A stretch of 64,000 nucleotides of DNA from a virus. The position numbers and the translations under genes are program-made. The notes beneath the pieces were generated by a model. The model saw only the letters and a list, made by a program, of their open reading frames with translations. It made no database searches and was not told the origin of the DNA. Location: IMG/VR virus record IMGVR_UViG_3300017729_000001, positions 1-64,000 of that record. One strand, written 5' to 3'. Every line of letters begins with the position of its first letter. The stretch's first letter is position 1. Shown here one piece after another: positions 1 through 64,000 of the stretch.

Positions 1-173
1 ACTAATTGCGCACCGAAATGGTTACATATTTCTTGGTCTTCAAGTAATCTCTTTGGATTATTTTCTACAGTTAGAATAACCTTTTTTTCATACTCTGAGT
101 CATACAAATACTTGCTAGCACTTAATATGATATCATCCGAATGAGGTTGGATGAGTAAAACTTTTTTTTCCAT
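1..173 (-). CDS. PIG-L/LmbE-like deacetylase, N-terminal fragment
   Basis: This is the first 57 codons of a gene that runs off the left edge of the window. The ATG at 173-171 gives a protein starting MEKKVLLIQPHSDDIILSAS. The PHSDD segment matches the zinc-binding PHxDD motif near the N-terminus of PIG-L/LmbE N-acetylglucosaminyl deacetylases, preceded by the expected hydrophobic beta strand. The second His of the family lies outside the window. Such enzymes remove N-acetyl groups from sugars. In a phage the substrate could be a nucleotide sugar, a cell-surface glycan or a DNA-base decoration; nothing visible decides this. The family call rests on one motif and its position. Confidence 0.6.
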   Translation of the reverse strand, partial: MEKKVLLIQPHSDDIILSASKYLYDSEYEKKVILTVENNPKRLLEDQEICNHFGAQL

Positions 174-187
174 TTATCAAATTTTAA

Positions 188-1096
188 TTATGGTGTTATA
201 GTAATCTTAACTTTGGAAGTTCTCTTAACACCACGTTTATTTCTTTTTACAACAAAATCTTTCACGCTATCATCCCAAACACTATTAGGTGGAACAACGT
301 GTAAGATTGACCTTGCCCACGGATGAGCTGGTCCAACTACAGGCAATTGGTCTTTTCTGCCTATATTATTTCCATTCGCAATCAAATCGTCAATTTCAAA
401 TATAACTGGTTTCTTGCCTGGTGACCCATAATTCTTTTCGCAGTGTTTACAAACACCTGGAAAGGTCTGTTTATATACTTTCGCATCTGGCCCATAGTCT
501 TCAAGAATTTGCTGTGCTCTACCAAAGCCATATGCTTCTTGTAGAATGTAGTCAGCCATTCTTGAGAAATCTCGTGCCCAGTCTTCAGTTATTGCTCTTA
601 ATTCACTTGCTAGCCACTGCTTTGACTTTCCTTTTTCGTATGCTTCAATTGACTTCTTTTTTATCTGCTTACGAATCTTTGCTTGTTCCGCAGTACTCGC
701 TGTTAATATCCTTTGTGAGAATTTATTAGTGATTTTATTTCCCAACCCTGATAAGTCTGTATATGCTCTATTCTTTAAAAGTTGTAGTCCAGCTTTTCTC
801 GTTGTACTTTGAGGCTTTGCTAATTCATCTCCAAACCATTTATCAAATTTGGATGGCGTAACTTTATATGATTTGTTCCCACCTAGTGTTTGCGCCATTA
901 CTCCGAAATAATAAGCACGCTCAATGTCACTTATCCCTCCCCAAAGTGTATCATCGTCAGGGTCAATCCCCATACTTTGGAGTAAAATTTTATCATAATC
1001 TGATACATAAGTTAGTCCAAGTTGAGTGCCTATAAACAAAACTTGATTGACCTTTATCATGTCAATCATCTTCCATATATCTGTAATACTAAACAT
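188..1096 (-). CDS. MuF-like minor head / head morphogenesis protein
   Basis: 302 aa. The N-terminal two thirds is mostly helical. The C-terminal part carries CKHCEKNYG at about residues 217-225, then GPAHPWARS near 258-266. This C..C plus late GxxHPxxR layout is typical of the Phage Mu F / SPP1 gp7 family, minor head proteins that sit inside or near the portal and assist head assembly and DNA ejection. The Cys pair and the His probably bind zinc (inference). The start overlaps the stop of the upstream 76-aa gene by 8 nt. It is about 7 kb downstream of the portal, with fibre and lysis genes between, which is unusual. Family membership is by pattern only. Confidence 0.6.
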   Translation of the reverse strand: MFSITDIWKMIDMIKVNQVLFIGTQLGLTYVSDYDKILLQSMGIDPDDDTLWGGISDIERAYYFGVMAQTLGGNKSYKVTPSKFDKWFGDELAKPQSTTRKAGLQLLKNRAYTDLSGLGNKITNKFSQRILTASTAEQAKIRKQIKKKSIEAYEKGKSKQWLASELRAITEDWARDFSRMADYILQEAYGFGRAQQILEDYGPDAKVYKQTFPGVCKHCEKNYGSPGKKPVIFEIDDLIANGNNIGRKDQLPVVGPAHPWARSILHVVPPNSVWDDSVKDFVVKRNKRGVKRTSKVKITITP

Positions 1097-1319
1097 CGCT
1101 ATCCTTTAAAAAATTAACGATGTCCGTCATGGATTTTCCTACAACTTGTTTGGCATATGATTCTTGGAAGTTTTGTATAATGTCATCTAGGACAGGTTCA
1201 TTTTCTTCCTTTACGTGTCTTTGAGCTTTCTTTTCGGCAGACTTCTTAATGAACTTGGCGTTCAGCTTTTCTACTTTCTTTTGAGCTTTTTGTATCTCAT
1301 CTTGATTAATTAGAGCCAT
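1089..1319 (-). CDS. Small charged helical protein, unknown function
   Basis: 76 aa, rich in Lys and Glu, predicted to be almost entirely helical with a coiled-coil-like first half (residues 8-45). No recognisable domain or membrane segment. It overlaps the genes on both sides by 8-14 nt, so it is probably translationally coupled inside the lysis/head segment. The stop overlaps the start of the MuF-like gene, which may mean it works with that protein, but this is only positional. Confidence 0.65.
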   Translation of the reverse strand: MALINQDEIQKAQKKVEKLNAKFIKKSAEKKAQRHVKEENEPVLDDIIQNFQESYAKQVVGKSMTDIVNFLKDSDV

Positions 1320-2040
1320 ATATTAAAAATGTTGTTAGGACAGTACCTGTTGCTGTCCCCATTAAAAAATTAAACCAAGGTTTGTTCCATACCTTGTCAC
1401 TCTTATTTATAACCTTGACATTGTTCAGACCAGTTATATTAGTATATGGATTATCACTCTGAACTTCTACGAATGACTTCAGTGGTTTATTCCACTTTTC
1501 TCGCCTTTTACCTACAGTGATAGTTAGTTTATTCGTAAAATTTAAAGAATCCATTAGCAAACCATTTCTAGTAACCGAACCAGAGTAATGGTACCAATCA
1601 TCAAAAGTTGAAAAACGTGTTCCAAACTTAACACCGATTGGAACTTGGACCAACACAGTATCGTGAGTTGTATCCGTTGTATGGACAAATATATCTTGCC
1701 CAGGAATTGTTTCATATTTGGCGATGACGTTTTTTAATTCAGTTTGAAAATTGACTTTGATTTGAGAGTTCAATTTTTTCAAATTAGAATTTTCTAAAAT
1801 TTTTCTCTCCAAACTTCTGTCCTTACCAATTATGACTTCTTCTTGCTCAGCAATTTGCTTACCAAGTTTATCAATCTCCAAATCGAACTTTTGTTGTTCT
1901 TCCAAATATCCATCTACCAAAAGTTGTGTATTCTCTGCTCTCATTTTAGCATTATCACAACTCTTCATACATAAAAATAAAGCAATGACTAGCAGTATTT
2001 GACTGCCAGCCATTATCTTCATTATAGTGTTCTTATCCAT
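1306..2040 (-). CDS. Membrane-anchored coiled-coil protein, spanin-like candidate
   Basis: The ATG at 2040 gives 244 aa; a TTG two codons upstream is less likely. It has an N-terminal hydrophobic segment (about residues 7-26), a long coiled coil (about 30-105), a periplasmic-looking domain and a second hydrophobic segment near the C-terminus (about 220-240). TM plus coiled coil plus globular domain immediately downstream of the endolysin-like gene and holin fits a spanin that disrupts the outer membrane. Proteins of this design are common in Bacteroidetes phages. There is no clear lipobox. The N-terminus overlaps the upstream gene by 8 nt. Topology is visible; the spanin role is inferred. Confidence 0.6.
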   Translation of the reverse strand: MDKNTIMKIMAGSQILLVIALFLCMKSCDNAKMRAENTQLLVDGYLEEQQKFDLEIDKLGKQIAEQEEVIIGKDRSLERKILENSNLKKLNSQIKVNFQTELKNVIAKYETIPGQDIFVHTTDTTHDTVLVQVPIGVKFGTRFSTFDDWYHYSGSVTRNGLLMDSLNFTNKLTITVGKRREKWNKPLKSFVEVQSDNPYTNITGLNNVKVINKSDKVWNKPWFNFLMGTATGTVLTTFLIYGSN

Positions 2041-2650
2041 TTTCAAAGTCTTTTGATTCCAATAAAGTATAACTCACTTTGTCGCCATGTGATTCCATAG
2101 ACCTATAAATCACGGCAAGCCATGCTTTAAATTCCTCTGAATCTTGTATAACTTGACAACCTGCTGAGTATGGTCCAACCTTATCTATATCATTTTTGAA
2201 AGATGTCGTATGACCATTAACGTACATTGCGTCAGAATAGATTGGTCCATCTACATCAAACTTTCCGTCACTGTCATTATCTCTCCAACCTTTGAATTGG
2301 TTTTTTCCGTTTTGTCTCAACGCTGGGTATCTCGTTTTTCCGTGTAATCCAGCATACCAACAACTACGATATTGTCCAGGCATCATGATAAAAGTTCCTT
2401 GCTTATTCATCAATTTATTCTTCAACCAATACAACCCTGGTTTTGTAGTTGCCTTAAATGCTAAGCAAACTTCATTTCCAAACTCATCTTTGTACGCAAC
2501 ACCTACGATATCATTGAACTCATTGACTACATCATAGCCAAATCTCACTCCAAATATATTTACGTCAAATGCTCCGTTCTCAAAAAATTTATAACCTTTT
2601 GACTCAACTGTTTTCTTTAGCCTTTGATATGATAATCCAAATTTTTCCAT
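2033..2650 (-). CDS. Putative endolysin with SAGCQV (L,D-transpeptidase-like) motif
   Basis: 205 aa. Key segments are GLHG (residues 101-104), a region with His147 (NGHTTS) and YSAGCQV (161-167). A His plus a S-x-G-C signature resembles the catalytic His/Cys pair of YkuD-type L,D-transpeptidases. A phage family with this GxH...H...SAGCQV layout is often found beside holins. It lacks a signal peptide, as expected for a holin-released endolysin, and sits between holin and spanin-like genes. The likely role is cleavage of peptidoglycan crosslinks at lysis, but the exact bond is unknown. The start follows the phage's usual A-rich AAAGATGG context. Confidence 0.6.
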   Translation of the reverse strand: MEKFGLSYQRLKKTVESKGYKFFENGAFDVNIFGVRFGYDVVNEFNDIVGVAYKDEFGNEVCLAFKATTKPGLYWLKNKLMNKQGTFIMMPGQYRSCWYAGLHGKTRYPALRQNGKNQFKGWRDNDSDGKFDVDGPIYSDAMYVNGHTTSFKNDIDKVGPYSAGCQVIQDSEEFKAWLAVIYRSMESHGDKVSYTLLESKDFENG

Positions 2651-2665
2651 CTTTATTATTTATTG

Positions 2666-2851
2666 TTACTTTTCTTCTTTTGGAAGAGCAATTAAACTAT
2701 CTTTTGAGCGCAAGAATAAGAGCCCAGTTGCTAACCATCCAGACATATCTTGTGTCGTTGCTTTTTCTAGGAAAATCATAGCACCGCAAAATACGATGAT
2801 TAATATTCCTAAGATTGTTGTCACATAGTTTGAAAATAATCTACTTTTCAT
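2666..2851 (-). CDS. Holin-like small membrane protein
   Basis: 61 aa with two hydrophobic stretches: residues about 9-28 (strong) and about 37-47 (weaker), followed by a charged tail. Its size, topology and place directly upstream of the endolysin-like gene fit a small holin, which would form lesions in the inner membrane at lysis. Two-TM holins of very similar shape, ending in a short charged tail after a SKDSLIAL-like segment, are frequent in Bacteroidetes phages. Assignment is by topology and context rather than a diagnostic motif. Confidence 0.65.
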   Translation of the reverse strand: MKSRLFSNYVTTILGILIIVFCGAMIFLEKATTQDMSGWLATGLLFLRSKDSLIALPKEEK

Positions 2852-2866
2852 TTTATTTGGTTTTAA

Positions 2867-3217
2867 TTAATTACTATTCAATTGTACACCCTCCATAAAT
2901 GACATCTTTTTTTGTACGTCAATTATTTCAAGATGATTTTCTTTTATTATTGCTTTGAGGTCTTTAATCTCAGCCATGATGCGATTGTATCTTTCTTGGT
3001 TTCTATGTTGCTGAATTTCAAACTCTCTGGTCATCTCATGTTCTAATTCAATGAACTTATCATCTTGCCTAACATTATCAATTGAGTTCGTTTCTATTTT
3101 ATAATATGCCGTGCCTACACCTACTATGAATATGACTAGGTATATTATAATTTTGCCCCAAGTGGATATAGCATCACCCCACAAATTGGCACGTTGAACT
3201 TTCTTTTCTTCTGGCAT
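2867..3217 (-). CDS. Membrane-anchored coiled-coil protein in lysis cluster
   Basis: 116 aa with one transmembrane segment (about residues 21-40) followed by a long amphipathic helix or coiled coil (about 52-108). It sits between another TM/coiled-coil gene and the holin-like gene. The architecture recalls XhlA/hemolysin-type lysis accessory proteins or one half of a two-component spanin. No motif separates these options. Confidence 0.6.
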   Translation of the reverse strand: MPEEKKVQRANLWGDAISTWGKIIIYLVIFIVGVGTAYYKIETNSIDNVRQDDKFIELEHEMTREFEIQQHRNQERYNRIMAEIKDLKAIIKENHLEIIDVQKKMSFMEGVQLNSN

Positions 3218-3222
3218 AAGTC

Positions 3223-3600
3223 CTATTTATCATCTTTTAACATCTTAACCAGTTCAGATATTGCGGCAACTTCGTTTTTACTGCTATCAGATATTGCTTG
3301 TTTTATTTCATCCAAAGCTGTTTTCTGATAGTTCATATGAATATTAACTCCCTCAAAATTCTTTCTAGTTTCTGAAGATAGCAACTCAAGGTCTTTTCTC
3401 AACAATTCTGTTTCACCCTTTCTTTTCCCTAGTTCTGCCCTTATTGAACTAATGGCTTTATCATTTGACAATTTATAGCTAGTGAAGTCATTTCTATTTT
3501 CTGACTCTCCTAGCTTAACTCCATTAATCCACTGCTTGATGAAAAAACTACTTATGGCAAGCAACATCGAATTCACACCTAGCATTATCCATATCTCCAT
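3223..3600 (-). CDS. N-terminally anchored coiled-coil protein in lysis cluster
   Basis: 125 aa. A hydrophobic N-terminus (about residues 3-24) is followed by a long charged helical region. It has the same design as the next gene downstream (2867-3217), so the two may be divergent duplicates or two parts of one envelope complex. Function unknown; lysis or membrane association is inferred from topology and neighbours. Confidence 0.6.
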   Translation of the reverse strand: MEIWIMLGVNSMLLAISSFFIKQWINGVKLGESENRNDFTSYKLSNDKAISSIRAELGKRKGETELLRKDLELLSSETRKNFEGVNIHMNYQKTALDEIKQAISDSSKNEVAAISELVKMLKDDK

Positions 3601-3650
3601 ATCTTCTCTGTATTTTACAACATTAATAACTGTTGTTGTTTAATCTTTTA

Positions 3651-3893
3651 CTAAAAAGCTGGTGCCTCCTTTAAGCACTCAACCTTTAAAACCCCCTCCT
3701 GTAAATCAAAGTTCTGTATAACAGGATAATCAGATGTAACGGCTACATCAATAATGTTATAAATTTCTTGATAAAACTCTTGGTCAACTCCAGTAATTAC
3801 TACAATAAAATTCGTATTGTTATTAATATCGCAAAATTGAATTTCGCCATATTCTTCTAAATCACTATTCAAAGTTGGTATATCTACTGCCAT
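3651..3893 (-). CDS. Small acidic protein, unknown function
   Basis: 80 aa, strongly acidic, predicted mixed alpha/beta, no TM segment and no motif I recognise. It starts 3 nt downstream of the preceding fibre-region gene and shares its transcript. It could be a fibre accessory or assembly factor; only position supports that. Confidence 0.55.
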   Translation of the reverse strand: MAVDIPTLNSDLEEYGEIQFCDINNNTNFIVVITGVDQEFYQEIYNIIDVAVTSDYPVIQNFDLQEGVLKVECLKEAPAF

Positions 3894-3896
3894 TTT

Positions 3897-4538
3897 TTAT
3901 TTTTTAAACTGTATGTTGATTCTGGAATTAGTAACTAGGTTAGCATTTCCTGTTGGAAACGCATTATCTGCTCTATCATCTGCTGCCTTATCAACAGCAA
4001 CTTCATATTCACCATGTCCGAATCCACTCGCCCAAGAACCATCTCTATTTTCCCAAACTAACAATAAGTTGTCTGTTCCATTATAACAAAAATTTGTATC
4101 AAAGGTAAATGACTTCCAACCTGAGCCGAAGATAGTCCAAGTGAAATTTTCTTTAACTATTGTCTCATCATAAATTGTCAAATTGGATAAATCAATCGGT
4201 TGACCATTATTGTCAAACACGCTTTCAACTACGTGGTACAATTTTATAGTCTGATTATTGTAGGTATATCCATTTGAGTAACCCGCAATTTCAATATTAA
4301 TACCAGTGATTTGCATTGGTACTGGATTCAGGGCAGTACTTCCTAGTTCATCATATTCCCAAATCGCAGCATACCAACTGTAATCATAAAGACCATAGGC
4401 TGGAGCATTCGATGAGTTCCTAGTTCCTGTTCCAACCTGAAAGCTGTTTCCAAGTATGGGGGCACAACCACCTGTGTCAGTGTTTTCGTTTCTTTGCGAA
4501 TTTAAATGCCCTTTGTATGGTATAATTTTCTGAGTCAT
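3897..4538 (-). CDS. Beta-rich fibre-region protein, possible carbohydrate-binding domain
   Basis: 213 aa, rich in Tyr, Trp, Asn and Gly, with alternating beta-strand pattern and no long helices. The segment WENRDGSW near residue 162 resembles motifs in beta-sandwich domains of secreted Bacteroidetes proteins. It follows two large Cys-rich fibre-like genes, so it probably belongs to the adsorption apparatus and may bind a surface glycan. This is inferred from composition and context. Confidence 0.55.
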   Translation of the reverse strand: MTQKIIPYKGHLNSQRNENTDTGGCAPILGNSFQVGTGTRNSSNAPAYGLYDYSWYAAIWEYDELGSTALNPVPMQITGINIEIAGYSNGYTYNNQTIKLYHVVESVFDNNGQPIDLSNLTIYDETIVKENFTWTIFGSGWKSFTFDTNFCYNGTDNLLLVWENRDGSWASGFGHGEYEVAVDKAADDRADNAFPTGNANLVTNSRINIQFKK

Positions 4539-4541
4539 ATT

Positions 4542-6257
4542 CTATGTATAATTATGTCCATATGTCCACCAAAAAGTTGTTCCGTCAAATACCCAAGAAA
4601 AGATATCAAACGCATTAGGTGTTAAAGTTATTGTAGCATTCCCATCAGCAACTACTTTACTATATGGTGGTGCTTTTAGGTTTCCATTAGGAATGTTAAG
4701 AGCAACAGCATTATCACCCACTGAATTCTCTACAATTAGTGTTCCATAATCTCCATCTTGTGCTCCTGTGATAATTAGGTCATAATTTCCCCCTGTTGGT
4801 ATATTTATCTTTGCGTTGTAGTAATCAACATAACGCCAAGTAAATTGTGGACCAGCAGCAGTTATGGTTTGAAAAGGCTTTCTTGAATCTTGCATATTTG
4901 CTACATCCAATAAACTCTCATTCACTACTATATCAACTTCGCCTGTTCCTGTTAGGTCATCAATATCAATTGTTGAATCACTAGACTTAATTGACTTAAA
5001 TTCTAAATCAGAACCAGTCTTGGCATCAAACAATCCTACTCCAGCCCCACTATTACTCGCTGTATTTGCTTCACCTGTTCCAGTCAATCCATCCAACTTA
5101 ACTTTATCGGCAGAACTCATAACTCCAGATGTCGATGTAGTTGCTAATTTCAACTCTAATTCTTGAGATGATAAATCAGCACTATCTTTCGTAACTTGAC
5201 CTGAGTTTAAAGTCACTGAATCATGCCTTTTACTGGTATTAGCAGACACGTCAGAATTATTACTTACTTCCGTATCGAAATCAGTAATTTCACTTGCCGT
5301 ATGAGTATGAGAGAAATTAGTAATTTGACTTTTGTCAATTTGTAAATTAGATTCATTTACATCAATATCAATCTCGTCATTCGCTGTATCGTCAGTCACG
5401 CTGACTTTATTACTTCCAGCATTTATCTTTTTGAACTGAAGTTTGGTTCCATCCATCCCCTTATATGGACCAACACCGCCAGTTCCTATATTTTCACCTT
5501 CATTATCTGAACCACCACTTCCAGAGTCAGGGTCATAGCAATCCGCAGTTCCAATTCTAAAATCTTCAATTACATAACGACTTTCATTCGTATTTGACAC
5601 AGGCTGTAATGTCCTACATACCAAAGTTGACGCATTAAATGTTCCATCGGCAGCAGTCATTAATAAAGTATAAACTCCAGGTGAAGTGCTTTGGTCAACA
5701 GTCCATTTAGTTGCTAGTGCTCCATCTCCAAAACTAAATTCCATAGCGTCAGTTGGACTCACTGCTGTATTTGTAGCTAGTGTGATTTCAAGAGTGTAAG
5801 TTTGTCCACTCACTAAGGGCAACCCATCTTCTCCAAGAAATGTGATTGGTGGCGTTACTACTTCTAAATGAATAAACTTTTGTAGTCCAATTCTATTCTG
5901 AACTGATAAATCTTGCGTATTTGATATTGGTGTAGTGAATGTTAAATATTCCCAGACATTAAGATACGACCCACCTGTGTTAGCTGGAAGATAATCTGAC
6001 CAATCACAACCTCCACAACATTCGACCTTACAAGAATTAATCCACCTTTGAAAAAACAAGGCTTCAAAAGATGCGCTTGTCTCATCTAGCTTATTTGGTG
6101 AAACAATAATTCCTTGGTAGCATCTTTCTATGCCTCCCTCAGTTCTACTTGTTGAGAAATTAGAGCCTTGGTCATCTGAAGCCCATCTTATATAGGTGTA
6201 GTTTCCTTTACCACAACCGCAATTGCCTCCGCACGCACAATTTTTATTTCCACTCAT
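4542..6257 (-). CDS. Cys-rich tail fibre-like protein with repeat stalk
   Basis: 571 aa. The N-terminus is Cys/Gly rich, followed by NYTYIRW (residues 19-25), RCYQGIIV (45-52) and CKVECCGGCDW (76-86), a module also seen in the neighbouring 6286-7908 protein. A beta domain follows (about 90-235), then fibre repeats (about 265-460) with recurring LxFKxIxxxxxxIxI strands separated by DDxTGTGE/DDTANDEID-type turns, typical of trimeric phage fibre stalks. The last 110 residues form a compact beta-rich tip. It probably contributes to host recognition. It is an evident partial paralogue of the upstream protein. Confidence 0.65.
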   Translation of the reverse strand: MSGNKNCACGGNCGCGKGNYTYIRWASDDQGSNFSTSRTEGGIERCYQGIIVSPNKLDETSASFEALFFQRWINSCKVECCGGCDWSDYLPANTGGSYLNVWEYLTFTTPISNTQDLSVQNRIGLQKFIHLEVVTPPITFLGEDGLPLVSGQTYTLEITLATNTAVSPTDAMEFSFGDGALATKWTVDQSTSPGVYTLLMTAADGTFNASTLVCRTLQPVSNTNESRYVIEDFRIGTADCYDPDSGSGGSDNEGENIGTGGVGPYKGMDGTKLQFKKINAGSNKVSVTDDTANDEIDIDVNESNLQIDKSQITNFSHTHTASEITDFDTEVSNNSDVSANTSKRHDSVTLNSGQVTKDSADLSSQELELKLATTSTSGVMSSADKVKLDGLTGTGEANTASNSGAGVGLFDAKTGSDLEFKSIKSSDSTIDIDDLTGTGEVDIVVNESLLDVANMQDSRKPFQTITAAGPQFTWRYVDYYNAKINIPTGGNYDLIITGAQDGDYGTLIVENSVGDNAVALNIPNGNLKAPPYSKVVADGNATITLTPNAFDIFSWVFDGTTFWWTYGHNYT

Positions 6258-6285
6258 TTTATTTCTTTTTATGTTTTAATAACTG

Positions 6286-7908
6286 TTAAGCAACTGGGTC
6301 ACTACTCTCTGCTTCAGCAGCAGCAGCACCGCCACCCTCTAATTGAGCCACTCTTATTTCCAAAGCTTCAGTAGCAGCAGCATTGTCTTCTCCAACTACT
6401 TTATTACTACTTACTTTTTCATTAGTTTCTTCAACAACTTTCAAAGTAGATGCGTTGGCACGGTCAATTTGTTCTGTTCTATCCTTAACATTATCTGCTT
6501 CCCATAGTACAAAATCAGTTTCCTTATAGTTATCAATCTTGTCGTCAATATCCTTTGCTCTTTCGTCTAGTATCTCCTTTGCTCTCCACTGCTCATATTC
6601 ATGTTTCCACTTGGTATCTTCTGCTTCAGTTTCAGTTGCTCTGTCTTCAAGTTCTTTTATTTTATCACTTAATTCCGCAATCAATGCGGTTAGTTCCTTA
6701 ATATCACTAGCAGACTTCGCACAACATTCGTCTATGATTTCACGCAACTCTGCTATTTCTTTAGTCAGGCTTTCTTCTACAACTCTAATTTCTTCTTGTA
6801 ACTCGTTAATCACCTTGAATAGCTTTTCCATTTGTTTCAAAATGGTTTCGCAATCACAATCTGTACTTTCATCTTCATCCGAACATCCGCAATCATCGCA
6901 TGCTCCTGTAGGAATCCACATACCTTTAAAGTTAGCATAACTCAAGTCAGTAATCTCCGTTTCACTCGTTATGACAGCCCAATAACATCTACACTTTTTA
7001 CAAACTTCACCCTCTCCTGAATAAGTCAGGCAAGTTTCTTGTCCTAGCCTAACATCAAAAGTAGTGTTCATAGTTCCCTCAAAGTTTCCAAGTGTAATTA
7101 TTATTTGAGAACCACTTGCTACTCCATCGACATTAGAATGGACAGTTCTTTGTTCTGTAACTGGCCCAATTATATTTTCTCCATCCCCAGGGTTGCCTAA
7201 GTGAACAGTGAATCTACCATTGTAGGTAGCAACTGTAGTTATCTCTACTACATAATTGATAAAGTTTATCAGGTCAGCACCATTCAACTGTGTATCTATA
7301 ATAAGTTGTTGTCCAGGCAATCCATTTACGACTTCTACAGTCAATCCACCATTAGGTGAAGCTGTCGCTGAAAATGAGCCATTGGATAATGGATTCACAA
7401 TATAGCTATCTCCCCAAGAGCAATCTACACATGGTGCTTCATATCCTGGTTCTTCATAAATTGGATAATCACCCTCTCCACATTCATCCGAAAATCTCAA
7501 ATAAGTAAAGTTTCCTGTTTTTCCATTCTCATCACACCTACAATAGATTGTCCACTTTTTAGAAAACAAATCTGGAACTAAATCTACAAGGTCAATTTCC
7601 GTATTTGATGTTATGATAGCCCAATAGCAATGTCTTTCTGCGTTGAAGTCTAAACTAAACCCCTCGCCACTACATGCTTCAGCAAAAGCTATATAAGTAA
7701 AATTTCCACCATTACTAGGATTGGTATTTTGACAGAGTGGGTACCAATCTGCTAGAATTACATCATAATAGTAATGTACTTTCGCTGGACCAGTAGTATA
7801 AGGTGTGTTGGCATCATTGTACCAAAGTATTTTTGTATTCAGTGGTGGATTGACACCAACGTGAATAGCTTTTATAAGTCCTAAATTTTTTGTTCCAATT
7901 ATTGGCAT
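6286..7908 (-). CDS. Cys-rich fibre-like protein with coiled-coil stalk
   Basis: 540 aa. NFTYIAF (residues 69-75), HCYWAIIT (93-100) and YCRC (122-125) form one module. NFTYLRF (133-139) with CVDC (160-163) starts a second, split by a beta domain (170-300) before CRCYWAVIT (306-314) and CDDCGC (337-342). A coiled coil (about 354-520) and an Ala/Glu-rich tail follow. The paired cysteines suggest metal binding or disulfides. The architecture points to an elongated virion protein. It lies just downstream of the portal gene and upstream of its partial paralogue (4542-6257). Function is inferred from architecture. Confidence 0.6.
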   Translation of the reverse strand: MPIIGTKNLGLIKAIHVGVNPPLNTKILWYNDANTPYTTGPAKVHYYYDVILADWYPLCQNTNPSNGGNFTYIAFAEACSGEGFSLDFNAERHCYWAIITSNTEIDLVDLVPDLFSKKWTIYCRCDENGKTGNFTYLRFSDECGEGDYPIYEEPGYEAPCVDCSWGDSYIVNPLSNGSFSATASPNGGLTVEVVNGLPGQQLIIDTQLNGADLINFINYVVEITTVATYNGRFTVHLGNPGDGENIIGPVTEQRTVHSNVDGVASGSQIIITLGNFEGTMNTTFDVRLGQETCLTYSGEGEVCKKCRCYWAVITSETEITDLSYANFKGMWIPTGACDDCGCSDEDESTDCDCETILKQMEKLFKVINELQEEIRVVEESLTKEIAELREIIDECCAKSASDIKELTALIAELSDKIKELEDRATETEAEDTKWKHEYEQWRAKEILDERAKDIDDKIDNYKETDFVLWEADNVKDRTEQIDRANASTLKVVEETNEKVSSNKVVGEDNAAATEALEIRVAQLEGGGAAAAEAESSDPVA

Positions 7909-7911
7909 GTC

Positions 7912-9528
7912 CTATTTTTTTGTTAATTTGTTCATAAATGACTTCACAAATGGGTTGTCTTCAGAATCTCCTGACATAAATGGGTTGTCCTCGTCATCTT
8001 CATCCTCATCCCCTAAAAATGGATTCAAGTCCATTTCGTCACCTTCCATTCCCATTCCACCTTGCTCTTGTTGAGCAGCCATCATTAGCTGTTGAGCATA
8101 GGTTGGGTTCAATATAATATCTCCCCCATCAATAGGTTCAAGTGAGTACTTTTTACGAATCTCATTTACAGTTTGAAAGTTTGAAAGTTTCTTAATCTCA
8201 ACATCAAGTTCTTCCTGAATCGTCATACCATTTAGACCAACGAAACAAAACTCATAGTTTGGGTCTATTTGATTGACAATATATTTATTTATCTTCCTTT
8301 GGATAAACTTTAAAAGTGGATATAAACCTTTGTCTTTTGAGTGCTTCAGTTGTCCTTCATTATTGCTCTCAAACATCGACTTATTCCCTGGACTTGTCGA
8401 AATATTAAATCCAATCTCATTTGGGTCAATAGCAAATATCGCACAAGAAATCTTAATCAGATATTCAGTCCAAGAATTGTACTCCATATCTCTATTCGAC
8501 TTCTGTAAATCTATCCAATCAATATCAGCATCAACTATCGGTGTTTTCCAGGATTGCTGAACTCCAGTAATCATAGACAACCATTCTTGTCTAAATGCCT
8601 GAAGTTGCTTTTCGTTTACATTCCCCTTTACTCTCAATAAACCTTTAGGTGCTGAACCTTGACTGAAGAACTTTTTATTGTATTCGTCAGCCCACAACAT
8701 ACTTGTTATTGTACTAACCAATTCTTCCATCTCACTAATTCCATACCCTACATTTATAAGGTTGGTCGATGGGTTTCTTACTCCAAAGCATAATTCCCAT
8801 GGATAAAAAACTGCCTTGACAGCACCTTGATAAATCTGTACATAAGATGGGTAATGACCGTCAATCATTTCTTCTTCACCCTCGTATTCATCGTCATCGT
8901 ATGAATCAGCTAGTCTATATGTTGCGGCATCAGTAGCAAAAAACTCGTGAATCTCTCCACTCCTATTCCTTACGACCTCAAAACACATCTGGTCATACTT
9001 TAACGAATCGTCAACAATCTTTCTTATAAAGGTTTCAAAGTCATCCGTATGCCAATTTGCTGCCGTTCCGCAATTTAAGATTATGTCTTGAATCTCGTTG
9101 ATTCTAGCATATTCTTCATCAGTAGTATCTCTTTCTGTTTCGCCCAACTTTCGTTTCTTACGAATTACAAATCCAGTTGAGTATCTATCAGCTTGTGGTT
9201 CGGCAAAATCGGCAATCTGATTTTTCCTAGTCTTTAATATAGCATTTATGATAGGTGTCTTGGCCATCCTATTCAAAGTAGCATAACTTAAAGAAAATGG
9301 CTTGTCTTTATATCCAAAATTGTGATTAAACTCTAATGGGTCAACAATGTAACTTTTTTTATTACCATCGTTCTGAGAGTTCATATCTCCAAGAATCTGT
9401 TTAGCCTTAATTAAGTCACTAGGTGATTCACCTTTCATTGCCTTTTCAACAAGCATCATCTCCTTGACGGCAAGTTTTTCCTTTACCTTTGCCAAGTTAT
9501 CTAATTGGTTTTTGATACTATTGCTCAT
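7912..9528 (-). CDS. Portal protein
   Basis: 538 aa. The central region carries portal-family features: a region around YGISEMEEL, a KFFSQGSAPKGLLR stretch, then a conserved IFAIDPNEIGF segment and a C-terminal helical region. The last 50 residues are very acidic with two NPFxxGDEDED-like repeats. Portal proteins form the dodecameric ring at the head vertex through which DNA is packaged and ejected. Length is typical for HK97/SPP1-type portals. It is preceded by the 949-aa acidic protein and followed 3 nt later by a fibre gene. Large terminase is elsewhere (20728-22404). Confidence 0.85.
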   Translation of the reverse strand: MSNSIKNQLDNLAKVKEKLAVKEMMLVEKAMKGESPSDLIKAKQILGDMNSQNDGNKKSYIVDPLEFNHNFGYKDKPFSLSYATLNRMAKTPIINAILKTRKNQIADFAEPQADRYSTGFVIRKKRKLGETERDTTDEEYARINEIQDIILNCGTAANWHTDDFETFIRKIVDDSLKYDQMCFEVVRNRSGEIHEFFATDAATYRLADSYDDDEYEGEEEMIDGHYPSYVQIYQGAVKAVFYPWELCFGVRNPSTNLINVGYGISEMEELVSTITSMLWADEYNKKFFSQGSAPKGLLRVKGNVNEKQLQAFRQEWLSMITGVQQSWKTPIVDADIDWIDLQKSNRDMEYNSWTEYLIKISCAIFAIDPNEIGFNISTSPGNKSMFESNNEGQLKHSKDKGLYPLLKFIQRKINKYIVNQIDPNYEFCFVGLNGMTIQEELDVEIKKLSNFQTVNEIRKKYSLEPIDGGDIILNPTYAQQLMMAAQQEQGGMGMEGDEMDLNPFLGDEDEDDEDNPFMSGDSEDNPFVKSFMNKLTKK

Positions 9529-9576
9529 AAAGTTTTACAATTTTAATTTATTTGGATTTGTGCTTTATTTCTCATG

Positions 9577-12426
9577 CTACCATCCTTGTAATCTTTTCAT
9601 ACTGCCAACAGATGAATCATCTTTGGGTTTGCGCTTTCTTTCTGATGCTTCAGAATGTGACGCAACTCTCTCTTTAACTTTCGCATCCAAGTCAGGTAAA
9701 TTACCCCCTGAGTGCATCTCGTTGTAATGTTCAACAATATCATCGTGGTCTTCAGCCGTGGCATCTGAATAGTAATCATTATCTGCGTTTGCATCTACGA
9801 TTGGGTTGCCTGACCTCGTCCAGTTTTGCTTTCTTGTTGTCTCATCTTTTTTTTTAGAATCATCTTCAGGCGCATCCTTTTTTCTGTCTTCTCCTAGAAT
9901 CGCATCCAAAGCTGAATCCCATTCTTCTTTCATGCCTTCTTTTTCTTCGTCAGACATCATAGCACCTTCATCCCACTGACCTTTTCCCATTTCGGTTTCA
10001 ATGTCTTGTTCTGAATAACCCTCTTTTCTCAAGCCCATATATTGTTCAAACAATTTAGGTGTGTCCATTTCGCCACCTTGTCTGTTCCAAATATGCTCTC
10101 CCATACTTTCAATAGTCTTCAGTGCGTCAGGTGTAAATTCTTTTGGAGCACCCTTGTCCTCATTAGCAGTGTCCTTATTCTCTTTTGGCTCATCTGAACG
10201 ACCTTGTTTCTCCATTGGTCTTTCCACAGGTATGTCTTCTCTCTCTAAAAGGTCAGCCATAAGTTCTTTGGCATTATCCATACCATTTATAGTTCCTGTT
10301 TCACTCTCGCCAGTCCAGTCAGCAATATCGTGGTTTGCTAATACCTCATCCAAATCGTCAATATGAACTCCTTGTTTGAAATCTCCACCGAACATATCAT
10401 ATAACGCATCTTCAATATCCGACATTGCTATGTCCTCTTGCATCATCTGGTCAGGTGACATATTGTCTGTATCCGCAAACTTGTCTTTCTTCCTTTCCAT
10501 TGGAGTACCATCGTCATTATATCCGCCAGGCATATCCTCTTCATCATTTCTCTGCTCCTCATCTGAGTCATAGTCTTCACCCTCATCTTCTTCACGCTCC
10601 ATTTCACGCTCCATATCTTTCTTAGCCATTGGCTCATCATCTCCAGATGGTTCTTTTAACTTACTGTCGATTAATTCTTGAGCTTCAGAAACAACATCGG
10701 CCATATCTACATTATTCTCCATAAAGAACTGCGCAATATTGTCGGCAGTGCTTCCGCCACCCCCAGTTTCTTGAAAATCAAACCAATCTTTGTCTGCGTC
10801 AATCTCGTTTATTTTCCTTTCAATTATTATGGCAATGTCATCTTGTAGTTCTTCACTCAACTCGTTACCATCCCCATCTTCACCCATATCAACCATATCT
10901 ACTATCGAACCAAATTGCTTCATTGTAGATTCAACCGAACTTGGGTGGTCAGTATGACTTTTTAAATCATCTAGTGCTGATTGAGCAGCATCTATTTTGG
11001 AATGAGTTTCGCTATGGTCAGTCTTATTTGAATCCATCATCTTCATAGCTTGACCAGGTGTTATTCCGTGCTCTATTGCGTAATCAATTATAGAATCTCT
11101 GTCCTCATGACTAGCAAGTGCCTCTTTGACGCTTTCTGGATTGCTATAATCTATCTCAGCAGTTCCTTCACCCTCTTCACCTCGTCCAGAAAGTTCTTGC
11201 TTAGCATGTTCAGCATGTTCCCCATCTGGGTTTTTATCTAAATACGCTTTCAAGTCTTCACTTGAGGTTTCTTTAGCATGGTCTTCAGTGGTTTTAGTGC
11301 CTTTTGGTTCGCTTTCTTCCTCTTCCTCAGGTTGCTTCTTTTCTTCTTGTCCTGACTCATCCTCACCTTGCTTCACCCATCTCGTGGTCTGTCTTCCTTT
11401 ACTATCAGTAAGTTGTTTTTTAACCAAACCACTTTTTCCACCTCCTGAACCTGAATCTCCACGACCAGCAAAATCCATATGACCTTTAACTATGGTGTCA
11501 AAATCTTCTAAAATATCATCTATTCCTTTTGTAAGATTTTCTGCTTCCCATTCTCTTTGATACTTTTCACCATCAGGTGTCTTATCAAAAATCTTTTCTT
11601 CTTTTCTTTCAAGGTTTGAAATTCTGATTTTTAGGTCTTTCATCTGAGGAACAAGTTTTTCCATTTTGGCTTCGACTTCCATCATCATGCCTCCATATCT
11701 ATTCCCATCCGCATCACTCCACTCTTCACCTTTTTGACCAGCCTCATTATTCATGTCTGAATCTAGTTGCTTCAACTCATCTCTACAGTATTTATACTGC
11801 TCAGCTAAATCTTCCAACTCATACTCAAGGTCTTTTCTTGCTTCTTCAACTTTAGCAATTTTAGCATTTCCTTTTCTTTGCTTTCTGCGTCTTGTTGGAC
11901 TTGCTGACTTATCAGCATCCATATATTGTTCTCTGTATTCAGCACTGCTTCTTTCCTCACGTTCTGCTGACGCATCTAACTCAGTTTGGTTTCTAGTTAT
12001 CTGAACAACTTCGCCTGTGTCTTCATCCACGAAATCTTCAACCCACGTTTTGACAACTTTCTCCCATTTACCATCGGCTTTCTTTTTATACTCTTTGCCT
12101 TTCCAAGTTCTAACTTCTCCAATTAGTGCTTTCTTGCCTTTCTCTATATAAAGAGTTTGTTTGATGCCTCTTTCATCAACAGCTTCGATTGGTTGTAAAC
12201 AATCCAATTGCTCTTGCGCCTTCAGTAACTCACTAGTGTTAGTTGCTTTATTAATAGCCTCACTTATGAATCCTTTGACAACATCTTCTGAGTAAATTTT
12301 ATTGTCAGAATTTTCTGACTTTACTTCAGCAAGGCTTTTAATTGGGTCACTAGACACTTCATTAAAACCCTTTAGTATTGTAAGTTTCCTCTGAGCAATT
12401 CGCTCATGGATTGTTTTATCAATCAT
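9577..12426 (-). CDS. Very acidic 949-aa protein, head scaffold/decoration candidate
   Basis: 949 aa, dominated by Asp, Glu, Lys and Ser, with many short low-complexity acidic runs and long predicted helices. Recognisable pieces are an RTWKGKEYKKKADGKWE segment near residue 108, a long coiled coil (about 185-295), a glycine-rich RGDSGSGGGKSG patch (about 323-334), and SSEDLKAYLDKNPDGEHAEH (about 390-410), a short helical module seen in other phage head-region proteins. The rest resembles an intrinsically disordered scaffold. It directly precedes the portal. Scaffold or internal core is the best guess; a hidden protease domain was not seen. Confidence 0.6.
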   Translation of the reverse strand: MIDKTIHERIAQRKLTILKGFNEVSSDPIKSLAEVKSENSDNKIYSEDVVKGFISEAINKATNTSELLKAQEQLDCLQPIEAVDERGIKQTLYIEKGKKALIGEVRTWKGKEYKKKADGKWEKVVKTWVEDFVDEDTGEVVQITRNQTELDASAEREERSSAEYREQYMDADKSASPTRRRKQRKGNAKIAKVEEARKDLEYELEDLAEQYKYCRDELKQLDSDMNNEAGQKGEEWSDADGNRYGGMMMEVEAKMEKLVPQMKDLKIRISNLERKEEKIFDKTPDGEKYQREWEAENLTKGIDDILEDFDTIVKGHMDFAGRGDSGSGGGKSGLVKKQLTDSKGRQTTRWVKQGEDESGQEEKKQPEEEEESEPKGTKTTEDHAKETSSEDLKAYLDKNPDGEHAEHAKQELSGRGEEGEGTAEIDYSNPESVKEALASHEDRDSIIDYAIEHGITPGQAMKMMDSNKTDHSETHSKIDAAQSALDDLKSHTDHPSSVESTMKQFGSIVDMVDMGEDGDGNELSEELQDDIAIIIERKINEIDADKDWFDFQETGGGGSTADNIAQFFMENNVDMADVVSEAQELIDSKLKEPSGDDEPMAKKDMEREMEREEDEGEDYDSDEEQRNDEEDMPGGYNDDGTPMERKKDKFADTDNMSPDQMMQEDIAMSDIEDALYDMFGGDFKQGVHIDDLDEVLANHDIADWTGESETGTINGMDNAKELMADLLEREDIPVERPMEKQGRSDEPKENKDTANEDKGAPKEFTPDALKTIESMGEHIWNRQGGEMDTPKLFEQYMGLRKEGYSEQDIETEMGKGQWDEGAMMSDEEKEGMKEEWDSALDAILGEDRKKDAPEDDSKKKDETTRKQNWTRSGNPIVDANADNDYYSDATAEDHDDIVEHYNEMHSGGNLPDLDAKVKERVASHSEASERKRKPKDDSSVGSMKRLQGW

Positions 12427-12447
12427 ATTAAATTTTTTAGTTTTGAA

Positions 12448-13143
12448 TTACTCAGCTGCTTCTTTACTTCCCTTACTTCCTCTTGGAGGCAATGGTTCAC
12501 CAGGTGACTTTATATCAATAAAATCAATACCATCCTCATCCATTTCGGTGCGAAGTTCTGCAAATGTCTTGTCTAATTCAGCCATTTTAGATGCAGACTT
12601 TTGTTTGTAATCGTCAAATAACATAGCTGATTCAGTTTGAGCTTCAGTTGCTTCATCTAATTCTTTTGCTAAAAGTTCTTTTTCTAAAAGAACACTCATA
12701 GCTTTGCTTCTTATTTCTCTAGTTGCTCTTGCTTTCTCTAGTTGCTCAACTTGTTCTTTAGCCGCATCTGACGCAAAACCAGGCTCAGTTCTCAATCTAA
12801 ACGCATACTCAAGGTCTTCATCTCTTTGTTTAAACTCCTTTTCAATTTCTGGAGTTGTTCTGTACTGTTTAGGTTCACCCTCTTCAGTTTCAGAAAAGTC
12901 TATAATTATACAATTTTTACTTATGTTCTTTGTACACATGTACATTAAGTCTTTATAAGAAACAGTATCACCTACTGTTAATGATAGCAATTTTGCTTTA
13001 CCTTCACTCACTTCATCTAATATAAGTGGTGAGTAACTAATTGCTGATATTACTATCGTTTGGCCTTTTACTTCCAGACCTCTAACTTTTAAACCTCGTC
13101 CACCTGGACCAGTTTCGATTAATAAATTTTTTGTTGTCGCCAT
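12448..13143 (-). CDS. Two-domain protein upstream of acidic head protein, unknown
   Basis: 231 aa. Residues 1-90 look like a small beta-rich domain (Gly-rich start GPGGRGLKVRGLEVKG). Residues about 95-205 are helical with coiled-coil periodicity, and the tail is Pro/Gly/Ser rich. No catalytic motif. It precedes the acidic 949-aa and portal genes, so a head or connector assembly role is plausible. Confidence 0.55.
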   Translation of the reverse strand: MATTKNLLIETGPGGRGLKVRGLEVKGQTIVISAISYSPLILDEVSEGKAKLLSLTVGDTVSYKDLMYMCTKNISKNCIIIDFSETEEGEPKQYRTTPEIEKEFKQRDEDLEYAFRLRTEPGFASDAAKEQVEQLEKARATREIRSKAMSVLLEKELLAKELDEATEAQTESAMLFDDYKQKSASKMAELDKTFAELRTEMDEDGIDFIDIKSPGEPLPPRGSKGSKEAAE

Positions 13144-13176
13144 TTTACTTGTTATTTAAAATTCTAAATTTTTGAT

Positions 13177-13599
13177 TCAAATACTTAATATCTGTTCGTT
13201 GAACTTATTTAATGATTTGACGTTAAAAGTTATTTCAATGTTCTCAGCAGATGAATGCTTGATGAAAATTCTACCACCTTTCATTTTCATTATCATTTCA
13301 TCATTTATCTTGTTTTCCTCTTTATCTAATACGACCTCACTGTCAAAAGCATCATAAATAAACATGGTCATCGCAATGAAATCATCAGGTTCATTTTGGT
13401 CATCAATATGAAAAGTGACGCAGTCATTTACGTCACTCTGTAGCAATTTTGCTATCCTATTGTACTTGATTAGACTTTCTTCATCCAAAGAAAGTTCGCT
13501 CAATCTTTCGTAATATATATTTGTTCCGTTTGGGGACTGAATACACTTCTTTGTTTCCCCTCTCCAATTTTCATCTTCCAATACTTTTGAAATTCGCAT
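13177..13599 (-). CDS. Small acidic protein overlapping the kinase-like gene, unknown
   Basis: 140 aa from the ATG at 13599; a GTG two codons earlier is also possible. From the ATG it overlaps the upstream 346-aa gene by 100 nt in another frame, which is unusually long for this phage. A TTG at 13503-13501 would give the common TTGA stop/start overlap and a 108-aa protein, and may be the real start. The later part is a mixed alpha/beta sequence with no motif I recognise. Confidence 0.55.
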   Translation of the reverse strand: MRISKVLEDENWRGETKKCIQSPNGTNIYYERLSELSLDEESLIKYNRIAKLLQSDVNDCVTFHIDDQNEPDDFIAMTMFIYDAFDSEVVLDKEENKINDEMIMKMKGGRIFIKHSSAENIEITFNVKSLNKFNEQILSI

Positions 13600-14540
13600 A
13601 ACCACATTTCTATTTGGTGTAATGTTATTTTCCCCTCTTTGGGTTTTACAATCTTATAGTTGTTCGTTTCAAAGTCCCAGTCAATATATTTGAAATTCCC
13701 ATTTTTTTCTAAATACCCTTTGGCCATATCTCTTAATATGTATATGCCCTTTTCTTGCTCACCCTTTTTTAAAGATGGAAATATCAATCTTATTCCGATG
13801 GAGGCACCTGGACCAACATTAGTAAAATCATCTTGGTCAAACTTCATTAGCTTCATTTTAGAATATCTTGGAGCATATGTAAAGTCCTGATAAAACTCGT
13901 GAGCAATAAAATCTGCTACTGCGGGCAAGGTCTTTAGGAATTTTATTATGTCCTCAGGCTCATTAGCAGTGAGAAGCAATTTGTTTATCTTAGGAATAGC
14001 ACTATGTATTGTCGGCACTACTTTCTGGGTGTAACACCAATCTCTTTTCTTGCCTGGACACGCTTGAGAATTTATCAGATAGGCATTAGTGTATGGGTTG
14101 TTCCCTGTTTTTCTGTACTCATCAACTAGACTGGCCCATTCATCTTTATTGTAATCATCGTAATTCGGCATCATACCTTCAAACGACTTCTCTTGCTTAC
14201 CATACCACTCAAACGCTTCAGGGCAATTAAATATCCTGAATAACATAATCTTCCAAATCAAGTCCTTACGTTTATTTGGTTCCATAAAAACATGCTTTAT
14301 TTGCCATTGTGAATGTCGGTCAAGTTCTCTAAATACATTCGTGAATTTATGGTTAGACATGAATGGGTCATCACTCCATGGTCTTGGTTCTTCTTTGATG
14401 AATCTTTTATGCCATATTTCTTGTCTTTCAAACATGGTTGAGAAAAACAAATTCAAGTTTTCCTCATCAACTTCTTTATCCTCCGATGGTAAAGCATTCC
14501 CCCATGACTTCATTCCATAGGCTGTTCTAAATTCTGCCAT
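13500..14540 (-). CDS. 5-hmdU DNA kinase / thymine pyrophosphorylase clade protein
   Basis: 346 aa. The segments FFSTMFERQEIW (residues 32-43), PWSDDP (54-59), FTNVFRELDR (66-75) and then SQW...EPN...DLIW in order match the helical domain of the phage family comprising 5-hydroxymethyl-dUMP DNA kinases and alpha-glutamyl/putrescinyl-thymine pyrophosphorylases. These act on 5-hydroxymethyluracil in replicated phage DNA to build hypermodified thymines. A second half (about 150-330) is conserved-looking and includes a GPGASIGIRL segment. It lies between glucosaminidase and head genes, overlapping the former by 14 nt. Family recognition is strong; which reaction it performs cannot be told from sequence by eye. 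Confidence 0.7.
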   Translation of the reverse strand: MAEFRTAYGMKSWGNALPSEDKEVDEENLNLFFSTMFERQEIWHKRFIKEEPRPWSDDPFMSNHKFTNVFRELDRHSQWQIKHVFMEPNKRKDLIWKIMLFRIFNCPEAFEWYGKQEKSFEGMMPNYDDYNKDEWASLVDEYRKTGNNPYTNAYLINSQACPGKKRDWCYTQKVVPTIHSAIPKINKLLLTANEPEDIIKFLKTLPAVADFIAHEFYQDFTYAPRYSKMKLMKFDQDDFTNVGPGASIGIRLIFPSLKKGEQEKGIYILRDMAKGYLEKNGNFKYIDWDFETNNYKIVKPKEGKITLHQIEMWLCEFQKYWKMKIGEGKQRSVFSPQTEQIYITKD

Positions 14541-15054
14541 TTACAATTTCTTTTAGTTTATTAACATACTGTTTATCTTCAGCATAGGTTTCTCCCAACT
14601 TCTGATAATATTCTTCGACACTTAACTTTTTAGCATATCTTGATTGCCAAATCATATAGTCAAAAATACAAGACCTCCAATCAGAATAATAAGCATATCC
14701 ATTCTTTTCTTCTAACGATGTAGTTGGACGTTGTCTAGGGTGTTTCATCCCTATCAAATTATTGTTTGACTTTGATAAATTGGAAGTCAATCTGCCACTT
14801 TCTAAAATAATCTGGGCCAATACTATCTCCCAATGTTCCATATTGTTATTCTTTAATAACTGCTCCACCATACATATTGTTATGGAATCGTGATTAGTTT
14901 CAATGTTGGTTTCAACTAATTCATAATGATTATTTTCAGGCAAGCATTCCTCAATCGGCTCATCTTTACTTTTTAACATTAGAATGAAAACCAACATGGC
15001 CATTCCAAATCCAACAATGTAAATGTGTATTCTTGTAGCTTCACTAATTCTCAT
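14527..15054 (-). CDS. Membrane-anchored glucosaminidase-type peptidoglycan hydrolase
   Basis: 175 aa. Residues about 9-27 form an N-terminal membrane anchor or uncleaved signal. Residues 60-172 match the glucosaminidase family: AQIILESGRLTS with the probable catalytic Glu85, NNLIGMKHPRQRPT, GYAYYSDWRSC and the final LGETYAEDKQYVNKL helix. Such enzymes cut the GlcNAc-MurNAc glycan chain. Because it carries its own export signal and is distant from the holin cluster, it may be a virion-associated hydrolase for entry or a second lysis enzyme. Similar domains are frequent in Bacteroidetes and their phages. Confidence 0.8.
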   Translation of the reverse strand: MRISEATRIHIYIVGFGMAMLVFILMLKSKDEPIEECLPENNHYELVETNIETNHDSITICMVEQLLKNNNMEHWEIVLAQIILESGRLTSNLSKSNNNLIGMKHPRQRPTTSLEEKNGYAYYSDWRSCIFDYMIWQSRYAKKLSVEEYYQKLGETYAEDKQYVNKLKEIVNGRI

Positions 15055-15056
15055 GA

Positions 15057-15305
15057 CTATATTTTTAAGTAGTTATAAACTTGTTTGCCGTACTTCTTCA
15101 GAATGAGTTTCGTGGTTTCTCGCCCAATCTTATCTTCAGTGAACTTAACTCTAGTGTATGACCCACGACCTGATGAGTAAACCATAATAAATCTAGTGTC
15201 TCCATCAAGCAATGTCTTTACTAATTCTTTCAAGTTGCTACCAATACAATGTTGCTTGGTTGCGTCAGTGACTTGCCTCCTAATTTGTTGTTTCCAATTT
15301 TCCAT
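15057..15305 (-). CDS. Small basic protein, unknown function
   Basis: 82 aa, basic, with a predicted alpha-beta-beta-alpha order (helix 1-30, strands around FIMVYSS and YTRVKFT, C-terminal helix). It starts in the AAAGATGGAAAA context that recurs in this phage and overlaps the upstream gene by 26 nt. No family recognised; the fold pattern would fit a small nucleic-acid-binding protein. Confidence 0.6.
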   Translation of the reverse strand: MENWKQQIRRQVTDATKQHCIGSNLKELVKTLLDGDTRFIMVYSSGRGSYTRVKFTEDKIGRETTKLILKKYGKQVYNYLKI

Positions 15306-15603
15306 CTTTAAATTTTATTTCATAAGAATGTAAATATCTGTACATTGGTCGCCCATCGTCAGCATCTCCATCGTCATCGACATAAACGTCATGTTCAATA
15401 TCCATAGTTGAAAGTTCCTTATGAAGATTCATTAATAAATCTTCAGGCATAATTTTCCAATATCTGTATCTGAGTGTACATTTATTCTCTGACGTCATCT
15501 TGAAATCGAAATCTTTTTCATTCAATCCTGACTTCAACAACGCTTTATTTACTATCTCATGTATCATGTTATTAGTAACTTTGTAAAACAAAAAATGAGG
15601 CAT
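15280..15603 (-). CDS. Small protein with acidic loop, unknown function
   Basis: 107 aa from the ATG at 15603; the ATG at 15567 (MIHEIVN...) gives 95 aa and may be the true start because homologous-looking sequence begins there. There is an acidic loop (VDDDGDADDG) between two strands. No recognisable domain. It overlaps the next gene by 26 nt. Confidence 0.55.
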   Translation of the reverse strand: MPHFLFYKVTNNMIHEIVNKALLKSGLNEKDFDFKMTSENKCTLRYRYWKIMPEDLLMNLHKELSTMDIEHDVYVDDDGDADDGRPMYRYLHSYEIKFKDGKLETTN

Positions 15604-15645
15604 TACTGCCCCATCTTTCCAAGTATTCTTTGAGTGAAAACTTTA

Positions 15646-16008
15646 TCAGTCCTCATCAAATATTCCTCGTATTGCTTTATAACATTCTACATTCGTCAAG
15701 TCTTTAAATCTCCTAGACATTAGGTCATAAACCTTACAACTCATATCGAAACATTTTTCATCACTAACTTCTAAGTCAGTTCTGTCAATATGTCTTCTTA
15801 CGAACCCATCTACAAGTGATTGGTTATCTAGGTGAGCTACAAAGCCTTGCTCCACAGTACGTTGACTAAATTTTCTTTCACCTATTCTCTCCATATCTAA
15901 AACAATCGTTCCATCTTGTTCTACGTTCTTAAAGGTTGCCATTCTACCATCTTTCTTACTTTGTAAGGCTTTCGCAATTATCATTTCGGTTAAATCAATC
16001 TTTTCCAT
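15646..16008 (-). CDS. First gene of a TGTAAATTTACA-promoter operon, unknown
   Basis: 120 aa, soluble, mixed alpha/beta, without a motif I recognise. It matters because it is the first gene after one of three near-identical promoter/operator regions (16044-16098), so it heads the operon leading to glucosaminidase, head, fibre and lysis genes. The start follows an A-rich TTTAAAAAATGG context. Confidence 0.6.
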   Translation of the reverse strand: MEKIDLTEMIIAKALQSKKDGRMATFKNVEQDGTIVLDMERIGERKFSQRTVEQGFVAHLDNQSLVDGFVRRHIDRTDLEVSDEKCFDMSCKVYDLMSRRFKDLTNVECYKAIRGIFDED

Positions 16009-16043
16009 TTTTTAAATTTTTAGTTTAGTAATCAATTCTGATA

Positions 16044-16074
16044 CTAAATTACTGTAAATTTACATAACCGCAAA
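16044..16074 (-). promoter_or_regulatory. Bacteroidetes-type promoter with palindrome in spacer (copy 1)
   Basis: Minus strand: TTTG (16074-16071), 19 nt spacer, TAATTTAG (16051-16044), close to the Bacteroidetes TTTG / TAnnTTTG consensus. The spacer contains the perfect palindrome TGTAAATTTACA (16053-16064). Spacer and downstream flank are nearly identical to copies at 20439-20469 and 30654-30684. Confidence 0.65.
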
Positions 16075-16078
16075 ACTT

Positions 16079-16098
16079 TTTACAAACTATTTTGTAAA
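16079..16098. promoter_or_regulatory. Inverted repeat TTTACAAA-CTAT-TTTGTAAA upstream of promoter copy 1
   Basis: Perfect 8-bp arms separated by 4 nt, lying just upstream of the -33 box of the promoter at 16044-16074. Equivalent TTTACAA/TTGTAAA inverted repeats lie upstream of promoter copies 2 and 3. It is a probable operator half-site pair for a phage regulator. Confidence 0.5.
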
Positions 16099-16103
16099 TT
16101 ATT

Positions 16104-17048
16104 TTAATTCACTGTACTCGTCATAGCATAAACTGCCATGTCTTTCCAGTCCTCTCCATTCTCCGAATCTGTCCTCATACTTATCACTTTCATCAATGTT
16201 CTGAAGTTTAAATCTCCGCAGTGATGTTGATATTCTTCTAACAGTTCCATACATTCTTCTTTTACATCAAGCTGAATGTCAGGTCTTATTTTATCAAGTA
16301 TTGCTCTCATTCTTTCAATCTTAACAGGATTGGTCATCGACAAATCTATGCTCATAGACCTAGACAAGATTGCTTGATCAATTCTTTCTTGAGGCAAATT
16401 ACTTACGAATATTATGCGCCCATTAAAACTAAATTCTGATGGTAAGTCAGGCAACTCCTTATTAGTTATCCAACTTATCTTTCTTTCATCATAGCTGTCA
16501 AGCGCACCTTTTAATAAGTTCTTTGCCGTTGGGTCTTTTAGTACCTCGTCACAATCGTCAAATATAATGAGCTTATCTGAGTGCTCATACAAAGTCCTAT
16601 AAAGTCCACGTGGCGTTGAATAGCCTTTTACTATCACATAATCAAAATCTTCAATCAAGTTCTTTTTTAGAATCTCTTGCTTCACTGAATGTGATTTTCC
16701 TAGACCACCCTCACCTGTGATTATCATAGAAACAGATGTCTTTTTGATAACCATTCTTATCATGTTTTCTAGGAATCTAAATTTGTCATTTATATTGAAC
16801 TGAGTTGGAGGTGTCATTGAAACAACTTGCTCTCCGATGTCGCTTGATGTTTGTGTTCCGACATTCTGTATATCGGTTGATGAGAGTATCTTTATTTTTT
16901 CAATTCTCCTGTCGAACTTACGACCATCGTCAGATTCAATCGTGTGATACTCGTTTCTGCCTTCTTTTATATACTTACCAAAAACAACCTCTCCACTCCT
17001 TAACCGAATCGAAACAGCTGTCCCAGGTAAAATCTTCATATCCATCAT
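16104..17048 (-). CDS. AAA+ ATPase
   Basis: 314 aa. Residues about 8-53 form a small beta-barrel-like N-terminal domain. The AAA+ core has Walker A GEGGLGKSH (112-120), Walker B LIIFDDCDE (160-168), sensor-1 Asn in FVSN (214-217) and a likely arginine finger in AILSR (about 226-230). The helical lid occupies the C-terminus. Related single-module phage AAA+ proteins act as remodelling ATPases, but no partner is evident. It has its own upstream region with tandem TTGTAA(A) repeats. Three possible ATGs lie close together at the start. Confidence 0.8.
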   Translation of the reverse strand: MMDMKILPGTAVSIRLRSGEVVFGKYIKEGRNEYHTIESDDGRKFDRRIEKIKILSSTDIQNVGTQTSSDIGEQVVSMTPPTQFNINDKFRFLENMIRMVIKKTSVSMIITGEGGLGKSHSVKQEILKKNLIEDFDYVIVKGYSTPRGLYRTLYEHSDKLIIFDDCDEVLKDPTAKNLLKGALDSYDERKISWITNKELPDLPSEFSFNGRIIFVSNLPQERIDQAILSRSMSIDLSMTNPVKIERMRAILDKIRPDIQLDVKEECMELLEEYQHHCGDLNFRTLMKVISMRTDSENGEDWKDMAVYAMTSTVN

Positions 17049-17091
17049 TACAAAAAAGTTTACAATTTAAAAAGTTATGATAATATAAACC

Positions 17092-17114
17092 TTGTAAATT
17101 TGTAAACCTTGTAA
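17092..17114. promoter_or_regulatory. Tandem TTGTAA(A) repeats upstream of AAA+ gene
   Basis: Plus-strand TTGTAAA at 17092, TTGTAAA at 17100 and TTGTAA at 17109, spaced 8-9 bp, in the 76-bp gap upstream of the AAA+ ATPase start. The half-site matches the inverted repeats beside the three shared promoters. A -7-like TAACTTTT lies at 17077-17070 but no good -33 box is present 19 nt upstream of it. Confidence 0.4.
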
Positions 17115-17124
17115 TGAAAATGAA

Positions 17125-17379
17125 TTATCTTGAGTATGTCAAAGATGTTCTGTCATCCCAAACATTATCAAATGTTGATTTTCCTTGGGCATATTCTGGA
17201 GTGGTTATTCCGCCACTTGTTGTAGTTCTGATTATAAGCCATTTTGCTTCATCAGTTCCATCTCCTAGCTTTTCGGTGTATCCTGTATATACAACACCTC
17301 CACCAGCATCATGTACGATGGGTGCTGGAATAGAATCTAAATAATTTTGATATACTGCTGCTCTTCTGCTACTTACCAT
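17125..17379 (-). CDS. Small conserved phage protein with FDNVWDDRTSLTYS end, probable virion protein
   Basis: 84 aa. Its C-terminal FDNVWDDRTSLTYS and the central YTGYTEKLGDGTDEAKWLI pattern match a small beta-rich protein found near structural genes in many tailed phages, usually of unknown function. No catalytic residues. It starts 11 nt after the stop of the preceding gene and shares its transcript. Confidence 0.65.
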   Translation of the reverse strand: MVSSRRAAVYQNYLDSIPAPIVHDAGGGVVYTGYTEKLGDGTDEAKWLIIRTTTSGGITTPEYAQGKSTFDNVWDDRTSLTYSR

Positions 17380-17390
17380 TTTTCTTCAAT

Positions 17391-18212
17391 TTAAAATTTT
17401 AATGCTAACATCTGGTCTGGGGTCAATTCATATGATTTACCCTCTTGAATGTTTTTCTCATACATATCTAAGGTCAGAATTTCAGCACAGTTATTGACCC
17501 ATTCTCTTACCAAGCCATTATATTTTTGGTTACATTCTGCTTCCTCAGCACTTCCGCATGGTTGACAGTCAACTTCTCCCTCTCCTATATAGGATGGCAT
17601 AGTTTCACCATAAGAGCACTGATTCCAAGCAAATAATCTATATGGATTATTCACATGTTCCTCAACTCCGTGTAAATGCATTGTTTCAGTAGGCAAGCAA
17701 GTGAACTTTTCTTGACACTCTTCAATTCTTTTTTGAATGCCCATGTTCTCTTTTTCAATCTTGGCTTTTTCATTCATCACTTTTTCAATGATGTCTTTCC
17801 CCTCTTTACTAAATTTGAACACGCTCTGTCCATAGCTTAAAGCATCTGTGATATGACATTTCTCTAGTGCGTATAATTTTCTGAATGAGCTATCTCCATT
17901 ATTGACTTTTACAACAGTCATTTTTGATAGCAAGTCTAATGATGATTTTGAAATCTCATTTAGTTCTTCCGTATCATTGAACCCACCCTTTATAATATCT
18001 CCACCGATTGCCTTTTGAACAGTTTCGATGTATTCTCTTATGTTCTTTTCTTCAAATACCATGAACGCATCACTTTTAAAGTTAGCGTCAAAGTCATCTT
18101 GTGTCAATGACTTTTCAATATTGGTGAATCCATCTAGGTTCAACTTTCCATCAAAGTCATTCGCTGTTAAAAATCTATTCATCTTGCTTGTAATTTTATT
18201 ACTCTTTATCAT
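17391..18212 (-). CDS. Unknown protein with Cys-rich second half
   Basis: 273 aa from the ATG at 18212; the ATG at 18182 is an alternative start. The first 150 residues are helical. The second half has scattered cysteines (CQEKFTC, CSYG, DCQPCGSAEEAEC, NCAE) that could bind metal or form disulfides. No family recognised. It is the first gene after the terminator at 18231-18266 and precedes a probable virion protein, so a structural role is possible. Confidence 0.55.
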   Translation of the reverse strand: MIKSNKITSKMNRFLTANDFDGKLNLDGFTNIEKSLTQDDFDANFKSDAFMVFEEKNIREYIETVQKAIGGDIIKGGFNDTEELNEISKSSLDLLSKMTVVKVNNGDSSFRKLYALEKCHITDALSYGQSVFKFSKEGKDIIEKVMNEKAKIEKENMGIQKRIEECQEKFTCLPTETMHLHGVEEHVNNPYRLFAWNQCSYGETMPSYIGEGEVDCQPCGSAEEAECNQKYNGLVREWVNNCAEILTLDMYEKNIQEGKSYELTPDQMLALKF

Positions 18213-18230
18213 CTAATATCTGTTTGTGCT

Positions 18231-18266
18231 AAAAAAGAATGGAGTGACTAAAAAGCCACCCCACTC
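18231..18266 (-). terminator. Rho-independent terminator after DUF2786 gene
   Basis: On the minus strand a 12-bp stem (with G-U pairs) formed by 18266-18255 and 18248-18237, loop of 6, followed by six T. It ends the transcript containing 18303-19046. Confidence 0.75.
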
Positions 18267-18302
18267 AGCAGAATTGATTATATAACTAAAAAGTCATACA
18301 GC

Positions 18303-19046
18303 TCATCTGAGCATCTTTCGTGTGATAGGTTTTGATGTTCCTTTCACTCCTTTATTTATGCTGACATTCTTGCCAGTTTCTTTTCCTTGTTGATAGGCAC
18401 CTCCACTATTCGTGTAACTCGTTTGCCTAGCTGTTCCTGTCTTCCCCCACTGTTGAGTCACGTAATCACTTATCACAACTCCATTGGTTCTAATTATAGC
18501 TGTAGAACTTTCATTTGCTTTCATGAACTCGTCACGTTCCTTTTTGAACTTCGACCATAGACCATCGGCACATCCTTTTAAGAATGTTCTCAAGAATGTA
18601 TCTTTACCAACTGGCTTTCTATTATCATTCATTTGAACTTCTTTATATTCTTTGTACTTCATTTTACCAACATGTAAGAATGTCGACATCACTGTAGAAT
18701 GAATATATTTACACACTTCTATATTTTCTGGACTTCCTACCATTATCATTTTGTTCATAGCACTACTCCCCATCGTGTAAGCCTTACACCAGTTAAATTC
18801 AGCTATCGTTGACATTACCACAAAACTACTTCGACCTCCAACACCAGGCACTTTTGAGGGCATAGTATCGTGAAGAATCTCCGCACGTGCTTCATCTTCC
18901 GTCAAATCTCCTTTAGTCAAGTTATAATCATTCAGCAGTTTTTGAGCCTTTTGAGCAAATGCTTCTGCTTCTGAAATTGAACCCATTTCTTTCGCTGACT
19001 CTGAGTGAGCCATCAACTTCTTTATTTTATCAATTATTGCTTCCAT
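18303..19046 (-). CDS. DUF2786-type protein
   Basis: 247 aa. The N-terminal 43 residues (IDKIKKLMAHSES..., EAEAFAQKAQKLLNDYNL) match the DUF2786 helical domain, common in phage and bacterial genomes and of unknown function. The central part (about 60-150) resembles the metalloprotease-like domain often fused to DUF2786, but I do not see an intact HExxH, so activity is doubtful. The C-terminal 50 residues are basic and Gly-rich. Confidence 0.75.
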   Translation of the reverse strand: MEAIIDKIKKLMAHSESAKEMGSISEAEAFAQKAQKLLNDYNLTKGDLTEDEARAEILHDTMPSKVPGVGGRSSFVVMSTIAEFNWCKAYTMGSSAMNKMIMVGSPENIEVCKYIHSTVMSTFLHVGKMKYKEYKEVQMNDNRKPVGKDTFLRTFLKGCADGLWSKFKKERDEFMKANESSTAIIRTNGVVISDYVTQQWGKTGTARQTSYTNSGGAYQQGKETGKNVSINKGVKGTSKPITRKMLR

Positions 19047-19048
19047 GG

Positions 19049-19273
19049 TTACTTAATTTTTACAGTTTCATAATTACCCTCTTCATTAAAGTTAGCCATC
19101 CATAGTGTTAGATGCTTTCTTGCTTCCTTTCGATTGAGTCCAAATTCACTTTCAACATAAGAGCCAGCACCGAACATGTTCGTTATTCCTGATTCTCTCA
19201 AGTCATTTAAATACTCACAGACATTTTTTTCAATCTCTGTTGCCTTTCTAGTTTTCAATTCTGCTTTTTCCAT
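19049..19273 (-). CDS. Small conserved phage protein, helical
   Basis: 74 aa. The pattern YLNDLRESGITNMFGAGSYV then FGLNRKEARKHLTLWM is recurrent in tailed phages as a short stand-alone helical protein of unknown function, possibly a small DNA- or protein-binding module. It starts in the AAAGATGGAAAAA context, 2 nt before the DUF2786 gene. Confidence 0.65.
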   Translation of the reverse strand: MEKAELKTRKATEIEKNVCEYLNDLRESGITNMFGAGSYVESEFGLNRKEARKHLTLWMANFNEEGNYETVKIK

Positions 19274-19280
19274 CTTTAAA

Positions 19281-19535
19281 TTATTTTGTTACAGTTACAT
19301 AAAAATACAAGCCTTCATACTTCTGAATAAACGCTGTAAGTGCTTGTCTTACTTCAACGCTAGTTAATTGTGTCTTTAAATAGACATGTGATATATGCCC
19401 ATCCCAACCTCGTTGGAGGTGTTCGTGGGATGATGGCTCTAGTGATTTCAACAACTTGATTGCTTGGTTGACATATTTGCCTGGAACGAATCCAAAGTTG
19501 CTCTTAAATTCTATATGTGTTTTAATCTGGCTCAT
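19281..19535 (-). CDS. Small protein, unknown function
   Basis: 84 aa, alpha/beta, several conserved-looking aromatic and His residues (HEHLQRGWDGHISH near the middle). The stop of the upstream gene overlaps its start by 4 nt. No family recognised. Confidence 0.55.
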   Translation of the reverse strand: MSQIKTHIEFKSNFGFVPGKYVNQAIKLLKSLEPSSHEHLQRGWDGHISHVYLKTQLTSVEVRQALTAFIQKYEGLYFYVTVTK

Positions 19536-19909
19536 GATAAATAGGTATTACAGTTTTTACATTTGTACAATTTCTCTCCACCCTCGTGTCTTACGGCACA
19601 GTATGGCTTAGGGTCAGAACAACATCCGTCATCTTTATATTCCTTCAACTGCATCACTTCGGCAACTAGGTCAATCGTGTGCATCACTGTCCTATCCATT
19701 TTCAAAGTGGCTCCATTAATCTCTAGCGTCAGTGAGTACCAATACGCATTATCCTCTTTTTGAAATATGTGAGTAACACATAGCTTGATATTGTCGCCCT
19801 TTTTGAAGTTTATCTTCTCTCCATTTACGATGGTCTGTCGGCTGTAGTCTGACACGACCTGAACTGGTCGCATCAGATTTTGGTTTATTGGGTGTCTTTC
19901 GCTCATCAT
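19532..19909 (-). CDS. Small protein with C-terminal Cys cluster
   Basis: 125 aa. Residues 20-85 look like a small beta-barrel, and the C-terminus carries CCSD..YCAVRH..GEKLYKCKNCNTYLS, a likely zinc site. It may bind nucleic acid, but no family is recognised. It lies in a run of small genes downstream of promoter copy 2. Confidence 0.6.
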   Translation of the reverse strand: MMSERHPINQNLMRPVQVVSDYSRQTIVNGEKINFKKGDNIKLCVTHIFQKEDNAYWYSLTLEINGATLKMDRTVMHTIDLVAEVMQLKEYKDDGCCSDPKPYCAVRHEGGEKLYKCKNCNTYLS

Positions 19910-19914
19910 AGTTC

Positions 19915-20397
19915 CTAGTTTTTAGTATTAAATTTGTAAGCAAAACTAGCATGACTTTTCGTGTTCATTCTTTTCCATAAGTCATAATCGACCATCTTTG
20001 GAAAAGCATGATGCATATTTCCTACATCTAAACCTAATAAGAACTCCAAATCAACATTTACTATTTTTCCACCCTTCATATTTAGGACAGACAACCAGAA
20101 CTCAGTACCATCTTTTCCAATTCGCTTGAATTCGATACATGTCGTGTTTTTAGATATGTAGTGAGTCATCCCTTTCGGTGTCGTTCTCACCTCGCCAATT
20201 ACTGGCCATCCAGCCTTACATTTAGTGACGTATCTGAAGTCAACCTTTTCTCCAGCAACTAACAATTTATTGACATTGAACTTAATCGGCTTTCTTTTAT
20301 TATCTAGCTGACGTACAGTTCCGTAATTATGGCCATACCCTTTATCAGCGTATTTTTCAAAGCCATCCCATTTTTCGATTGGTGAATAATTTTCCAT
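19915..20397 (-). CDS. First gene after promoter copy 2, unknown
   Basis: 160 aa. I place the start at the ATG at 20397 (MENYSPIEKW) because the preceding region holds the promoter; an in-frame ATG at 20430 would sit very close to the -7 box. The protein is beta-rich with a conserved-looking GKDGTEFWLSVLNMKGG segment. Function unknown. The TTTAAAAATGGAAAA context matches other starts of this phage. Confidence 0.6.
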   Translation of the reverse strand: MENYSPIEKWDGFEKYADKGYGHNYGTVRQLDNKRKPIKFNVNKLLVAGEKVDFRYVTKCKAGWPVIGEVRTTPKGMTHYISKNTTCIEFKRIGKDGTEFWLSVLNMKGGKIVNVDLEFLLGLDVGNMHHAFPKMVDYDLWKRMNTKSHASFAYKFNTKN

Positions 20398-20438
20398 TTT
20401 TAACAATTTAGTTTTACAATTAATAATCAATTCTGATA

Positions 20439-20469
20439 CTAAATTACTGTAAATTTACATAACGACCTA
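20439..20469 (-). promoter_or_regulatory. Promoter with palindrome in spacer (copy 2)
   Basis: Minus strand: -7 box TAATTTAG (20446-20439), 19-nt spacer with the perfect palindrome TGTAAATTTACA (20448-20459), and a weak -33 position (TAGG). The spacer is identical to copy 3 and differs by one base from copy 1; the 14 nt downstream are identical to copy 1. Confidence 0.6.
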
Positions 20470-20472
20470 ATT

Positions 20473-20495
20473 TTTTACAATCTTTTTTTGTAAAA
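20473..20495. promoter_or_regulatory. Inverted repeat TTTTACAA...TTGTAAAA upstream of promoter copy 2
   Basis: Two perfect 8-bp arms separated by 7 nt, overlapping the stop of the 20475-20708 gene and lying just upstream of promoter copy 2. It has the same half-site as the elements beside promoter copies 1 and 3; probable operator. Confidence 0.45.
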
Positions 20496-20708
20496 CTTTG
20501 AATTTCTTGATTGCTGACCATAGAAATTATTTAGCTGTTCCTCAACCTCTGCCAATGAATCTCTACGTTCAGCAAGTTCTTTTTCCAATCTTTGTAATTT
20601 GTTACGAATTTCTACAACCGACTTTGTATATTCATCTACATTGTGTTGGCAAATTGTCCTAGTGATGAGCAATTTCTTCTCAACACTTTCATCATCAATC
20701 TCTTTCAT
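20475..20708 (-). CDS. Short coiled-coil protein after terminase
   Basis: 77 aa from the ATG at 20708, chosen because the longer reading would overlap the terminase by about 50 nt. Almost wholly helical with coiled-coil heptads (about residues 15-65) and a basic C-terminus. Unknown function. Position after the large terminase suggests packaging, but nothing else supports that. Confidence 0.6.
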   Translation of the reverse strand: MKEIDDESVEKKLLITRTICQHNVDEYTKSVVEIRNKLQRLEKELAERRDSLAEVEEQLNNFYGQQSRNSKFYKKRL

Positions 20709-20727
20709 GATTATATAAACTTTGCTT

Positions 20728-22404
20728 TTATAGAAATTTGAAGCTGAATCCTTGCGAAATCTTTTTAGCAGCAATACTTGTTAGCCATAACGCCATTGCT
20801 TGGTCATCATGTTCTCCTACTCCCTCCAAACCTTTTTCAGTCCATGTTACGGATGATAGTTCAGTAGCAAGTGAATCGGCTGTGTCTATTGAGTCTTGGT
20901 TTCCTCTTGGTATTCTTATCTTGCCTCTTTCAAATAGTATTGCTAAGCCTGGCAAACCAGCTTTTAAATCATATTTATTAGTTCCTGTCGTATGACCTTC
21001 AACTGGAAGACCAGCACGCTCACCCTCTTGAACGAATATCTGCTGGAATACGTTATTCTCCATCACCATTATGTCGCATTGAAATGACGCATGAATCTGT
21101 TTTATTACAGAAAGTTGTTCAGCAAATGACTTACCTTTAAATCTAGTAATGTTCATTAGCCATATATTATCATTTTCATCAATACCAGCAGTGATGATTA
21201 CAGTATAATCGGCACCAACCGAACTTGATATTGAAAAGTCAATTCCAGTCACAACCCTATCAAACTTCATTTTAAAGGCTGAACGTGAACGAACAAAAGT
21301 GTAATCTTCCATTCTCACATATGCCCTTTCGATAATGTCTTGTGGGAATATTGATGACTCATTCGTAACTGGTCGGCATAAATTCTCTCTTGAAAAAATT
21401 ATGTTACCTTGTGTTGACCTCTTTTCCATCAACTCTTTGAATCCCCATCTTTCTCTCCATAGAATAGTACCATCTGGAAATATAGCTGGATATTCTCTCA
21501 CGTGCCAACCCTCTTTACTTTTTAGGTCACCATATAGGTCATTAGAGTGAAATGGTGTTCCTACGACTATCACTTGACCTTTAGGAACAATCATATTCAT
21601 TATCACGGCATGAAAATAGTCAATAGACTTCTTACGCTGTACTGAACTATATATAACATTATCTTTCAATCCATCATCAACTACGATATATCCAGGGTGA
21701 GCACCCCTAACTGATGAACCAAAACCTTTCGTTGTTATTCTTGCTCCATTCTTCGCTACAATATCAGTTTTTGCCCAACCATCAGTTCTGCCTGGAAATA
21801 GCCTATCACGTAATTCATCATTGTCCTCTATTGTACTTTTTAATATATCCAAAAGGTCAACTGCTTGTTGTTGAGAGAATGAAAATAGGAATCCACGCTT
21901 TGATAGTGCTAAATCTTTCCTTGGTCTAGCAAAACCTGTTATGGGTTGATATCTATATAGCTTCCAAGCCAAATATGCGTTGGACCAATAATAACTCTTT
22001 CCATGGTCACGGGCAGCAATTACATTCACCTTACTATTTCGTTGAGCCATATCACCCCATTCTAAATGATGCCAATTTAATTCAAACTGAGGCAACTTAC
22101 TTAAAATGAAATATGTTAGATTTTCAATACATAGTGTTTCTTCTATTTGCTTGGTCAGATTGTCAAAATATCCTAGCTTTAATTGTAGTTGATTTTCTCT
22201 ACCATAAATTACATTAAACACTTCTTCAAGAATTATGCTATACACATCTTCAACGTCAGAAGCATACCCTCCAAACAATTCTCTTGTTCCTGTCTCATCT
22301 AGGTTGTTGATAATTTCATCGAACACCCTGAATGCCTCGTCAATTTTATCCATCGACAAGGCATTACTAAATTGAGATATGATTTTTACATCCTCTTGGT
22401 CCAT
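20728..22404 (-). CDS. terL: Terminase large subunit
   Basis: 558 aa. The ATPase domain has a Walker A variant ARDHGKS (residues 131-137), Walker B YIVVDD (239-244) and coupling motif VGTPFHSND (281-289). The RNase-H-fold nuclease domain has GIDFS (387-391), MEN with Glu449, and EHDDQAMA (531-538), giving the usual acidic metal ligands. The protein drives DNA translocation into the prohead and cuts the concatemer. The His-for-bulky variation in Walker A (RxHGKS) is normal for phage terminases. It lies in an operon with a DnaQ-type exonuclease rather than beside the portal. Confidence 0.93.
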   Translation of the reverse strand: MDQEDVKIISQFSNALSMDKIDEAFRVFDEIINNLDETGTRELFGGYASDVEDVYSIILEEVFNVIYGRENQLQLKLGYFDNLTKQIEETLCIENLTYFILSKLPQFELNWHHLEWGDMAQRNSKVNVIAARDHGKSYYWSNAYLAWKLYRYQPITGFARPRKDLALSKRGFLFSFSQQQAVDLLDILKSTIEDNDELRDRLFPGRTDGWAKTDIVAKNGARITTKGFGSSVRGAHPGYIVVDDGLKDNVIYSSVQRKKSIDYFHAVIMNMIVPKGQVIVVGTPFHSNDLYGDLKSKEGWHVREYPAIFPDGTILWRERWGFKELMEKRSTQGNIIFSRENLCRPVTNESSIFPQDIIERAYVRMEDYTFVRSRSAFKMKFDRVVTGIDFSISSSVGADYTVIITAGIDENDNIWLMNITRFKGKSFAEQLSVIKQIHASFQCDIMVMENNVFQQIFVQEGERAGLPVEGHTTGTNKYDLKAGLPGLAILFERGKIRIPRGNQDSIDTADSLATELSSVTWTEKGLEGVGEHDDQAMALWLTSIAAKKISQGFSFKFL

Positions 22405-22407
22405 ATA

Positions 22408-23079
22408 TTAAATGGTCATTTTTTCTTTCAATTCTTCAATTTCTTTTAGGTCTTTTGCGTCAGTCAAATGTTTTTGATAGTCAATCAACTTACCCTTTAC
22501 GATATCCATCTGGAACTGAATCTCTTTTTTCTTATTCTCACGAATGGAATCTTCACTCAATATGATTTTGAATGCTTGCTTTTTGTCATCTTCCCATTCG
22601 ATGTGTCCGAAAATATCCAAAGTACCAATCACCTCATTAAATTGCTTCCATGTAAATTGCATGGACTTTTTTGAGTCACTTAGTTTGACAAACTTTTCCT
22701 TTCTAAATGTATCTTGGTATCTGATATAAAACGAATTGGCAATGTCTCTTGCTTGCTTAATATTATCCTTGTGATTAACATATTCAGAAATCGCATCGGC
22801 ATTCAAAATATCCATTCTCTGAGAAATAACCTTTTCCATTTCATCCTTGGTCAACTCGTACACAGTTGCTCCGATTGCCTCCTTGTTTAAAGTTTCGACA
22901 ATTTTGGTAGCCATACTTTCATCATTACCTCCGACCATAATAAATGACTTGTGTGTATCTACTTCCGATGACTCATCAGCAATTTCCACTTCTTCACTTT
23001 TAGTTTCTTCTACAATGATAGCATCTTCTACTACATTTTCAACCGCAGTTGTTTCCTTTTCCTTTTCCTTTTGTTCCAT
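22408..23079 (-). CDS. Acidic protein upstream of terminase, possible packaging partner
   Basis: 223 aa from the ATG at 23079, which avoids overlap with the exonuclease gene. The N-terminal 50 residues are Glu/Val-rich and probably disordered, and the rest is helical, ending in a coiled coil (about 170-220). It lies 3 nt upstream of the large terminase. A terminase small subunit would fit that place, but I see no clear helix-turn-helix, and another candidate lies at 31339-32454. Confidence 0.5.
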   Translation of the reverse strand: MEQKEKEKETTAVENVVEDAIIVEETKSEEVEIADESSEVDTHKSFIMVGGNDESMATKIVETLNKEAIGATVYELTKDEMEKVISQRMDILNADAISEYVNHKDNIKQARDIANSFYIRYQDTFRKEKFVKLSDSKKSMQFTWKQFNEVIGTLDIFGHIEWEDDKKQAFKIILSEDSIRENKKKEIQFQMDIVKGKLIDYQKHLTDAKDLKEIEELKEKMTI

Positions 23080-23083
23080 AATC

Positions 23084-23710
23084 TTAAAATTGAAATTTAA
23101 CTCTTGATTTTTCTGCTTTATCAGTGGCAGAATCCACTTTAATATCATCCGTATTTCGTAACACCTTTATATAATGCCTCAGCAACTCCGTGGTCGCTAC
23201 AACGTCAGGCATCGCACTATGCGCATTTTTTAACTCTATTCCATATTCAGCGCAACAGTTTCCTAGCTTTAATGAAGGCAATTCTACCATTTTACTCATC
23301 GCCATCGTGTCTAATTGAGTTGGACTTACATAATCAAAACATGACTTACCAACCTGATTGAAAGCATATTCCAAAAAGCCCATATCAAACTGTACATTAT
23401 GCCCTACCAAGACAGGTCTGTTCTCTGGTCTTCCATTCGGTGATGATTCTTTAAAATACGCTATCAAGCTATTCACTAAACTCTTGACATCCATCCCCTC
23501 ATTTATATCAGACATACGCAATCCTGTCGTTTCCAAGGCAACCTTTTCTATTGATAGGTCATTATAAGGCTTCACAAATGTTTCCCATCTGTTTAATTCC
23601 TTTAGTGATGATGTATCCAGAGTGAGTAAGGCTATCTGAGTGATTGGATTATTCACTGGCTGTAGTCCACCTGTTTCGCAATCGAATATTATGTAGTTTG
23701 CTTTCTTCAT
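23084..23710 (-). CDS. dnaQ: DnaQ-like 3'-5' exonuclease (DEDDh)
   Basis: 208 aa. Exo I is FDCET (Asp10, Glu12), Exo II is GHNVQFD (103-109, Asp109), and Exo III is HSAMPD (His164, Asp169), the complete DEDDh set. Such exonucleases proofread or trim 3' DNA/RNA ends. Because this phage uses a C-family polymerase (45651-49268), this may be its separately encoded proofreading subunit, although the two genes are far apart. Its stop lies 4 nt before the start of the following gene, and its own start overlaps the stop of the 178-aa gene. Confidence 0.9.
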   Translation of the reverse strand: MKKANYIIFDCETGGLQPVNNPITQIALLTLDTSSLKELNRWETFVKPYNDLSIEKVALETTGLRMSDINEGMDVKSLVNSLIAYFKESSPNGRPENRPVLVGHNVQFDMGFLEYAFNQVGKSCFDYVSPTQLDTMAMSKMVELPSLKLGNCCAEYGIELKNAHSAMPDVVATTELLRHYIKVLRNTDDIKVDSATDKAEKSRVKFQF

Positions 23711-24243
23711 TCTCTTATTAACGATGAAAAGGTGATTGGATAGTCAACTAAATTGTCTGAACTAAAACTTCCATCATTTAGTCTTTCCACTTTTTGAGCA
23801 TCCCAAACTTCTTCCAAGTCTTTGTCTTCAAATATTCCTGATGCGAATATTTCAGACAACCATTTACAATCTACTCTATCGAATTTTTCAGGCACCCAAT
23901 TCTTAGATTCACTGATGACGTGTATAGCATTTAAAATTGCCGTGGCTGGTCTATCTGAAATAATACCTAACCAAATCAATGAACTTTTGCTGTACTTTAA
24001 GTTTACCGCATCGAACTTCTTTTTGATTAGCATCATCTGTAAAGAACTCTTCAACAAGTCCTCATACATTTCTTCAGTTTCAGCGTCATCCTTTTCTTGA
24101 CCATCGTCAATTATGCCTATCAAAAAGAATCTTGATTCCAAGTCACTCATCTTTTTGGCTCTAGGCTTTTCAAATAATTTCTTCGCTATTATTTTTTCAA
24201 TAGCATCCGTTTGCTCTGTTACCTCGTATGGTAAATATTCCAT
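23707..24243 (-). CDS. Unknown helical protein
   Basis: 178 aa, helical, acidic in the middle (IIDDGQEKDDAETEEMYEDLL). No family recognised. It overlaps the exonuclease start by 4 nt, so the two are likely co-translated. Confidence 0.6.
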   Translation of the reverse strand: MEYLPYEVTEQTDAIEKIIAKKLFEKPRAKKMSDLESRFFLIGIIDDGQEKDDAETEEMYEDLLKSSLQMMLIKKKFDAVNLKYSKSSLIWLGIISDRPATAILNAIHVISESKNWVPEKFDRVDCKWLSEIFASGIFEDKDLEEVWDAQKVERLNDGSFSSDNLVDYPITFSSLIRE

Positions 24244-24285
24244 GATATAAATTGTTTACAGTTTTTAAAAATAACCTTGTTGTAG

Positions 24286-24507
24286 CTAATTGCCCTCAGC
24301 CAACAACTTTAGTTCCTCTTTAATTTGCATCAGTGCGTTTAGGTAGCCTTGTTCGTAACCATCTGCCCATTTATCAGGTACATACATATTTGCTCCACTT
24401 TCTGCAATCATATCGCACTCATTGTCAGTAGGCAACATAGCTACAACACCATGTATAGTTAATATGCCTTCCTCTTCTAATTCAATTTCTTTTAATATTT
24501 TACTCAT
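24286..24507 (-). CDS. Small acidic protein, unknown
   Basis: 73 aa, acidic, with a C-terminal helix (DGYEQGYLNALMQIKEELK). The YEQGYLNAL segment resembles the short helix at the end of many small phage proteins of unknown function. A TTTACAG half-site lies upstream of the following gene. Confidence 0.5.
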   Translation of the reverse strand: MSKILKEIELEEEGILTIHGVVAMLPTDNECDMIAESGANMYVPDKWADGYEQGYLNALMQIKEELKLLAEGN

Positions 24508-24565
24508 GTCTGTCTATTTTAATTTAGTTCTTACTTGTAATGGCATACTAACCATACACATCACG

Positions 24566-25078
24566 TTATGCGTACGTCACTATGCTCAAAATAACATAAC
24601 GACCTTTAATGATTAGGTCAGCCAAACTCTCTTCAGCAGAAATGAATGTCTTTCCTTCAATTTTTACTACACCCAAGTCATACTTTCTATAATTATGCTC
24701 AGCAATTTTCTGAACGTACATATTCGCCAGTTCACTAAATGTAGGTGAGGTTGACTTTACATGTTTTCGATGTACGCTATGTCTATTTTTAGACTTGTCT
24801 TGTTGGATGATAAAGTATGGTGTTGACTTTATATCAATCACTGTACCAAATTTCGTTTCCCTGGATGTTTCATCAAAGTAAGACACGTGAGTATCAACTT
24901 CAATTTTACCTCTCTCTTCAGGTAGATGGGCACTTGGGCCATTATACAATATATCTTGGTCATCTTGATGCATTATTTCATCTACATCTGACTCATACAT
25001 CTTCTTATCGTCATAAAGGTAAACATCAAAGTGCTGACCTGAGTGACTGTTAGTTCTAATTCTCAGTGGATTTTTCAT
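24566..25078 (-). CDS. Unknown beta-rich protein
   Basis: 170 aa, probably a small beta-barrel protein in the middle (about 55-110; FGTVIDIKSTPYFIIQQDK). No family recognised. Starts 1 nt downstream of the stop of the 72-aa gene. Confidence 0.55.
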   Translation of the reverse strand: MKNPLRIRTNSHSGQHFDVYLYDDKKMYESDVDEIMHQDDQDILYNGPSAHLPEERGKIEVDTHVSYFDETSRETKFGTVIDIKSTPYFIIQQDKSKNRHSVHRKHVKSTSPTFSELANMYVQKIAEHNYRKYDLGVVKIEGKTFISAEESLADLIIKGRYVILSIVTYA

Positions 25079-25079
25079 T

Positions 25080-25298
25080 CTAATTAAATATTTTTATTAC
25101 ACGCATAGGATTGATAGCTGAAACCTCTCCAACGTCATTTTTAACTAAATAGATGTCATGCGGTGAAACGAATAGCAATTTGTTTTCCTCGTCAAATATC
25201 CTATCCGTTGTTTGTACTTTATCCACTATCCAACCAGTCTGGTCAATCAGTTTACCTGTCGTGTCTGGCACCTGATATGCTATATGTTCTCCAATCAT
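25080..25298 (-). CDS. Small SH3-like-looking protein, unknown
   Basis: 72 aa of predicted beta strands: GEHIAYQVP, TGWIVDKVQ, KLLFVSP, IYLVKN. The pattern fits a small SH3- or KOW-like barrel. No function can be assigned. Confidence 0.5.
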   Translation of the reverse strand: MIGEHIAYQVPDTTGKLIDQTGWIVDKVQTTDRIFDEENKLLFVSPHDIYLVKNDVGEVSAINPMRVIKIFN

Positions 25299-25301
25299 AA
25301 T

Positions 25302-25394
25302 TTAAACTTTTCCTTGTCCTGTAAATACCATGGCTTCAATTCTTTCTTTTTCTAGCCATTTCATAAAATTCCAAATTCTTTTTAATTGCTTCAT
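25302..25394 (-). CDS. 30-aa micro-protein after dUTPase
   Basis: The short reading frame fills the gap between dUTPase and the 72-aa gene. Its ATG (25394) follows immediately after the dUTPase stop (25396), suggesting coupled translation. It encodes MKQLKRIWNFMKWLEKERI followed by EAMVFTGQGKV. The WxxFMKWLEKERIEAM pattern is amphipathic and resembles micro-proteins in other Bacteroidetes phages, from memory. Short length keeps confidence moderate. Confidence 0.5.
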   Translation of the reverse strand: MKQLKRIWNFMKWLEKERIEAMVFTGQGKV

Positions 25395-25395
25395 T

Positions 25396-25842
25396 TCAGT
25401 TGGTTTTATTTGTTGAACCAAATCCACCCTCACCTCTATCAGAGTCAGACAATTCGTCAACCTCTATCAGCTTTATTTGTGGTATAGGCATGATGATTAT
25501 CTGCCCAACTCTCTCTCCTAGCTTATAGATGTTTTTGCCCTCTAAGTTTAACCCAGTCACTTGAAACCTGAGACAAACTTCGCCACGATAACCTGAGTCA
25601 ATCACTCCGACTGCGTTTTTCAGCATTAAGTCCTTTTTTGAAACAGAACTCCTAGCAAATAACAATCCTACATAACCCTCAGGAATCTCAAATGCTAAGC
25701 CAGTATGATACTGAATATATTTACCCCCTTTGTCGAACTTAATCTCAGTAGCAACTAAATCAAGTCCAGCATCCCCCAACTTAGCATACTGAGGGATGAT
25801 TGCTTCTGAACTTAACTTCTTAATGTTTACACTTACTTCCAT
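25396..25842 (-). CDS. dut: dUTP diphosphatase (trimeric dUTPase)
   Basis: 148 aa with all five motifs of trimeric dUTPases: DAGLDL (residues 24-29), ARSS (63-66), GVIDSGYRGE (79-88), GERVGQIII (109-117) and RGEGGFGST (136-144). It converts dUTP to dUMP and diphosphate, keeping uracil out of DNA and supplying dUMP to the TS-family enzyme at 49265-50527. Full length and intact active site. The stop overlaps the start region of the 30-aa micro-protein and the start overlaps the DUF3846 gene by 1 nt. Confidence 0.95.
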   Translation of the reverse strand: MEVSVNIKKLSSEAIIPQYAKLGDAGLDLVATEIKFDKGGKYIQYHTGLAFEIPEGYVGLLFARSSVSKKDLMLKNAVGVIDSGYRGEVCLRFQVTGLNLEGKNIYKLGERVGQIIIMPIPQIKLIEVDELSDSDRGEGGFGSTNKTN

Positions 25843-26120
25843 TACTTTAGGTATTTTCTATCAATCAACACGGCATTACCTACGATACAATCATTATATC
25901 TTTTTGTCTTATCATAAAACAATTTCGTTGCCTTTTCATTTAGCTCACTACCTTTCAATTTACCATTTTCATCTAGTATGAAGATTTTGTCTTCACCTAA
26001 ATAGCAAATCTCAACAATATCAGTGTTGATAGCTTTGTACAGTTCTTCTAATGTTACTTGGTCAGAATTATTTGATACTTTTTCAATAGTTCCGTCAACC
26101 TTATAAATTTCCATTTCCAT
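25842..26120 (-). CDS. DUF3846 protein
   Basis: 92 aa. The sequence order LEELYKAIN...IVEICYL...IFILDENGKLKGSELNEKAT...DCIVGNAVLI matches DUF3846, a short phage and plasmid domain of unknown function found in many accessory regions. Here it is directly upstream of and overlapping dUTPase. Confidence 0.8.
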   Translation of the reverse strand: MEMEIYKVDGTIEKVSNNSDQVTLEELYKAINTDIVEICYLGEDKIFILDENGKLKGSELNEKATKLFYDKTKRYNDCIVGNAVLIDRKYLK

Positions 26121-26121
26121 T

Positions 26122-26373
26122 CTACAATATATTTATATGTTCTAATTGATTAACTTTGTTAGTGAATGCCTTCATCTTTTTGTCTCTCAGTTCCGATGAG
26201 GCAAACTTAAATACCCAATCTGTGATAAGATATTTTTCAGGCAATCCTTTATTCAAAGTGATACAAAATTCTACCTCTTCAGTCATTTCATTCCACTCAG
26301 AACTTTTAGTGACCGAAAATATTGTCATAACATCAATTAAATGTCCTTCAAATTGAACCAAAGTTTTCGCCAT
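26122..26373 (-). CDS. Small protein, unknown
   Basis: 83 aa, two beta strands and a C-terminal helix; no recognisable motif. Its N-terminus overlaps the upstream 62-aa gene by 26 nt. Confidence 0.5.
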   Translation of the reverse strand: MAKTLVQFEGHLIDVMTIFSVTKSSEWNEMTEEVEFCITLNKGLPEKYLITDWVFKFASSELRDKKMKAFTNKVNQLEHINIL

Positions 26374-26536
26374 CTTCTATTTCGTTTTTAATTCGCTCAA
26401 TTGCTTTTTCAATGTTGATTTCATCTTCATTATTCTTATTGAATTTCTCTTGATGATTCTTAATTATTTTTGAAGCATTCTTCACTGAGTTAGTGCCTCC
26501 CTTTTTTCTACCTTTCTTTTTTGGCTCCATCTTCAT
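26348..26536 (-). CDS. Small Lys-rich protein, unknown
   Basis: 62 aa. A basic N-terminus (KKKGRKKGG) is followed by a charged helix. It overlaps the neighbouring small genes at both ends (26 and 29 nt). The basic head would suit nucleic-acid contact; no family recognised. Confidence 0.5.
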   Translation of the reverse strand: MKMEPKKKGRKKGGTNSVKNASKIIKNHQEKFNKNNEDEINIEKAIERIKNEIEDGENFGSI

Positions 26537-26684
26537 TGAGTTTTACTTGGTTTAAAATATTTCCTATCCTAGTTGGTATAACAACTGATGTGTTACATGT
26601 ATCGCAACATCTTCCATCGGTTACAGGTGCTGGGTTGTGTCCATAGCCTAAAACCTCGTCACCACATATGCTACACTTTTCCAT
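26508..26684 (-). CDS. 58-aa zinc-ribbon-like phage protein
   Basis: Short reading frame with ATG at 26684 and TAG at 26510-26508. It begins MEKCSICGDEVLGYGHNPAP and continues TDGRCCDTCN then VIPTRI, i.e. CxxC ... GYGxNPxP ... GRCCDxCN ... VPxR. This is a very characteristic small zinc-binding protein of tailed phages, function unknown. It overlaps the HNH-like gene by 14 nt (its ATG lies inside that gene's last codons) and the Lys-rich gene by 29 nt. A short AAGGAG lies just upstream of the ATG. Confidence 0.8.
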   Translation of the reverse strand: MEKCSICGDEVLGYGHNPAPVTDGRCCDTCNTSVVIPTRIGNILNQVKLNEDGAKKER

Positions 26685-26976
26685 TTCTCCTTAAATTTCT
26701 ATTTATTAACTCTGCTCTGCTAATACACTCTAAGTTAGCAATGTTATCATTTTGAACATTTCCGTCAGAATGATATATCACCCAACCACTAGGAATAGCA
26801 CCATGATGGTTAAGCCAAGTTGCTCTGGCTCTGGAAATTCTCTTCCCATCGTGCTTTACGAACACTGCCCTTTCGGTGCCTTCGTACCATTGCTTGGAGT
26901 GAGAATTTGCTTCGTCTTTTTGTTGCTTTTTTGTAAAAGCTGATTTGATAGCATCAATAAAAGGTAATTTAAACAT
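26671..26976 (-). CDS. HNH endonuclease-like protein
   Basis: 101 aa. LNHHGAIPSGWVIYHSDGNV (residues 55-74) followed by NDNIANLECIS matches the betabeta-alpha HNH core: His57/58, His69 and the DGN turn with later Asn. Such nucleases nick or cut DNA; stand-alone phage copies may be homing endonucleases or packaging-associated. This one is short and lacks an obvious DNA-binding repeat besides the basic N-terminus. It has His where the first H of many HxH motifs is Tyr-flanked; activity is probable but unproven. Confidence 0.7.
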   Translation of the reverse strand: MFKLPFIDAIKSAFTKKQQKDEANSHSKQWYEGTERAVFVKHDGKRISRARATWLNHHGAIPSGWVIYHSDGNVQNDNIANLECISRAELINRNLRRNGKV

Positions 26977-26979
26977 TGT

Positions 26980-27387
26980 TTATGATTTATAGGTTAAAAT
27001 TTTGTCTGGCTTTCTAGCTATGTTCCATAACATTCTCATTTGAATCTTTGGTAATTTATTAGGTGTATTTGACCTTACGCAATCCGTCACTATATCGTCA
27101 CCCTCAAATACTGCCATATGAATTCTAGTTGATGTTGGTCTTGAAATTATCAATCCGACCTCGTTAATGAATGTAGGCATATCAACCATTTCTTTATTTT
27201 TGTCCCAAATCAAAATGTCGCCTACATTTAGTGTGATGGTTGTTGAATAATCTCTCACTTTAAAATCTGTGCTACTCATCATATCCTCATACGATGTTAG
27301 TACAATTTCGCTTAGTCCTATTCGCCTCAGAACATACGACTGACAGTTGTCAAATTTACTTAATGTTACTTGCCTTAATTTTCGCAT
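26980..27387 (-). CDS. NlpC/P60-like (permuted papain fold) candidate
   Basis: 135 aa. DNCQSYVLRRIG (Cys15), VGDILIWD (residues 55-62) and IHMAVFEGDDIVTD (His90) are in the order seen in NlpC/P60-type proteins (DCSxxV, GDLVFW, HVGIY). No signal peptide. Such folds cover cell-wall peptidases and other amide hydrolases, so a non-lysis role is possible given the accessory-gene setting. The call rests on three short motifs. Confidence 0.45.
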   Translation of the reverse strand: MRKLRQVTLSKFDNCQSYVLRRIGLSEIVLTSYEDMMSSTDFKVRDYSTTITLNVGDILIWDKNKEMVDMPTFINEVGLIISRPTSTRIHMAVFEGDDIVTDCVRSNTPNKLPKIQMRMLWNIARKPDKILTYKS

Positions 27388-27700
27388 TGTCTCTGTTTTC
27401 CTTTTCTTCTCTTTCCTTTTTTATTTCCTCATAGAACTCATCATGAGAAATGAACTCACCCTCTATAATAGGTGTTGGTGCCCAATGCGTTACATCATGG
27501 GTATCAAAATATTGACAACAACCGCATGTCGATGTTACTTCAGCAAAACTGCCTCCCTTGGGTGCCGAATCATCTGGCCACCACCTAGCTGTAAATACAT
27601 AAGGCTTCAATCTTCTATCTACTGCCCTATGTAAGACAACAACTATTTCATCTTCATTCGGCTTTTGTTCTCTTACACTTATCCAATTCAACTTATTCAT
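27356..27700 (-). CDS. DUF551 protein
   Basis: 114 aa. WISVREQKPNEDEIVVVL at the N-terminus and VTHWAPTP near residue 70 define the DUF551 domain, common in phages and of unknown function. A Lys/Glu-rich helical tail has been added. It overlaps neighbours by 32 and 8 nt. Confidence 0.8.
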   Translation of the reverse strand: MNKLNWISVREQKPNEDEIVVVLHRAVDRRLKPYVFTARWWPDDSAPKGGSFAEVTSTCGCCQYFDTHDVTHWAPTPIIEGEFISHDEFYEEIKKEREEKENRDNAKIKASNIK

Positions 27701-27983
27701 AATTCATGTCTAATTCTTGTTTCAACATATGGTCTGACTCAATATGGTACAGCACTTCAATCTCTCCACTGTGTAAAAGAACTTTGTAACCATCATATTC
27801 AAATACTTCAAGTTCAGTTCCTTTAGATGTCACTATTATTTCTGACGGCACCTTAACCTCTTTTATTGGTTGCTTATCCAGTTTTATCTTATCTAGGTCA
27901 AAGTGGTTAATGATATATATGTAACCAAAGAAACCAGCTGAGAATATTATTACACAATACAATATGTTCTTTATCAATCTCAT
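27693..27983 (-). CDS. Small membrane-anchored protein, unknown
   Basis: 96 aa with an N-terminal hydrophobic segment (about residues 6-26) and a soluble, probably extracytoplasmic, beta-rich domain. It overlaps neighbours at both ends. No motif indicates a function; superinfection or envelope roles are possible but unsupported. Confidence 0.55.
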   Translation of the reverse strand: MRLIKNILYCVIIFSAGFFGYIYIINHFDLDKIKLDKQPIKEVKVPSEIIVTSKGTELEVFEYDGYKVLLHSGEIEVLYHIESDHMLKQELDMNYE

Positions 27984-28396
27984 TAGTTCACGTTTTTAAT
28001 ATTATCCCAAAATTCTTTCGGCAAACTTACATTTCCAATGAATAAACATTCGCTGAACATCGGTGCTATTTCTGAATATTCAAAGCCAGCAATTCCGCAT
28101 CCTATCGCAGTGACGATGTATTTTTTGTTTTGGTTCACTTTTACATGTTCGATGAATCTCTGTACGAACATTTTTATGTCCTCTAATTCCATTCTGCCGT
28201 CACTCGTAAAATCTACTGTTGGTATGGCATAAGTTTGTCCTGATTCACCCTCTTCCATTCCCCAATCAGCACCGAATTTCTCATGAGCAATTTTAGCAGC
28301 ACCACCTACATGTTCGCCTTGCATATTACTTCCAAAAACGAAAATCTCATGACTTTTCAAATTGGTTATTTCTCCTATGGTTATTTTTCCTTTCAT
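27983..28396 (-). CDS. Macrodomain-like protein
   Basis: 137 aa. IFVFGSNMQGEHVGGAAKIA (residues 18-37) followed by SGQTYAIPT and VTAIGCGIAGFEYSEIAPMF resembles compact phage/bacterial proteins related to ADP-ribose-binding macrodomains. The GSN...GGAA loop would form the ligand pocket, and IGCGIAGF...IAP matches the second conserved loop. These can bind or hydrolyse ADP-ribose derivatives. Whether this one has activity is not shown. It starts within a TAATG overlap with a 36-aa membrane micro-protein. Confidence 0.6.
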   Translation of the reverse strand: MKGKITIGEITNLKSHEIFVFGSNMQGEHVGGAAKIAHEKFGADWGMEEGESGQTYAIPTVDFTSDGRMELEDIKMFVQRFIEHVKVNQNKKYIVTAIGCGIAGFEYSEIAPMFSECLFIGNVSLPKEFWDNIKNVN

Positions 28397-28506
28397 TACT
28401 TGTACATTAAAATCAATATCAATACTCCTATCAGTATCGTATTGATGACGCTCAGAGTGAACGCCATCCTCGACAGTTTGCTATTTCTTCTATTTGACCA
28501 CTCCAT
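28396..28506 (-). CDS. 36-aa single-TM micro-protein
   Basis: Short reading frame, ATG at 28506. It begins MEWSNRRNSKLSRMAF and is followed by a hydrophobic segment (about residues 16-34, ending LILILMYK). Its stop overlaps the macrodomain-like gene's start (TAATG) and its start overlaps the 47-aa gene. Such tight coupling supports real expression. Confidence 0.5.
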   Translation of the reverse strand: MEWSNRRNSKLSRMAFTLSVINTILIGVLILILMYK

Positions 28507-28633
28507 GTTCTTCTAAATATTCAGACCAGTCAATTTGGTCATCTGGATTATTCTCATTCCACTTTCGCCATTCTCTTCTGAGCCTTACCCATTCTGACGT
28601 TCCATCCGATATTAAACTTCCATTCATTTTCAT
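28490..28633 (-). CDS. 47-aa Trp/Glu-rich micro-protein
   Basis: Short reading frame, ATG at 28633, TAG at 28492-28490. It encodes a charged protein with SEWVRLRREWRKWNENNPDD and a DWSEYLEEHG tail, likely helical. It fills the gap upstream of the 36-aa gene and overlaps it by 17 nt. The conserved-looking Trp pattern suggests a small binding protein; function unknown. Confidence 0.5.
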   Translation of the reverse strand: MKMNGSLISDGTSEWVRLRREWRKWNENNPDDQIDWSEYLEEHGVVK

Positions 28634-28635
28634 AA

Positions 28636-29466
28636 CTAACTTTGTATTTCATGAATTAAACCTCTTTTGAAAAAACCAAAGAACTCATCTTTGCCTCCTT
28701 TAGAAATCGTGCCTGAAAATATCAGGGTGGTTTCTTCTTTTAGTGCTTCCAATTCTGTATTCACTCCGACCTTGCCCCAACACTTCCATCCGTCAACATG
28801 CTTCAGTAAAAGTGCGGTGTACTCACCCCATTCTGTTACTTTAGGCTTGGCACTAATTAAGGTCATCTCAACTTTCTTCAACCTACCCTCAACAACTGGC
28901 TTAGCATCCTTATTCTCTGCCTTTCGCTTTTCAGCCCACTCCTTTGCTTGGACATCTAGCTTAATGGCTAGAGCCACTTGCTTTTCGCTCAGACTTCCGT
29001 ATTGTCTCAACTTGCTTTTTAAGTCCTTACTGATATTATGTTCGCACTCTAATGCTTCTTCAAGACCAGCATTATCAGCATAAAACTTTTTCATCGCAAG
29101 TTCCTTGGCTAACTTTTTACGCTTGGCCATCGACACTTCTTTCATTCGGTCAACTTTCTCGCTACTGAAGTTTGCTAAATCATTACCACATTCACTTCCT
29201 AGAACATGGATAGAGCCATTTTCGTGTTGAGCAACTACGATATATCTGATATGGGTGTTACAGGCATTACATTGCGTCTTATAATGTACCATCTCAATCA
29301 TCTTCTGATAAACATCATCCTCAACTTTTATCTCCAAGTCAACTTCTGCTTCCCAATCGCATATACTACCATCGAAATCTAGCACTGGTGTTCTGTATCC
29401 GTACCCAACGACAGCGAACTCACTCGCCATCATTCGGTCATTTCCTATGTATTCAAAATTTTCCAT
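28636..29466 (-). CDS. Conserved phage protein with CxxC and OB-like C-terminus
   Basis: 276 aa. The N-terminal part has CNACNTHIRYIVV (residues 67-79) and GSECGNDLANF (90-100), giving four cysteines in a zinc-ribbon arrangement. The middle is helical and basic. The last 90 residues (GRLKKVEMTLISAKP...) look like an OB-fold. This arrangement is seen in many large phages and suggests nucleic-acid binding. No enzymatic motif. Confidence 0.65.
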   Translation of the reverse strand: MENFEYIGNDRMMASEFAVVGYGYRTPVLDFDGSICDWEAEVDLEIKVEDDVYQKMIEMVHYKTQCNACNTHIRYIVVAQHENGSIHVLGSECGNDLANFSSEKVDRMKEVSMAKRKKLAKELAMKKFYADNAGLEEALECEHNISKDLKSKLRQYGSLSEKQVALAIKLDVQAKEWAEKRKAENKDAKPVVEGRLKKVEMTLISAKPKVTEWGEYTALLLKHVDGWKCWGKVGVNTELEALKEETTLIFSGTISKGGKDEFFGFFKRGLIHEIQS

Positions 29467-29474
29467 CTTTAAAA

Positions 29475-30266
29475 TTATTTATTTGGGTTCATGATAGCAT
29501 CAGTCAACTCTGGCTGAAACTCGTTACATATTTCTATCATTCTAACATCATCTATCATCTCAGGTGTGATAGGTGCTAACTGCTTTTTCCAAGACTTATT
29601 GAATGCCTCTCTTCCCATCGTCACCCCTCGCTTTTCAACTCGCTTTCCGACCTCGTATGTCGTTGTCCCATTTCCTGTGCTTACGCCACCAATATTATTA
29701 TTGTAGTGGTCAGTCACGCAGTTAGAATCGAATGAACATCTGAATGTTAAATCGTGGTTCATTCTATATGTGACTGTCGTTCCCTCTAGTGCTTTGAAGT
29801 GTCGATAACCTCCAGCCGTTTCATAACAGTCCGCATCACCATCTTCGTAATCAGCAGTCAGTTTTCCTGTCCCAATGAATTGGTCATCGGCATGTTTAGT
29901 GTTTAGGAACATGACTCCATTTTGCTCATAGGTTATTTTGTTAGTTGTTGATAGGTGCTTAACAAATCTGATACGTTCGCATATCTCAGCAACTTCCTTA
30001 ACAGCATTAAACAAAAAGTTGACGTTGATGTCTCCATCATCCTCATTTGGGTTGTAGCAGTTTCTGATAATGTTACTTACAGCACCCCAAACGTCACCAT
30101 CATAAGAACTAAAAAATTGAAAATCTTCATTCTTGTTTTTGATAGCCCCAGCAATGTAGCCTTTCACATTATCCACACTTGGATAAAATAATTGCTTGTG
30201 TAATTTACGACCACCTGTGCTACTGGTCTTGTTCGTTTCGTGATTGTATGTGATATTCTTTTCCAT
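29475..30266 (-). CDS. Unknown 263-aa protein
   Basis: 263 aa, mixed alpha/beta, Asn/Thr/Gly-rich in the second half. No family recognised. It follows the terminator at 30287-30318, so its transcript may start between there and the ATG, where an ACTGTAAATTTA half of the operator palindrome occurs (30284-30273). Start in the AAAGATGGAAAAG context. Confidence 0.6.
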   Translation of the reverse strand: MEKNITYNHETNKTSSTGGRKLHKQLFYPSVDNVKGYIAGAIKNKNEDFQFFSSYDGDVWGAVSNIIRNCYNPNEDDGDINVNFLFNAVKEVAEICERIRFVKHLSTTNKITYEQNGVMFLNTKHADDQFIGTGKLTADYEDGDADCYETAGGYRHFKALEGTTVTYRMNHDLTFRCSFDSNCVTDHYNNNIGGVSTGNGTTTYEVGKRVEKRGVTMGREAFNKSWKKQLAPITPEMIDDVRMIEICNEFQPELTDAIMNPNK

Positions 30267-30286
30267 CTTTAATAAATTTACAGTTT

Positions 30287-30318
30287 AAAAAAAGAGTGAG
30301 GGCATTACACCCCCACTC
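30287..30318 (-). terminator. Rho-independent terminator after 94-aa gene
   Basis: Minus strand stem of 9 bp (30318-30310 with 30302-30294; one G-U), 7-nt loop, then seven T. It isolates the single gene 30327-30611. Confidence 0.8.
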
Positions 30319-30326
30319 GCTCATTC

Positions 30327-30611
30327 TTATGCCTCAGCGTCAACTACGTGATACACTTTCTTAATATCTCTCTTCAGCTGAACAACTTTGTGCTCTCGCT
30401 TATATAAGGTGATGAAATCTTTACAGTTCTGAATATCTCTAAATCGAATCGCATCCCCTTTATACTCGTCAGACTTCATATCACTAGGCTTGATGTTTCT
30501 CCATATTAGGTTGAAGAATACTTTGACCTGTGGATAGTAATAACTAGCCTTTTGACCGCATGAGTTAGTTCTTTCGTTTCTTACCTCTTTAATTCTAAAT
30601 ACATTTTTCAT
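30327..30611 (-). CDS. 94-aa basic protein, single-gene unit under promoter copy 3
   Basis: 94 aa, basic, mixed alpha/beta. It is the only gene between promoter copy 3 (30654-30684) and a strong terminator (30287-30318), so it forms a monocistronic unit. No family recognised. A small basic protein made from an operator-controlled promoter could be a regulator, but there is no recognisable HTH. Confidence 0.6.
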   Translation of the reverse strand: MKNVFRIKEVRNERTNSCGQKASYYYPQVKVFFNLIWRNIKPSDMKSDEYKGDAIRFRDIQNCKDFITLYKREHKVVQLKRDIKKVYHVVDAEA

Positions 30612-30653
30612 AATCGTGACTTTTAAATTTTTGTTATATAATTAATTCTGATA

Positions 30654-30684
30654 TAAAGATACTGTAAATTTACATAACGACAAT
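30654..30684 (-). promoter_or_regulatory. Promoter with palindrome in spacer (copy 3)
   Basis: Minus strand: ATTG (30684-30681), 19-nt spacer, TATCTTTA (30661-30654). The spacer contains TGTAAATTTACA (30663-30674) and is identical over all 19 nt to that of copy 2. Confidence 0.65.
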
Positions 30685-30687
30685 GAG

Positions 30688-30709
30688 TTTTGTAAAGTTT
30701 TTTACAAAA
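30688..30709. promoter_or_regulatory. Inverted repeat TTTTGTAAA-GTTT-TTTACAAAA upstream of promoter copy 3
   Basis: Perfect 9-bp arms with a 4-nt spacer, overlapping the T tract of the terminator at 30706-30733. Same half-site as beside copies 1 and 2, but with arms in the opposite order. Confidence 0.5.
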
Positions 30710-30733
30710 AAAGTGCCCTCACTTGGAGAGCAC
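30706..30733 (-). terminator. Rho-independent terminator after 30778-31161
   Basis: Minus strand 8-bp stem (30733-30726 with 30720-30713), 5-nt loop, then a T tract. Marks the end of the operon that includes 30778-34197. Confidence 0.7.
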
Positions 30734-30777
30734 CCTTACAAATACTGGAAACTAAATTTAACAAAAAAATGGGCAAA

Positions 30778-31161
30778 TTACCATTTAACCTTATCTGCCC
30801 AATAAGCAGCACTCATTTTTCCTCTGGCTATATTCTTACCATGTCTGGCTTTAAACGATGCCCTTTTCTTTTTCATTTTTTCACTTTCACCCTTTTTTGG
30901 GTCACCAGCAGTTGATGCGCCTTGCTCACCGAATCTTATTGTTTTGACTTTATCACCCTCTTTTGCTACGACCACATGAGACTTTGTCGGATGACTTGGT
31001 GTTCTTTTTGGCTTATTAAACCCCTCTACACCTGCTCTTGTCAATCTTGGGTCTTTCTCTTTAGCTTTTTTTAACTCCATAGAGCCACCCTCAATTCCTT
31101 TAAATATATTATCAATTCTTTGTGCTTTATCAGCATGTATTTGTTTTCTCCACTCTTCCAT
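30778..31161 (-). CDS. Conserved basic phage protein (SHPTKSHVVVAK family)
   Basis: 127 aa. The middle and C-terminus (SHPTKSHVVVAKEGDKVKTI, then FGEQGASTAGDPKKGE, then ASFKARHGKNI and MSAAYWADKVKW) belong to a highly conserved small family seen in many large phages. I do not recall a proven function or a certain family name. Basic and small, possibly virion or nucleic-acid associated. It overlaps the upstream 63-aa gene by 32 nt. Confidence 0.75.
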   Translation of the reverse strand: MEEWRKQIHADKAQRIDNIFKGIEGGSMELKKAKEKDPRLTRAGVEGFNKPKRTPSHPTKSHVVVAKEGDKVKTIRFGEQGASTAGDPKKGESEKMKKKRASFKARHGKNIARGKMSAAYWADKVKW

Positions 31162-31321
31162 TTTTATCTCTTTTTAAATATTCTTGCCAAACTCTTTCTC
31201 TATCACTCTTACTCATTTGGCTGTATCCATCATTTACGAATGAAGCAAATTGTATTGCCTCCCTTTTTATTTGAATCGTATGAAGCAACTCTAATGCGTA
31301 AACAACATCTTTTTCAGCCAT
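31130..31321 (-). CDS. Small helical protein, unknown
   Basis: 63 aa, helical and charged, no motif. It sits between a 371-aa candidate packaging protein and the conserved 127-aa protein, overlapping the latter by 32 nt. Real coding is supported mainly by tiling of the operon. Confidence 0.5.
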   Translation of the reverse strand: MAEKDVVYALELLHTIQIKREAIQFASFVNDGYSQMSKSDRERVWQEYLKRDKNGRVEKTNTC

Positions 31322-31338
31322 GATAATATAATAGTTGA

Positions 31339-32454
31339 TTAATTGCGTTTTTTATTCGCATTTGCTGTGTCGGCATCTATATTTGACTTGGTATTTTTCA
31401 TTGCCTGTTTCTTCGCCTTTAATTTAGCAATCATTTTTTCCTTAGCACTCATAGCTTTCTCCACATCCTTTTCATTTTGCTCTTCTTCAACAACCACGGC
31501 ATCCTGAACTTCCATATCACGCTGTACCTGATACTTCTTAATTTTTTCAAAATTGTAATTCATCTGACTTGGAAATGTCGTTTCACCATCATCGTCATTT
31601 TCATCAAAGTCACCTAACACATTGCTGAACTTCGCATAAAATGATTGATTGAGTGAATAGATTAACTTGATAGGGTTGATGTTCATCCTAGCTGATACCC
31701 TACCCAAGATAATTTCTTTCAAGTTCAATGTCCTGAAAACTTCATCCCTCAAGTGCGCTTGAATTGATGCTTCATAATTTACATCTACCTTACCATCAAT
31801 GGTCAATCGGTCACCCTCTGCCTCTTTACGAATCTGCTCCAGAGTTGTTAGCAATAGCTTATAATCTTCACGTGACTTACTGTCCTCATACTTTTCTTTT
31901 TGCTTACTGTACAGCCAGACCAGTTCTTCCAATCTACTTCTTTTTACACCAAGCCTGATATCTGAGTATGATGCCTTGAATTTTTCAATCCGTGTATCAA
32001 TGTCGTTCGCATATTCTTTTCTGAAGTTGATGATAGATTGCTTCTTCATCGGCAACCCCCAGTCCACGTTGACTACCTTGAGCACCTCATCCACTGTAAA
32101 CATCCTCCCAAAATACTCTATCAATTCCTCACGCTTGTTATCTAGCATGCCTGAACCTTTCTTCTGCCGACCTTGCTTGTGCCCAAATGCTACCCTTTTT
32201 AAAGCAGTAGCCTTATTGTTTATTTTATAGTACAGGTCTTTTTTCTTCATTACACTTGACTGTTCTTCTACAGACAAATGCTCAATTTTCTTTTGTAAGA
32301 CATGCGGAAATGACGCCAAGTTTATCTCCTTACCATCGGACAACTCAAGCATCTTCTTTGTTGTTAATATAGGGTGTTTAGATAGTTTCACCCATTTCTG
32401 ATACGCCACTTTATCCTTTACTCCATCTGGTACAATTTCTGAGTTCTTTTCCAT
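31339..32454 (-). CDS. 371-aa protein, possible terminase small subunit-like DNA-binding protein
   Basis: 371 aa. An internal FTVDEVLKVVNVDWGLPMKK segment followed by QSIINFRKEYANDI (about residues 118-150) looks like a homeodomain-type HTH, followed by long helices and a segment IDGKVDVNYE that recalls small terminase proteins with an HTH plus oligomerisation helices. The C-terminal 80 residues are acidic then basic and probably disordered. A packaging or DNA-binding role is inferred; no decisive motif. Confidence 0.5.
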   Translation of the reverse strand: MEKNSEIVPDGVKDKVAYQKWVKLSKHPILTTKKMLELSDGKEINLASFPHVLQKKIEHLSVEEQSSVMKKKDLYYKINNKATALKRVAFGHKQGRQKKGSGMLDNKREELIEYFGRMFTVDEVLKVVNVDWGLPMKKQSIINFRKEYANDIDTRIEKFKASYSDIRLGVKRSRLEELVWLYSKQKEKYEDSKSREDYKLLLTTLEQIRKEAEGDRLTIDGKVDVNYEASIQAHLRDEVFRTLNLKEIILGRVSARMNINPIKLIYSLNQSFYAKFSNVLGDFDENDDDGETTFPSQMNYNFEKIKKYQVQRDMEVQDAVVVEEEQNEKDVEKAMSAKEKMIAKLKAKKQAMKNTKSNIDADTANANKKRN

Positions 32455-32478
32455 ATTTTAAATTTTGTCTTTTTACAT

Positions 32479-32508
32479 ATACAAGTTCTCTTCATATAAT
32501 ACTTGTAT
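32479..32508. promoter_or_regulatory. Inverted repeat ATACAAGT...ACTTGTAT
   Basis: Perfect 8-bp arms, 14-nt spacer, in the 118-bp gap upstream of 31339-32454. Could be an operator or an RNA hairpin in the leader. No convincing -33/-7 pair was found beside it. Confidence 0.35.
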
Positions 32509-32572
32509 GTTAGCATTTAGACTTGTAAAGTATATGGTTCAATGTATTTGTTTTAGCACACTTTTCTATATG

Positions 32573-32830
32573 CTACAACTTGTCGAATCTTATTTCAACA
32601 GAATACTGACTGCCTAGTTCTTTCAATCTCTCTCTTTCTATTCCTTCCAAAAAGCCTTCATTGATGATTAGACCTTCACCTGATGGATCACTTCTCATAT
32701 CCTCTTCATCGTTGCTGAATACTTGAAAGAAATATCCTGGTTTGAATCCTGGTACTGTATCATATCCATAACTTACGTCAACATTGTCTCCTGTGTTTGG
32801 ATTAATTCCTATGGTAGTTATTCTGCTCAT
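32573..32830 (-). CDS. Small acidic protein, unknown
   Basis: 85 aa, predicted beta-rich N-terminus and a helical C-terminus. No motif recognised. Its start overlaps the stop of the 191-aa gene by 4 nt. Confidence 0.55.
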   Translation of the reverse strand: MSRITTIGINPNTGDNVDVSYGYDTVPGFKPGYFFQVFSNDEEDMRSDPSGEGLIINEGFLEGIERERLKELGSQYSVEIRFDKL

Positions 32831-33402
32831 TTCTTGCTATTTTCTAGTACGTCACTAACTTGTGTTATTGTCTTTCTTATACATGTCTCAGCCAGTTTCA
32901 GAATCGCTTCAACATCTTCTAGCTTAAACCCTGCTATGTACTCTTTCATCACTCCTACCACTTCTATCGTCCATACATCATCCCTCTTCCAAGTTACCCT
33001 AGCAATATCATGTTTATCATTAAAAGGTATCTTGTAAATATGCTTCTTATCATCCCAAACCCATCTTAGTTTAGGTGAGTCAAATACTACTAATGATTTG
33101 TAAAGTTCATCCTTCATTTCTTCATTCACTGACTCTATATGAAACGTGACCTTATTTTTCAAATCAACTATTTGCTCTGGCGTTAAATTATATTCAAACC
33201 ACCTCTTTAAAAACACCCTCTTGTCTCTCAAATTTACGAATAGTTCAGTTTCGTTTTTATCTTCTAGCCTTATGACTCTCATGTCAGCTAATGTTAAATG
33301 TTGACCTATCATTTCGGTTTTTAACACTGCTTCAGTTTGTACAGTGACCATCCTTTTAAACTCATCTGTTGCGTTCTCCACGCATTCTTTTATACTATCC
33401 AT
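32827..33402 (-). CDS. Unknown 191-aa protein
   Basis: 191 aa, mainly alpha/beta, no membrane segment and no known motif. It belongs to a four-gene block (34197-32573) driven from the promoter at 34202-34232. Confidence 0.55.
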   Translation of the reverse strand: MDSIKECVENATDEFKRMVTVQTEAVLKTEMIGQHLTLADMRVIRLEDKNETELFVNLRDKRVFLKRWFEYNLTPEQIVDLKNKVTFHIESVNEEMKDELYKSLVVFDSPKLRWVWDDKKHIYKIPFNDKHDIARVTWKRDDVWTIEVVGVMKEYIAGFKLEDVEAILKLAETCIRKTITQVSDVLENSKK

Positions 33403-33414
33403 ATCATTTATTTT

Positions 33415-33723
33415 TTAACTCTCAGGCTCAGCAAATATTGGAATAAACCATGAGGCAAAATTCTCCATAACCCATAAAGGTACTGCTGGTGTTATTCCTA
33501 GTTGAATAATTCCTGTCTCATCGTCATAGTTCTGTATTGACCAATACGAATCTGCTAGAAATATCTCCTCAATTTTTATTCTTGTTGTATCCTTATAGTT
33601 ATTAACTATGCGTAAACTGAAAGGTGCTACGCCAGAGAAATGATCATCCACTTCCTCTTGCCTACCTTCACCGAACATTGTAAATATTCCTTTTATTTTT
33701 ACTCCCTCATCAACCATTTCCAT
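33415..33723 (-). CDS. Unknown 102-aa protein
   Basis: 102 aa, beta-rich with several aromatics (SYWSIQNYDDETG, WVMENFASWF). No family recognised. The ATG two codons later is an alternative start. Confidence 0.5.
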   Translation of the reverse strand: MEMVDEGVKIKGIFTMFGEGRQEEVDDHFSGVAPFSLRIVNNYKDTTRIKIEEIFLADSYWSIQNYDDETGIIQLGITPAVPLWVMENFASWFIPIFAEPES

Positions 33724-33735
33724 AATTTCTTTATT

Positions 33736-34197
33736 TTAGAACCACCACTCAGGGGCAGGTCTGTTACCCCAATCTGCTAAGTGACGTTTATCAATCATAT
33801 AATAGTTGCGATAGGCTTCAATAGCATCGGATGATTTGAATTCATCTGGCATTGCCTGAGCGAATGGAGTCATTTCGCTATCCTTAAATACAGGCACATT
33901 TTGAAGACACCATAGGATGACATCCTTGGTCTTATGCTTTTTATGAAATCGGTGCTCGAACTCTCTACACAGTTGTAAGCCTAACTTACACAGCCACATG
34001 TAATTACTTTTAGATTGTCGAGCCCATACACCGCAAGGATGATTATGGTGCGTCTTTTTGTAAGGTGCTTCGCCACCTAGTTCCCAATGAGCAGTACAAA
34101 GTAATTGTGCTGACTCTAAAATCATTTTAACCACGTGTTTATTATTGTGGTACTGAGCGCATTTCTTAATGTCGCTATCTAATACAAATATATTCAT
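33736..34197 (-). CDS. Highly conserved orphan phage protein (MNIFVLD...NRPAPEWW family)
   Basis: 153 aa. The pattern MNIFVLDSD...NNKHVVKMILESAQLL, THHNHPCGVWAR, SNYMWL, TPFAQAMPDEF and WGNRPAPEWW belongs to a widely distributed family in large phages. Invariant-looking His, Cys, Arg and Trp residues suggest an enzyme, but I know of no established reaction. Its ATG is only 5 nt after a perfect -7 box, so the mRNA is probably leaderless or nearly so. Confidence 0.75.
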   Translation of the reverse strand: MNIFVLDSDIKKCAQYHNNKHVVKMILESAQLLCTAHWELGGEAPYKKTHHNHPCGVWARQSKSNYMWLCKLGLQLCREFEHRFHKKHKTKDVILWCLQNVPVFKDSEMTPFAQAMPDEFKSSDAIEAYRNYYMIDKRHLADWGNRPAPEWWF

Positions 34198-34201
34198 GAT
34201 A

Positions 34202-34232
34202 CAAAATTAACTCGTTTACATTTCTTTACAAA
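34202..34232 (-). promoter_or_regulatory. Consensus Bacteroidetes promoter, near-leaderless
   Basis: Minus strand TTTG (34232-34229), 19-nt spacer, TAATTTTG (34209-34202): full match to TTTG-N19-TAnnTTTG. The start codon of 33736-34197 begins 5 nt after the -7 box. TTTACA/TGTAAA half-sites occur in the spacer. Confidence 0.65.
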
Positions 34233-34241
34233 GTAACTTTG

Positions 34242-34523
34242 TTAATCTTTTTGCTTTGACTTATGACTCATGTAAATTTTACATAGGTCATTTATAATGC
34301 TTAACTTGGAACAAAGCTGGCCATCTCCTTTAATAGTGAGAGTGACTAAATTTACAGATTTTTCAGCAATTCTTTCCACCTCAAAATAATCATCACTGAC
34401 TTGATTAAAATCGTATCCATACTTCAGGCTCATTTTTTCTTTAGCCTTATGAATGATTATTCCCTCATCGTCAGTTCTTACTTCATCGTGAAAAACTCCT
34501 ATTTGAAAAATCTTGTCCGTCAT
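34242..34523 (-). CDS. Unknown 93-aa protein
   Basis: 93 aa, alpha/beta, no recognised motif. Start overlaps the RNase H stop by 4 nt (ATGA type), so it is co-translated with it. It is the last gene before the promoter at 34202-34232. Confidence 0.55.
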   Translation of the reverse strand: MTDKIFQIGVFHDEVRTDDEGIIIHKAKEKMSLKYGYDFNQVSDDYFEVERIAEKSVNLVTLTIKGDGQLCSKLSIINDLCKIYMSHKSKQKD

Positions 34524-34993
34524 ACTACACCATTTAAAATTAAGTTATGTTTTCTTGCTTGTCCAGCTAAATAATCAGCACGTTCATTATGAACTACACC
34601 TGAATGTCCTTTCACTTTTACAAACTTTACTCTCAACAACTTTGAGTGATACAAATATAACATTTCTTTCCAAAGGTCAGAATTTTTAACTTCATCCCAA
34701 TCCATTTCCTGCCATCTTATGTACCATCTTTCAATAAAACAATTAACTACATAAGCACTATCTGAATAGACCTCTATTTTGATATTTGGGTGCGAATGAG
34801 TTACATAGTTCAACCCTTTAATAACTGCTAGCATCTCCATTCTATTTGAAGTGGTTTCTTTTTCAAAACCTAAGTCTTCAAATATCACTTTGTCATTCTT
34901 GATTAGAACAAACCCCCAACCTCCAAAACCTTTAGTTGCATTGCTTGGATTATTGTTACAAGAACCATCTGTCCATATTTGGTATTTATCCAT
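34520..34993 (-). CDS. rnhA: Ribonuclease HI
   Basis: 157 aa. The type 1 RNase H signature is complete: TDGSC with Asp9, RMEM with Glu53, YSDSAY with Asp78, KGHSG with His130 and NERAD with Asp140. It removes RNA from RNA:DNA hybrids, for example Okazaki primers made by the phage primase. Length is the same as bacterial RNase HI, with the basic helix region present. A terminator at 35005-35030 lies upstream, so it probably starts a new transcription unit. Confidence 0.95.
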   Translation of the reverse strand: MDKYQIWTDGSCNNNPSNATKGFGGWGFVLIKNDKVIFEDLGFEKETTSNRMEMLAVIKGLNYVTHSHPNIKIEVYSDSAYVVNCFIERWYIRWQEMDWDEVKNSDLWKEMLYLYHSKLLRVKFVKVKGHSGVVHNERADYLAGQARKHNLILNGVV

Positions 34994-35004
34994 ATTAATT
35001 TTTT

Positions 35005-35030
35005 AAAAATGGGAGGTGCTTGCCTCCCAT
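35005..35030 (-). terminator. Rho-independent terminator after 35064-35330
   Basis: Minus strand perfect 8-bp stem ATGGGAGG/CCTCCCAT with 6-nt loop, followed by TTTT. Closes the recombination operon. Confidence 0.8.
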
Positions 35031-35063
35031 TCTTGTGTTGAAGTTCATCGAAAAAATGACAAC

Positions 35064-35330
35064 TTATTTACCAAACACTTCAACAGTTTCATGTTCTGCT
35101 TTAAATACTCCACCATGCTCATGTAGTGGCTTTTGCAAAACAAGTAATTCTTTATATGTCCTGAGCACTCCTGAGCTATTCGGCACTGCCTCAATCAACT
35201 CCTTATTATTAACTTTGAGTGTGTAGTAAGTCATTTGTCCTAGCAATAATATCTCTGGTTTTATTTTCTTCTTTTTTAAAGCCTTTATTTGCTTTTCAAT
35301 TTCCGCATCTATGTTCTTTGCGCTTTTCAT
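35064..35330 (-). CDS. Unknown 88-aa protein
   Basis: 88 aa with a basic helical N-terminus (KQIKALKKKKIKPE) and a beta-rich remainder. No family recognised. Start overlaps the helicase stop by 4 nt; last gene before the terminator. Confidence 0.55.
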   Translation of the reverse strand: MKSAKNIDAEIEKQIKALKKKKIKPEILLLGQMTYYTLKVNNKELIEAVPNSSGVLRTYKELLVLQKPLHEHGGVFKAEHETVEVFGK

Positions 35331-36823
35331 AATTCTTCAAATTTCAAAATTTCCTTCACTTCTTCAGTTGCTGTATCGTAATCATTCAAGTATATTAACT
35401 TTGACTTTGCCCTAGTTATAGCAACATATCTTAAATTTTCTTCTTGTTTTAGTTCCCAATCTTGTACGGCAAATTTACTGGGTATCAATTCAGGACAAAG
35501 TATATGTACTGTCTCATTTTCTAACCCTTTTGATTTATGGATAGTTGATAAACAAACCCCCACATTGTCTCCATCCTTAAAAATAGCCTTGATTCTGTCT
35601 TTTAAGTCTTTTGTGTACGTCAATCCATTACTTAGAATATTAATGATGTCAATCTTATTCTTTAGCATGTCAATCCTATCGGTGTTGTCTGGATTTTTTA
35701 CTCCCAAATTTACCAATCTCCTACGTTCCCCATTCAAGTTTCCTTTTAGTTTTACTTTCATGGACTTGATATTGGCTGTAGCAGTCTTATTTACCATCGA
35801 AATCAGATTCAATCCTATATCTGCCCCTCTTACGAATGACTTCACATTATTCGCTAGTAAATACATATTCAATATTATCAATGGCTTAACATTTCTACAC
35901 AATACCCAATCACCCTCTTTTATGTCTTCGATGAATCCTGTTCTAACTTCCCCATCATCATTTTCTGAGTATGCTTCAATCTGGTCGTTAATTAGTTGTG
36001 CTTCAAATACTATTCTTTTTCCACACCTATAATTTACTGACAAAGGCAATTCTATGGTCTTAGAATGTAGGTGCTTTAAGTTCATATAACTATCTACGTC
36101 AGCACCAGCAAAACCATATATTGCTTGATTTGGGTCACCAACTGCTATCATCCGACCTCTTCTGGTCTTAATTCTCTTGATAATCATCTGCTGAATCTTA
36201 GACAAATCTTGACTCTCATCTACAAAAACTGAATCGAATTTACTAACTGATACATCATCTTTGATAACCCTATAAATCATATCAGTGAAATCAAAATTCC
36301 TAGTGTCATTATTCATACCTCTTAGAATCTTATCCAACCTTTTACAGTCCTCTTCATCTATTAGAAATGAATGCTTTTCAGCTAGTTCTATGACCTCATC
36401 AGTTTCCTCTATATAGTTTTGCCTCATGAGGTCAAGAATCTTAGAATATGTGAAAAAATAATAGTTCAATTTTTTCTCCTTGATTCCATCAGCCATACAA
36501 ACTCTTTTTATAAAAGGCATTGACTTATTAGGCTTCAGGTCGCACTTATACTTATAATGAGTCATTAAAGCCTTCCAACAAAATGAATGCATGGTTGTTA
36601 TATTGACTCCATCCCTTTTTACTCTACTTCTAAGTTCATCAACTATACCATTATTAAACGCCACAAAAATAGATGTATTGCTAAGTGGCAATCTATTAAG
36701 ACACTCTATCAAAGTTGTAGTTTTACCTGAACCTGCCACCGCAGAAATAACTACGTTTGATGACCCATTTTCTACTTCTTGATATATGTCTTTTTGGTAT
36801 TTTGAATAATTCAAATTATTCAT
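35327..36823 (-). CDS. UvrD/PcrA-family SF1 DNA helicase
   Basis: 498 aa from the ATG at 36823 (MNNLNYSKYQ), preferred over an upstream start that would overlap the previous gene by 77 nt. SF1A motifs in order: I AVAGSGKTTT, II VDESQD, III AVGDPNQAIYGFAGAD, IV SVNYRCGKR, V STIHKSKGLE and VI RYVAITRAKSKL. Such 3'-5' helicases unwind DNA in repair, recombination or replication. The protein is shorter than PcrA (about 700 aa), with reduced 1B/2B insertions, as in phage Dda-like or compact UvrD proteins. Operon mates are recombination proteins. Confidence 0.92.
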   Translation of the reverse strand: MNNLNYSKYQKDIYQEVENGSSNVVISAVAGSGKTTTLIECLNRLPLSNTSIFVAFNNGIVDELRSRVKRDGVNITTMHSFCWKALMTHYKYKCDLKPNKSMPFIKRVCMADGIKEKKLNYYFFTYSKILDLMRQNYIEETDEVIELAEKHSFLIDEEDCKRLDKILRGMNNDTRNFDFTDMIYRVIKDDVSVSKFDSVFVDESQDLSKIQQMIIKRIKTRRGRMIAVGDPNQAIYGFAGADVDSYMNLKHLHSKTIELPLSVNYRCGKRIVFEAQLINDQIEAYSENDDGEVRTGFIEDIKEGDWVLCRNVKPLIILNMYLLANNVKSFVRGADIGLNLISMVNKTATANIKSMKVKLKGNLNGERRRLVNLGVKNPDNTDRIDMLKNKIDIINILSNGLTYTKDLKDRIKAIFKDGDNVGVCLSTIHKSKGLENETVHILCPELIPSKFAVQDWELKQEENLRYVAITRAKSKLIYLNDYDTATEEVKEILKFEEL

Positions 36824-37136
36824 AGTATCTCCAAGTATGGTTGTCCGAAAACTTGTACATTGAATCTTTCTCTTTGCTGTACTTAGCCTCAAATCTCGTC
36901 AAGAAATCGAATTTATTTGCGGTTGAAAATACATCACCTAGAATGAACGCAGTTATATCAACCCCACTAAATGTTAAATATGGTAAAGCTGAAACTGAAC
37001 CTCCCACTGGTGGCTCAAACATTGAAACTTTAAACCATACTGATTCTCCATTAACCATCACCTCAAGTATCTGTTGTGAGTTTTCCGTCAAACAATGAAT
37101 TGCTTCCTTTTTTAATCTATATGTCCCCATTATCAA
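36816..37136 (-). CDS. Unknown 106-aa protein
   Basis: 106 aa, beta-rich in the first half, helical end. No motif recognised. It overlaps the sigma-like gene by 20 nt and the helicase start by 8 nt, so it is embedded in the operon. Confidence 0.5.
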   Translation of the reverse strand: MIMGTYRLKKEAIHCLTENSQQILEVMVNGESVWFKVSMFEPPVGGSVSALPYLTFSGVDITAFILGDVFSTANKFDFLTRFEAKYSKEKDSMYKFSDNHTWRYYE

Positions 37137-37740
37137 TTAATTTTTGTAGTTGCTCTTTTATTTTTCTGATACTGTTATAGTATTTACTAACAGTCGCACC
37201 CTCGTTATTAACTATGAAGTCATCTTTCTTTTCGTAAAGCATCTTGGACATTAAAACTTTTTTATCGAAAGAATCAAGTTTCAAATTATCTATTACCATA
37301 TTGACGCTGTATATTTCTTCTCTAGTGAAATGGTCGTTGCTACTTTTAAAAGACACTTTCCAATCTCTATGAGAATTATACTTCCTGACTTCCTTATCGA
37401 ACATTCTGTAGAAATTCCTAGAAAGTGACTTGTTGAAATAAAAATAAAAACAGTTCTTTTTATTTACATTAAAATTGTCTACACACTTCATCATTACTAT
37501 GAATGCTTCACCATACATTTCGGCTTCAAGATGACACCTTTCAGTCACTGATGAATTCCTAGCCAGATTGGAATAATTTTTAACATTCTTGATTACAATT
37601 TTCTTCATCAACTTGTACAGATTCAACTTGGATTGGTCAGTCTTCATCCTATTGCCGCCACGCTTGATCAACAACACGTATTTTGATGCTAACTTCCTAT
37701 TAAATTTTGGGTCATCCTTGTCGAATATGTCGAAATACAT
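37117..37740 (-). CDS. Sigma-factor-like protein (second copy)
   Basis: 207 aa. The stretch YGEAFIVMMKCVDNFN (about residues 76-91) followed by FYFYFNKSLSRNFYRMFDKE recalls sigma region 2 helices that bind the core polymerase and -10 DNA. The C-terminal NLKLDSFDKKVL...NEGATVSKYYNSIRKIKEQL resembles region 4 (HTH). It could redirect host RNA polymerase to late promoters, as phage gp55-like factors do. Similarity is structural-pattern level. Another sigma-like gene lies at 51565-52149. Confidence 0.55.
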   Translation of the reverse strand: MYFDIFDKDDPKFNRKLASKYVLLIKRGGNRMKTDQSKLNLYKLMKKIVIKNVKNYSNLARNSSVTERCHLEAEMYGEAFIVMMKCVDNFNVNKKNCFYFYFNKSLSRNFYRMFDKEVRKYNSHRDWKVSFKSSNDHFTREEIYSVNMVIDNLKLDSFDKKVLMSKMLYEKKDDFIVNNEGATVSKYYNSIRKIKEQLQKLIDNGDI

Positions 37741-38079
37741 TTATTTGCCTTCTTTAAAATTTTTAATCAATGTCTTGTTCTTTTCGTATTTTTGCTCACT
37801 AATTTCTTTCTTGTAGTGTTCTTTAGACCTCTTTGCTAGTTGTTCATTTCTTTTAGCAACTCCTGACTTACCACTTCCTGTTCCTATCATTATGTTGGCG
37901 TTGCTGAAATCAACTTTTCTATTAATGTACTCTAACACTTCTCCATTCTCTGGGTTGACCAATATCTTGCCCCATCTATCCTTATAAAAAGTACCATCTG
38001 CTCCAAACCCAGTTGTGTACTGAGTGAAGTAAAATTCTTTTCCTGTCTTTGGACATCTAAATTGTGGTTTGCTTGCCAT
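37741..38079 (-). CDS. Conserved small phage protein, unknown
   Basis: 112 aa. It starts ASKPQFRCPKTGKEF, then TGFGADGTFYKDRWG and NPENGEVLEYI, with a Lys-rich helical tail. Only one Cys, so not a complete zinc ribbon. The N-terminal beta pattern recurs in small phage proteins of unknown function. It abuts the resolvase stop by 1 nt. Confidence 0.6.
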   Translation of the reverse strand: MASKPQFRCPKTGKEFYFTQYTTGFGADGTFYKDRWGKILVNPENGEVLEYINRKVDFSNANIMIGTGSGKSGVAKRNEQLAKRSKEHYKKEISEQKYEKNKTLIKNFKEGK

Positions 38080-38630
38080 TATACGTTTATTTTAGCTTTG
38101 AGCAAATGCAATATATGTAGCGCATCTGCTTCGTTATCATCCTTGCCTTCATATCCCCATAGACTTCTGGCATACTCAATCATCATCTCTTTATTAGCAT
38201 TCCCCTTACCTGTAGCAAATTTCTTAATCTCTGACGCTGAGAATTCAATGTACTCCACTTCGTTTTCAACGCAAGTCTTTTCGATTATTGCTATTAGTTT
38301 GGAAGAATGTATTATTGGGTTGATGTTTCTGCCTGATGGTAATTCATAGGCTATCACTTCAATGCTATTTTCACGGATGAATTTTAATAGCCTGGACTCA
38401 AAACGAATCCATTTCATTCCTTGACTCTCTTTACTCTTGATTTTTAAGTTCCATAGTTCCACGTTGACAACATCACTGTTAGATGTTTGAAAAGCAACCC
38501 CACATAAGGTTGCTTGGTCAAAAGCAGCAATATTTATTAGTGGCTGTTTTTTAGACAGCTTCAGTTGTTTTGCTCTATGTACCTTATCATCAATCTTTTT
38601 TTGTTTCGCTTTACTTCTAGTCTTGGCCAT
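38079..38630 (-). CDS. RuvC-like Holliday junction resolvase
   Basis: 183 aa. RNase-H-fold motifs fit RuvC-type resolvases: AAFDQATLCGVAF (Asp38), VIAYELPSG (Glu96), a SASEIKKFATGKGNANKEMM segment (residues 131-150), and DDNEADALHILHLL with Asp165/Asp169. It would resolve branched DNA before packaging. The N-terminal 30 residues are basic. It overlaps the Rad50-like gene by 14 nt, inside a recombination operon. Confidence 0.85.
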   Translation of the reverse strand: MAKTRSKAKQKKIDDKVHRAKQLKLSKKQPLINIAAFDQATLCGVAFQTSNSDVVNVELWNLKIKSKESQGMKWIRFESRLLKFIRENSIEVIAYELPSGRNINPIIHSSKLIAIIEKTCVENEVEYIEFSASEIKKFATGKGNANKEMMIEYARSLWGYEGKDDNEADALHILHLLKAKINV

Positions 38631-40491
38631 TTAAAATCAGTTTACTCACCCCATTTACTTTTTCAATACAAACTTCATTTTCGGCACCAATTGGGTCATT
38701 TCGGTGAGTAACTACCATCGTGGTAACTCCTAGTGTTTCCAAAATATTTAGCACGTCTTTCTGTCCTGTCCTGTCCAGACCTTCAAAAACTTCATCTAGT
38801 CCTAAAAAGTTTAGTCCACCATTATTAGCAGACATATTCATTAGTTTTTGAAGACCTACGATACAAGCCAAATTGACTCTACCTTTTTCACCCCCACTGT
38901 ACCTCTCAAAACTCCCTTGTTTGATACCATCCCTGACGATTGATATAGTGATGTTTTCTCTCACGTCATTATTTTTCAAAACTTTGTAACCTTCAATTTT
39001 CACCGACAAATCTGTATTAAATTTCCTAAGATACGAATTTGTAATGTGTTCAATTGTCTTTATAGACTGATTAGTGAGGTATGTTAGAAAACCTTTTTTG
39101 GAGAAATGATATATCCAAAAGTTTGCTTCTTCACTAGCAATCAAATGTTTAGACAATTTATCATCCTCAGAATCTTTATCAGCTTTGTACTCTTTTAGTT
39201 TTGATTGGAGTGATTTTACTTTGGTATTATTTTTCTTTTCTTTTTCAAGTTTTTTTAGTTCTTCTTTAAAACCTTCAATGTTATTTTGAGCCATCTTATC
39301 CTTTTTGGATAGCATTTCAATATCAGTTTTCATCTGACTTATCCCTCCATTCAACTTTCTTACTTTGCTTGACAGCAAATCATTTTCTTCTAGTTGAGCA
39401 TTCAGATTTTTATTGTCGGCAAGATATTTTTTGTTTTTATCTATTATGCCCTCAATAAACTTTTCTGCTACCTTAACCATTTCAGGAATGGTTTTGATAT
39501 CTATATCCTCACCCTGATTCCATTCATGGCTACATTTAGGGCAAGTTGTAGTTCCTTTTAAAATTCTCTCCAGATGGTCAATATTATCTTTAGCCTCATT
39601 TATTTGTTTTTTGTTCTCTCTGACTATTCTGTTATTCTTATTAATCTTGCTTTCAATCTCAGTACAGTCAACCAAACTACTTTTTAAAATATCTAGCTTG
39701 GATATTTTCTCTTTTAAATCTTCACTCCAAGTCAATCTACGTTCCTTGATTGTTTCTATTTTATCAAGTTGGTCATCGATGTTGTCGTTGAGATTATTCA
39801 TCCTATCCTTAAATCTCTCTTCACTATTCGCTTTTTCATCGTCAATCTGACCTGTGGTTATTTCGATGTAGCTATCAATCTTGATTATAGACTTTTCCAA
39901 CTCGCCAATTATAGCAACTTGTTTTTTATTCTGAGCCTTTAGTGATTCAACTCGTTTTTCTATCACATCAGCATTAGTCAATCTGCTAATGATTTTCTTT
40001 TGCTCACTATCTCCAGCAGTAAGGAATGAATAATTTGAATCTTGCCCTACTATAAAAAAGTGAAGCAAGTCATCCCTCGTCACTCCTATCAAATCGAATA
40101 TCCTAGCATTACACTCGTTGACTGAAGTCATTTCGGTGTTCAACTCGCCATTTTCCCACAACTCTATTTTTGCCGACTTAGTTCTGTGTATCCATCTCTT
40201 TACCACTAGACTTTTTACATCACAAACAGCATTCTCTAATTGTAGTTCAACATAGCAAACATCTCCAGAATCATTAACAAATTCTGTTCTATTTACGTCA
40301 CGACAAGTTTTGCCAGTCAAGGCTAAAGTCACACCCTCAATTAAACCACTTTTACCACTCCCATTACTATCTGCTCCTGAATCAGTCATATTCCTACCGA
40401 ACAGCATTGTACACTTATTCTTTAGAAATCTATATTCAGTATCAACATGCGAAAATAGGTTTTCAATTTTTATAACTTTTGGTTGCCACAT
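38617..40491 (-). CDS. Rad50/SbcC-like recombination endonuclease subunit (T4 gp46 type)
   Basis: 624 aa. The N-terminal ATPase half has Walker A NGSGKSG (residues 43-49, preceded by a short insertion). A long antiparallel coiled coil is broken by a zinc hook CPKC (317-320). The C-terminal half has signature YSGGEKGR (531-538), Walker B FLGLDEVFE (562-570) and a VVTHR H-loop. With the Mre11-like partner (40819-41877) it processes DNA ends for recombination-dependent replication. It is short compared with bacterial SbcC (about 1050 aa), as is usual in phages. Confidence 0.93.
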   Translation of the reverse strand: MWQPKVIKIENLFSHVDTEYRFLKNKCTMLFGRNMTDSGADSNGSGKSGLIEGVTLALTGKTCRDVNRTEFVNDSGDVCYVELQLENAVCDVKSLVVKRWIHRTKSAKIELWENGELNTEMTSVNECNARIFDLIGVTRDDLLHFFIVGQDSNYSFLTAGDSEQKKIISRLTNADVIEKRVESLKAQNKKQVAIIGELEKSIIKIDSYIEITTGQIDDEKANSEERFKDRMNNLNDNIDDQLDKIETIKERRLTWSEDLKEKISKLDILKSSLVDCTEIESKINKNNRIVRENKKQINEAKDNIDHLERILKGTTTCPKCSHEWNQGEDIDIKTIPEMVKVAEKFIEGIIDKNKKYLADNKNLNAQLEENDLLSSKVRKLNGGISQMKTDIEMLSKKDKMAQNNIEGFKEELKKLEKEKKNNTKVKSLQSKLKEYKADKDSEDDKLSKHLIASEEANFWIYHFSKKGFLTYLTNQSIKTIEHITNSYLRKFNTDLSVKIEGYKVLKNNDVRENITISIVRDGIKQGSFERYSGGEKGRVNLACIVGLQKLMNMSANNGGLNFLGLDEVFEGLDRTGQKDVLNILETLGVTTMVVTHRNDPIGAENEVCIEKVNGVSKLILNGQD

Positions 40492-40493
40492 AT

Positions 40494-40841
40494 CTATTTA
40501 TTTTTGAACTTATATCTTGGACTCAATGAGTATTCCTCAACTCTCTCTATAATTCTTAACTCTGTGACTTCAACTCCCTTTTCTGCTAAATATGATTCAG
40601 CATGCTTGATGGCTTTTACAGGTGACTTGAACATTTTTGGTATTTTCAATCCTGTAATACCTTCAGAAATTTGCCAGAATTTTAGTGATTTTTTATTTAC
40701 TTTGTGTAAGATGAAATCAAATTCTTCAAAGCCTTTAATCTTGACTCTTTTTGCTCCACCTACTTTTTGGAATGAATCCTTTTTTCTTATGAAAAAATTA
40801 TCTGATACTTTTTCATATTTACTCGACAGTCTTTTTATCAC
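40494..40841 (-). CDS. Unknown protein between gp47- and gp46-like genes
   Basis: 115 aa, starting with GTG at 40841 and overlapping the Mre11-like gene by 23 nt; it ends 2 nt before the Rad50-like start. Basic, mixed alpha/beta, no motif recognised. The close fit between two subunits of one complex suggests that it may act with them or regulate them. Only position supports this. Confidence 0.6.
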   Translation of the reverse strand: MIKRLSSKYEKVSDNFFIRKKDSFQKVGGAKRVKIKGFEEFDFILHKVNKKSLKFWQISEGITGLKIPKMFKSPVKAIKHAESYLAEKGVEVTELRIIERVEEYSLSPRYKFKNK

Positions 40842-41877
40842 CTTTTAATATTTTTAGTCCAACACTCAGTTTCTTTTGAGGAATGGATTGAACTTTACAA
40901 TATTTCAAAAAGTGTTTCATAATCGTTTTTGAATTGAACTGAGTAAAGTTTTCACCCTCTACATTCACTACTCCATCAAGGTCATCGGTTGACTCAAATT
41001 TACAATCTATGCCAACATCAGTGAATCTACTTAAAGTAATCTTGTCCAAGTCAGTTTTATTGCCCTGAAATACAAATCTCACATAATCGTCAGAATCTGT
41101 ATAGAACTCTAATTCATTTTCAATAGCATCAGAATCACTAGCATCAATTACCACTTTTTTATATTGTGGAAAATTAGATTGCTTGTGTTCCAAACTTCCA
41201 TCATCGTATATTATCGTGAATCCTTTATCAGTGATATTTTCTCCGAAATTACCTTGGTACGCTGACCCTGTGTAGTAGATGTTTTGTCCTACCTTGCTAG
41301 CATCGTGATAATGACCAACCAATACCTTATCCCACCACTTTACTGAACTGGGTGCTACGCCCTCTGAAACCTCTGAACCATCGTTGTTTTTGACTCCGTT
41401 AAAAGCCTTGTGAGTGATTAAAATATTCTTTTCGCAACCTACTTTATCTTGTAAATCTTGTAGCTTCATTAATCTCTTCTCATAGGAATCTGTAAAGTAA
41501 GGAATCCAACCTATACAAATATCAGGAAAATCATCAAGCACTGTTATATTCTCATCTTTATAGACAACGAAATTTTCAGAATCAAATAAGTCTAAATAAC
41601 TATTTTCAGAATCTTGGTCTGTCTTATCATGATTACCAGGAATCGCCAAGCAAGTGATATTTCTTTCTTCTAGTTCCTTCACAATAGAATCCATCGCAAT
41701 TAAGGTTGCTAAGTTTTGCCCCACTCTATTAGTAAAGACATCACCGCCATGGAATATATGATTAACTCCTAGTTGCTCAGCCATCTTCATAGCTTGGCTG
41801 AATATATCCTTAACTTTCTTCAGATTGTCTTTATGCTTGTGTGTATCTGTTAAAAATACTGCTATTGGTTTCTTCAT
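40819..41877 (-). CDS. Mre11/SbcD-like nuclease (T4 gp47 type)
   Basis: 352 aa. Calcineurin-type metal sites: DTH (Asp11, His13), GGD (Asp46), GNHD (residues 81-84), THK with His156, and GHYH (188-191). The C-terminal domain (about 240-350) is the capping and partner-binding region. Functions with the Rad50-like ATPase to resect DNA ends. Overlaps the recombinase gene by 4 nt. Confidence 0.92.
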   Translation of the reverse strand: MKKPIAVFLTDTHKHKDNLKKVKDIFSQAMKMAEQLGVNHIFHGGDVFTNRVGQNLATLIAMDSIVKELEERNITCLAIPGNHDKTDQDSENSYLDLFDSENFVVYKDENITVLDDFPDICIGWIPYFTDSYEKRLMKLQDLQDKVGCEKNILITHKAFNGVKNNDGSEVSEGVAPSSVKWWDKVLVGHYHDASKVGQNIYYTGSAYQGNFGENITDKGFTIIYDDGSLEHKQSNFPQYKKVVIDASDSDAIENELEFYTDSDDYVRFVFQGNKTDLDKITLSRFTDVGIDCKFESTDDLDGVVNVEGENFTQFNSKTIMKHFLKYCKVQSIPQKKLSVGLKILKGDKKTVE

Positions 41878-42944
41878 CCTCTCTCGTCAATTATTTGTTT
41901 ATGCCTCGCTTTCATAATTAACTTTGTCATAAGTGCTAACAATTTATCGCCATTCTCATATAACTCAAAAAGTGTTCTTTTACTTCTCCATTCCAACTTA
42001 CCTTTGAAAGATAAAATTGTTTTGGTTTTTTGTTCTATTATTCCTTGCTCTATTCCAAAATCAATGTCCTCATCTGATAGAACTATTCCATGACCCAAAA
42101 GAATCATTATGTCAGTTTTTTTCCTAGAACCAAAATCATTCTTAACAACTTTCACTCTACTTATTTGAGCCACTTCAACTTCATCTATTCTCTCATGACC
42201 TATCACAGCCATCTGTAATCTCAAGGTTGGAAAAAACTCAACCCACTTACCACCTCCTGAAGTTTTACCTCCCATTCCACTCATCTTATCATAAACGTGG
42301 TTCAGCATGATAAAGTGAATAGTTGTGTCGTACATTTCGGCAGTTATGAACTTGGCGAACATTTTTGCTTGTTTGGCAAACGCACCCATCTGGGCATGTT
42401 TTATTTCTCCTTGTTTACCTTTCTCCATAGCTTTCTCCATAGCTTTGGTATTAATCTCCATAGTGTCTAATTCAGCTTTAGCTAGTGTTGCTCCAAGTGA
42501 ATCCCACATGAAATAGAAAGATGGTTCACCCCATTCTTCTTCAGTGAATATTTCTTTAGTGTCGTTAATTATTTTCTTCACTTTCATGAACATATCCTCA
42601 ACGAATCTTATTTTCAGTATCACAACTTTCTCTGGGTTGATGCCTAGCTTCAAGGCATACTCTTTATTATCTCTATTTTCAGATGATAGAATGACTGCTA
42701 CTCCGTTCTCAGTACTATCTAAAAAGTATTTCATCCCCAGCAAACCTAGAGTGGTTTTACCAGACCTAGATGGTCCAGCAATCTCTATCATTCCTGTTGG
42801 AAAACCTAGAACACCAAGGTTGTATTCTAATTGTGGACTTCCAGTGAAAGCCCAACTTTTAATATCTTTGAAATTATCTTTGTCTGAGAATCTAATTACA
42901 TCCTCATTATCGAATCTTTTGACTAACTTGTCTGCTATTCCCAT
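41874..42944 (-). CDS. RecA/UvsX-like recombinase
   Basis: 356 aa. Walker A GPSRSGKT (residues 57-64), Walker B-like FYFMWDSLG (143-151) and the RecA-core strand pattern, followed by GGKTSGGGKWVEFFP (a likely loop L2-equivalent) around 226-240. It catalyses strand exchange for recombination-dependent replication and repair. Followed by gp47/gp46-like genes; preceded by the ssDNA-binding protein and a terminator at 42957-42990. More divergent than UvsX; KaiC-like ancestry is possible. Confidence 0.88.
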   Translation of the reverse strand: MGIADKLVKRFDNEDVIRFSDKDNFKDIKSWAFTGSPQLEYNLGVLGFPTGMIEIAGPSRSGKTTLGLLGMKYFLDSTENGVAVILSSENRDNKEYALKLGINPEKVVILKIRFVEDMFMKVKKIINDTKEIFTEEEWGEPSFYFMWDSLGATLAKAELDTMEINTKAMEKAMEKGKQGEIKHAQMGAFAKQAKMFAKFITAEMYDTTIHFIMLNHVYDKMSGMGGKTSGGGKWVEFFPTLRLQMAVIGHERIDEVEVAQISRVKVVKNDFGSRKKTDIMILLGHGIVLSDEDIDFGIEQGIIEQKTKTILSFKGKLEWRSKRTLFELYENGDKLLALMTKLIMKARHKQIIDERG

Positions 42945-42956
42945 ACTTGTATTTTT

Positions 42957-42990
42957 AAAAAAGGTGCCCAGAAATTAATCCAGACACCTT
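42957..42990 (-). terminator. Rho-independent terminator after ssDNA-binding protein gene
   Basis: Minus strand 11-bp stem (42990-42980 with 42971-42961, including G-U pairs), AT loop, then TTTT. Partly separates the SSB operon from the recombinase operon. Confidence 0.7.
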
Positions 42991-43003
42991 ACTGTTATGC
43001 TTA

Positions 43004-44179
43004 TTATTTACCTTTCAATCTTGCTCTTATATCATCCATAGACATAGAACCAGATGTCTCTTGCTCATCTTCTTCATCCTCATCTTCATCCTCATCAGAA
43101 TCAGCGTTGCGAATCGCATCGGCAATATCTTCATCACTCATAGACTTCTTAACAACAATATCTAGTTCTTCAGACTTGATATGCTTTTTAAGTTCCATTC
43201 TACTCATACCTGAGAATTCATCCCCATCCTCTTCAGAATCTTCATCCTCATCTTCCTCTTCATCTTCTTCCTCTTCTTCAACAACTGGAGCAGGCTTTTT
43301 TGACTGCTTTTTCGGTGCTGGCTTTTCATCCTCATCCTCGTCATCCTCATCCTCAATTGCGTCATATTGACCTTTAACAGTCTCAATCGTATCTAACCAA
43401 GAATCATCATCGAACGCATCAACCTCAAATTTAGCATCAAAGAACTTTAAACCCTCCAAAGCAGTTTCAAATTGACTCAATCCGTAAACTCCGACATACA
43501 TTTCAGTAAGTGGTTTTGCTTGGTCAAATAAATCTAAATCTGAATCACTGATAGCAATAGCTTTTTTACCAACTTGGACATCGTAAAAGTCTTCACCTTT
43601 CTTTTTATTAGGCTTTGAGTTGTATCTAATTAACAACGGCAATCCGTCATCTACATCAGTGAATGGGTCAACCTCAATCGGCTCATCGTCATCCTCTACA
43701 AAAGTTGCTTTATTAATCGCATCACGAACAGTCTTTTTAAACGCTAGCAATCCGAATTCATTACCATCTTTCTGAATCTTTACGGCATAAGCTATAAAGT
43801 GATGTTGAGCATTCAATCCATCTTTCCAATGAGTCAATGCTTCAAGTGTATCTTTATCAGTAACATTCTTCTTACAGTAGTTTACATATTCCTGAATAAT
43901 ATCTCGTTTGGTTCCTCCATGTGCCCTAGAATCTAGCACAGTTCTTCTAATTTCTTCACCATCTTCATCTTCAAGAGTCAACCAATATCTCTTTCTCATG
44001 ATATAATAGTCAGCTCCATCGTGAGGTGGTAAAAGTCTAAATTTGTTCGTTGCTCCCTCTTTTATCTCTAAAAAATCAGAGCCACCTTGATTAACACCAA
44101 CCAAGGCATCTTCTTGTTGGACTTTTTTCTTCAGTGCTTCCAACTTAACTGGTTTGTACTTGTTTCTTAAATTCGCCAT
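43004..44179 (-). CDS. gp32-like ssDNA-binding protein with SAP-like tail
   Basis: 391 aa from the ATG at 44179, which avoids overlap with the upstream gene. Residues 1-265 fit a gp32-type OB core: a basic N-terminal helix, a RLLPPHDGADYYIMRKRYW segment (48-66) and a YCKK-containing region near 101-104. A very acidic C-terminal region (276-321, 359-373) matches the protein-interaction tail of SSBs. Embedded in it, residues 322-358 (SGMSRMELKKHIKSEELDIV...) look like a SAP/HeH helix pair, an unusual extra DNA-binding module. Followed by a terminator. Confidence 0.8.
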   Translation of the reverse strand: MANLRNKYKPVKLEALKKKVQQEDALVGVNQGGSDFLEIKEGATNKFRLLPPHDGADYYIMRKRYWLTLEDEDGEEIRRTVLDSRAHGGTKRDIIQEYVNYCKKNVTDKDTLEALTHWKDGLNAQHHFIAYAVKIQKDGNEFGLLAFKKTVRDAINKATFVEDDDEPIEVDPFTDVDDGLPLLIRYNSKPNKKKGEDFYDVQVGKKAIAISDSDLDLFDQAKPLTEMYVGVYGLSQFETALEGLKFFDAKFEVDAFDDDSWLDTIETVKGQYDAIEDEDDEDEDEKPAPKKQSKKPAPVVEEEEEDEEEDEDEDSEEDGDEFSGMSRMELKKHIKSEELDIVVKKSMSDEDIADAIRNADSDEDEDEDEEDEQETSGSMSMDDIRARLKGK

Positions 44180-44207
44180 TTTATTTCGATTTTTATTAGT
44201 AACTATG

Positions 44208-44750
44208 TTAATCAATTTCGCCCTTTATTGCGCCATCTTTTATTTTGAAATATACATTATTCAGTTGCTGTTGAATAATCTTGTCATCAATGTCTCCTGT
44301 TCTCAAAGTCATACTCAACTTATCTAGCTTGTTTGACTTATCTCGTGCTGACTGATATATTGAATACATGTACTCTTTTTCTTTTTGTACATTCAACATT
44401 CTTTTTTTCTTAATCTTCCATTTAGCATGATTAAGCATAGCTGAGTCAACCTCGTCAATAGTTGGTCTTTTTACTTTGCCTTTTTCATCACTGAAAGTTA
44501 ATTCTTCACGCAACTCCTTTTTTAATTTAGCTTCAGTGATGCTTAAATCTAGTTTTGATTGTTGAAACTCATTATCCATATCGGCACATAACAATCCTAG
44601 CTTATTAACGACCACTGGAAAGGTGACAAGTTCCGCAACTAAATTATTGTAGTCAATGGATAATAACTTATCTAAGTCCACATCGTCAAACTCTTCTGTT
44701 CTAAAAAAGACAACCTTGTCTCCAATAGTGAATTTCATTTCTTTACTCAT
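44208..44750 (-). CDS. Helical protein upstream of SSB, possible recombination mediator
   Basis: 180 aa, almost entirely helical, with a segment FPVVVNKLGLLCADMDNEFQ (residues 44-63) followed by long charged helices. Proteins of this size next to gp32/UvsX genes include UvsY-like mediators that load the recombinase on SSB-coated DNA. The resemblance is only positional and in helical content. Confidence 0.5.
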   Translation of the reverse strand: MSKEMKFTIGDKVVFFRTEEFDDVDLDKLLSIDYNNLVAELVTFPVVVNKLGLLCADMDNEFQQSKLDLSITEAKLKKELREELTFSDEKGKVKRPTIDEVDSAMLNHAKWKIKKKRMLNVQKEKEYMYSIYQSARDKSNKLDKLSMTLRTGDIDDKIIQQQLNNVYFKIKDGAIKGEID

Positions 44751-44775
44751 CTTCTTTTATTTTAGTCTTTTGACA

Positions 44776-45036
44776 TTACTCAATTTTTTCCTTTTTTGAA
44801 GAATCTTGATTCATATCAATCATTCGCTCCAAATAGTCTTTCGCCTTTAATAAGTCTGTCAGATTGTGACCTTTGGTTGAGTTGGGTCTTGTAAACCTGT
44901 CCAGGTATCTTTTAACATTTTCAGAACACCATATGTCACCACGTTCTTTACTTATTCTGTAGTTGGTTGATATCTGGTCGAACTCTCTTGGTCCATACTT
45001 ACTTCTGTTTGATTCATTTAATTCCTTAACGTCCAT
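44776..45036 (-). CDS. Small helical protein, DUF3310-like
   Basis: 86 aa. ERGDIWCSENVKRYLDRFTR (residues 32-51) followed by KGHNLTDLLKAKDYLERMID resembles DUF3310 and related helical phage proteins (VxKYIxRxxxKxGxxDLxKAxxYLxxLI). Function unknown, sometimes linked to nucleotide metabolism by neighbourhood. It lies between the HD enzyme and SSB genes. Confidence 0.65.
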   Translation of the reverse strand: MDVKELNESNRSKYGPREFDQISTNYRISKERGDIWCSENVKRYLDRFTRPNSTKGHNLTDLLKAKDYLERMIDMNQDSSKKEKIE

Positions 45037-45646
45037 ATTTTGTATAATTTAATGATGAAATATCTACAAGCACTTGTTCTTCAAACTTGCCTCTTTCTTT
45101 TAGAGCCTTAAAACACTTGCCTGATGCTTCTCTTATTTTCTCGACACAATAATCAAACTCCTTGTATAAATCTTTATTGCCCAATGTTATTTCTTTTTTT
45201 ACATAGAATAACATAGATAACCAATCAGCCAATTTTACGATGGTTTTAACCACTGGGTCATTATCTCCTAGCAGATACGACTTCAGCATATTGTTAGTTG
45301 GACTAAACTCCTTGAATTTAGTGCTTACCATATGGTGACAATAGTCATCAATCATTTCTTTTATCTTGTGTCCGTTGTACTTATTGTACTTCACATTATG
45401 GGTAATGTCGCCTGAGAACATTTCATCGAAATCGTGAAATATCGCATATGTAGTTACATCCAATTTTAGCTTTTCTTCACCCTCTGGAAACATCTCTTCA
45501 ACAAGTATTCTGGAGAACCAAGACACTATAAAGGAATGGTGAGCAACTGACTCGTTGTTTATCCTATTCAATCCATTCCACCTTACTAAATTATTCAACT
45601 GGTCGTAATCAGCGTCAGTGAATATGTCGTCAAAAATATTATTCAT
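45026..45646 (-). CDS. HD-domain phosphohydrolase (YfbR-like 5'-nucleotidase)
   Basis: 206 aa from the ATG at 45646; an ATG at 45661 adds five residues. HD signature: NESVAHHSFIV (first His), AIFHDFDEMFSGDI (HD pair) and a later Asp. YfbR-type enzymes dephosphorylate deoxynucleoside monophosphates. Here it lies directly downstream of a polymerase and TS-family enzyme, so it may remove unwanted dNMPs in the phage pool. An acidic middle part separates the two HD motifs. Confidence 0.75.
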   Translation of the reverse strand: MNNIFDDIFTDADYDQLNNLVRWNGLNRINNESVAHHSFIVSWFSRILVEEMFPEGEEKLKLDVTTYAIFHDFDEMFSGDITHNVKYNKYNGHKIKEMIDDYCHHMVSTKFKEFSPTNNMLKSYLLGDNDPVVKTIVKLADWLSMLFYVKKEITLGNKDLYKEFDYCVEKIREASGKCFKALKERGKFEEQVLVDISSLNYTKYGR

Positions 45647-45650
45647 AATT

Positions 45651-48600
45651 TTAATTGTCATTTAATACTATTAACCTTGACTGCTTATTGAGCCATAGGT
45701 GATTATTTCCAGAGCCTTTTGCGTTTTTATTTTTCTGATACTTATTGGATAAGGCAAATCCATTTATACAAAATAACAACTTCTTGGACAATAGTTCTTC
45801 AAAGTCATCACTCATACTTTCCCAAATTTCTCCGAACACTCCTAAAAATAAAAGCACGTTGTTATTCTCTACTGTTATCACAACTCTATAATTACCACTT
45901 GACTTTGTTCTGTTTACTTTTATTCCTTGAACCACTCCAGCCACTGTTAATGGTGTTCCATTTGTTTCTGGCTTCCAAGGTTTGCCCTCTCTAAAATCAT
46001 TCAACTCAAAGTCTTTAGCAGTTGTGTATGGATACTTTTTTAATTTGCTAGACTTCTTACGAATCATCGGCATAAAGTCCACATATCCAAAACCAGTCAA
46101 CTCTCTCTGCTTAATGGCCCAGAACCAATTATTGTTATCTTTGTCCTCAGATGGAAACCCTTCAATATACTTGTGACCAGCTAGTTCGCAATGTCTCAAA
46201 AGTATGTGCATTCTTTGCTTCACTTCTCCTATCTCACACCCATTTTCATCTCCTATCTCATCAAGTGCTCCAGCCATGATTAAATGTTGTACAACTCGCT
46301 TATTCACTTTTGACTTCGGCACTCTTTTATAGAAATCTTCCAAGTCAAAAAACATACCATTCTTTTCCCTTTCTTCTAGTATGTTTTGAACAGCAATTTG
46401 CCCTACATTTTTAATTTTAGTAAGTGACCAATATATCGCATTACTATCAGAATCGGCAGTGAACTGAATATCCGACTTATTTATATCAGGTTGCTTTACT
46501 TTTATATCACCCCCAATTTTTTCAATCTCTGATAATCTATTAGGAATCTCAATTTTTTCATCGGCAAAGTTCAATGACGCTGTCCAAAACTCTAGTGGAT
46601 ATTTTACTTTTAAATATTGGCACCAATATCCCATAAGTGAGTAAGCAGCAGAATGCGACCTGTTGAATCCATAGGCTGAAAATGCGTTTAGTTTGTCCCA
46701 AATATCATTAGCTTCATCAGTGGGGCATCCGTTTTCATTCGCACCCTTCAAAAACTTCTCTTTGGCACTTTGCATCTTCTTATGGTCGAACTTTTTTATG
46801 GCTGTCCTTAATTCATCTGCTTCAGCTAATGTTAGTTTGCCTAACACGTTTACAGCTTGCATTATCTGTTCCTGATAGATATATAGTCCAAAGGTATTTT
46901 CAGTCACCTTATCCAACTTAAAATCATAAATAGGTTCAAGTTTTCCGTGCTTAATATCTACGAACTTTTCATGTGCCCTACTATCCATTGGACCAGGTCT
47001 AAATAAAGCATTCATTGAAATCAAATCTTCAATACCATCTGGCCTCACTTTTTTAGAATAGTTTTTCAATCCTGACGTTCCAAACTGAAATACATCTTCG
47101 TTCCAACCTCGTTTGAAGAATCGCATGACATCCTTTTTATCAATAGGAATCTTATTCAAACTAACTTTCTTGCCCTTATTCTTTTCTATTTCTTTCAGAA
47201 TGTACTTGAACTTATCTAGTTGTGCGATGCCCAAGATGTCCTCTTTTAAGAATCCAGCAGCATCAATGTATTTTCCCTCCCATTCTGATACTAACTGACC
47301 ATCCATCATCTTAATAGGCATCCAATCATGAATCTCCATCTTATTACCATCCCCATCGAATTTCGGCACGATTAAAACAGCTGATGGATGAATGGAACCA
47401 GACCTTGGTTGTCCAAGTGGTGCCTTTATGGCTTCACAAATATCTATATTTTTCTGTACAAACTTCTTCAAGGAATCTTTACCAACGCAACTTTTAAATA
47501 TATCAGACCACTCTGGGTTATGTGAGTCAGGAATTTCCCTTGTGGCAAAATTAACGTCATTAAAAGTCAACCCCTTTACTCTTCCAAAATCTTTTATAGC
47601 ACTTTTAGTTTTTAGCCTTGTGTATGTTCCTATCGAACAAACATAATTCTTTCCATACTTTTCTTCAATATATCTCTTTACATCTTGTCTTCTCTTACCC
47701 TCAAAATCGACATCAATATCAGGCAAAGCATCAGCCGACTTAGCACGCTCACCTGAAACCCTAGCTTTGTTAAGAAATCTCTCAAAAAGTAAATCATATT
47801 GAATAGGGTCAATTTCAATTATTCCTAGCAAATATGCTACTAATGAACCTCCAGCTGAACCCCTAGCTGGTCCAACTAGAATGTCTTGACTTTTAGCCCA
47901 CTCAACAATATCCCAAAGAATCAAAAAGTAATCTATAAATCCAGCACCTTTGATTACATCATTTTCCTCATCCACCCTATCTAAATAAGCAGCACACTTT
48001 TCTGAGTCATCACCGAACTTCATTAAAACCTTTTTTTGAAAGCCTTTCATGATTAAATCGTCATAAAGTTTTTCTGGGTCATCAACTTCAAATCTAGGCA
48101 ACTTATGGTTACCTGTGTCAATCTGGTAGTTACAAGCATCAGCAATTACTCTAGTGTTTGCCAAACCTCTTATGACCAAATCAAATTTATCTGGACTTGA
48201 ATTAAACATGGAAACAATTTTATCCACGATATCATCAGCATCTTTAAAGTATTGGTCAACGCTATATGGAATGGCTTTTCTGTCTATCTTGTTCAAGTAA
48301 TCTTTAGTTCCAAAATCTTGCTTCTCAATATAATAGGCATCACTTATCACGACAGGTTTGATTAACTTGCTGAAATTGTCAAAATAAGTCTTCAAATTAT
48401 TCAAATTCATCAAATCTAATTTATCATCATCGAACTCACTAAAATCAATCTGATAATATAAACCATTTCCGAAAAGTTTTTTGTACTTTTTTATGTATTT
48501 GATACCAGCTTTCTTGTCTCCACTTATCCTATTAAAATACCCTTGAGTTGGAAATACGCAAATAAGTCCTTCAGTTTTTTCAAGCAATATTTCTTCTGGA

Positions 48601-49268
48601 ATGAATGAATCGAAATCTACATTTATCAGTTTAGATATGTTCAATAAGTTTCTCCAACCAACATAATTCTTGACATATAACTTTAAATCATAGGTGTTCT
48701 GGTATTCAGCTTTTTCATCATAGTCAATCGCAACCGAAATAGTTTGTCCATGTACACACTTGACTCCTTTCTTCTTAGCAGAAAGTTGTAATGGAAGTGT
48801 TCCAGCAAGTGTATTCTTTTCGCAAATTCCTACGACATCGTGATTAAAGAAAGAGCATTTATCAATCCACCTAGATGATTCACCTGAACCATTCAATAAT
48901 TCATAGCCAGTGTGAACTCCTAGATTAACGAACTTGAAATCAAATACGCTTTTATACTCTCCAATATTTATGAGGTCATTGAATACAGGCTCATATACGA
49001 CATCTCCAGCCTCATCTCGCTTTTCTTCTAAAGGTGAATAATAGAATTTTGTCCCCCACTTAAAAACCACATGATTCAAATCATCTCTCTCATATAGTAA
49101 TTCATCTTCATCATCACTAATTAGAAATTCAAAATCATCTCCAATTATCTTTCCATCAACTCCCTTTAAATATAACATCTTTCCAAAGCCTGGGACATCA
49201 TAGATATTAGAGTAGTCAAGCTCATAATTTATGCCCCTAGACTTTAGCCATTCATTTAGTTCAATCAT
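45651..49268 (-). CDS. dnaE: DNA polymerase III alpha-like (C-family) polymerase
   Basis: 1205 aa. C-family polymerase features: GPARGSAGGS (residues 466-475), PDIDVDF (516-522) with the catalytic aspartates, ALFRPGPMD, YQEQIMQAV and FNRSHSAAYSL motifs, then an HhH segment and an OB-like end. The N-terminal PHP domain is degenerate: FVNLGVHT replaces FxHLHxHS and GICEKN replaces the D-H pair, so metal-dependent nuclease activity is unlikely. It probably replicates the phage genome, with proofreading supplied by the DnaQ-type exonuclease elsewhere. Start overlaps the TS-family stop by 4 nt. Confidence 0.92.
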   Translation of the reverse strand: MIELNEWLKSRGINYELDYSNIYDVPGFGKMLYLKGVDGKIIGDDFEFLISDDEDELLYERDDLNHVVFKWGTKFYYSPLEEKRDEAGDVVYEPVFNDLINIGEYKSVFDFKFVNLGVHTGYELLNGSGESSRWIDKCSFFNHDVVGICEKNTLAGTLPLQLSAKKKGVKCVHGQTISVAIDYDEKAEYQNTYDLKLYVKNYVGWRNLLNISKLINVDFDSFIPEEILLEKTEGLICVFPTQGYFNRISGDKKAGIKYIKKYKKLFGNGLYYQIDFSEFDDDKLDLMNLNNLKTYFDNFSKLIKPVVISDAYYIEKQDFGTKDYLNKIDRKAIPYSVDQYFKDADDIVDKIVSMFNSSPDKFDLVIRGLANTRVIADACNYQIDTGNHKLPRFEVDDPEKLYDDLIMKGFQKKVLMKFGDDSEKCAAYLDRVDEENDVIKGAGFIDYFLILWDIVEWAKSQDILVGPARGSAGGSLVAYLLGIIEIDPIQYDLLFERFLNKARVSGERAKSADALPDIDVDFEGKRRQDVKRYIEEKYGKNYVCSIGTYTRLKTKSAIKDFGRVKGLTFNDVNFATREIPDSHNPEWSDIFKSCVGKDSLKKFVQKNIDICEAIKAPLGQPRSGSIHPSAVLIVPKFDGDGNKMEIHDWMPIKMMDGQLVSEWEGKYIDAAGFLKEDILGIAQLDKFKYILKEIEKNKGKKVSLNKIPIDKKDVMRFFKRGWNEDVFQFGTSGLKNYSKKVRPDGIEDLISMNALFRPGPMDSRAHEKFVDIKHGKLEPIYDFKLDKVTENTFGLYIYQEQIMQAVNVLGKLTLAEADELRTAIKKFDHKKMQSAKEKFLKGANENGCPTDEANDIWDKLNAFSAYGFNRSHSAAYSLMGYWCQYLKVKYPLEFWTASLNFADEKIEIPNRLSEIEKIGGDIKVKQPDINKSDIQFTADSDSNAIYWSLTKIKNVGQIAVQNILEEREKNGMFFDLEDFYKRVPKSKVNKRVVQHLIMAGALDEIGDENGCEIGEVKQRMHILLRHCELAGHKYIEGFPSEDKDNNNWFWAIKQRELTGFGYVDFMPMIRKKSSKLKKYPYTTAKDFELNDFREGKPWKPETNGTPLTVAGVVQGIKVNRTKSSGNYRVVITVENNNVLLFLGVFGEIWESMSDDFEELLSKKLLFCINGFALSNKYQKNKNAKGSGNNHLWLNKQSRLIVLNDN

Positions 49269-50527
49269 AATTCACCTAATGGATATACAAGTTCTTCTTT
49301 TAAATCATCGTTCTGGAACTTAGCCGCAAAGAAATTCACAGCCAATGCCGTAATATCTAACGATGGAAAGAACATTGTGAGGTCTCCAATCTCCTTTATT
49401 TTATTAAATCTGAATTCATCCTTGGTTATGATACGTTTTTTATCATCATTCAACAACTCTTTATAATGAAGATACAAATCAAGCAAATCATAAATCAAAG
49501 CAAAATACTTAGAAAACTCATTCAGTGAATCGAAATCTGCTTTGGCCATTCTTTTCCCTGACTTTAAAGTATTGATGATTAAATCTATATATCCATCAAC
49601 CTCGTGTAATCTACCTTCCACGCTTTCCATATTGAACTTCATATCTATATGAGCTGGGTTGTAGCTATCGTACACGTCAGGAATATTATCTCCATCAGAA
49701 GCAAATTGCGTATGCTCATACATATTCATAGCAATTTCATTCTCCGTGTAGAAATGAAGACTTTGAGAGTTGTGAGTTTGTGTTCCTAGCTTTAAGCCTA
49801 AAATATTAGACATAATCTCAGTAATAAAACTAAACTGAAACACATTAGTTGGTAACCCCCAATGTAAGTCATTACTCCTATTCGCTATGGTAGTATGAAA
49901 CTTGCCATCCCTAACTTTAATCATTACAAGGTCATTACATGGTATATCCTTGCTTTTAGTGCCCAAGTCAAGTTCCGTATTCCATATTGACATTACAGCA
50001 CGTCTATCATTTGGGTTTTCGCTTAGCATCTTCAATACTGTTAAAACTTGGTCTTCACCCTCCATCATCTGTTGAATATGGTGTCCTATATGTTCTGGTG
50101 CTCTTGCTTCTTCCTCAAAATTTAATTTACCTTGAACTCCATCAGATGGATGAACATATCCTAATCTTGAATCAACTCCATAATGGCGCAATCTAAAACC
50201 ATATGGCGCATGAAAAACTTTACCATCATCTGAAAACTCTGACATCCTAGAATTAAACTTTTTTAGAAAGTCAACATCACGCTCACCTCTAAATATCCAA
50301 AGTGCTTCAGCCAATAAAAAGAAAATGTTGATATCTCTATTACTTGTGCCTACACATCTAGCATATGGATTTTTTAAAGTGGTCTTGAAATTTAGAACTT
50401 CTTTAGTTGGACCATATCTACTATCCTCACTTTGTCCGTTCTCAATGACGTACTTATTAATTGCTGGGTAAACTTTTGAAAAGATAGGTGCTTTGACACT
50501 ATCATTTAAAATCTGATTTGAACTCAT
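49265..50527 (-). CDS. Thymidylate-synthase-family enzyme (TS or dUMP hydroxymethylase)
   Basis: 420 aa, longer than bacterial TS (264-318 aa). It has the TS-fold signature: RRAV (residues 175-178), catalytic Cys197 in DIPCNDL, RSND (217-220), GLPTN (224-228) and HFY (258-260). The Asn in GLPTN matches the uracil-selecting Asn of TS, so dUMP is the likely substrate. In TS the residue after the catalytic Cys is usually His; here it is Asn. Phage dUMP hydroxymethylases belong to the same family, so the product could be dTMP or 5-hydroxymethyl-dUMP. Because a 5-hmdU-type DNA-modification protein is encoded at 13500-14540, the second option deserves weight. Confidence 0.88.
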   Translation of the reverse strand: MSSNQILNDSVKAPIFSKVYPAINKYVIENGQSEDSRYGPTKEVLNFKTTLKNPYARCVGTSNRDINIFFLLAEALWIFRGERDVDFLKKFNSRMSEFSDDGKVFHAPYGFRLRHYGVDSRLGYVHPSDGVQGKLNFEEEARAPEHIGHHIQQMMEGEDQVLTVLKMLSENPNDRRAVMSIWNTELDLGTKSKDIPCNDLVMIKVRDGKFHTTIANRSNDLHWGLPTNVFQFSFITEIMSNILGLKLGTQTHNSQSLHFYTENEIAMNMYEHTQFASDGDNIPDVYDSYNPAHIDMKFNMESVEGRLHEVDGYIDLIINTLKSGKRMAKADFDSLNEFSKYFALIYDLLDLYLHYKELLNDDKKRIITKDEFRFNKIKEIGDLTMFFPSLDITALAVNFFAAKFQNDDLKEELVYPLGEL

Positions 50528-50554
50528 AATTATTTCTTTTCTTAATTAACGATG

Positions 50555-50584
50555 AAAAAAAAGGCATCCACTTGGGATGCCCTT
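50555..50584 (-). terminator. Rho-independent terminator after 50608-51504
   Basis: Minus strand stem GGCATCC/GGATGCC with loop CAAGT, flanking A/T pairs and a run of eight T. Confidence 0.8.
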
Positions 50585-50607
50585 TACTGCTATTAATAAC
50601 CTCTCTT

Positions 50608-51504
50608 TTATTTTTTCGCAGATTTTGCTTTGGTTGCTTTCGCCTTATTCTCTTTCTTCAAGTCCTCTTCCATCTTGGCTCTGTTCTTGCCTAACTTTTC
50701 ATCTTTCTTAGTCAGGTTGTGAATTACATTATCAAAGGCTTTCTTGTTAGTCTTTAGTGATGAAGCTAGTTCACTTATGCTCATTCCGATTATAAGGATG
50801 TTACCAGACCATGATTTTTTAGTCTCAATGTCCTCTCCAAATAATTCCTGAAGCACTTCTTCATCTTTTACTGAAGATAGGTAAACACGACCTACAACTT
50901 CACCCTCTTTATTCACCTTTGGAGAATCGAATGACAAGAATACTTTTTTGCTATTCTTACCAAGGTATTTTATAGACACACCTCCATTAGCAATAAAGTT
51001 ATATTCAAAGTCAGCACCTAGAACTTTTTTGAGTTCATCGTATCTCGCAGCATCATCTTTATTCTCAAGTGGATTCAAACGCTTAGATGGTTTCTTAGTT
51101 CCTTTCGCTTTCTCTTTTTTCTCTGTAGCTTTCTTGGCTGTAGTTTCAGTTTTCTTCTGAACCTTATCATTTGCCTTTTCTTCTTTCTCAGCAGTATCTT
51201 CAAGGTCATCAACCTCGTCATCAACCTCGTCAGAGTCATCCTCTACTTCTTCAACTTCATCATCTACTTCTTCAACAGCAGCATCTAGTGCCTCATCTGT
51301 ATCGTCATAGATAGCCTCAACCATATCGTACAACTCTTCATAAGTTTCTTCATCGACATCGTCAATTTCCTGTTTGTTTAAGTAAGCAATCATTTTCTTT
51401 CTTGCTTCTTCAACTGTTTTTACTCCCTTAATACTTACTCCATCAAGGTCTTTAATTTGCGCTGTAGTCAGCTTTTCCGTTTTTACTTTTTTTACTGTTG
51501 CCAT
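50608..51504 (-). CDS. Acidic/basic segmented protein, unknown
   Basis: 298 aa. A basic N-terminus and a short helical region, then a highly acidic stretch (about residues 75-108), a Lys-rich stretch (about 109-145), a compact domain (about 148-245; YDELKKVLGADFEYNFIANG, VFLSFDSPK) and a Lys-rich C-terminal tail. The alternating charge suggests DNA or SSB interaction. It has its own terminator and a probable promoter at 51545-51571, so it may be highly expressed. Confidence 0.55.
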   Translation of the reverse strand: MATVKKVKTEKLTTAQIKDLDGVSIKGVKTVEEARKKMIAYLNKQEIDDVDEETYEELYDMVEAIYDDTDEALDAAVEEVDDEVEEVEDDSDEVDDEVDDLEDTAEKEEKANDKVQKKTETTAKKATEKKEKAKGTKKPSKRLNPLENKDDAARYDELKKVLGADFEYNFIANGGVSIKYLGKNSKKVFLSFDSPKVNKEGEVVGRVYLSSVKDEEVLQELFGEDIETKKSWSGNILIIGMSISELASSLKTNKKAFDNVIHNLTKKDEKLGKNRAKMEEDLKKENKAKATKAKSAKK

Positions 51505-51544
51505 TTTTTAAAATTTAATTTACAATTTAATTATTTTGTTTGTA

Positions 51545-51571
51545 TAAAGATAAACTTTGTAAATTTAGTCA
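51545..51571 (-). promoter_or_regulatory. Probable promoter for 50608-51504
   Basis: -7 box TATCTTTA (51552-51545), identical to that of promoter copy 3, with TTTGTAAATTTA (10 of 12 bases of the operator palindrome) inside the spacer. A -33 box at the 19-nt position is not recognisable. Confidence 0.4.
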
Positions 51572-52149
51572 GCGTGAGATAACACTTTGTAAATTTCAGT
51601 TTCTTCCAATAACTCTGGAACTCTGTCTTTAATCTTAGCCAAGTTTCTTTTGATACTATTCTTAGCACTTTTCTTGCTCTTATTTATCTTGTTGATTTTC
51701 GATATTGGAAAACCTTTTAGATATAGCATAAAGAACTTTTTTTCATCCTCAGGAATATCCTGAAGGACATCGGTCATTCCGACCATGAGTTGTTTTTTCT
51801 TAAAGTCAACACTAACATTGAAATCTTCAGTACCATAGTCAAAATTAATATCAGACATGGATACTGTTTTTAGTTCCGCATTAATATCTCGTATGAAATC
51901 TTTCACCTTATTAATCATTACAGTCTTTAAATAAAACTTCAACGGCACAGGTTTCTCTCGCCCAGTCTTTTTATATTGCTTGTATTTTAATAGGTATGAT
52001 TCTAGTGCCGTCCATAATCTGATTTTCAAATCTTGTTCAACATCTTCTTGCGAATATGATATGTGTCCGACATTGAATACTTTTTTAGCATACTGAACTG
52101 CTAGGTATTCGTTTTTAGTGTACAATCTTAAAATCTGCTTTTTTTCCAT
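51565..52149 (-). CDS. Sigma-factor-like protein
   Basis: 194 aa from the ATG at 52149, which follows the TTTAAAAATGGAAAA context. Region 2-like: QEDVEQDLKIRLWTALESY then FYLKTVMINKVKDFIRDI. Region 4-like: LQDIPEDEKKFFMLYLKGFP followed by KSKKSAKNSIKRNLAKIKDR, an HTH-like end. It resembles small phage sigma factors. Its leader holds a promoter, an operator palindrome, a short reading frame and a terminator (52175-52293), which suggests tight control. Confidence 0.65.
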   Translation of the reverse strand: MEKKQILRLYTKNEYLAVQYAKKVFNVGHISYSQEDVEQDLKIRLWTALESYLLKYKQYKKTGREKPVPLKFYLKTVMINKVKDFIRDINAELKTVSMSDINFDYGTEDFNVSVDFKKKQLMVGMTDVLQDIPEDEKKFFMLYLKGFPISKINKINKSKKSAKNSIKRNLAKIKDRVPELLEETEIYKVLSHAD

Positions 52150-52174
52150 TTTTAAAGTATTTGAGGTTATTAAT

Positions 52175-52209
52175 AAAAAATGCCTCATAGATATTGGATA
52201 TCTTGAGGC
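52175..52209 (-). terminator. Terminator/attenuator upstream of sigma-like gene
   Basis: Minus strand hairpin GCCTCAAGATAT...ATATCT-A-TGAGGC (12 bp with a single bulge, 3-nt loop) followed by six T. It lies between the promoter at 52263-52293 and the sigma-like start, so it could attenuate that gene as well as end the primase operon. Confidence 0.7.
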
Positions 52210-52215
52210 TCACTG

Positions 52216-52242
52216 TTATTCCATTTTTAAATCTTTTTCCAT
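52216..52242 (-). other. Short leader reading frame (MEKDLKME)
   Basis: ATG at 52242, TAA at 52218-52216, immediately upstream of the terminator hairpin and in the same AAAAATGGAAAA context as real starts. Possible leader peptide of an attenuator; it might also be a by-product of duplicated start-like sequence. Confidence 0.35.
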
Positions 52243-52250
52243 TTTTAAAC

Positions 52251-52269
52251 AATTTCGTTAAACGAAATT
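52251..52269. promoter_or_regulatory. Perfect palindrome AATTTCGTT-A-AACGAAATT
   Basis: 19-bp palindrome with 9-bp arms overlapping the -7 box of the promoter at 52263-52293. Different sequence from the TGTAAATTTACA class. Likely operator for the sigma-like gene. Confidence 0.55.
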
Positions 52270-52293
52270 AGTTTAAATAAGTTTGTAATCAAA
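52263..52293 (-). promoter_or_regulatory. Bacteroidetes-type promoter for sigma-like gene
   Basis: Minus strand TTTG (52293-52290), 19 nt, TAATTTCG (52270-52263): one mismatch to the -7 consensus. The TSS would fall just inside the palindrome at 52251-52269. Confidence 0.55.
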
Positions 52294-52330
52294 GCATTCC
52301 ACTATGTATTTCAAATTATTTTTTAAAAAT

Positions 52331-52762
52331 CTACAATATTCTGGATATGTCATCTAGCTTGACTTGAACCATCTCGCCAGTCATTAGTTGTATCACAGCT
52401 TTCTTTTCGTCCATATCATACTTCTTTAGCTTACAGCCTTCACCCATGTATGAAAAATCTGCTTCCAACTTATAATAAAAATACCAATCACGCTTTCCTA
52501 ATCTTTTTGGATTGCCGAACTCATTGAAAAAGTTAGTCCTGAAATCAGCTAACTTGTGTTCAGAATCGAAAATGGATATCAAATTGTTCTTCTGTGATAT
52601 GTCCTTGATTTTTTGTTCTTTGAACTCCATCACTTTTCTAAAATAATCTTTGTCTTTAGCAGATGGATATATCTTGCTTCTCAATTCAAAGTAAATGAAC
52701 TCACTCTGTAATACATTAAAGTATTCTAAAATTGAGATGTCTCTGTCTTTCTCCCTATTCAT
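52331..52762 (-). CDS. Unknown 143-aa protein after primase
   Basis: 143 aa, helical first half and beta-rich end (AVIQLMTGEMVQVKLDDIS). No motif recognised. Its start overlaps the primase stop by 4 nt, suggesting a role at the replication fork. Confidence 0.55.
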   Translation of the reverse strand: MNREKDRDISILEYFNVLQSEFIYFELRSKIYPSAKDKDYFRKVMEFKEQKIKDISQKNNLISIFDSEHKLADFRTNFFNEFGNPKRLGKRDWYFYYKLEADFSYMGEGCKLKKYDMDEKKAVIQLMTGEMVQVKLDDISRIL

Positions 52763-53721
52763 TTCAATAACTTTACAACCTTTTTGTTAAACTCCATAGG
52801 TGTTTTAAGCCTATCGAATATTTCAAAAACTTCTTTTTTATCTGAGTCATTGATGTCTTTATTAAAAGTGAACCCTACTTTGACGTTGAAAAACTCATTC
52901 AACAAGATGCTATATTTTTTCATTTCTTTAATAGCATCATAATCATATATCAAAACAACATTCTCAACACCCTTTGACTGTAACTTTAATACCTGAAATT
53001 TACTTATTTTCTTACCAAATGTTGCTACACATTTAATTTCTTCATCTGAATCTAGTCCTAAATAGTTATCAACACTAATCTTATCAAACAAACCTTCAAC
53101 TATTATTACAGTTTTTGTTTGGTTAGTTATTTCTTCATATCCGAATAGTAAATGACTGAAGTTCACGTTCCTAGCATTATTGTATCTCAGTTTTTTACTT
53201 CCCTTTGGAATGCTTTTAGTGTACCTTGATAAATAGCCTTTACACTCTCCATCCTCTTCAATTAGAAATATAACATAATTTTTTAATGATGGAACTAAAT
53301 TTGTGTAACCAATCTTAAACTTATCAAAATTACCTTTGGTCATCTTTCTCTTTTTCAAGTATTTGTCCGAATTTACACGCTTGAATCCTATCGGTGGTTT
53401 GAACTTTTCGACTTCTAATGACGTAATTTCATTTTCATTTTCATTTTCAAGTTCAGACAATAATGTTACACGACCACGCTCAACACTTTTGAACTCACCA
53501 ATTTTAAACAGCTGACCTAGATGGCTCAGTAATTTTATTATGTTACCCTCTTCACCGCACTTCTTACAATCCCACTGCTGTGAACTCCTATTTATATAAA
53601 AGTGTCTATCTTTAAAGCAATATGGACAACTAGCAATATAATGATTATGTGGGCCAATTATCGGCTTTTCAAGAATGGACTTTAATTCTATGTCGTCAAT
53701 TTTACTATTCTTCATCTTCAT
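52759..53721 (-). CDS. DnaG-like DNA primase
   Basis: About 320 aa from the ATG at 53721; a more upstream start would overlap the helicase by 77 nt. A zinc ribbon CPYC...CKKC near the N-terminus is followed by WDCKKCGEEGNIIKLL, then the TOPRIM domain with VIIVEGLFD (Glu) and VVLIYDYDAIKE (DxD). It makes RNA primers for lagging-strand synthesis. Shorter than DnaG (about 580 aa), lacking the C-terminal helicase-binding part. Overlaps the DnaB-like gene start by 17 nt. Confidence 0.88.
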   Translation of the reverse strand: MKMKNSKIDDIELKSILEKPIIGPHNHYIASCPYCFKDRHFYINRSSQQWDCKKCGEEGNIIKLLSHLGQLFKIGEFKSVERGRVTLLSELENENENEITSLEVEKFKPPIGFKRVNSDKYLKKRKMTKGNFDKFKIGYTNLVPSLKNYVIFLIEEDGECKGYLSRYTKSIPKGSKKLRYNNARNVNFSHLLFGYEEITNQTKTVIIVEGLFDKISVDNYLGLDSDEEIKCVATFGKKISKFQVLKLQSKGVENVVLIYDYDAIKEMKKYSILLNEFFNVKVGFTFNKDINDSDKKEVFEIFDRLKTPMEFNKKVVKLLK

Positions 53722-55072
53722 CCTGATAGTCCAGAACCAACTTGATAGTTTTCTGGCGGTCATAAAATCTTGCTCTTCCAAAGTTGGTCACTATGCTTAT
53801 AGTTCTTCCACCTCTATATTCTCTCATCTTATCCTCATATATTCTTAGTAATGGAGCAGGCTCACCTCTCTCATCCTTGTTATTCTCTTCATCGAATGTC
53901 TGATTGAAAGTAAAGTGATAATCAAATGGTCTGATTTTTCCTTTATCTTCAGACAAGAACTCTCTGGTCATAACAAAATTTGGGTCTTTCTTTAACTCAC
54001 TTGGCAAATTAGATGCTTGTGTAGCAGTACAAGTCACCACGTCTTGCTCCATGGCAAGTTCTTTCATAAATCTACCTATTTTCTGTTGCCTAAATCTCTC
54101 TGAAGATGGGCCATATTGATTACCATCGCCAACTTCAAGTAGTTCTAAATAATCAATCACTACCAAATCGAAATCGCCATACAGCTTTTTCATATCAATA
54201 ACGCTATTCCGAATATCATATATGGTAGCATTTCCGAACTTCTCAAAAGCCTCAACATATATCTCTCCACGAACTTTATTCAATACGCTTTTTAATTTTT
54301 TCAACCTACTTCTTTCAATAGTGGCATTTTTAACATCGTGATATAATGCTCCTGTCCAAGATGAATCTAGCCTATCCATTACTTGTCGTTTAGTTCCCTC
54401 AATCTGAAACAACGCCACTCTTCCACCTCTCCTTGCCGTTTGAACCGCATAGTGAATAAGTGCTTGAGACTTACCACGACCTGACTCAGCAGTGAATAAT
54501 ACACACTCACCTGTCTCTGGTCCACCTTTAGTGTGATTATCTAATTCGTCAATCATGAATGGAACTTTGTGTCTTCCTCTATCCTCCAAAGTTCTGATTG
54601 TATTCCTTTCTTCAAAGTCACCGAAAACCTTAGTGAATATTTTGTCTTTGATACTAAAATTAGCTAGTGACTCAGCACCCTTTATAAAAATATCATATGC
54701 TTCTTTTTGCTCACCTCTATTATAACGCTCACCAGCATCCTCAAATAACTCGACAAACTTACTTTCTTTTATGAAATCTTGAAACGCTTTTACCACTTGC
54801 TCTTTATCAGATGAACTATTCTTAACATCTGAGATGAACTCTCGCACTTTTTGTTCTTTACGACACTCAACCTGAATTAGTCCAAGACTTGGTATTTTCT
54901 CATTCAGCGTGTGTAGTTGTACGCATTTCTTCCAAAACTTCTTTTCGTGTTCTAAAACTAAAAATGAATATTTTAAATGTTCCCTTAAAAGTTCAAATAC
55001 AGTTTCATCCTCAAAAGCGCAATGAAATAACTCCAACGTGAACTCACTTGATAATTTATCTTTTTCCTCCAT
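53705..55072 (-). CDS. DnaB-like replicative helicase
   Basis: 455 aa. The C-terminal RecA-like domain has Walker A AESGRGKS (residues 195-202), a Glu-containing FQIEGTKRQVMDRL, Walker B VVIDYLE (304-310), Gln-containing TATQASN and an arginine-rich end. The N-terminal domain (1-140) is helical, as in DnaB. It unwinds DNA ahead of the polymerase. Overlaps the primase gene and is preceded by a possible loader gene (55056-55670). Confidence 0.88.
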   Translation of the reverse strand: MEEKDKLSSEFTLELFHCAFEDETVFELLREHLKYSFLVLEHEKKFWKKCVQLHTLNEKIPSLGLIQVECRKEQKVREFISDVKNSSSDKEQVVKAFQDFIKESKFVELFEDAGERYNRGEQKEAYDIFIKGAESLANFSIKDKIFTKVFGDFEERNTIRTLEDRGRHKVPFMIDELDNHTKGGPETGECVLFTAESGRGKSQALIHYAVQTARRGGRVALFQIEGTKRQVMDRLDSSWTGALYHDVKNATIERSRLKKLKSVLNKVRGEIYVEAFEKFGNATIYDIRNSVIDMKKLYGDFDLVVIDYLELLEVGDGNQYGPSSERFRQQKIGRFMKELAMEQDVVTCTATQASNLPSELKKDPNFVMTREFLSEDKGKIRPFDYHFTFNQTFDEENNKDERGEPAPLLRIYEDKMREYRGGRTISIVTNFGRARFYDRQKTIKLVLDYQDEDEE

Positions 55073-55670
55073 AACCTCTTAACCTATAAACGCTGGGCAA
55101 CTGTTCTTTTAACTGTATTTCGCACTTTTTCTTATACTTACAAGTTACACATTTCATAGACTTGTGATTGTACATCGTGGTATTTAAAGTACAGTTGATA
55201 AACCCCTTTGCGCTATTATAAAACATAGCTTTTTCAAACTCTTCAATTTCATTGACTTTCTTCATAGAATTACTCCACCCCTCATTTCTAACCCCATCAA
55301 CTTGGAAATTAATCTTTCTTTTTAAATTCTTACGAACAAGATGGCTCGTTGCTTTCTTATATTTTTCTGACCTACTTGTCCACCTCTTCCAAGCCTTATT
55401 TCCAATTATCCATTCCAGCTGAATACTCGTGCCTTTTCCGTACTTACCATCATGCTCGAACCAGTAATTGAACTGAAATTCCATATATGACCTTAGATAG
55501 TCTTCACCTAGAATAGTTGAGTTGTTGAATTCCTTCACTTTTGAAATAAAACCTTTAGTCATAGTCAATCTAGTTTCAGTCATGTTCATCCTGAATGCTT
55601 CATTACCTGTGATTGCTTTATAGTGATATTTGAACTTATCAACTATCAGTCTGACTTCTTTATTTCTCAT
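55056..55670 (-). CDS. Unknown protein upstream of DnaB-like helicase, possible loader
   Basis: 204 aa, helical and basic, with a C-terminal CVTCKYKKKC (two CxxC-like pairs) that could bind zinc. It lies between the UvsW-like and DnaB-like helicase genes and overlaps the latter by 17 nt. That is the position of helicase loaders in other phages, but there is no P-loop, and the role is inferred. Confidence 0.5.
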   Translation of the reverse strand: MRNKEVRLIVDKFKYHYKAITGNEAFRMNMTETRLTMTKGFISKVKEFNNSTILGEDYLRSYMEFQFNYWFEHDGKYGKGTSIQLEWIIGNKAWKRWTSRSEKYKKATSHLVRKNLKRKINFQVDGVRNEGWSNSMKKVNEIEEFEKAMFYNSAKGFINCTLNTTMYNHKSMKCVTCKYKKKCEIQLKEQLPSVYRLRGYGGKR

Positions 55671-57153
55671 CGAACCATGATTTTATAGTATCTTGGATAT
55701 CAGACATGTCTTCATCTTCATAGCATTCAATTCTTTCATCTCCTACTGTTTCTGAATACACCTCTAGTCTATTAAAACTATGGCCAGAAAAGTATTCTGG
55801 CTCAACATCCATAATATCAATAATCACGGCTTTGTCTTTATTTTCAACTGCTCCTAGAACTCTTCCAGCCTTTTGTATTACATTACTGCCTTCCAATCCT
55901 CCATCGGCCATTATTAGAACTTCAACTTCAGGCAACGTGATACCCTTTTTAAATATATTGCTGGCCAATAATACTTTCCCACGACCTCTCAAAAATCTCT
56001 CTTTTGCTTCATTTCTAGTTTTGGTGTCATCATCTCCAGAAATAAATTGCTTGTGACTTAGTTCTGAAATAAGGTATCCATGTTGCTTTGAATTAAATAG
56101 TACAAGTGTTTTCCACTTATTACTTTTACACATATTTATTAGGTCAAGCAATATTCTGTTTCTATCCTTATTTTCATGAATCAATTTTTTAAGATATTTT
56201 TGGTATTTTTCAGTTCCAACTAAATCTCTGTACTTGTGTACTCTGCTTGAATCATGTTGGTGGCTGATTAATATTACTTTATCAAGTGCTAAGTATCCTT
56301 CATCTTGAAGTCTGGTTTTATCTACGTCATAAGCAATTCCTCCAAAATGACCTTTCATTTTTAAATTAGCCACAACACTTCCTTTTTGTTTAAAAGGTGT
56401 AGCTGATAACCCTAACAGAAATTCCACGTTGGAACACTTTTTTATTAGTTTCATTCTGTTGTCTCCCAAATACTCTTGAACTTCATCGACTATCAAAAAG
56501 GTCAAACTTTTAAAATACTTTTCCAAAGTCTTTGCTTCAGGCTTTTTTCTATTAAATATTGAAGTCACTGTCTGAATCATAGCAATCGACACTTGCTTAA
56601 TATTAACTCCAAAAGAATTTATTGTACCAATATCACTTTCTGGTACATTTAGGTATTTTGATAACTCTTCAACTGTTTGGTCAAACAAATCTGTCGTATC
56701 GACAAAAAAGCATATAGATGAATCTTCCACTTGGTCAATAACGTGCCGAATGATTTCACCAGACACAAAAGTTTTTCCTCCACGTGTAGGAATTACCATC
56801 AATCCGAAATTCTTTTTGAAAAACGCATCCACTCCTTCAGCTTGATGTGGGCGCAAACGTGAATCCAACGAATAGTTGTCAATTATGAATCTTCTAAAAT
56901 CTTGCTCAACAACCTCGTATGATATTCCCATATCTGATAAGTGGAAAACTACTTCATCAAGTATTCCAATATCAATTTTGTTATCTTTAGTGTATAGCTT
57001 AAAATATCCATCCCAAAAGCCTTTCTTGTATTTATCAGAATATTGGGCACCATCTATCCAAATTCTTAGTTTGTCTTTTATTGCTTTTACTTCTTTTGGA
57101 ATTTGCGAATAAAACTGATATTGTTTTGAATTCACCCTTGTTATTAAAATCAT
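55660..57153 (-). CDS. UvsW-like SF2 DNA helicase
   Basis: 497 aa. SF2 motifs: LRPHQAEGVDAF (100-111), motif I PTRGGKT (122-128), motif II VDEVQ (222-226), motif III SATPF (250-254) and GRGKVLLASNIFKKGI/QKAGRVLG for motifs V-VI. UvsW-type enzymes act on R-loops, D-loops and replication-fork reversal. The N-terminal 95 residues form a small domain as in UvsW. First gene of the replication operon, with a 370-nt upstream region. Confidence 0.9.
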   Translation of the reverse strand: MILITRVNSKQYQFYSQIPKEVKAIKDKLRIWIDGAQYSDKYKKGFWDGYFKLYTKDNKIDIGILDEVVFHLSDMGISYEVVEQDFRRFIIDNYSLDSRLRPHQAEGVDAFFKKNFGLMVIPTRGGKTFVSGEIIRHVIDQVEDSSICFFVDTTDLFDQTVEELSKYLNVPESDIGTINSFGVNIKQVSIAMIQTVTSIFNRKKPEAKTLEKYFKSLTFLIVDEVQEYLGDNRMKLIKKCSNVEFLLGLSATPFKQKGSVVANLKMKGHFGGIAYDVDKTRLQDEGYLALDKVILISHQHDSSRVHKYRDLVGTEKYQKYLKKLIHENKDRNRILLDLINMCKSNKWKTLVLFNSKQHGYLISELSHKQFISGDDDTKTRNEAKERFLRGRGKVLLASNIFKKGITLPEVEVLIMADGGLEGSNVIQKAGRVLGAVENKDKAVIIDIMDVEPEYFSGHSFNRLEVYSETVGDERIECYEDEDMSDIQDTIKSWFDEK

Positions 57154-57185
57154 AAATGTACATCTTTAAAAATATTCAGAAACAT
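57150..57185 (-). other. 11-aa leader reading frame overlapping helicase start
   Basis: ATG at 57185 encodes MFLNIFKDVHL; its TGA overlaps the helicase ATG (ATGA). This stop/start arrangement could couple or control translation of the helicase. No other support. Confidence 0.35.
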
Positions 57186-57464
57186 AAGTCTCAAAATCAC
57201 AACCCCCTTTCCCCCTTAATGAAAAAGGTCAATAATATATTCATCACATGAAGCTGATAGTGCTCACAAACCCCCTGAGAAAAGAACTCCTATCATTTAA
57301 CTCAACTAACGTAACTCTGAAGTCAGTCAGCAGTTAGTTTATACTTGGTTATTTTATATTTTTAATGTAACCAATTAATCTTGGTTTTTACGATTGTACT
57401 TTTTTAGGTTTGGACTTCCTATTAAAATTAATCTATATCACAAGGACAAAGCAAAAAAGTGGAT
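57154..57464 (-). promoter_or_regulatory. Long leader/control region of the replication operon
   Basis: The largest gene-poor region in the window (about 310 nt). Candidate promoter: TTTG (57455-57452), 21 nt, TAATTTTA (57430-57423). It contains a nested inverted repeat AACTAAC...GTTAGTT (57304-57339) with CTGA/TCAG inside, and three G5 runs on the transcribed strand (57275-57271, 57215-57211, 57207-57203), exceptional in this AT-rich DNA. It could be a structured 5' leader, a G-quadruplex or a replication/packaging signal. No longer reading frame seen. Confidence 0.4.
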
Positions 57465-57496
57465 AAAAAAAGGATGCCCTAGCATTTAGGGCATCC
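57465..57496 (-). terminator. Strong terminator at end of late structural operon
   Basis: Minus strand perfect 10-bp stem (57496-57487 with 57481-57472), 5-nt loop, then seven T. Follows 57522-58379 by about 25 nt. Confidence 0.85.
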
Positions 57497-57521
57497 AATC
57501 GAAAGTAAAACACAAACGGCA

Positions 57522-58379
57522 TCAACTGTAGGAAAAAATCACTTCAAGGCACTCTTCAATATCATCCAAGTCCTCAAGTCTATTTTCATTAAATTCTTCT
57601 CCAAAAGCATTATCATACTTTTCTTCTATTAAAAAGCAATCAACCTTTTTATCTTTTTTTACTTTTCTAGTTATCCAAAGTCCAATAGCCTCATTTGGCT
57701 GAAGTTCTTCAATAAGCAATATTCCATTATCCTTAAAACCTGAAAAACTAACAGCGTCAGCAGTTACATCTCCTGGTGTTAAAATTTCTATTGGAGCATT
57801 TGTTTCAATCAATTCTTTTCTTCTAAAATATACCGAATCTTCAGAATGGTACTCAACTTTATATTCAGAGTGGTCTTCAAATGTTTCTACTATTCCAAAA
57901 ACCACATCCATGATTTCCACTCCGTCAAGAACTATATTCATACCAAGTATATTCAAAACGTCACCTATGCTTCCAGCTGAGGTTATTTTTAAAACAGCAT
58001 CCTCTCTACGACAAGTTGGGTCAAAGAATTCAGCGTGGAATGGATATTCATATCTGTTCCCTAGCCTTTCGATGTACTCATTATCTTTAGGTTCAACTGC
58101 TGCCCATTCAAAGTCAGTTTGGTTGTCATCTTCTCCAATCGTATTGTTATAAATTTGTTGAAGAATAACATTTTTAACTACTTGGTCACTGTTGTTCCTT
58201 AGAAATAACCCAAGAGTGGATTCAATTTTCTTTTCCTTTTCATAACAAGCAACGTCATCAAATAACGCATTAAGTCTTCCATTTGGTACTGGCGTAATTG
58301 ATACAAACCCTCCTGTGGAGGCAGTTACATCTCTTTGTTCCGAATTTGGATGCTTAGCACCTGATAAAAGTAGTTCCAT
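57522..58379 (-). CDS. Beta-rich structural protein candidate
   Basis: 285 aa, rich in predicted strands, with FVSITPVPNGRLNALFDDV near the N-terminus and an acidic C-terminus. Last gene of the late operon, after two fibre/baseplate genes and before a terminator. Probably a virion or fibre-accessory protein; no family recognised. Confidence 0.55.
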   Translation of the reverse strand: MELLLSGAKHPNSEQRDVTASTGGFVSITPVPNGRLNALFDDVACYEKEKKIESTLGLFLRNNSDQVVKNVILQQIYNNTIGEDDNQTDFEWAAVEPKDNEYIERLGNRYEYPFHAEFFDPTCRREDAVLKITSAGSIGDVLNILGMNIVLDGVEIMDVVFGIVETFEDHSEYKVEYHSEDSVYFRRKELIETNAPIEILTPGDVTADAVSFSGFKDNGILLIEELQPNEAIGLWITRKVKKDKKVDCFLIEEKYDNAFGEEFNENRLEDLDDIEECLEVIFSYS

Positions 58380-58380
58380 A

Positions 58381-58860
58381 TTACAATTCTTTTGTAGCCA
58401 CTACGATAATCAAATTCACTTTGCTGTTTAACGGCACTTGAATATTATTTATCCTAATGTCTTGTGTTAGGTTTTTTAAGTTACCTAAACTGAAATCACA
58501 AGTTGAAGCAAGAACTACGTCAGATTCATCTAAAACTACGTCAAATCTCACAGGCAATCTGTAAGGCTTTGTTTTAGTTGTTTCATAGCATATAACGTGT
58601 AGGCTTGATATTTCTTCACTACCTCTCACTATGTCTTGCTGTATGTTTACGTCAAAACTATTCCCATGCTTTAATTCCCATGAGTACTTATTTGCGTTTG
58701 TTATCTTGAAGTCTTTTGTAACCTCTCCGTGGTGGTTACTTTCCATATCACTAGAATCTCCATCATATGTCCATTCTACTTTTCCCCCATTATGAGATTC
58801 AAAATATTGACCTGATGGGTCATCTTGAAATGATATTGTATTTTGTATTTTTATAATCAT
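58381..58860 (-). CDS. Beta-rich small structural protein candidate
   Basis: 159 aa, beta-sandwich-like pattern (WELKHGNSFDVNIQQDI, LPVRFDVVLDES, INNIQVPLNSKVNLIIVV). Starts 2 nt after the large collar/fibre gene. Likely a fibre or baseplate accessory protein. Confidence 0.55.
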   Translation of the reverse strand: MIIKIQNTISFQDDPSGQYFESHNGGKVEWTYDGDSSDMESNHHGEVTKDFKITNANKYSWELKHGNSFDVNIQQDIVRGSEEISSLHVICYETTKTKPYRLPVRFDVVLDESDVVLASTCDFSLGNLKNLTQDIRINNIQVPLNSKVNLIIVVATKEL

Positions 58861-58862
58861 TT

Positions 58863-61337
58863 CTAAACAAATTTTTGTATATATATAAATTGCAAGTAAG
58901 GTGGCACAATATCCACAGGTGATGGCGAACCTGTTCCCCCACCCGCATCTGTAGTTCCAGAAAAGTTGTGTTGGTGCCTACTTGTAGTTGAGTTATCAGG
59001 ATGAGCATAAAATCTTGCGTCATCATCCTCCCCTTTATCGAATCCACCCCCACCAGCACCATTACCAGCCCACACAGCATGGCTATGTGCTCCGTCATTA
59101 TTTGTTGTTCCAGAAAAGGTATGCGTATGGTTAGGTAAAGCACTTACTGGAATACTTACAGTATTTGAACCTCCAGAAGCACCTATCAACCCAGCTGAGT
59201 TAGTTCCTCTTGGAAATTGTCCTGCCATATTCAATGTTCCATTATTACCATTTAAAATTCTCCATCCATGATATCCGTGCTTTATTCCGTCACCTGACGT
59301 ATTAAATACATTCTGTGAAACTCCTGGTCCAACTAATCTTACTGTGTGCATAGGACAAGTTTCAGTGTCCCATCTTACTATCCAACTTCCCAAGTCACTA
59401 AAAGTACACGTGATGAATAGTCCATATCGGTGTTGTTGACCTGGGTCTGACGATGTATTATTTCTAGCATAATAAACGTCATTTTCATTTAACTCCGCAA
59501 GTAAATCAAAATTGGTTGGGTCAATATAGTTCTCAACAATCCTTAATCTAAAAGTTGACAAATCAACCCATTGGTCAATATGTAAGGTGAAGCTGTTTCC
59601 CTCTCTGAATGGAAGGCCATCGTCATCCTCTGTTCTTAAATGTATGAACATATCGGCAGTTAAAGTTAGTCCACCTTGATAATGTTGATATTGCTTATCA
59701 ACTCCGACTTGTAATTCAACTACTGGCACTGAATTATCTAGTGCTGTCGTATTGACTCCAAATAAATCTCCTGTGTCAACTGCTTCTTGAAAGTTTTGAA
59801 ACGAATCAGGTGCCTCGCAAACTTTTATGAATCCTAAACTAGCATCCCCAGCGTATGGAACTTGCGTTCTATCAATAGGCAACTTTAAATTACCAAAGGC
59901 ATCGTATGACTCTTCATCATAATGTCCAATAGGGTCATCTGGAAAAACTTGCCAATCTGTATAGTCTTTAAATGTCTTATACCTATACATCAAGTTGTAT
60001 TTATAACAACCATCCATGGTAGGCAGTTCCATTCTGACTAATGGCGTATTTATCGAATAGTCAAATGTTCTTTCTATATTGGGCCAAGGAAACACTTCAG
60101 TTGTATCGGTGTCATTATCTTGGTCACCAACATCTATATTCGCCCCATCTCTTTGTGCTCTAATTTCTATTGACTCATATGGTGGAGCAATGAATAGCTG
60201 GTCAGCCATTCCGTAATCATCTGGGTCAAGTACATCTAGCGTCAGTACAATTTGAGTTCCAGTTTTTGTACTATCTATAATTGTTCTCCAACTTCCATCT
60301 TTAGAATATAATCGCCAGTCAGTGAAATCTCCTGAGTTGAAAAAGGATGTATCTTTAAAAGTACCTCCATTTCCAATCAATACTGATATCTTTTTTAAAC
60401 TTGGGTCAATCGTATATGAAGCAAATCTCATCCCCCAAGCAACCATCACTAAATTATTTGCTCTTGGTGAATTAGGTTGTTCCCACTGAACTCCTTCAAC
60501 TCCTATTAAGTTATTGTTGAAATTTCTATTTACATCATGTACGTGCCATTCTCCCCAAGGTTTCCACCAATCAAGTCTTTTGTCTTCAATTATGATAGTA
60601 GTTCCATTACTTTTTACCCTAGACAAGTAAAATTCCTCTCCAGCAATAAAAGCTGGTGGTGTGTTTAAGATAGTTTCTGTGACTAATTCATATTCAAAAT
60701 AATCGTATTGAAATATTTGCTCATCAGCAGTAGGTACAGGATAACCAGGTGTGAAAGTTCCGACAATTGAATAAGTCATATCACTCTCAGCAATAAAATC
60801 ACCTTGAATTATACAACTGTTGTCGCTAATGATATCAACTACCTCGTAATCATCAGCATTACCATTCACACTATTTGTGAACCTTATCTTGGATGGAAAA
60901 TTCGGCTGACCTCTAAGGACATTCAAAAATTCTGTTCCAACTCCAGTCACGTTTCCAAAAGTATCTACGGACACAGTTCCAATCTCAGTAGTTTTATATT
61001 TGTGCTTTACTTTTATCCAATACCATAAAGAATCAGGTGAAATAGGAACATCAACTATTGCGTCATTCACTACAAACCGACCTAGTTGGTCAATAATCAT
61101 ACCTGTGTTTATGATAACTTTATCATAACAACTCACTCCAAATTTAGATACATAAAAAGCATCTTGTGTTAAAATAGTGCCTAATTCAGGCAAGTCTAAA
61201 TCTTTAACAATTCCATACTCTTTGCTGTTCGCAAGAACGTGTCTTCTGTATCCCCATTCATCTAAGAATTGGTCATTCCTTTTTTGTTCTGCAACTTCCA
61301 GAAATAAATTTGAGTTTACTTTTAAATAACCACTCAT
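58863..61337 (-). CDS. Tail fibre / collar protein with HxH tip
   Basis: 824 aa. The N-terminal 280 residues are a beta-rich region with repeated short domains and probably attach it to the baseplate. Central domains of unclear fold follow, and the C-terminal about 110 residues carry a collar signature: FPRG..., SALPNHTHTFSG, GAHSHAV, SRHQHNFSG and VDIVPPYLQFIYIQKFV. Repeated HxH pairs bind metal in T4 gp12-type fibre tips. It probably contacts the host surface. Operon neighbours are baseplate genes. Confidence 0.75.
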   Translation of the reverse strand: MSGYLKVNSNLFLEVAEQKRNDQFLDEWGYRRHVLANSKEYGIVKDLDLPELGTILTQDAFYVSKFGVSCYDKVIINTGMIIDQLGRFVVNDAIVDVPISPDSLWYWIKVKHKYKTTEIGTVSVDTFGNVTGVGTEFLNVLRGQPNFPSKIRFTNSVNGNADDYEVVDIISDNSCIIQGDFIAESDMTYSIVGTFTPGYPVPTADEQIFQYDYFEYELVTETILNTPPAFIAGEEFYLSRVKSNGTTIIIEDKRLDWWKPWGEWHVHDVNRNFNNNLIGVEGVQWEQPNSPRANNLVMVAWGMRFASYTIDPSLKKISVLIGNGGTFKDTSFFNSGDFTDWRLYSKDGSWRTIIDSTKTGTQIVLTLDVLDPDDYGMADQLFIAPPYESIEIRAQRDGANIDVGDQDNDTDTTEVFPWPNIERTFDYSINTPLVRMELPTMDGCYKYNLMYRYKTFKDYTDWQVFPDDPIGHYDEESYDAFGNLKLPIDRTQVPYAGDASLGFIKVCEAPDSFQNFQEAVDTGDLFGVNTTALDNSVPVVELQVGVDKQYQHYQGGLTLTADMFIHLRTEDDDGLPFREGNSFTLHIDQWVDLSTFRLRIVENYIDPTNFDLLAELNENDVYYARNNTSSDPGQQHRYGLFITCTFSDLGSWIVRWDTETCPMHTVRLVGPGVSQNVFNTSGDGIKHGYHGWRILNGNNGTLNMAGQFPRGTNSAGLIGASGGSNTVSIPVSALPNHTHTFSGTTNNDGAHSHAVWAGNGAGGGGFDKGEDDDARFYAHPDNSTTSRHQHNFSGTTDAGGGTGSPSPVDIVPPYLQFIYIQKFV

Positions 61338-61361
61338 GTTTTACAATTTTCTTTTATCTTG

Positions 61362-63059
61362 TTAAAGTAATAACTGTTTATCATCTACTTTACGTGTAAG
61401 GTTGATTGGAATCAACTTCTGCTCGTATGGAAGTAAATTATCTTGAATCCTATTCCTCACCTGATCATCTGTAAATTTGTCACTATTGTTTCGATGCCAG
61501 TTCATTACTATTGAATCACCTTGAATAAATTGAGGATTTTTAACACCTGGCTTATGTCCCAATATCGTTTTTCCTTTTATTAATGGCCTCATTTTAAAAT
61601 CATGTATATGATAATCGCCAGAACCTGATATCTGTATAAATGGCTTTACCATATCGACATCTTCATTAGCATTGAAGTACAAATTTCTTCCAATTACATT
61701 ACTTCTTGAATACTTACCTGTGAATGTAGATGATCCAGCAGCATATATAATGCCTCGCACACTATACCATTGGTCTTCAATCTTGGTAACATCAGTGAAA
61801 CTATCTACAAAGAAATAATTTGCAGTCACACCAACTTGAATATCGTTAAATGATAAAGGCTTGTATGAACCATTTCGATTGTACCCATGTACACCAAAAT
61901 AAACGAACGCATTTGCTCCAGGCTTTCTTTTTATATTGAAAGTTATTTCATAATCCAACTCCTTGTCGACAATTATTAAATCTTCCCAATTAACTAAGGG
62001 TGGTGGTGTCCATAAATCATATCCAAAACCTACACTAGCTGGCAATCCAATTCCTGATAACTTAGCAACATTAAGTCCTGAGTCATTGACTATACTAACA
62101 CTTCCACTATTCTGTATATCATATAAAGTCAAATCTACAAAGTCAGCTGTATTTTCTTCAGTTTTATTTATTTGTTCTGATTTGTAGTTCCCATTATAGA
62201 ATGGTGATGATTTTCCTAAACACCATCCGTGATTTTCTTTTTCAACAACGTCAAGCAAAAACTCATCATATCTATTTCGATTAATAAGCCTCAACCATTC
62301 ACCATCTATTTTAGTAACTGACCCATCCATTAATTCAGTTCCTAGTTTTTGATATGTCAGTTTAGTTCCCCTTTTACGAATCTCATCATAAAAGTTGTTA
62401 GCCAAAAACTGCATTTCTGAAAACAGTATTTCTTCTGACTCAAAGAATAAACCACGTTGCGTCAGGTGCTCGCCCAAATACTTTCTTTTATATAGTATCG
62501 AATCGAATTCATTAGTGAAGGCACTTACATAAGCTAAAAAGCAACATACTGCCGACCAAAACGAAACAAAGTCAGTATCGTCAATGCCTGGTCCACGCTC
62601 AATAAATTCAGGTAAAATTCCTGATTGGTATATCTTTCTTAGCAGATTATTACAAATTTGAGCAGTCAACATATCATTAACAGCCAAATCTTCAAATAAA
62701 CTTTCTAAGGTTGTGATTCCACTATAAATTTGAATTATGATATTACCTTGTAGTTCAAGTCCTCCAAACTCTAAAATTCCTGTGGTATCCGTTCCAACTC
62801 TTTCATATCTAAATTCAAGAAATAAAAGGGTGGTCACTGTTCCAGTGATTGCGGCAAGGTTGGCATTCGTTAATGGCTCCCAAGTTGAATAATTCGTTCC
62901 ATCTAGTGAATATCTGAATGTCTTACTGAAGTATCTAGTTGGTGTTTCACCTACCAAGGTGTCAGTGTAGCTTGAAACATTTACAGTTCCAGCTAGTGCT
63001 CCTTGAGAATAAATGAATAACACATCTCCAATTTCTGATAGAGTATTTCCAATTATCAT
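61362..63059 (-). CDS. Large baseplate/fibre-region protein
   Basis: 565 aa. The N-terminal part resembles a fibronectin-like beta domain (TFRYSLDGTNYSTWEPLTNA near residue 47). The middle (about 110-230) is helical and rich in conserved-looking aromatic residues. The C-terminal half contains a jelly-roll-like, possibly carbohydrate-binding, domain (FGVHGYNRNGSYKP, SGSGDYHIHDFKMRP). It lies between the J-like baseplate gene and the collar fibre gene. Precise role unknown. Confidence 0.6.
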   Translation of the reverse strand: MIIGNTLSEIGDVLFIYSQGALAGTVNVSSYTDTLVGETPTRYFSKTFRYSLDGTNYSTWEPLTNANLAAITGTVTTLLFLEFRYERVGTDTTGILEFGGLELQGNIIIQIYSGITTLESLFEDLAVNDMLTAQICNNLLRKIYQSGILPEFIERGPGIDDTDFVSFWSAVCCFLAYVSAFTNEFDSILYKRKYLGEHLTQRGLFFESEEILFSEMQFLANNFYDEIRKRGTKLTYQKLGTELMDGSVTKIDGEWLRLINRNRYDEFLLDVVEKENHGWCLGKSSPFYNGNYKSEQINKTEENTADFVDLTLYDIQNSGSVSIVNDSGLNVAKLSGIGLPASVGFGYDLWTPPPLVNWEDLIIVDKELDYEITFNIKRKPGANAFVYFGVHGYNRNGSYKPLSFNDIQVGVTANYFFVDSFTDVTKIEDQWYSVRGIIYAAGSSTFTGKYSRSNVIGRNLYFNANEDVDMVKPFIQISGSGDYHIHDFKMRPLIKGKTILGHKPGVKNPQFIQGDSIVMNWHRNNSDKFTDDQVRNRIQDNLLPYEQKLIPINLTRKVDDKQLLL

Positions 63060-63409
63060 GATTCAAAATTAAATATCAGTTCAGCCATAGCATTTATTTC
63101 GTAATTGTCTGACTCGCTTTTTATATCACTCAGATATATAGTTCCATCAACATCAACTTCATAAATCGGCTTTATTTCCTGATTGATTAATAACTCGCAT
63201 TCAATGCCCTCGACAGAATTTTTTACTTTTCTCTCTTCCATTATTTCAATGGCACTTGTTCTTGGGTCTTTTAAAGGAACAGGCTCAAGTCCTATATTTA
63301 CTGATTGGTCGTCATAACTGATGTCAATTTTTAAATCTCCATTAGTTTGACCCAAACTTGTAAATCCATTGACCGCACTATTCCCTCTTGTGTTTAAATC
63401 TCTTTCCAT
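63056..63409 (-). CDS. Small baseplate-region protein, unknown
   Basis: 117 aa, beta-rich and acidic, with SIxGxE-like strands but no recognisable family. Start and stop overlap or abut its neighbours. Probably a small baseplate component. Confidence 0.55.
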   Translation of the reverse strand: MERDLNTRGNSAVNGFTSLGQTNGDLKIDISYDDQSVNIGLEPVPLKDPRTSAIEIMEERKVKNSVEGIECELLINQEIKPIYEVDVDGTIYLSDIKSESDNYEINAMAELIFNFES

Positions 63410-63410
63410 A

Positions 63411-64000
63411 TTATAATGATTTTAATACAGTTGCTTGATAAGCAAAATCTCCATCGCTTGGATAATAAAATGGGTTCAAAGTACCAGATACATTTTCTAG
63501 CATTACACCTTGTACATTCATCATAATGAACCCTCTGAATCTAGGCAACTGACCTCTAGGTATATTGAATTGCGTATTTGGATAAAAGTAATTATCAATG
63601 ACACGCTTAACCCCTCTGACTGCTTTAATAGCATTCACTAAGTCAATCCATTGAATGATTCCACCCTCTTCCCAGAATCTGTGGTCAATCAATTTACTTA
63701 AATTTTTTTGTGCTTCTTTTCTAATCGTATCAGTAGAAAAGGATGGCTCAAGGTCAACACGACAACTAATATCAATTGGGTAGTAAACTACATTCACAAA
63801 TTTGATTCCATAGTTTTGAAGTCCATTAGGCTTGAACTCATTCATATTCAAAAATTGCTCTGCCTTTAATCTGAAATCTGTAAGTTGAGCTGGACTGAAA
63901 TCAGCACCATTAACGCTACCAACTCCAATATTAAGTTCTCCTTGATTATCAAGTCCGTGATTATAAACTCTAAGCACATTTGGATTAAACTTCCTCAATA
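63411..64000 (-). CDS. Baseplate J-like protein, C-terminal part (5' end outside window)
   Basis: The frame is open to the right edge, so this is the C-terminal about 196 residues of a longer protein; the first in-window start-like codon is only a TTG. It has the baseplate-wedge J pattern: FVNVVYYPIDISCRVDLEPS, TDTIRKEAQKNLSKLI, FWEEGGIIQWIDLVNAIKAV and GVKRVIDNYFYPN. J-like proteins form the wedge of contractile and some other tail baseplates. The beginning of the late operon lies beyond the window. Confidence 0.7.
   Translation of the reverse strand, partial: LRKFNPNVLRVYNHGLDNQGELNIGVGSVNGADFSPAQLTDFRLKAEQFLNMNEFKPNGLQNYGIKFVNVVYYPIDISCRVDLEPSFSTDTIRKEAQKNLSKLIDHRFWEEGGIIQWIDLVNAIKAVRGVKRVIDNYFYPNTQFNIPRGQLPRFRGFIMMNVQGVMLENVSGTLNPFYYPSDGDFAYQATVLKSL

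Follow-up and report, generated by a model that had tools for sequence, protein, structure and literature searches.

What does an HMUDK_hel protein do in a phage that appears to lack a kinase for it to work with? The function of aGPT-Pplase1/HMUDK_hel proteins has so far been read from fusion with a kinase or from adjacency to one, and a lineage that keeps a fully conserved HMUDK_hel without a kinase offers a natural separation-of-function experiment. Here, we consider one such gene, arriving at a reading to which we give roughly an even chance: that a 5-hmdU hypermodification system has exchanged its amino-acid route for an amino-sugar one.

The window, that is, the whole stretch of 64,000 nucleotides that was analysed, is part of a virus record of 90,429 bases (90.4 kb). 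An exact 107-base terminal repeat is shared by the ends of the record (window 1-107 equals contig 90323-90429), so that it is very probable that this record is complete, being either circular or circularly permuted. The nearest relatives of the terminase are found in Bacteroides phage DAC15-like phages (35%), and the sole cellular match was a contig binned as Sulfuricurvum. The gene in question and its two landmarks are:

14540..13500, minus strand: stand-alone HMUDK_hel (aGPT-Pplase1) gene, 346 aa, ATG start
7912..9528, minus strand: portal protein (PHROG 12, E=4.5e-54)
20728..22404, minus strand: terminase large subunit (PHROG 38, E=6.1e-62)

The motif series on which the original prediction had rested was found in full in the 346-aa ORF, comprising FFSTMFERQEIW (residues 32-43, the FFxxxxERxxIW pattern), PWSDDP (54-59), FTNVFRELDR (66-75) and EPNKRKDL (87-94). 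That the protein belongs to the known HMUDK_hel family is certain: the profile search proposed along with that prediction matched Pfam PF18723, HMUDK_hel (aGPT-Pplase1), with E=1.2e-50 and 173 bits against a curated cut-off of 25 bits, covering profile positions 3-279 of 281, and PHROG 2396 was matched with E=1.6e-48. Homologues were detected by tblastn in 344 phage records, among them M6, ViI-like phages and Bacillus SBSphiC/Goe26, while 42 closer relatives in IMG/VR share 42-83% identity; in a profile-profile comparison, the lineage alignment matched the cultured-phage proteins with E=4e-45 over 304 columns. Twenty-one residues, many of them charged, are invariant across the lineage and M6, ViI, Sonora, Vibrio 207E48.1 and Goe26, including R39, PW54-55, F66, N68, R71, D74, R102, D219, GPG243-245, E311, CE315-316 and KY319-320. 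All 21 are kept in this phage and, judged by its sequence, the protein looks catalytically intact.

The prediction had spoken of a 5-hmdU DNA kinase/pyrophosphorylase, of which the helical aGPT-Pplase1 part stands and the kinase part does not: the 346-aa protein has no Walker A motif, and no Pfam match was obtained to the P-loop 5-hmdU DNA kinase (PF18748) or to the amino acid:DNA transferase, ADDT (PF18724). The protein also matches PHROG 800, annotated 'terminase small subunit', and M6 gp54 (L046 7411-7974), which bears the same annotation, matches PF18748; given these HMUDK_hel and PF18748 matches, both labels look wrong.

Could the kinase be encoded elsewhere? PF18748 was detected in all six cultured control phages and in none of 25 lineage records searched with Pfam. 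A purpose-built kinase HMM, which recovered all 11 divergent lineage kinases at 74-139 bits in leave-one-out trials, revealed divergent kinases in G020, G008, G025 (three copies), G029, G033, L152 and L154; in a six-frame scan of this complete genome its best score was 9.7 bits and no kinase emerged. Neither an ADDT nor a small P-loop protein was found in this genome, whose conserved Walker A proteins comprise only the terminase, helicases, a RecA-like protein and two AAA ATPases. The same condition, HMUDK_hel without kinase or ADDT, recurs in three further genomes that are complete with terminal repeats (G014, G015 and G027).

The two AAA ATPases are paralogues, one at window 16104-17048 in the same gene island as HMUDK_hel and the other at contig 86884-88380, beside the glycosyltransferase gene described below. 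The former was considered as a replacement for the kinase and set aside; since the latter is conserved in all 13 relatives examined, a specific link between AAA ATPase and HMUDK_hel is not indicated.

These results bear on the canonical route, in which HMUDK_hel assists in phosphorylating 5-hmdU, the kinase activity coming from the host or from a phage protein that went unrecognised, before attachment of an amino acid or polyamine. Such a route is suggested by the P-loop kinase fused to HMUDK_hel in Goe26, by the kinase adjoining HMUDK_hel in M6 and Sonora, by the kinases and ADDT near it in G020, G025 and G029, by the SP10 kinase as top structural match (see below) and by two conserved AAA ATPases of unassigned role. 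It is nevertheless unlikely here, in that a validated HMM finds neither kinase nor ADDT in a complete genome whose other conserved Walker A proteins are a terminase, helicases, a RecA-like protein and AAA-type ATPases.

The missing kinase and ADDT might instead mark HMUDK_hel as the relic of a lost hypermodification pathway, and an in-frame TGA in the G008 copy (L016, 7149-8135) points the same way; there, the TGA stands where the invariant GPG motif has its first Gly, and as TGA is a stop for other G008 genes, either a pseudogene or an error of assembly may be the explanation. Against a relic, 36 relatives carry near-full-length copies, the invariant residues are kept, and selection is strong: relative to the nearest orthologue (82-83% identical), pN is 0.11 and pS 0.77 for this phage's HMUDK_hel, the only such gene in its genome. 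HMUDK_hel is under purifying selection, and a relic is therefore very improbable.

An AlphaFold2 model built from a 23-sequence lineage alignment reached a pLDDT of 86 and a pTM of 0.84; an earlier single-sequence model (pLDDT 38) was discarded. Among viral models (BFVD), Foldseek placed the SP10 5-hmdU DNA kinase closest (6.5e-14), followed by the PhiW-14 HMUDK_hel (5.7e-6) and by ADDTs (5.8e-4 and 1.2e-3). This agrees with the clade originally assigned, although HMUDK_hel itself has no P-loop kinase domain. A sequence search of the PDB gave no match to HMUDK_hel; by fold, the best PDB match was 8z2n, a phage 5-PmdU glycinyltransferase (PUGT), with a probability of 0.98 and an E-value, weak as such, of 0.07, and the next were HhH-GPD glycosylases such as OGG1, at E above 0.3. 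Profile comparison of HMUDK_hel with ADDT was not significant (hhalign E=0.46; shallow alignments of 3-23 sequences). The fold search nevertheless favours such a link, in that the modelled fold resembles that of ADDT and, more weakly, that of HhH-GPD base-flipping glycosylases.

A second line of evidence concerns the supply of 5-hmdU. The original prediction named a dUTPase and a TS-family enzyme that could make 5-hmdUMP; both proved to be genuine genes, the latter of the dUMP-hydroxymethylase type by tree and active-site substitutions, and a third gene belongs beside them:

25396..25842, minus strand: dUTPase, for dUMP supply (PF00692, E=1.2e-21; PHROG 135, E=8.1e-48)
45026..45661, minus strand: HD-domain YfbR-like deoxynucleotidase (PF12917, E=3.5e-18; PHROG 7076, dATP triphosphohydrolase, E=1.6e-22)
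49265..50527, minus strand: TS-family enzyme, most likely a dUMP hydroxymethylase (PF00303, E=1.3e-25)

The best phage matches of the TS-family enzyme were SPO1L5 (142 bits) and M6-like proteins (129), with T4-type TS at about 55-65, and it groups with the SPO1/M6/Goe26 dUMP hydroxymethylases in a tree with support of 100/99. It carries the SPO1/M6-type substitutions L143D and H147N and the deletion of W80, and keeps N177 (E. coli numbering), Asn177 being the uracil-recognition residue of the TS family. By these marks the enzyme likely makes 5-hmdUMP. A PF00303 gene is present in all eight lineage records of at least 86 kb, as well as in four records of 93-110 kb. The YfbR-like HD gene is present in full-length relatives, and M6 gp59, which adjoins the M6 dUMP hydroxymethylase, also matches PF12917; remodelling of the dNTP pool by this enzyme is plausible. 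In SPO1L5, a relative of the plain-5-hmdU phage SPO1, no HMUDK_hel gene was found, consistent with HMUDK_hel serving hypermodification rather than the synthesis of 5-hmdU.

A separate candidate for sugar-modified thymine is Maribacter phage Colly_1 (L131), which has no HMUDK_hel and in which a dUMP-hydroxymethylase-like TS lies beside an annotated beta-glucosyltransferase, a UDP-glucose dehydrogenase and a sugar epimerase (4204-8963).

What accompanies HMUDK_hel in other genomes? In this lineage, the gene sits in a variable island between terminase and portal, which in relatives also holds kinases, ADDT or TAGT (TET-associated glycosyltransferase), and in each of the 19 lineage records with both genes detected, the portal is encoded 38-3972 bp downstream on the same strand. 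This constant position upstream of the portal would suit an HMUDK_hel that had been turned into a DNA-binding factor with no modifying activity, perhaps one serving packaging. Such a role is improbable, given that the family-invariant charged residues are all kept, that 5-hmdUMP synthesis is retained, and that in L144, L147, L148 and L150 HMUDK_hel adjoins a dUMP hydroxymethylase, with no portal within the flanks searched.

The partners of HMUDK_hel vary within the lineage: they are either kinases, in some cases accompanied by ADDT, or glycosyltransferases. In G020 the order is kinase, glutamine amidotransferase domain protein, ADDT, FkbM methyltransferase and then HMUDK_hel; in G002 a TAGT gene and HMUDK_hel overlap by 4 bp; and in G026 a GT-B-like ORF lies 2.5 kb upstream. 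In distant phages a dUMP hydroxymethylase follows HMUDK_hel, and two of these (L147 and L148) show 86-95% identity in the stretches common to both across HMUDK_hel and downstream of it, whereas their upstream cassettes differ, with ADDT and two kinases in one and a radical SAM gene and two unassigned ORFs in the other. Here cassettes have been swapped naturally while HMUDK_hel stayed constant.

Several further features of these neighbourhoods were recorded. The amidotransferase and FkbM methyltransferase flanking ADDT in G020 (L104 12120-14557) suggest that the thymine side chain is elaborated further. In G025 (L142 59987-66180), three divergent kinase-like P-loop genes, an FAD-dependent oxidoreductase and an ADDT all lie upstream of HMUDK_hel. 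Conserved neighbours of about 325 aa, found upstream of HMUDK_hel in several relatives, resemble neither kinases nor glycosyltransferases and looked PIN/5'-nuclease-like by eye only. In this phage, a gene for a membrane-anchored, lysin-like glucosaminidase (14527-15054) overlaps the start of HMUDK_hel by 14 bp.

The original prediction recognised no late modification gene apart, perhaps, from a PIG-L fragment at the edge. Within the window this is right; the rest of the contig, however, holds a GT-B-like gene that overlaps a PIG-L-like gene, and the edge fragment turned out to be the N-terminus of the latter, which crosses the contig junction:

window 1..173 plus contig 89842-90322, minus strand: PIG-L-like deacetylase spanning the circular junction (QPHSDD zinc motif, junction read-through)
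contig 88437-89861, minus strand: GT-B-like glycosyltransferase, 474 aa, outside the window, its start overlapping the C-terminal end of the PIG-L-like gene

Members of the PIG-L-like family share invariant PHSDD and HPxH motifs, and the family profile matches the deacetylase Dbv21 (3dfi) with E=9e-4; a single orthologue tested alone had no Pfam match. The best matches of the glycosyltransferase family are Glyco_transf_5 (1.8e-5), Glycos_transf_1 (7.6e-4) and Glyco_transf_4 (8.4e-4). Glyco_transf_5 is matched by nine of 11 family members, this phage's own enzyme reaching just 0.012, below the cut-off, and its sequence search of the PDB gave no match. As both genes are conserved with HMUDK_hel in most relatives, the PIG-L fragment probably belongs to the modification system, as the prediction had allowed.

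The distribution of the pair is suggestive. Each of the four complete genomes without a kinase (G000, G014, G015 and G027) has both glycosyltransferase and PIG-L genes, and of the two kinase-bearing complete genomes one lacks both, namely G025, which has kinase and ADDT. Mutual exclusion between kinase and glycosyltransferase is broken by G008, with a kinase plus both genes, and the complete genomes are too few for significance. The G018 PIG-L carries a fused TAGT domain (PF20691, 3.5e-9), and the distant phage G028 encodes two homologues of the glycosyltransferase (91 and 78 bits) immediately upstream of its HMUDK_hel and dUMP hydroxymethylase genes; this fusion and this adjacency tie the two families to DNA modification. 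TAGT is a phage DNA-base glucosyltransferase in T2/T6 (PMC13216743, PMC13390438).

The genes of the pair lie between capsid and other virion genes, away from HMUDK_hel, and this placement in the structural region is a point contrary to the sugar route, as they could glycosylate virion or host-surface targets. On that account, 5-hmdU modification would depend on HMUDK_hel alone, and the glycosyltransferase and PIG-L, unrelated to it, would modify proteins of the virion or glycans on the host surface; that no member of this glycosyltransferase family was found among cultured phages also fits. We regard this account as doubtful in view of the PIG-L-TAGT fusion, of the glycosyltransferase homologues adjoining HMUDK_hel and dUMP hydroxymethylase in G028, and of the absence of both genes from the complete kinase-plus-ADDT genome.

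We therefore return to the amino-sugar route. Because kinase and ADDT are lacking while a glycosyltransferase and a deacetylase are present in this phage and most of its relatives, the phage DNA may carry an amino sugar. In outline, dUMP would be converted to 5-hmdUMP by the phage TS-family dUMP hydroxymethylase, the step for which the sequence speaks directly, with dUTPase and the HD nucleotidase presumably shaping the nucleotide pool, and replication would incorporate 5-hmdUMP into DNA as 5-hmdU. HMUDK_hel would then select, and probably flip out, 5-hmdU, as its predicted fold and conserved charged residues suggest. Going by gene association, the 5-hydroxymethyl group would most likely receive an N-acetyl-amino sugar from the GT-B-like enzyme, and deacetylation of this sugar by the PIG-L-like enzyme would leave a free amine, as in the modifications of M6, ViI and PhiW-14. 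Judging from the family, the purpose would be resistance to host restriction. Both the exact reaction of HMUDK_hel and the sugar route are what we infer. To our knowledge, T4 glucosyltransferases need no base-flipping partner, a point that counts against a base-flipping role in glycosylation.

In its most specific form, which we put forward tentatively as a possibility, HMUDK_hel is no accessory of a kinase but a general enzyme of 5-hmdU selection or base flipping with interchangeable finishing modules, the glycosyltransferase and PIG-L of this uncultured, widespread lineage placing an amino sugar (e.g. glucosamine) on thymine. No description of an amino-sugar thymine was found in the literature searched; known amine-bearing thymidines are the 5-aminoethyl form of M6, the aminoethoxymethyl form of ViI and the putrescinyl form of PhiW-14 (PMC6449724, PMC5977210). 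The HMUDK_hel family itself is known; what is new to us is its setting without a kinase and what looks like a switch to a sugar cassette, and together these make the role of the family testable. Were the sugar route true, HMUDK_hel would be shared by two ways of finishing a 5-hmdU handle in phage DNA, one by amino-acid and one by amino-sugar chemistry, and a new DNA base would be predicted along with the enzymes for making it.

One of the closest known systems is that of M6. Its gp55 shares with the protein studied here the full-length match to the same Pfam family and the same 21 invariant residues, and both genomes encode a dUMP hydroxymethylase and a YfbR-like HD enzyme. M6, however, has an adjoining P-loop kinase, an ADDT (gp51) and Nmad5, of which kinase and ADDT are absent here, and its HMUDK_hel lies in the replication region and not between terminase and portal genes. 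The published M6-like cassette comprises pyrimidine hydroxymethylase, Nmad5, aGPT-Pplase1, nucleotide kinase, rSAM, PLP enzyme and aGPT-Pplase2 (PMC9476957). M6 and Sonora encode HMUDK_hel as a gene of its own that adjoins a PF18748 kinase gene, whereas in Goe26 it forms the C-terminal half of a fused 5-hmdU DNA kinase whose N-terminal P-loop kinase domain has no counterpart here; the SP10 protein of this fused type is the best structural neighbour. ADDTs, including the 5-PmdU glycinyltransferase of 8z2n, have a similar predicted fold, but HMUDK_hel is not a member of that family and has no significant sequence-profile similarity to it in the shallow alignments compared.

On the sugar side, the proposed post-replicative transfer of a sugar to a hydroxymethyl-pyrimidine recalls the T-even DNA glucosyltransferases, including TAGT (PF20691), which in relatives stands beside HMUDK_hel or is fused to PIG-L. 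The T-even enzymes act on hmC, and the glycosyltransferase of this phage belongs to a different, GT-B-like family. The proposed order of sugar transfer followed by deacetylation is likewise that of the GT4 and PIG-L pairs in bacillithiol, mycothiol and GPI synthesis, where N-acetylglucosaminyl transfer by a GT4 enzyme precedes PIG-L deacetylation; in those pairs the acceptors are small molecules or lipids, whereas here the putative acceptor is DNA.
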